Source: Thermoplasmata archaeon
GTDB taxonomy: Archaea > Thermoplasmatota > Thermoplasmata > SG8-5
Direction of reading: 5' to 3'
DNA: 10,630 nucleotides
Assembly (NCBI GenBank): GCA_023136815.1
Contig: JAGLQM010000020.1
Coordinates: 1-10,630, forward strand
The notes below the pieces were generated by a model. That model did no database searches. It was not told the DNA's origin and worked only from the letters and a program-made list of their open reading frames with translations. A program made the translations under genes and the position numbers. Below are positions 1 to 10,630 of the stretch, piece after piece (the first letter of the stretch is position 1; each line of letters begins with the position of its first letter).

Positions 1-230
1 GAGTTCATCACCCACAAACAAATGGTAAGATTGAACGATTCTTCGGAACATTGGAACAGAAACGAAATCTGTTTGATGATGATATTGACCAGTTAATGCA
101 CTGGTACAATACCGATAAACCTCACATGAGCCTGGATTTCGCCAATGCCGAGACTCCGGCTGAAGCTTTCTGGCGAAAGCTGCCGGAGGAAAGAATCTTG
201 GGTTACGGGGGGTGGATGCTTGAAGTGTAA
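1..230 (+). CDS. Integrase-type transposase, C-terminal fragment (partial at window start)
   Basis: The open frame starts at base 3 and ends at the TAA at 228-230, giving 75 visible residues. It opens with HHPQTNGKIERFFGTLE, the signature at the end of the rve (retroviral integrase core) catalytic domain in IS481- and IS3-type transposases. The Glu in GKIER (codon at 33-35) would be the third acidic residue of the DDE triad that coordinates metal for DNA strand transfer. A typical tail follows: WYNTDKPHMSLDF, then the ETPAEAFWRKL motif. The first two catalytic Asp residues would lie upstream of the window, so it cannot be told whether the gene is intact. The tail ends normally, without frameshift. 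Family level is confident; the exact IS family is not. Confidence 0.85.
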   Translation, partial: VHHPQTNGKIERFFGTLEQKRNLFDDDIDQLMHWYNTDKPHMSLDFANAETPAEAFWRKLPEERILGYGGWMLEV

Positions 231-260
231 AATTAATTCGGGATATGACATGCAACGCTC

Positions 261-268
261 CATATAAG
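261..268 (+). promoter_or_regulatory. TATA box candidate for the DRG GTPase gene
   Basis: CATATAAG is centred about 26.5 bases before the ATG at 291, the spacing expected for an archaeal TATA box driving a leaderless mRNA. A second AT-rich box, TTATATAT at 272-279, would instead place the transcript start near 302, just before the alternative ATG at 306. No Shine-Dalgarno sequence precedes either start. Confidence 0.5.
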
Positions 269-290
269 AAATTATATATTCTGTGCCTTT

Positions 291-1409
291 ATGCAGAATC
301 CAGCCATGGGAATAATAGAAGACCAAATTCAGGAAATTCAAGACGAAATAGACAAGACCAAGAAGAACAAGGCTACAATGCACCATCTGGGAAAGTTGAA
401 GGCTAAAATTTCCCGAATGCGTGATGAGGCTGAAAAGAGAGCATCGGCTGGCGGAGGCACTGGCCGAACCTATGCTGTGAGAAAAACCGGCAATGCAACG
501 ATTGGTTTTGTTGGCTTTCCCAGTGTCGGTAAGAGCACTCTGCTAACCAAGATAACAGATGCAAAGAGCGAGATAGGAGCCTATGAGTTCACCACACTGG
601 ATGTTATTCCAGGGGTAATGAATCTTCACGGTGCGAAAATCCAGGTTCTGGACATGCCTGGAATGGTAAGAGGTGCTGCAACTGGCCGTGGCCGCGGTAA
701 AGAAATTCTATCGGTTATTCGTTCCCTGGATTTAATCATGCTTTTTCTGGATGTATTCAATCCACAACTTGAAGCACTTACCAAGGAACTTGAAGCTGCG
801 GCCATACGCTTGAATGGCCGCCCTCCTGATATTAACATTTCAAAACGTGACAGAGGCGGAATAGAAATTCACAGCACCGTGAAACTTACCCACATTGACG
901 AGGATCTGGCCACAGATATAGTGAAAGAATATGGATACATCAGCGCAGATGTTGTAATCCGCGAAGATGTTACAACCGATCAGTTAATTGATTTTCTTTC
1001 CAGCAATAGAATGTATATTCCAGCAATTCTGGTTCTCAACAAAATCGATTTAATGGATGAATATTCCTTGAATGAACTCGAGAAAAGGTTCAGCAACTGG
1101 AAGATAATTCCAATATCCGCAGATGCAGAAATTGGAATACAGGATTTCAAGGACATTGTATACAGTACACTGAAATTCATTAATATTTACATGAAACCCC
1201 AGGGCAAGCCAGCAGACATGGATGAGCCAATGGTTATAACGGCGGGTTCGACAGTTGGGAACGTATGCGCAGGTATTCATCGCGACTTCCAGAACAAGTT
1301 CAGGTACGCAAAAGTCTGGGGTCCAAGTTCGAAATTCCCGGGCCAGACTGTTGGATTGGACCATGTGCTGCAGAATGATGACATTTTGACCATTGTTATT
1401 AAACGGTAA
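291..1409 (+). CDS. drg: DRG/Rbg-family GTP-binding protein (Obg-like GTPase)
   Basis: Archaeal relative of eukaryotic developmentally regulated GTP-binding proteins. The family binds and hydrolyses GTP in the cytoplasm and is associated with ribosomes and translation. Of 372 residues, the N-terminal helical part (about 1-66) carries the family signature NKATMHHLGKLKAKI. The G domain follows: P-loop GFPSVGKS (75-82), DMPG (121-124), NKID (250-253) and the ISA of G5 (275-277), with the DRG-specific insertion between DMPG and NKID. A C-terminal TGS domain (about 313-372) ends with the typical GLDHVLQNDDILTIV. Length is normal for the family. The start at 291 fits TATA spacing; homologues usually begin at the residue here numbered Met6 (base 306), so 306 is a real alternative. 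The gene stands alone and converges on the HPS-RraA gene. Confidence 0.95.
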   Translation: MQNPAMGIIEDQIQEIQDEIDKTKKNKATMHHLGKLKAKISRMRDEAEKRASAGGGTGRTYAVRKTGNATIGFVGFPSVGKSTLLTKITDAKSEIGAYEFTTLDVIPGVMNLHGAKIQVLDMPGMVRGAATGRGRGKEILSVIRSLDLIMLFLDVFNPQLEALTKELEAAAIRLNGRPPDINISKRDRGGIEIHSTVKLTHIDEDLATDIVKEYGYISADVVIREDVTTDQLIDFLSSNRMYIPAILVLNKIDLMDEYSLNELEKRFSNWKIIPISADAEIGIQDFKDIVYSTLKFINIYMKPQGKPADMDEPMVITAGSTVGNVCAGIHRDFQNKFRYAKVWGPSSKFPGQTVGLDHVLQNDDILTIVIKR

Positions 1410-1486
1410 TCTTATGTTCCAGCAATCCGAGACATGATTCCTCGGCCTGGAAGGATAGTAGAATTATTGGAGTGACCCCCTTTTAA

Positions 1487-1531
1487 CCCAAGTTTGACAA
1501 AAAAGTTTATGATTGAAATGTCAAACGTGGG
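1487..1531. repeat. Interrupted palindrome, 13-base arms with 19-base spacer
   Basis: The left arm CCCAAGTTTGACA (1487-1499) and right arm TGTCAAACGTGGG (1519-1531) are complementary at 12 of 13 positions. The core TTTGACA/TGTCAAA is perfect. A closely similar arrangement, TTTGAC(G)-19 bases-TGTCAAAGTTGGGAT, occurs at 4628-4669 upstream of the giant gene. Possible readings are a protein-binding dyad, a terminator-like hairpin, or the abutting ends of transposable-element remnants. The sequence does not decide between them. Confidence 0.75.
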
Positions 1532-1609
1532 ATACCCCATCTGGGTATGCTGAACAATGAGTTAGTTTGTCAAGTTGGTTAATCAGTGAAAGAAAGTTTG
1601 ATGATTATA

Positions 1610-1651
1610 GTTGAATACTTAACCTTTAGAACTTAAGAAGACGTATTCAAC
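1610..1651. repeat. Inverted repeat GTTGAATAC / GTATTCAAC
   Basis: The nine-base arms at 1610-1618 and 1643-1651 are perfectly complementary. The stem can extend inward with TTAA at 1619-1622 and 1633-1636 if bases 1637-1642 bulge out. It lies between convergent genes and may serve as a terminator hairpin. It could also be part of a degenerate mobile element. Confidence 0.6.
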
Positions 1652-1652
1652 A

Positions 1653-1702
1653 TATAGATCACGAACCCTATAAGTATCAATTAAAATAGGTTCGTGACTA
1701 TA
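1653..1702. repeat. Long inverted repeat (hairpin) in convergent gap
   Basis: TATAG-A-TCACGAACC-C-TA (1653-1670) pairs with TAGGTTCGTGACTATA (1687-1702). Sixteen base pairs form with two single-base bulges around a 16-base AT-rich loop. The core TCACGAACC/GGTTCGTGA is nine perfect pairs. Its place 42 bases past the HPS-RraA stop codon fits a terminator or 3'-end structure for that gene. It could also be a mobile-element terminal repeat. Confidence 0.65.
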
Positions 1703-1744
1703 AACGTGATGTCAATTTTCTAGCTGTGTCGATTGGGATAAATT

Positions 1745-3034
1745 TTACTGCTTCTCCCACTTCTTAACATCAATAACCTGAGAAAGAGTACTGCCCCTGC
1801 GTATCTCTTCACGAATACGGCCTTCCTTTTCCATTACATCCAGGGAACGATTGGCAATCTCCACGGCATCCTTCTGTGGGACAACAACAACACCGCTTTC
1901 ATCACCTACAATCCAGTCGCCTGGACAGACTGTCTGATTGCCGCATTTTATTTGAACATTTATCTCCCCGAAGCCTTTTGGTTCTCCGGCTGCAGAGCAC
2001 CTGTGCCTGGCAAATGCCGGAAAGTTCAGGTTCAAAATAGAATCAACATCCCGAATTGCACCGTCAATGACTATTCCAGTTATTCCTTTCTGCTTGCAGC
2101 TTTCCGATGCCAGTTCTCCCCATATTGCAGTTTCTCCGCCATTTACATCGCAGACAATAACATCACCTTTGTTTGCAATCTCAATTGCTTCAACTGCCTT
2201 GGCCCAGTCCCCGTCCATTGTTCTGACAGTAACTGCCTGGCCAATCATTTTTTGGCCGTGATTAATAATTGGAAGTATGCCGGTCATTGGGCCATGAGTA
2301 TGCATGGCATCTGCAATATTGCAGCTTGATACCTTTGAAAATGCTTCACGAATTTCTTCTGGGCCATATTTTTTAAAGTGCTGGCTGACTATTGGTTTCA
2401 TATCCGCGATGGATTGAATAATGTCTATTGTGGCTCCTGCAATATCTTGAGCTTTGGTTATTGCGCCACCGATGATGATTATTGAAGCACCATTCTCAAC
2501 TGCTGGTGCTGCGGATTCCGAGTTAATTCCTCCGGCAACAGCAATAGGAATGTCAACAACTTCCGAGACTGCCTTAACATCTGCCAGTGGGTTTCCGCCT
2601 ACCATTTGCTCATCAATACTCACATGAATGCAGACATAATCAACACCAAGCGCAGCAACTTCCTTTGCCCTTGCTGGCTTATCTTCAACCTGCATCATGT
2701 CAATCATGATTTTGGAGCCGTACTGCCTTGCAGACTTTACTGCTTCAGTTATTGTAGAATCTTCAGAAATACCCATGATTGTGATTACACTGGCCCCGGA
2801 TTTTGTGGCAATTTCCACCTCAAGTCCACCGGTGTCCATTGTCTTCAGGTCTGCGACTATCGTGTACTGGGGAAATTTGGCTCTCAACTGGCGTATAATA
2901 TCCATTCCCTCTGCCTTAATCAGCGGGGTTCCTGCCTCCAGCCAGTCAATTCCACCTTCCACTGTTTCAGCGGCTATCTGTAATGCCCGATGGGCATCCA
3001 CAAGGTCCAGTGCCACTTGGGTAATTACCTTCAT
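1745..3034 (-). CDS. Bifunctional 3-hexulose-6-phosphate synthase / RraA-like domain fusion
   Basis: The N-terminal half (about 1-210) is a hexulose-6-phosphate synthase TIM barrel of the orotidine-phosphate-decarboxylase superfamily. It opens with QVALDL and carries the catalytic DLKTMDTG stretch (Asp62, Lys64, Asp67) and the phosphate-binding AVAGGI and IIIIGGAIT loops. Known role: reversible condensation of formaldehyde with ribulose 5-phosphate; many archaea lacking the oxidative pentose phosphate path run it in reverse to make ribulose 5-phosphate. The C-terminal half (about 215-429) is RraA-like, with CNIADAM, GELAS (306-310), DGAIRD and GDWIVGDESGVVVVP, the fold shared by RNase E regulators and hydroxymethyl-oxoglutarate aldolases; its role in such fusions is uncertain. 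The chosen ATG at 3034 gives 429 residues and begins where the family begins. An ATG at 3061 would add nine residues. The TraB gene lies 52 bases upstream on the same strand. Confidence 0.92.
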   Translation of the reverse strand: MKVITQVALDLVDAHRALQIAAETVEGGIDWLEAGTPLIKAEGMDIIRQLRAKFPQYTIVADLKTMDTGGLEVEIATKSGASVITIMGISEDSTITEAVKSARQYGSKIMIDMMQVEDKPARAKEVAALGVDYVCIHVSIDEQMVGGNPLADVKAVSEVVDIPIAVAGGINSESAAPAVENGASIIIIGGAITKAQDIAGATIDIIQSIADMKPIVSQHFKKYGPEEIREAFSKVSSCNIADAMHTHGPMTGILPIINHGQKMIGQAVTVRTMDGDWAKAVEAIEIANKGDVIVCDVNGGETAIWGELASESCKQKGITGIVIDGAIRDVDSILNLNFPAFARHRCSAAGEPKGFGEINVQIKCGNQTVCPGDWIVGDESGVVVVPQKDAVEIANRSLDVMEKEGRIREEIRRGSTLSQVIDVKKWEKQ

Positions 3035-3086
3035 ATAAATCCCTATTAAGTGTCTGGGCATAAAAATCTATCGTTAAATCATAATC

Positions 3087-3779
3087 TCATATATTGAACG
3101 AATAGGAAACCGACGTTTCATCCTTCTTTTCCGGCTGCCAGTCTCTGACTTCCTTGAGCCGAATAAGCTTGAGTTCCCTATCTTTCAGAAGTTCTGACAT
3201 GCCGGGGATATGGCCGTCCCCCACAAGTGCCAATACCGTTTCATGTTTTTCTTCCAGTTCTCTAAGGTTCTTTGCCATGTGAATATTTCTATCATCAATA
3301 AGCACTTTTTTAAGGGTTGGAAATGACTTGCCTGCATCTTCAATAAAGCTCTCGCCTTCTTCCTGGTATCTTTCCAATTCTTTTTCAACTGTTTTTTTTC
3401 GCACAAAAGGAAGAGCCATTATGGCACTCCACCATTTCATTCTCTCCTTTAAGGTCATTTGTTTTTTAAATCGAACAACAACTTCCAAAATATTCATGTC
3501 AATTAGATATAGTGTGGCGTTTATTTCATTGGCTGCCACAAAACCAGCAACCATCTCATCCCCTGCCTGAACCCCAAAGTCATCGGCAATTCTTGCCTGG
3601 AATTTGGCAAGCATGCCTTTTGGCTCCGGTACTGGCTTCCCCTGAGCACGTGCTTTGACATACTTGAATCTGTTTCCATCCAGTTCCAGACCAACAGCCA
3701 CTGGTACATGTTCCTGGATTATCTGGCGCACTTGTTCTGCAATATCGAACACATGACCCACGCCAACAAGGATTATCAT
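3087..3779 (-). CDS. TraB/PrgY-family protein (short, soluble form)
   Basis: The 230 residues carry TraB-family motifs in order: an N-terminal VGVGHV (5-10, with His9), GLELDGNRF (30-38), VLIDDRNIHMA (159-169) and VGDGHIPGM (186-194). Conserved His and acidic residues in these motifs are thought to form a metal site; TraB relatives include pheromone-inhibiting PrgY and the Tiki proteases, but the archaeal role is not established. Many archaeal TraB proteins have C-terminal membrane segments. None is visible here, and the chain ends in a charged tail. The ATG at 3779 is chosen because a TTTTATAG box lies about 26 bases upstream and homology starts there; an in-frame TTG at 3791 is less likely. 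It may be co-transcribed with HPS-RraA, 52 bases downstream. Confidence 0.85.
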   Translation of the reverse strand: MIILVGVGHVFDIAEQVRQIIQEHVPVAVGLELDGNRFKYVKARAQGKPVPEPKGMLAKFQARIADDFGVQAGDEMVAGFVAANEINATLYLIDMNILEVVVRFKKQMTLKERMKWWSAIMALPFVRKKTVEKELERYQEEGESFIEDAGKSFPTLKKVLIDDRNIHMAKNLRELEEKHETVLALVGDGHIPGMSELLKDRELKLIRLKEVRDWQPEKKDETSVSYSFNI

Positions 3780-3800
3780 TGGCCTACCCAATGATTTTGA

Positions 3801-3808
3801 CTATAAAA
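3801..3808 (-). promoter_or_regulatory. TATA box candidate for the TraB-family gene
   Basis: On the minus strand this reads TTTTATAG, centred about 25.5 bases before the ATG at 3779, so the transcript would begin at or next to the start codon. No Shine-Dalgarno sequence is seen. It lies 21 bases from the oppositely oriented box of the HAD gene, forming a compact divergent promoter. Confidence 0.5.
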
Positions 3809-3829
3809 TCCTGTTTGTTCATCCAAAGG

Positions 3830-3837
3830 TTATAATA
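3830..3837 (+). promoter_or_regulatory. TATA box candidate for the HAD phosphatase gene
   Basis: TTATAATA is centred about 27.5 bases before the ATG at 3861, again consistent with a leaderless mRNA. There is no Shine-Dalgarno sequence in the short interval between them. Confidence 0.5.
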
Positions 3838-3860
3838 TCTTTTTTGAATACCAGCATTAT

Positions 3861-4502
3861 ATGAAATATGACATGGTTGCCTTTGACCTGGACGGAGTGA
3901 TAGTTGCCGAACGCAGCTCATGGGAATGGGTGCATTCTCATTTTGGTGTGGATAATTCTCACTCGCTTGAGGCATTCTGCAATGGGGAAATCGATGACAT
4001 GGAATTTATGCGTTCGGATATTGCAATGTGGCATGACGTGAATCCCGACATTAATATCTGCCAAATCAAGGAAATCTTGCTCAAGGCTACCATAAACAAG
4101 GGTTCTGTGGAAACCATTCAGACACTGAAAAAACAAGGAGTCAAGACCTGCATAATCAGCGGTGGAATTGATCTGCTGGCTGAACATATTGGCAGGGAAT
4201 GCGGCGTGGACAAGGTAATGTCAAATGGCTTCTGTGTCGATAAAAACGGAAAATTGCTGGGTGAAGGAATTCTCCGAGTTAAGTTAAGAGATAAGGCCAG
4301 TGTCCTCTGCCAGATGCTCAAGGAATTTGATGTTGCGCCGGAACGATGTGCCGCAATTGGAAATAGCTGGGTAGATATTTCCATGTTCGAGGTTGCAAAA
4401 TTCGGAATTGCTTTTAATCCCATTGATGGCGAGACAATAACCGCAGCAGATGTGACTGTGGAATCGGATGATTTGAGAGATGTTTTGCAGTATTTGGAGT
4501 AG
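3861..4502 (+). CDS. HAD-superfamily phosphatase, phosphoserine-phosphatase (SerB) like
   Basis: The 213-residue chain has the haloacid dehalogenase core. Motif I is FDLDGVI, with nucleophile Asp9 and acid/base Asp11. A helical cap of SerB type spans about 15-75. Motif II is IISGG with Ser100, motif III Lys145 in RDKASVL, and motif IV AIGNSWVDISMF (165-176). The family hydrolyses small phosphate esters in the cytoplasm with Mg2+ through an aspartyl-phosphate intermediate. The order and spacing resemble phosphoserine phosphatase, but the substrate cannot be read from sequence. Motif IV has Asn168 where the GDxxxD form has its first Asp; Asp172 is kept. The start fits the TATA spacing and places motif I at the usual distance from the N-terminus. 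The gene is divergent from TraB, with 81 bases between starts. Confidence 0.88.
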   Translation: MKYDMVAFDLDGVIVAERSSWEWVHSHFGVDNSHSLEAFCNGEIDDMEFMRSDIAMWHDVNPDINICQIKEILLKATINKGSVETIQTLKKQGVKTCIISGGIDLLAEHIGRECGVDKVMSNGFCVDKNGKLLGEGILRVKLRDKASVLCQMLKEFDVAPERCAAIGNSWVDISMFEVAKFGIAFNPIDGETITAADVTVESDDLRDVLQYLE

Positions 4503-4579
4503 GAAATTTTTTCATTTAAATGCAAGTTTCTGATATGAATGTTTTGATTAACTGTCAAATCTGCGTCTCACCCATCTCG

Positions 4580-4597
4580 AAAACCATACTTGGTTTT
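4580..4597. terminator. Hairpin AAAACCA-TACT-TGGTTTT, possible terminator
   Basis: The seven-base arms are perfectly complementary around a four-base loop, and the right arm runs into a T5 stretch (4594-4598). It could end transcription from the HAD gene, whose stop is 78 bases upstream. It could equally be structural DNA within the repeat-bracketed block. Confidence 0.4.
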
Positions 4598-4602
4598 TGT
4601 TG

Positions 4603-4623
4603 GAATGAATTTTTAATTCATTC
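4603..4623. repeat. Perfect 9-base hairpin GAATGAATT-TTT-AATTCATTC
   Basis: Two perfectly complementary nine-base arms flank a three-base loop, five bases after the previous hairpin's T run. The AT-rich symmetry could form a cruciform or RNA hairpin, or bind a dimeric protein. Confidence 0.6.
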
Positions 4624-4627
4624 TATA

Positions 4628-4660
4628 TTTGACGTATTATTTTTGATTCAAACTGTCAAA
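4628..4660. repeat. TTTGAC-(20)-TGTCAAA dyad, second copy
   Basis: TTTGACG (4628-4634) and TGTCAAA (4654-4660) are separated by 19 bases. This is the same spacing as TTTGACA/TGTCAAA at 1493-1525. The dyad ends 44 bases before the TATA-like box at 4704, a position from which a regulator could act on the downstream gene. Confidence 0.6.
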
Positions 4661-4703
4661 GTTGGGATGCATGGGCGTGGTTGTACCTAGGTAAATAAAA
4701 GCC

Positions 4704-4711
4704 TTTAAATA
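4704..4711 (+). promoter_or_regulatory. TATA-like box for the giant secreted-protein gene
   Basis: TTTAAATA, preceded by AAAAGCC, is the best archaeal promoter candidate upstream of 4797. Transcription would start near 4734, leaving a leader of about 60 bases, unlike the leaderless arrangement inferred for the neighbouring genes. Confidence 0.35.
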
Positions 4712-4784
4712 ATAAATTGTTATGCCCCCATTTGCAATCTATTTTCTCAGGAATGGGGAGGAGACAGTTTGTACAATTTAGAGA

Positions 4785-4790
4785 GAGGGA
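4785..4790 (+). promoter_or_regulatory. Shine-Dalgarno sequence of the giant gene
   Basis: GAGGGA lies six bases before the ATG at 4797 within the purine-rich GAGAGAGGGA. It supports this start and marks leadered initiation for this gene, whereas the other plus-strand genes lack such a site. Confidence 0.6.
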
Positions 4791-4796
4791 ACTCAT

Positions 4797-7700
4797 ATGA
4801 AAATAGCATCTTTACTTAACCGTAAGAATAAGAACATAACAGTATTTGCAGTGTTCGCAGTTGCAGTAATGCTTTTGCCGATTGCTTCTGCATTTGTGAA
4901 TCCAACGGATTGGATTGTGGATGTAAATTCACTCCCAGTTACTGAGACCTGGGACATCTTGGAAGCTGGGCCAGTGAACTTGAAATTCCAAGGAATTTCT
5001 GAACCTATAATGCTCAAGATTTACCTTGAGAATACCAGTCCTGTTAATGGCTCCTCCTTCGGATCCTTTGGCTCAATAGAATCAGATAATTCGATATTCA
5101 TTATTAAAAGAACACCAAGTGACAATAATGCAACTATCTATTTTCAAGCATCTATTGGTATGACCGTTCGAATTGAGAAAATCACTAATGGTAACCATAT
5201 TGAAGGTTATGATGATTGTGTGTTAAAAGGAAACACATATCCTGGAAAATTCAATATTGCAGACAATCCAGAATATGCAGAAACACATGAAGATTATGAG
5301 CTTTCCTTGACAATTCCAGGACTTTATAATCATTCTCTGGAGATTCTCACCGATGAAACCATCTCATTCTTCGCCATTACAAATGGCAGTATCTCCCTCT
5401 TTGATGTAATGAACGATGATACCACACCTTATGAACCAGCATTCCCACTCTTCTTACCTGTTGGAACTTCCCAGGTTACTTTGAGGTCAAAGACTGAATC
5501 GGAGGTTACTATAATTATCCGTTCCAATGTATCAAATGCCCACTCAACACCCAACAACTTTGAATTGAATTGGTTGGGGGCCAAAAACCTCCGGGTAACT
5601 GATGACTCGATCATGCAGAACATGCCGCAGATTTATGTGGACATAAACGAGAAAATTCATGTAGTATGGTTTGAGGTGGACGTATTGACAAATAAATCGT
5701 ATATTTATTATAAAAGAAGCGATGATCTTGGCATAACCTGGACTGCTCCCTCTCTGGTGGTAAGTAGGAATTTCCAAGTTATCAAATATCTTACACTTGA
5801 AGGTGAGGGTAATTTCCTTGCAATTGCATGGCAAGAGCAGAGCATATATTTCCCTGAACCAAATCCTGGTCTCATGTATTCTACATTGAGTAATAATAGT
5901 GGAGCTAGCTGGACAATGCCGGCTGAATGGGCACCGGGATGGATCAACCCTGCCATAGATGTTACGAATAATGGAGATATTTATTTCGTGATATCATCAG
6001 GATCGCCTGCGGTTGCTGGCCCGGCTAAACTTTATTATAAATCCAATGGCGGCGGTCTGCAGGAACAATACACGTTTTTGGGCCCGGACAGTGAATATAT
6101 CTCTGGAGTTCCAAGCATAATTGTAAACGGGGCTGAAATTCATGTCACCATAGCGGATTACGCCAGTTCCTATATCTATTACTGGCACCACAATGGAGAA
6201 GGCTGGATTTCAGAAGCGGCAATGATCACCCAGTACAATGGAGATCCGGAACTCGGCCAGATGGATCTTGGAATCAATGGTGATGAATTGTTCATCGTGT
6301 GGAGCGATAATCGGGACGGCCAGTATGATATATATTACAAAAAACAACGTGACGGCACCTGGACCGATGATATCCGGGTTACCAGTACAGATGCGGATTC
6401 AACGAATCCAAAGCTCGCCATAGGATCATCCAATGTGGCAGGAGTTCACCTCGTATGGCAGGAAAAGGATCAGAATGAAACTTCTGCACATTATCGAAGC
6501 CTGGAAGATGCTGGTAGTGTGATGATTACCAGGACCAAAATGTCTGGAGACTCTAATGATTCATATGAACCAAGCATTGCGATTGGTAACTCCGGTGGAT
6601 TTCATATGTGCTGGGTAGATGACAGACATGGCAGTTCCGAGGTATATTATGCAAACAGCGGCGTACCGATAATTAGCATGTCTACGCCCTTAATTCAAGA
6701 TAAGATGGTAACACCCGGCGACCCGGTTACAGTCAGTTCTACAGTTTACAATGACGGTAATGCAGCGGCTTATAATGTCCCGGTTAACTTCTATGCCTTC
6801 TCCGAAGAGGACCTCTTCGCGACAGTGGTCATTGACATACTTCCTGCACATTCCAGCAAGACCGTGAGTGCGACCTGGGACTCGCTTGAGGGTGATCATG
6901 AGATAATTGTTGCGATTGATTTCGATGACACGTTCTCTGATGGTGCTGCTTCCAGTTCTTCGATAGAAATCGCCGTCAATTTCCCGCCTGCTGCACAGGC
7001 CGCAGTTGACCACTGGTTGGCCGACATGATCACAAGTTCAGAGATTGAGGTCCAATCACTTATCAACAATACCTCGGAACAGCAGATTATAAGTTATCTG
7101 GAATGTGTTTTGTATCACCTCGGAGAGGCCTGGGACGACTGCTATAAATTTGAATATTACCAGGTGCTCGACCATATGACCGATGCCATGGCTTATCTGG
7201 AGTGTGCCGAATATGAATATACCTCTCCACCTCAGGAAATATATGATCTAATGGAATCCTTGTGCTATGCCATGGGTGATAAAACAACAACGTTCATTGA
7301 TTACATGGAATCCATGTATGGTTCAGACTCTTCCAATATCCTGACCGCACGGTCCAATTATGACTGTGCCATGAATTCTATTGCTTCTGGATGTTATGAA
7401 ACTTCAATTAATTATTTGATTTGTGCATATGATGGTGCAGCAAATCCTCTTGATGTCTGTAATATCTCCTTCGTGTCTTTCAAGGCGGAAAATGCGTCGG
7501 ATCCTGATGGCGACCTCGTATCATATTTCTGGGACTTTGGCAATGGCATTTACAGCCTTGGCAGTGAAGTTTCTCACCTTTTCCTGGCGATGGGAAATTA
7601 CGACGTTTCACTTGTAGTCACAGATGATGACGGCGCATCCTCCAATAGCAACATCTCCGTATCCATCGAGGACAGCTATTACTGGCCAGATGGTGTTCAT

Positions 7701-10630
7701 GCCTTCAGCTGGTGGTTCCATCAGGTTCGCCCCTGGAATTGGGATTGGGCCTCGCACCTGTGTACATCCTGGTGGTACATGGACTTCCCGTCCTGGTGGG
7801 ATGACGAACCTATCAAATGGAATTATGGCATTGACCTCAACGGCCGCATACACATGGTCAGCGAATGCTTTGACTGGGAATCCGTGGGATGGCTTCCTGA
7901 AGATAACAGCCTGCCCCAGAACATACTATATGATTCTAATGCAAATACAACAGATGAATTCTCCGAGATGGCATTCATTTCCAATTCATCTGCTGATTCC
8001 ATTAAACCGCAATTCGTTCTGGACATGAGAACAGATATCATGTATGTCTCATGGATCGAAGGCGGTTCTGCTCCTGAATTGGTTTATTCGTCCAGTGTTG
8101 ACTCTGGAGTTTCCTGGAGTGAATCTGAATTTATTTCCAGCATACCCTTTACGAACAATTATGACCTTCAAATGAAAATCGGAACATACTCCCGTCTTCA
8201 AAACCCCGTTTTGGATTCCATTGAGGGCAGTGCATTGTACTTCGACGGAATTGACGACTATGTTGACCTTGGCAACAGTGTGGAACTTCAAACGACAGGC
8301 GAGCTGACAATTGAGGCCTGGTTAAAGACATCAATCAATGACCGGTACATGGGTATCGGTGGTAAGCTGGCACTGAACCGGGTTGATTGCTGCCCGACCT
8401 ATTCTGGTTATGCCCTTTCCAAGCGATATTTTATTGGAGATGAGAATAACAGCAAGTTCCAGTTTCAGATAGAAGGCAACGGCACTGGTGAAATGATATA
8501 CAGTGACAATGCATACCTTGACGACGACTGGCATCACGTGGTTGGTGTTAGAAAACTGGTGGATGGGGTATACACAAACCTTCTTTATGTGGATGGCGTA
8601 AAACAATCCCAGGAAGGCATTGAAGATCTTGATGACAGCGGAGGCATCGCATTTATCGGCAGACAGTACAGTGATCTGGATTTACTACGTATGTGGAACG
8701 GGAGCATAGACGAGTTCCGCATCCTCGACAGAGCATTGAGCGATGGCGAGATTCTGTCGGATTACGAAAACGGCCTTGATCATGCATATGTCAGCCGTGA
8801 CGATACAACCGCATGGTATCATCTCAACAATGATGTGACAGACTCCTCGGGAAACGGAAATAACGGCACACTTCATGGGCCTGTATGGACCTCTATTGAG
8901 GGGCAGTCCATGTATTTCGACGGTGTCAAAGATTTCGTTTACTGCGGTAATGGAGAGGAACTTCAGATTATCGGCAATCTGACCCTTGAAGCATGGGTGC
9001 GCCCCTCTGTTCTTAATGAATACATGGGCATCGCCGGAAAATTCAGCATAGACACATCCTGGAACTATAATGGCTATTCCATGGCAAAGCATTCTAACAA
9101 TCACTTCAGGTTCCTGGTTGGAGGCGGCGGCAGCAGCTCCGAAATAATAGAGAGTGATCTGGCATATACCGATCTTGATTGGCACCATGTCGCTTTCGTG
9201 AGAAAATGTGTAAATGGCGTTTACAATAACCTCCTTTTCATCGATGGTGTCCGCCAGTCCCAGGAAGGCAGCAGTCACATGATAAACAGTGGAGAATTCG
9301 CCTTTATCGGAAGACAGTACAGCGATTATAATGCCAGATACTGGAAGGGCGATATTGATGAGGTTCGCTTGCTCAATGTCTCACTTTCCGATTCGGAGAT
9401 ACTGGCAGATTACAATGAAGGCCTTGCCAATAACAAGTACACTAGCATGCCTGGAACCGTATATTACAGGGATTTCAACCAGGAGATTGACGAAGATGTC
9501 AACCTCCCTGACGGAAGAAAACTCATGGCAACAGTCACCACGGTGTTTGGCAGCTTCGATTTCGAGATAATGTCTGACCATGATGGAGATAAGATACCCG
9601 ACACCCAGGATGACAATCCCGGAGAGTTTGACATTGATATGGATGTAAGCTTCCAGGTGGATGCGCAGCACATGTCCGATGACGCAGGCGCATCTGTGGC
9701 TCTTGATTTTGTGAACTATGCCAGCAACGTGACGATCGATGAATGCACATCTGTTCCTCCTGATCTTTCATCGAATGTGGGCGGCTGCTATGACATAAGT
9801 ATGACTGATTCGGTCTACTTCACCGCCGCGGTAAAGATCCAATACGTGGAAGATGACCTTCCGGCCGGTGTATTCGAGGAAACGCTCAGGATGTATTACT
9901 GGAATGGAACTGCCTGGATTGTAATACCAGACAGCGGCGTGAACTCCGACAACAACTATGTATGGTGTCTGGTGAACCATTTCACTATATTTGCCATCGG
10001 CGATTCATCGGATATGGATACGGACAGCGACACACTACCGGATTACTGGGAGATGACAAATGGTCTGAATTCGGGACAGATAAATTCGGAACTGGCAGAT
10101 GCAGATGGTGACGGTTTATATGACATTGAAGAATACAATATCGGAACAAACGCCAATAATACGGATTCAGATAACGACGGGTTGACTGATGGGCAGGAAT
10201 ACAACAATTATTTCCCTTACATCAGAGACATCACAGTCGATAAGAAATTATTCCAATCATCCTCTGAAACATATATTCCAATGAATGATCTCATTCCCGG
10301 TAGTTATACCGGGTCTGTTTATGGAATGGCCAATGTTAACAACTCGAGAGTTGATGATATCTCTGATGCCCTCAACCTCCTGATCGTTTATGATGACCGG
10401 ATCGAAAATGTACCGCTATCTGACTCATCTACAGGTACTGGGTCCGAGGAGTATTACAAGGAAATAGATGTGTCATATCAATTCCAATTCGAACTTGTCG
10501 ATGGATATGAACAGATATGGATCAGAGCAACCGATAAATTCGCGGAGCCTTCTGAATTCTATGTTTATCTCGACAGCATGGAATTGAAATACAAGGGCAG
10601 CGATCCCAACTCCGAAGATACCAGTAATAA
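4797..10630 (+). CDS. Giant secreted multidomain surface protein (propeller, CARDB, PKD, tandem LamG, TSP3-type repeats), 3' end beyond window
   Basis: The frame runs 1944 codons without a stop to the window edge. A signal peptide is clear: Lys/Arg-rich 1-12, hydrophobic 14-29, cleavage likely after ASA (32). Domains in order: a unique N-terminal region (33-280) rich in N-x-S/T sequons; seven propeller repeats (about 282-621), including a perfect Asp-box SDDLGITW (308-315); a CARDB-like domain (about 629-727); a helical module with eight Cys (728-888); a PKD domain (889-959, with SDPDGD and WDFGNG); a Trp-rich stretch (963-1008); orphan blade-like repeats with Asp-box SVDSGVSW (1100-1107); two LamG domains (about 1141-1329 and 1338-1546); Asp-rich calcium-binding-type repeats (1594-1608 and 1739-1802) around a beta-rich segment; and another beta-rich region to the edge. 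These modules bind carbohydrate, calcium or protein outside the cell, suggesting an adhesin or polysaccharide-binding role. No catalytic residues were identified. The C-terminal anchor is not visible. The start is supported by the Shine-Dalgarno sequence and signal peptide. Confidence 0.9.
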   Translation, partial: MKIASLLNRKNKNITVFAVFAVAVMLLPIASAFVNPTDWIVDVNSLPVTETWDILEAGPVNLKFQGISEPIMLKIYLENTSPVNGSSFGSFGSIESDNSIFIIKRTPSDNNATIYFQASIGMTVRIEKITNGNHIEGYDDCVLKGNTYPGKFNIADNPEYAETHEDYELSLTIPGLYNHSLEILTDETISFFAITNGSISLFDVMNDDTTPYEPAFPLFLPVGTSQVTLRSKTESEVTIIIRSNVSNAHSTPNNFELNWLGAKNLRVTDDSIMQNMPQIYVDINEKIHVVWFEVDVLTNKSYIYYKRSDDLGITWTAPSLVVSRNFQVIKYLTLEGEGNFLAIAWQEQSIYFPEPNPGLMYSTLSNNSGASWTMPAEWAPGWINPAIDVTNNGDIYFVISSGSPAVAGPAKLYYKSNGGGLQEQYTFLGPDSEYISGVPSIIVNGAEIHVTIADYASSYIYYWHHNGEGWISEAAMITQYNGDPELGQMDLGINGDELFIVWSDNRDGQYDIYYKKQRDGTWTDDIRVTSTDADSTNPKLAIGSSNVAGVHLVWQEKDQNETSAHYRSLEDAGSVMITRTKMSGDSNDSYEPSIAIGNSGGFHMCWVDDRHGSSEVYYANSGVPIISMSTPLIQDKMVTPGDPVTVSSTVYNDGNAAAYNVPVNFYAFSEEDLFATVVIDILPAHSSKTVSATWDSLEGDHEIIVAIDFDDTFSDGAASSSSIEIAVNFPPAAQAAVDHWLADMITSSEIEVQSLINNTSEQQIISYLECVLYHLGEAWDDCYKFEYYQVLDHMTDAMAYLECAEYEYTSPPQEIYDLMESLCYAMGDKTTTFIDYMESMYGSDSSNILTARSNYDCAMNSIASGCYETSINYLICAYDGAANPLDVCNISFVSFKAENASDPDGDLVSYFWDFGNGIYSLGSEVSHLFLAMGNYDVSLVVTDDDGASSNSNISVSIEDSYYWPDGVHAFSWWFHQVRPWNWDWASHLCTSWWYMDFPSWWDDEPIKWNYGIDLNGRIHMVSECFDWESVGWLPEDNSLPQNILYDSNANTTDEFSEMAFISNSSADSIKPQFVLDMRTDIMYVSWIEGGSAPELVYSSSVDSGVSWSESEFISSIPFTNNYDLQMKIGTYSRLQNPVLDSIEGSALYFDGIDDYVDLGNSVELQTTGELTIEAWLKTSINDRYMGIGGKLALNRVDCCPTYSGYALSKRYFIGDENNSKFQFQIEGNGTGEMIYSDNAYLDDDWHHVVGVRKLVDGVYTNLLYVDGVKQSQEGIEDLDDSGGIAFIGRQYSDLDLLRMWNGSIDEFRILDRALSDGEILSDYENGLDHAYVSRDDTTAWYHLNNDVTDSSGNGNNGTLHGPVWTSIEGQSMYFDGVKDFVYCGNGEELQIIGNLTLEAWVRPSVLNEYMGIAGKFSIDTSWNYNGYSMAKHSNNHFRFLVGGGGSSSEIIESDLAYTDLDWHHVAFVRKCVNGVYNNLLFIDGVRQSQEGSSHMINSGEFAFIGRQYSDYNARYWKGDIDEVRLLNVSLSDSEILADYNEGLANNKYTSMPGTVYYRDFNQEIDEDVNLPDGRKLMATVTTVFGSFDFEIMSDHDGDKIPDTQDDNPGEFDIDMDVSFQVDAQHMSDDAGASVALDFVNYASNVTIDECTSVPPDLSSNVGGCYDISMTDSVYFTAAVKIQYVEDDLPAGVFEETLRMYYWNGTAWIVIPDSGVNSDNNYVWCLVNHFTIFAIGDSSDMDTDSDTLPDYWEMTNGLNSGQINSELADADGDGLYDIEEYNIGTNANNTDSDNDGLTDGQEYNNYFPYIRDITVDKKLFQSSSETYIPMNDLIPGSYTGSVYGMANVNNSRVDDISDALNLLIVYDDRIENVPLSDSSTGTGSEEYYKEIDVSYQFQFELVDGYEQIWIRATDKFAEPSEFYVYLDSMELKYKGSDPNSEDTSN
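8217..9434 (+). repeat. Tandem LamG duplication inside the giant gene
   Basis: Two units, beginning SIEGSALYFDG (8217) and SIEGQSMYFDG (8892), are 225 codons apart. They share a series of blocks: ELTIEAW/NLTLEAW, YMGI, DDDWHHV/DLDWHHV, VDGVKQSQEG/IDGVRQSQEG, FIGRQYSD and a DYENGL/DYNEGL end. The DNA has diverged but keeps short identical tracts such as TCCCAGGAAGGCA. The second unit also has a leading strand motif, AWYHLNNDVTDSSGNGNNG, that has no obvious counterpart before the first. Confidence 0.85.

What the first reader, a model, noticed from the sequence alone, without database searches (positions are those of the whole stretch)
4797..10630. A single uninterrupted reading frame of at least 1944 codons fills over half the window
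I read frame 3 codon by codon from the ATG at 4797 to base 10628 and found no stop. The protein has a signal peptide and a long series of extracellular modules. The combination of seven-repeat propeller, CARDB, Cys-rich helical module, PKD, Trp-rich stretch, paired LamG and TSP3-type repeats is not one I recognise as a named family. The true C-terminus, with any sortase-like, PGF-type or membrane anchor, is off the edge.
Basis: partly seen in the sequence, partly recalled or inferred. Interest (0 to 1): 0.7.

Follow-up and report, generated by a model that had tools for sequence, protein, structure and literature searches.

The report
Start of a giant archaeal surface protein
The long open frame is real and is the first part of a giant secreted protein of Thermoplasmata archaea; complete relatives end in a membrane module that also occurs alone, varies, and is often paired with a small partner gene, a layout like bacterial contact-killing systems, although no killing has been shown.

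Summary
One frame of at least 1944 codons runs from 4797 to the contig end; the window is the whole 10,630-base contig. Propeller (seven blades), CARDB, PKD, Trp-rich stretch and paired LamG are supported; TSP3 is below cut-off. No named full-length family matches.

The frame is the N-terminal part of a giant. It is co-linear with a complete 5805-aa protein (VMTD01000102.1) and shares its N-domain with a complete 6014-aa one (CP070751.1). Relative to the first it carries a 447-aa double-LamG insertion and a Cys-rich insertion in its PKD.

Both complete giants end in an Ig-plus-amphipathic-helix domain and a multi-TM tail. This domain recurs in short cassettes whose tails vary. The next gene is a small 2-TM protein in 33 of 63 testable cases, against 14 of 263 background genes. 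In one case tail and partner sit together on a different constant domain. This resembles CDI ionophore/immunity systems. The window protein's own C-terminus is off the contig, so this is inferred for it; toxicity is untested.

The parts
4797..10628 (+). Open 5' part (at least 1944 aa) of a giant secreted protein; runs off the contig
4797..4892 (+). Signal-peptide-like N-terminus (hydrophobic segment 16-34)
   Evidence: hydropathy; cleavage near ASA|F read by eye
4824..5594 (+). N-terminal region of the giant family (model A1, includes the hydrophobic segment), no known family match
   Evidence: E 1.6e-121; no PDB sequence hit
5571..6662 (+). Seven-bladed Asp-box/BNR-type beta-propeller (about residues 259-622)
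   Evidence: two Asp-boxes; BNR_2 in relatives
6702..6941 (+). CARDB domain (636-715)
7005..7448 (+). Cys-rich insertion (about 737-884), probably helical, after the motif NFPPAA read as the first PKD strand; G003 and G023 have an unrelated insert at the same place
   Evidence: helices only in a low-confidence model
7449..7664 (+). PKD domain, remainder (885-956)
7665..7904 (+). Trp-rich stretch
7905..8180 (+). Second, partial set of propeller-like repeats (by eye, with one Asp-box), aligned in G003 and G023; not confirmed by structure
8181..9521 (+). About 447-aa insertion with two LamG domains (49% identical to each other), absent at this place in G003 and G023, which have LamG further downstream
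9522..10010 (+). Conserved module (1576-1738), fold unknown, looks beta-rich by eye
10011..10205 (+). First TSP3-like repeats (1739-1803)
   Evidence: (below cut-off)
10206..10628 (+). Start of the next conserved module, cut by the contig end

Best explanation
The frame encodes the N-terminal third or so of a giant secreted surface protein, expected to be 5,000-6,000 aa. Shown: it is co-linear with a complete 5805-aa relative in Thermoplasmata. Inferred: propeller, CARDB/PKD and LamG modules form a ligand-binding head on a long TSP3-containing rod, and the C-terminus sits in the membrane. In relatives the last 300-400 residues are an Ig-like plus amphipathic-helix 'constant' domain followed by a variable tail with several hydrophobic segments, in about half of cases encoded next to a small 2-TM partner. 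Most likely mechanism: a contact-dependent polymorphic effector. The head binds a neighbouring cell, the multi-TM tail is delivered into its membrane (ionophore or pore), and the cognate 2-TM protein protects the producer; stand-alone cassettes supply alternative tails. Binding, delivery, toxicity and immunity are all inferred, and the tail of the window protein itself has not been seen.
For: Giant relatives: WIN 17-733, 894-1128 and 1576-1942 align in order to G003 17-736, 854-1035 and 1040-1410 of a 5805-aa protein; G023 shows the first and last block. Both complete giants have a hydrophobic N-terminus and six C-terminal hydrophobic segments. A two-sequence model of the C-terminal region matched 24 of 400 class genomes. 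The 22-sequence model of the constant domain matched 63 of 400 at E<=1e-3, many only in the helical part, and 10 of 292 at 1e-10, 6 of them outside the class. Next gene a 2-TM small protein: set 1, 14 of 26 (background 11 of 148), rule made on this set; then with the rule unchanged: full domain 6 of 11 and partial domain 9 of 20 (background 3 of 84), other classes 4 of 6 (background 0 of 31). Swapping: the G173:C80 cassette has a constant domain 72% identical to a G230 cassette (tail 26%, partner 31%) but tail 76% and partner 95% identical to a G205 cassette whose constant domain is only 41%. Five of 28 pairs in that genus have constant domains of 67-79% with tails of 21-36% and partners of 20-33%. 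Tail and partner similarity covary over 31 pairs: Mantel r 0.91 (0 of 5000), one per genome (15) r 0.82 (27 of 5000). The own genome has a tail end, a 2-TM gene and a cassette on contig C194 in the order seen after the G003 giant. Bacterial CDI ionophores: five-helix toxins, two-helix immunity proteins (PMC11630599, passages including parts of the abstract).
Against: The window ends before the C-terminus, and no constant domain was found in its own fragmentary genome. Of five giants of 3,000 aa or more with a constant-domain match whose next gene I looked at, two have a 2-TM gene next (G003, G060) and three do not (G036; G110 and G090); G090 shows no TM tail. 30 of 63 testable genes have no 2-TM neighbour by the rule. 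Proteins scanned from tails and partners match no toxin or immunity family above cut-off. Transfer of tail plus partner onto a different constant domain rests on one pair of contigs and could be a misassembly. Mantel values are carried by three related pairs. TM calls are simple hydropathy.
Confidence: 0.5

Rival explanations
1. Ordinary giant adhesin or sheath protein: the multi-TM tail is only a membrane anchor, and the 2-TM protein is a dedicated membrane chaperone or docking partner that must match the anchor.
For: Recognised modules are adhesion-type; tail and partner are both hydrophobic and covary; no toxin family hit above cut-off; three of five giants lack the partner gene.
Against: Stand-alone cassettes, tandem arrays of tail plus partner, and abrupt loss of identity after a closely similar constant domain are not needed for an anchor.
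Confidence: 0.3
2. Kin or self/non-self recognition without killing, as one of the hypotheses proposed for VARTIG of Thermococcales: variable C-termini mark cell identity.
For: Variable C-terminus plus variable downstream membrane genes, as in VARTIG (PMC8416519, passages and section 13).
Against: The variable part looks membrane-embedded rather than surface-exposed (hydropathy); the partner covaries with it.
Confidence: 0.13
3. Extracellular enzyme of the sialidase or polysaccharide-lyase type used to degrade glycans.
For: Top Foldseek hits of the model are sialidases, with lyases further down.
Against: By VIA-align, lectins and integrins score about as high as or higher than the hydrolases and lyases listed; about 10% identity; catalytic residues were not checked.
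Confidence: 0.05

Closest known systems
CDI ionophore toxins CdiA-CT/CdiI (PMC11630599, passages)
   Same: Large surface protein, variable membrane-spanning C-terminus (five-helix there; several hydrophobic segments here), small variable membrane partner with two helices encoded with it.
   Different: No filamentous-haemagglutinin domain among the Pfam hits; Ig-plus-helix constant domain; the partner has a further soluble part; archaeal; activity unproven.
Polymorphic toxin systems (PMC3482391, passages)
   Same: C-terminal module varied, with stand-alone cassettes, behind a retained part.
   Different: No toxin or immunity domain recognised; that paper calls classical systems rare in archaea.
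VARTIG of Thermococcales (PMC8416519, passages and section 13)
   Same: Large secreted Ig/CARDB-type protein with hypervariable C-terminus, smaller C-terminal homologues downstream, many small TM genes.
   Different: Different order of archaea; the variable part there is an Ig domain with a sorting-like signal, here a multi-TM tail; its authors found no module closely resembling it in other archaea.
Giant proteins over 5000 aa (PMC11573180, passages)
   Same: Size class and adhesion-type domains; that paper found relatively few in archaea.
   Different: A size class, not a family; C-terminal exchange is not part of it.

Membership tests
Giant Thermoplasmata exoprotein family (defined here) | N-domain A1 plus propeller plus CARDB, co-linear with G003 | tested here: met
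Giant Thermoplasmata exoprotein family (defined here) | C-terminal constant domain plus multi-TM tail | not testable with these tools
   Contig ends at 10630; present in G003 and G036
Polymorphic toxin system | Variable C-terminus behind a conserved domain, with stand-alone cassettes | tested here: met
   In relatives only:
Polymorphic toxin system | Adjacent cognate partner exchanged together with the tail | tested here: inconclusive
   In relatives: enrichment and covariation, but transfer onto another constant domain in one pair only
Polymorphic toxin system | Tail is toxic and partner neutralises it | not testable with these tools
   needs an experiment
Polymorphic toxin system | Toxin or immunity domain known to the libraries (customary, not required) | tested here: not met
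   no hit above cut-off; new families cannot be excluded
CDI (CdiA) | Filamentous haemagglutinin repeats | tested here: not met
   none among Pfam hits of the window protein or of the three giants as far as they were scanned
CDI (CdiA) | VENN motif and CdiB transporter | not tested
   -
VARTIG | Hypervariable distal Ig domain with C-terminal DNNxxxGG sorting-like motif | not tested
   feature from PMC8416519; motif not scanned for
Sialidase/BNR enzyme | Propeller of the family with catalytic residues | tested here: inconclusive
   Fold hits; catalytic residues not checked

The most novel reading that the evidence does not exclude
Thermoplasmatota carry an undescribed archaeal polymorphic effector-immunity system in which giant 3,000-6,000-aa surface proteins present exchangeable ionophore-like membrane tails, each guarded by its own 2-TM protein and replenished from arrays of orphan tail cassettes; the window holds the head of one such protein.
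Probability: 0.45. Interest if true: 0.85.

Novelty: new variant of a known kind. Interest (0 to 1): 0.65.

Why it matters
Contact-dependent antagonism in archaea has few experimental cases (recalled; two titles seen in search listings). If right, this gives a testable family of membrane-targeting tails with matched partners, found in several lineages of Thermoplasmatota, and would explain part of the giant unannotated genes of these archaea. It also shows how such giants grow: whole modules are inserted into a conserved scaffold.

Tried and rejected
The second structure model (residues 622-1640) failed (mean pLDDT 32); only its CARDB part is usable, and the claim of a PKD split by an insert rests on alignment. 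The fold search did not test the N-terminal domain, because the propeller filled the list. A scan of genome contigs with the single protein found nothing; the alignment found three named records. The missing rest of the gene was sought in the own genome with 3000 of the last 3905 residues of the G003 giant: four matches, two of them to the window's own LamG pair, one to another LamG gene and one in C194, no continuation recognised. PADLOC gave nothing for the 10 proteins sent. NCBIfam hits TafC and CglD lie in the LamG and TSP3 parts, far below cut-off. Sub-threshold hits of partners (bPH_5 E 0.005 and bPH_2 E 0.06, PDR_assoc E 2e-4, STM3941 family 23 of 40 bits) are hints at most. A sub-threshold Pfam name hit on the C23 paralogue to an insecticidal-complex binding domain (17.4 bits against a cut-off of 32) was treated as chance. 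Chance as a source of the long frame is rejected. That the system is not in print rests on eight searches of the open library, seen as listings except for the papers cited by passages; Makarova 2019, mBio.00715-19, on archaeal polymorphic toxins is not held and is only recalled, so overlap with it cannot be excluded.

Full report
What is in the window. The window is the whole of contig C113 of a 949,536-base, 61%-complete genome in 210 contigs. A frame of 1944 codons starts at ATG 4797 and is open at the contig end. The four genes before it look like housekeeping genes: a DRG/Obg-type GTPase (291-1409), a hexulose-phosphate synthase/RraA fusion (3061-1745), a TraB-family protein (3791-3087) and a phosphoserine-phosphatase-like HAD protein (3861-4502). 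One related giant comes from a record named Thermoplasmata archaeon (CP070751.1). It is the giant of G036, which the tool places in the same class as the window's genome, so the source is most likely a Thermoplasmata archaeon.

The gene is the start of a giant. Searching 61 genomes (the own one and relatives) with the protein found long matches in a 5829-codon frame (G003) and in one reported as 6446 codons (G023). After reading the contigs, G003 has a complete 5805-codon gene and G036 a complete 6014-codon one. G023 is readable for about 3,700 residues, after which its contig is withheld. By BLASTP, G003 matches the window protein at 17-733 (33%), 894-1128 (23%) and 1576-1942 (32%) in the same order, with only four G003 residues between the last two blocks. 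So about 447 residues, holding two LamG domains 49% identical to each other, are inserted in the window protein where G003 and G023 have none; those two carry LamG further downstream. Likewise, between CARDB and PKD the window protein has a Cys-rich stretch and G003 and G023 an unrelated one. The own genome holds the beginning of a second giant, 41% identical over residues 1-722, cut by the contig end. The N-terminal domain was found in 8 of 400 class genomes, 4 of them strongly, so the family is patchy.

The far end. G003 and G036 end in a shared region without a Pfam match above cut-off: a part that looks like an Ig-type beta domain, amphipathic helices and six hydrophobic segments. A model of it matches 24 of 400 class genomes, mostly in frames under 1,000 codons. 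A 22-sequence model of the constant part matches 63 of 400 class genomes at E<=1e-3, many only in the helical part, and 10 of 292 phylum genomes at 1e-10, 6 of them outside the class. Neighbourhoods show arrays: constant domain plus tail, then a 130-265-aa protein with two hydrophobic segments near its N-terminus. I wrote the rule for this after seeing set 1 (22 loci), so set 1 is not independent: 14 of 26 testable of 30 genes, background 11 of 148 (p 1e-7). Four further genes of set 1 are followed first by a detached TM frame and then by a 2-TM gene, and one has a partly withheld neighbour; all five count as misses. With the rule unchanged, 25 further regions taken from the listing gave 6 of 11 (full domain) and 9 of 20 (under 90 model positions) against 3 of 84 (p 4e-5 and 1e-5). 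Some of these come from genomes already in set 1. Seven of the eight places outside the class gave 4 of 6 against 0 of 31 (p 2e-4). Genes whose 3' end or neighbour was off the contig or region (4, 1 and 1) were left out. In all, 33 of 63 against 14 of 263.

Exchange. In 5 of 28 pairs within one genus, constant domains of 67-79% identity carry tails of 21-36% and partners of 20-33%. One pair shows the converse: tail 76%, partner 95%, constant domain only 41%. Across 31 pairs, tail and partner similarity covary (Mantel r 0.91, 0 of 5000 permutations; partial on the constant domain, 20 pairs, r 0.96, 1 of 5000; one per genome, 15 pairs, r 0.82, 27 of 5000). Three pairs of related tails carry most of this. 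The G003 giant and the stand-alone cassette just downstream of it agree at 60-97% in 40-column windows from about residue 5172 to 5492, apart from a gapped stretch around 5292-5352 (12-57%), and at 10-37% beyond about 5512. The 172-aa 2-TM gene between them overlaps the end of the giant by 17 bases. On the own genome's contig C194 a tail end, a 2-TM gene and a cassette lie in the same order; among the loci I had fetched, tail end and 2-TM protein have their best matches in one and the same G023 cassette and its neighbour. Whether C194 belongs to the window gene is unknown.

Reading. Exchangeable membrane tails with matched 2-TM partners behind a giant adhesive head look like bacterial CDI ionophore systems: five-helix toxins, two-helix immunity proteins, partners about 30% identical within a group (PMC11630599, passages). 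The resemblance is in layout; no shared sequence family was found. I therefore say that it works like, not that it is a member of, those systems. VARTIG of Thermococcales is the nearest archaeal module that I found in print, and its authors found nothing closely like it in other archaea (PMC8416519, passages and section 13). My odds: that the window protein is the head of a giant of this family, about 0.95; that its unseen tail is of this type, about 0.8; that such tails are effectors with cognate immunity, about 0.65; together about 0.5.

Limits. Everything about the C-terminus comes from relatives. Of five giants of 3,000 aa or more with a constant-domain match whose next gene I looked at, G003 and G060 have a 2-TM gene next and G036, G110 and G090 do not. 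TM segments come from a simple hydropathy window. The PH-like assignment of the partner's soluble part is sub-threshold. Most genomes used are in many contigs, in which repeats can misassemble.

Noticed in passing
G000:C23:2-2248 (L003): Start of a second giant in the same genome, 41% identical to the window protein over residues 1-722, cut by the contig end.
   Followed up: partly
G000:C194 (L088) 1382-4079: Tail end, 2-TM gene and a stand-alone cassette in the own genome, in the order seen downstream of the G003 giant.
   Followed up: partly
L108:116-2650, L090:1762-2112, G007:C48:17630-19723 (L087), L088:1382-2446: Four cassettes or cassette fragments share a basic N-terminus (HKRR-like, then SFPNN and RPRRKKV-like), matched by BLAST; the string FPNN does not occur in the six long proteins checked. 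Meaning unknown.
   Followed up: partly
L087, L090, L095, L097, L109: Six genes in five loci carry an acylphosphatase-like motif next to cassettes; the two sent to Pfam match Acylphosphatase (E 5e-22, 2e-19) and continue into a coiled-coil-like part.
   Followed up: partly
L103 (G230:C49): Small genes that look PIN-domain-like by eye lie between cassettes of the largest array.
   Followed up: no
window:1745-3061: Hexulose-6-phosphate synthase/RraA fusion, a known fusion (NF005442, above cut-off).
   Followed up: no
G036 (CP070751.1): A 5.16-Mb Thermoplasmata chromosome, the largest genome listed, with several long frames matched by PKD, LamG or propeller parts.
   Followed up: no
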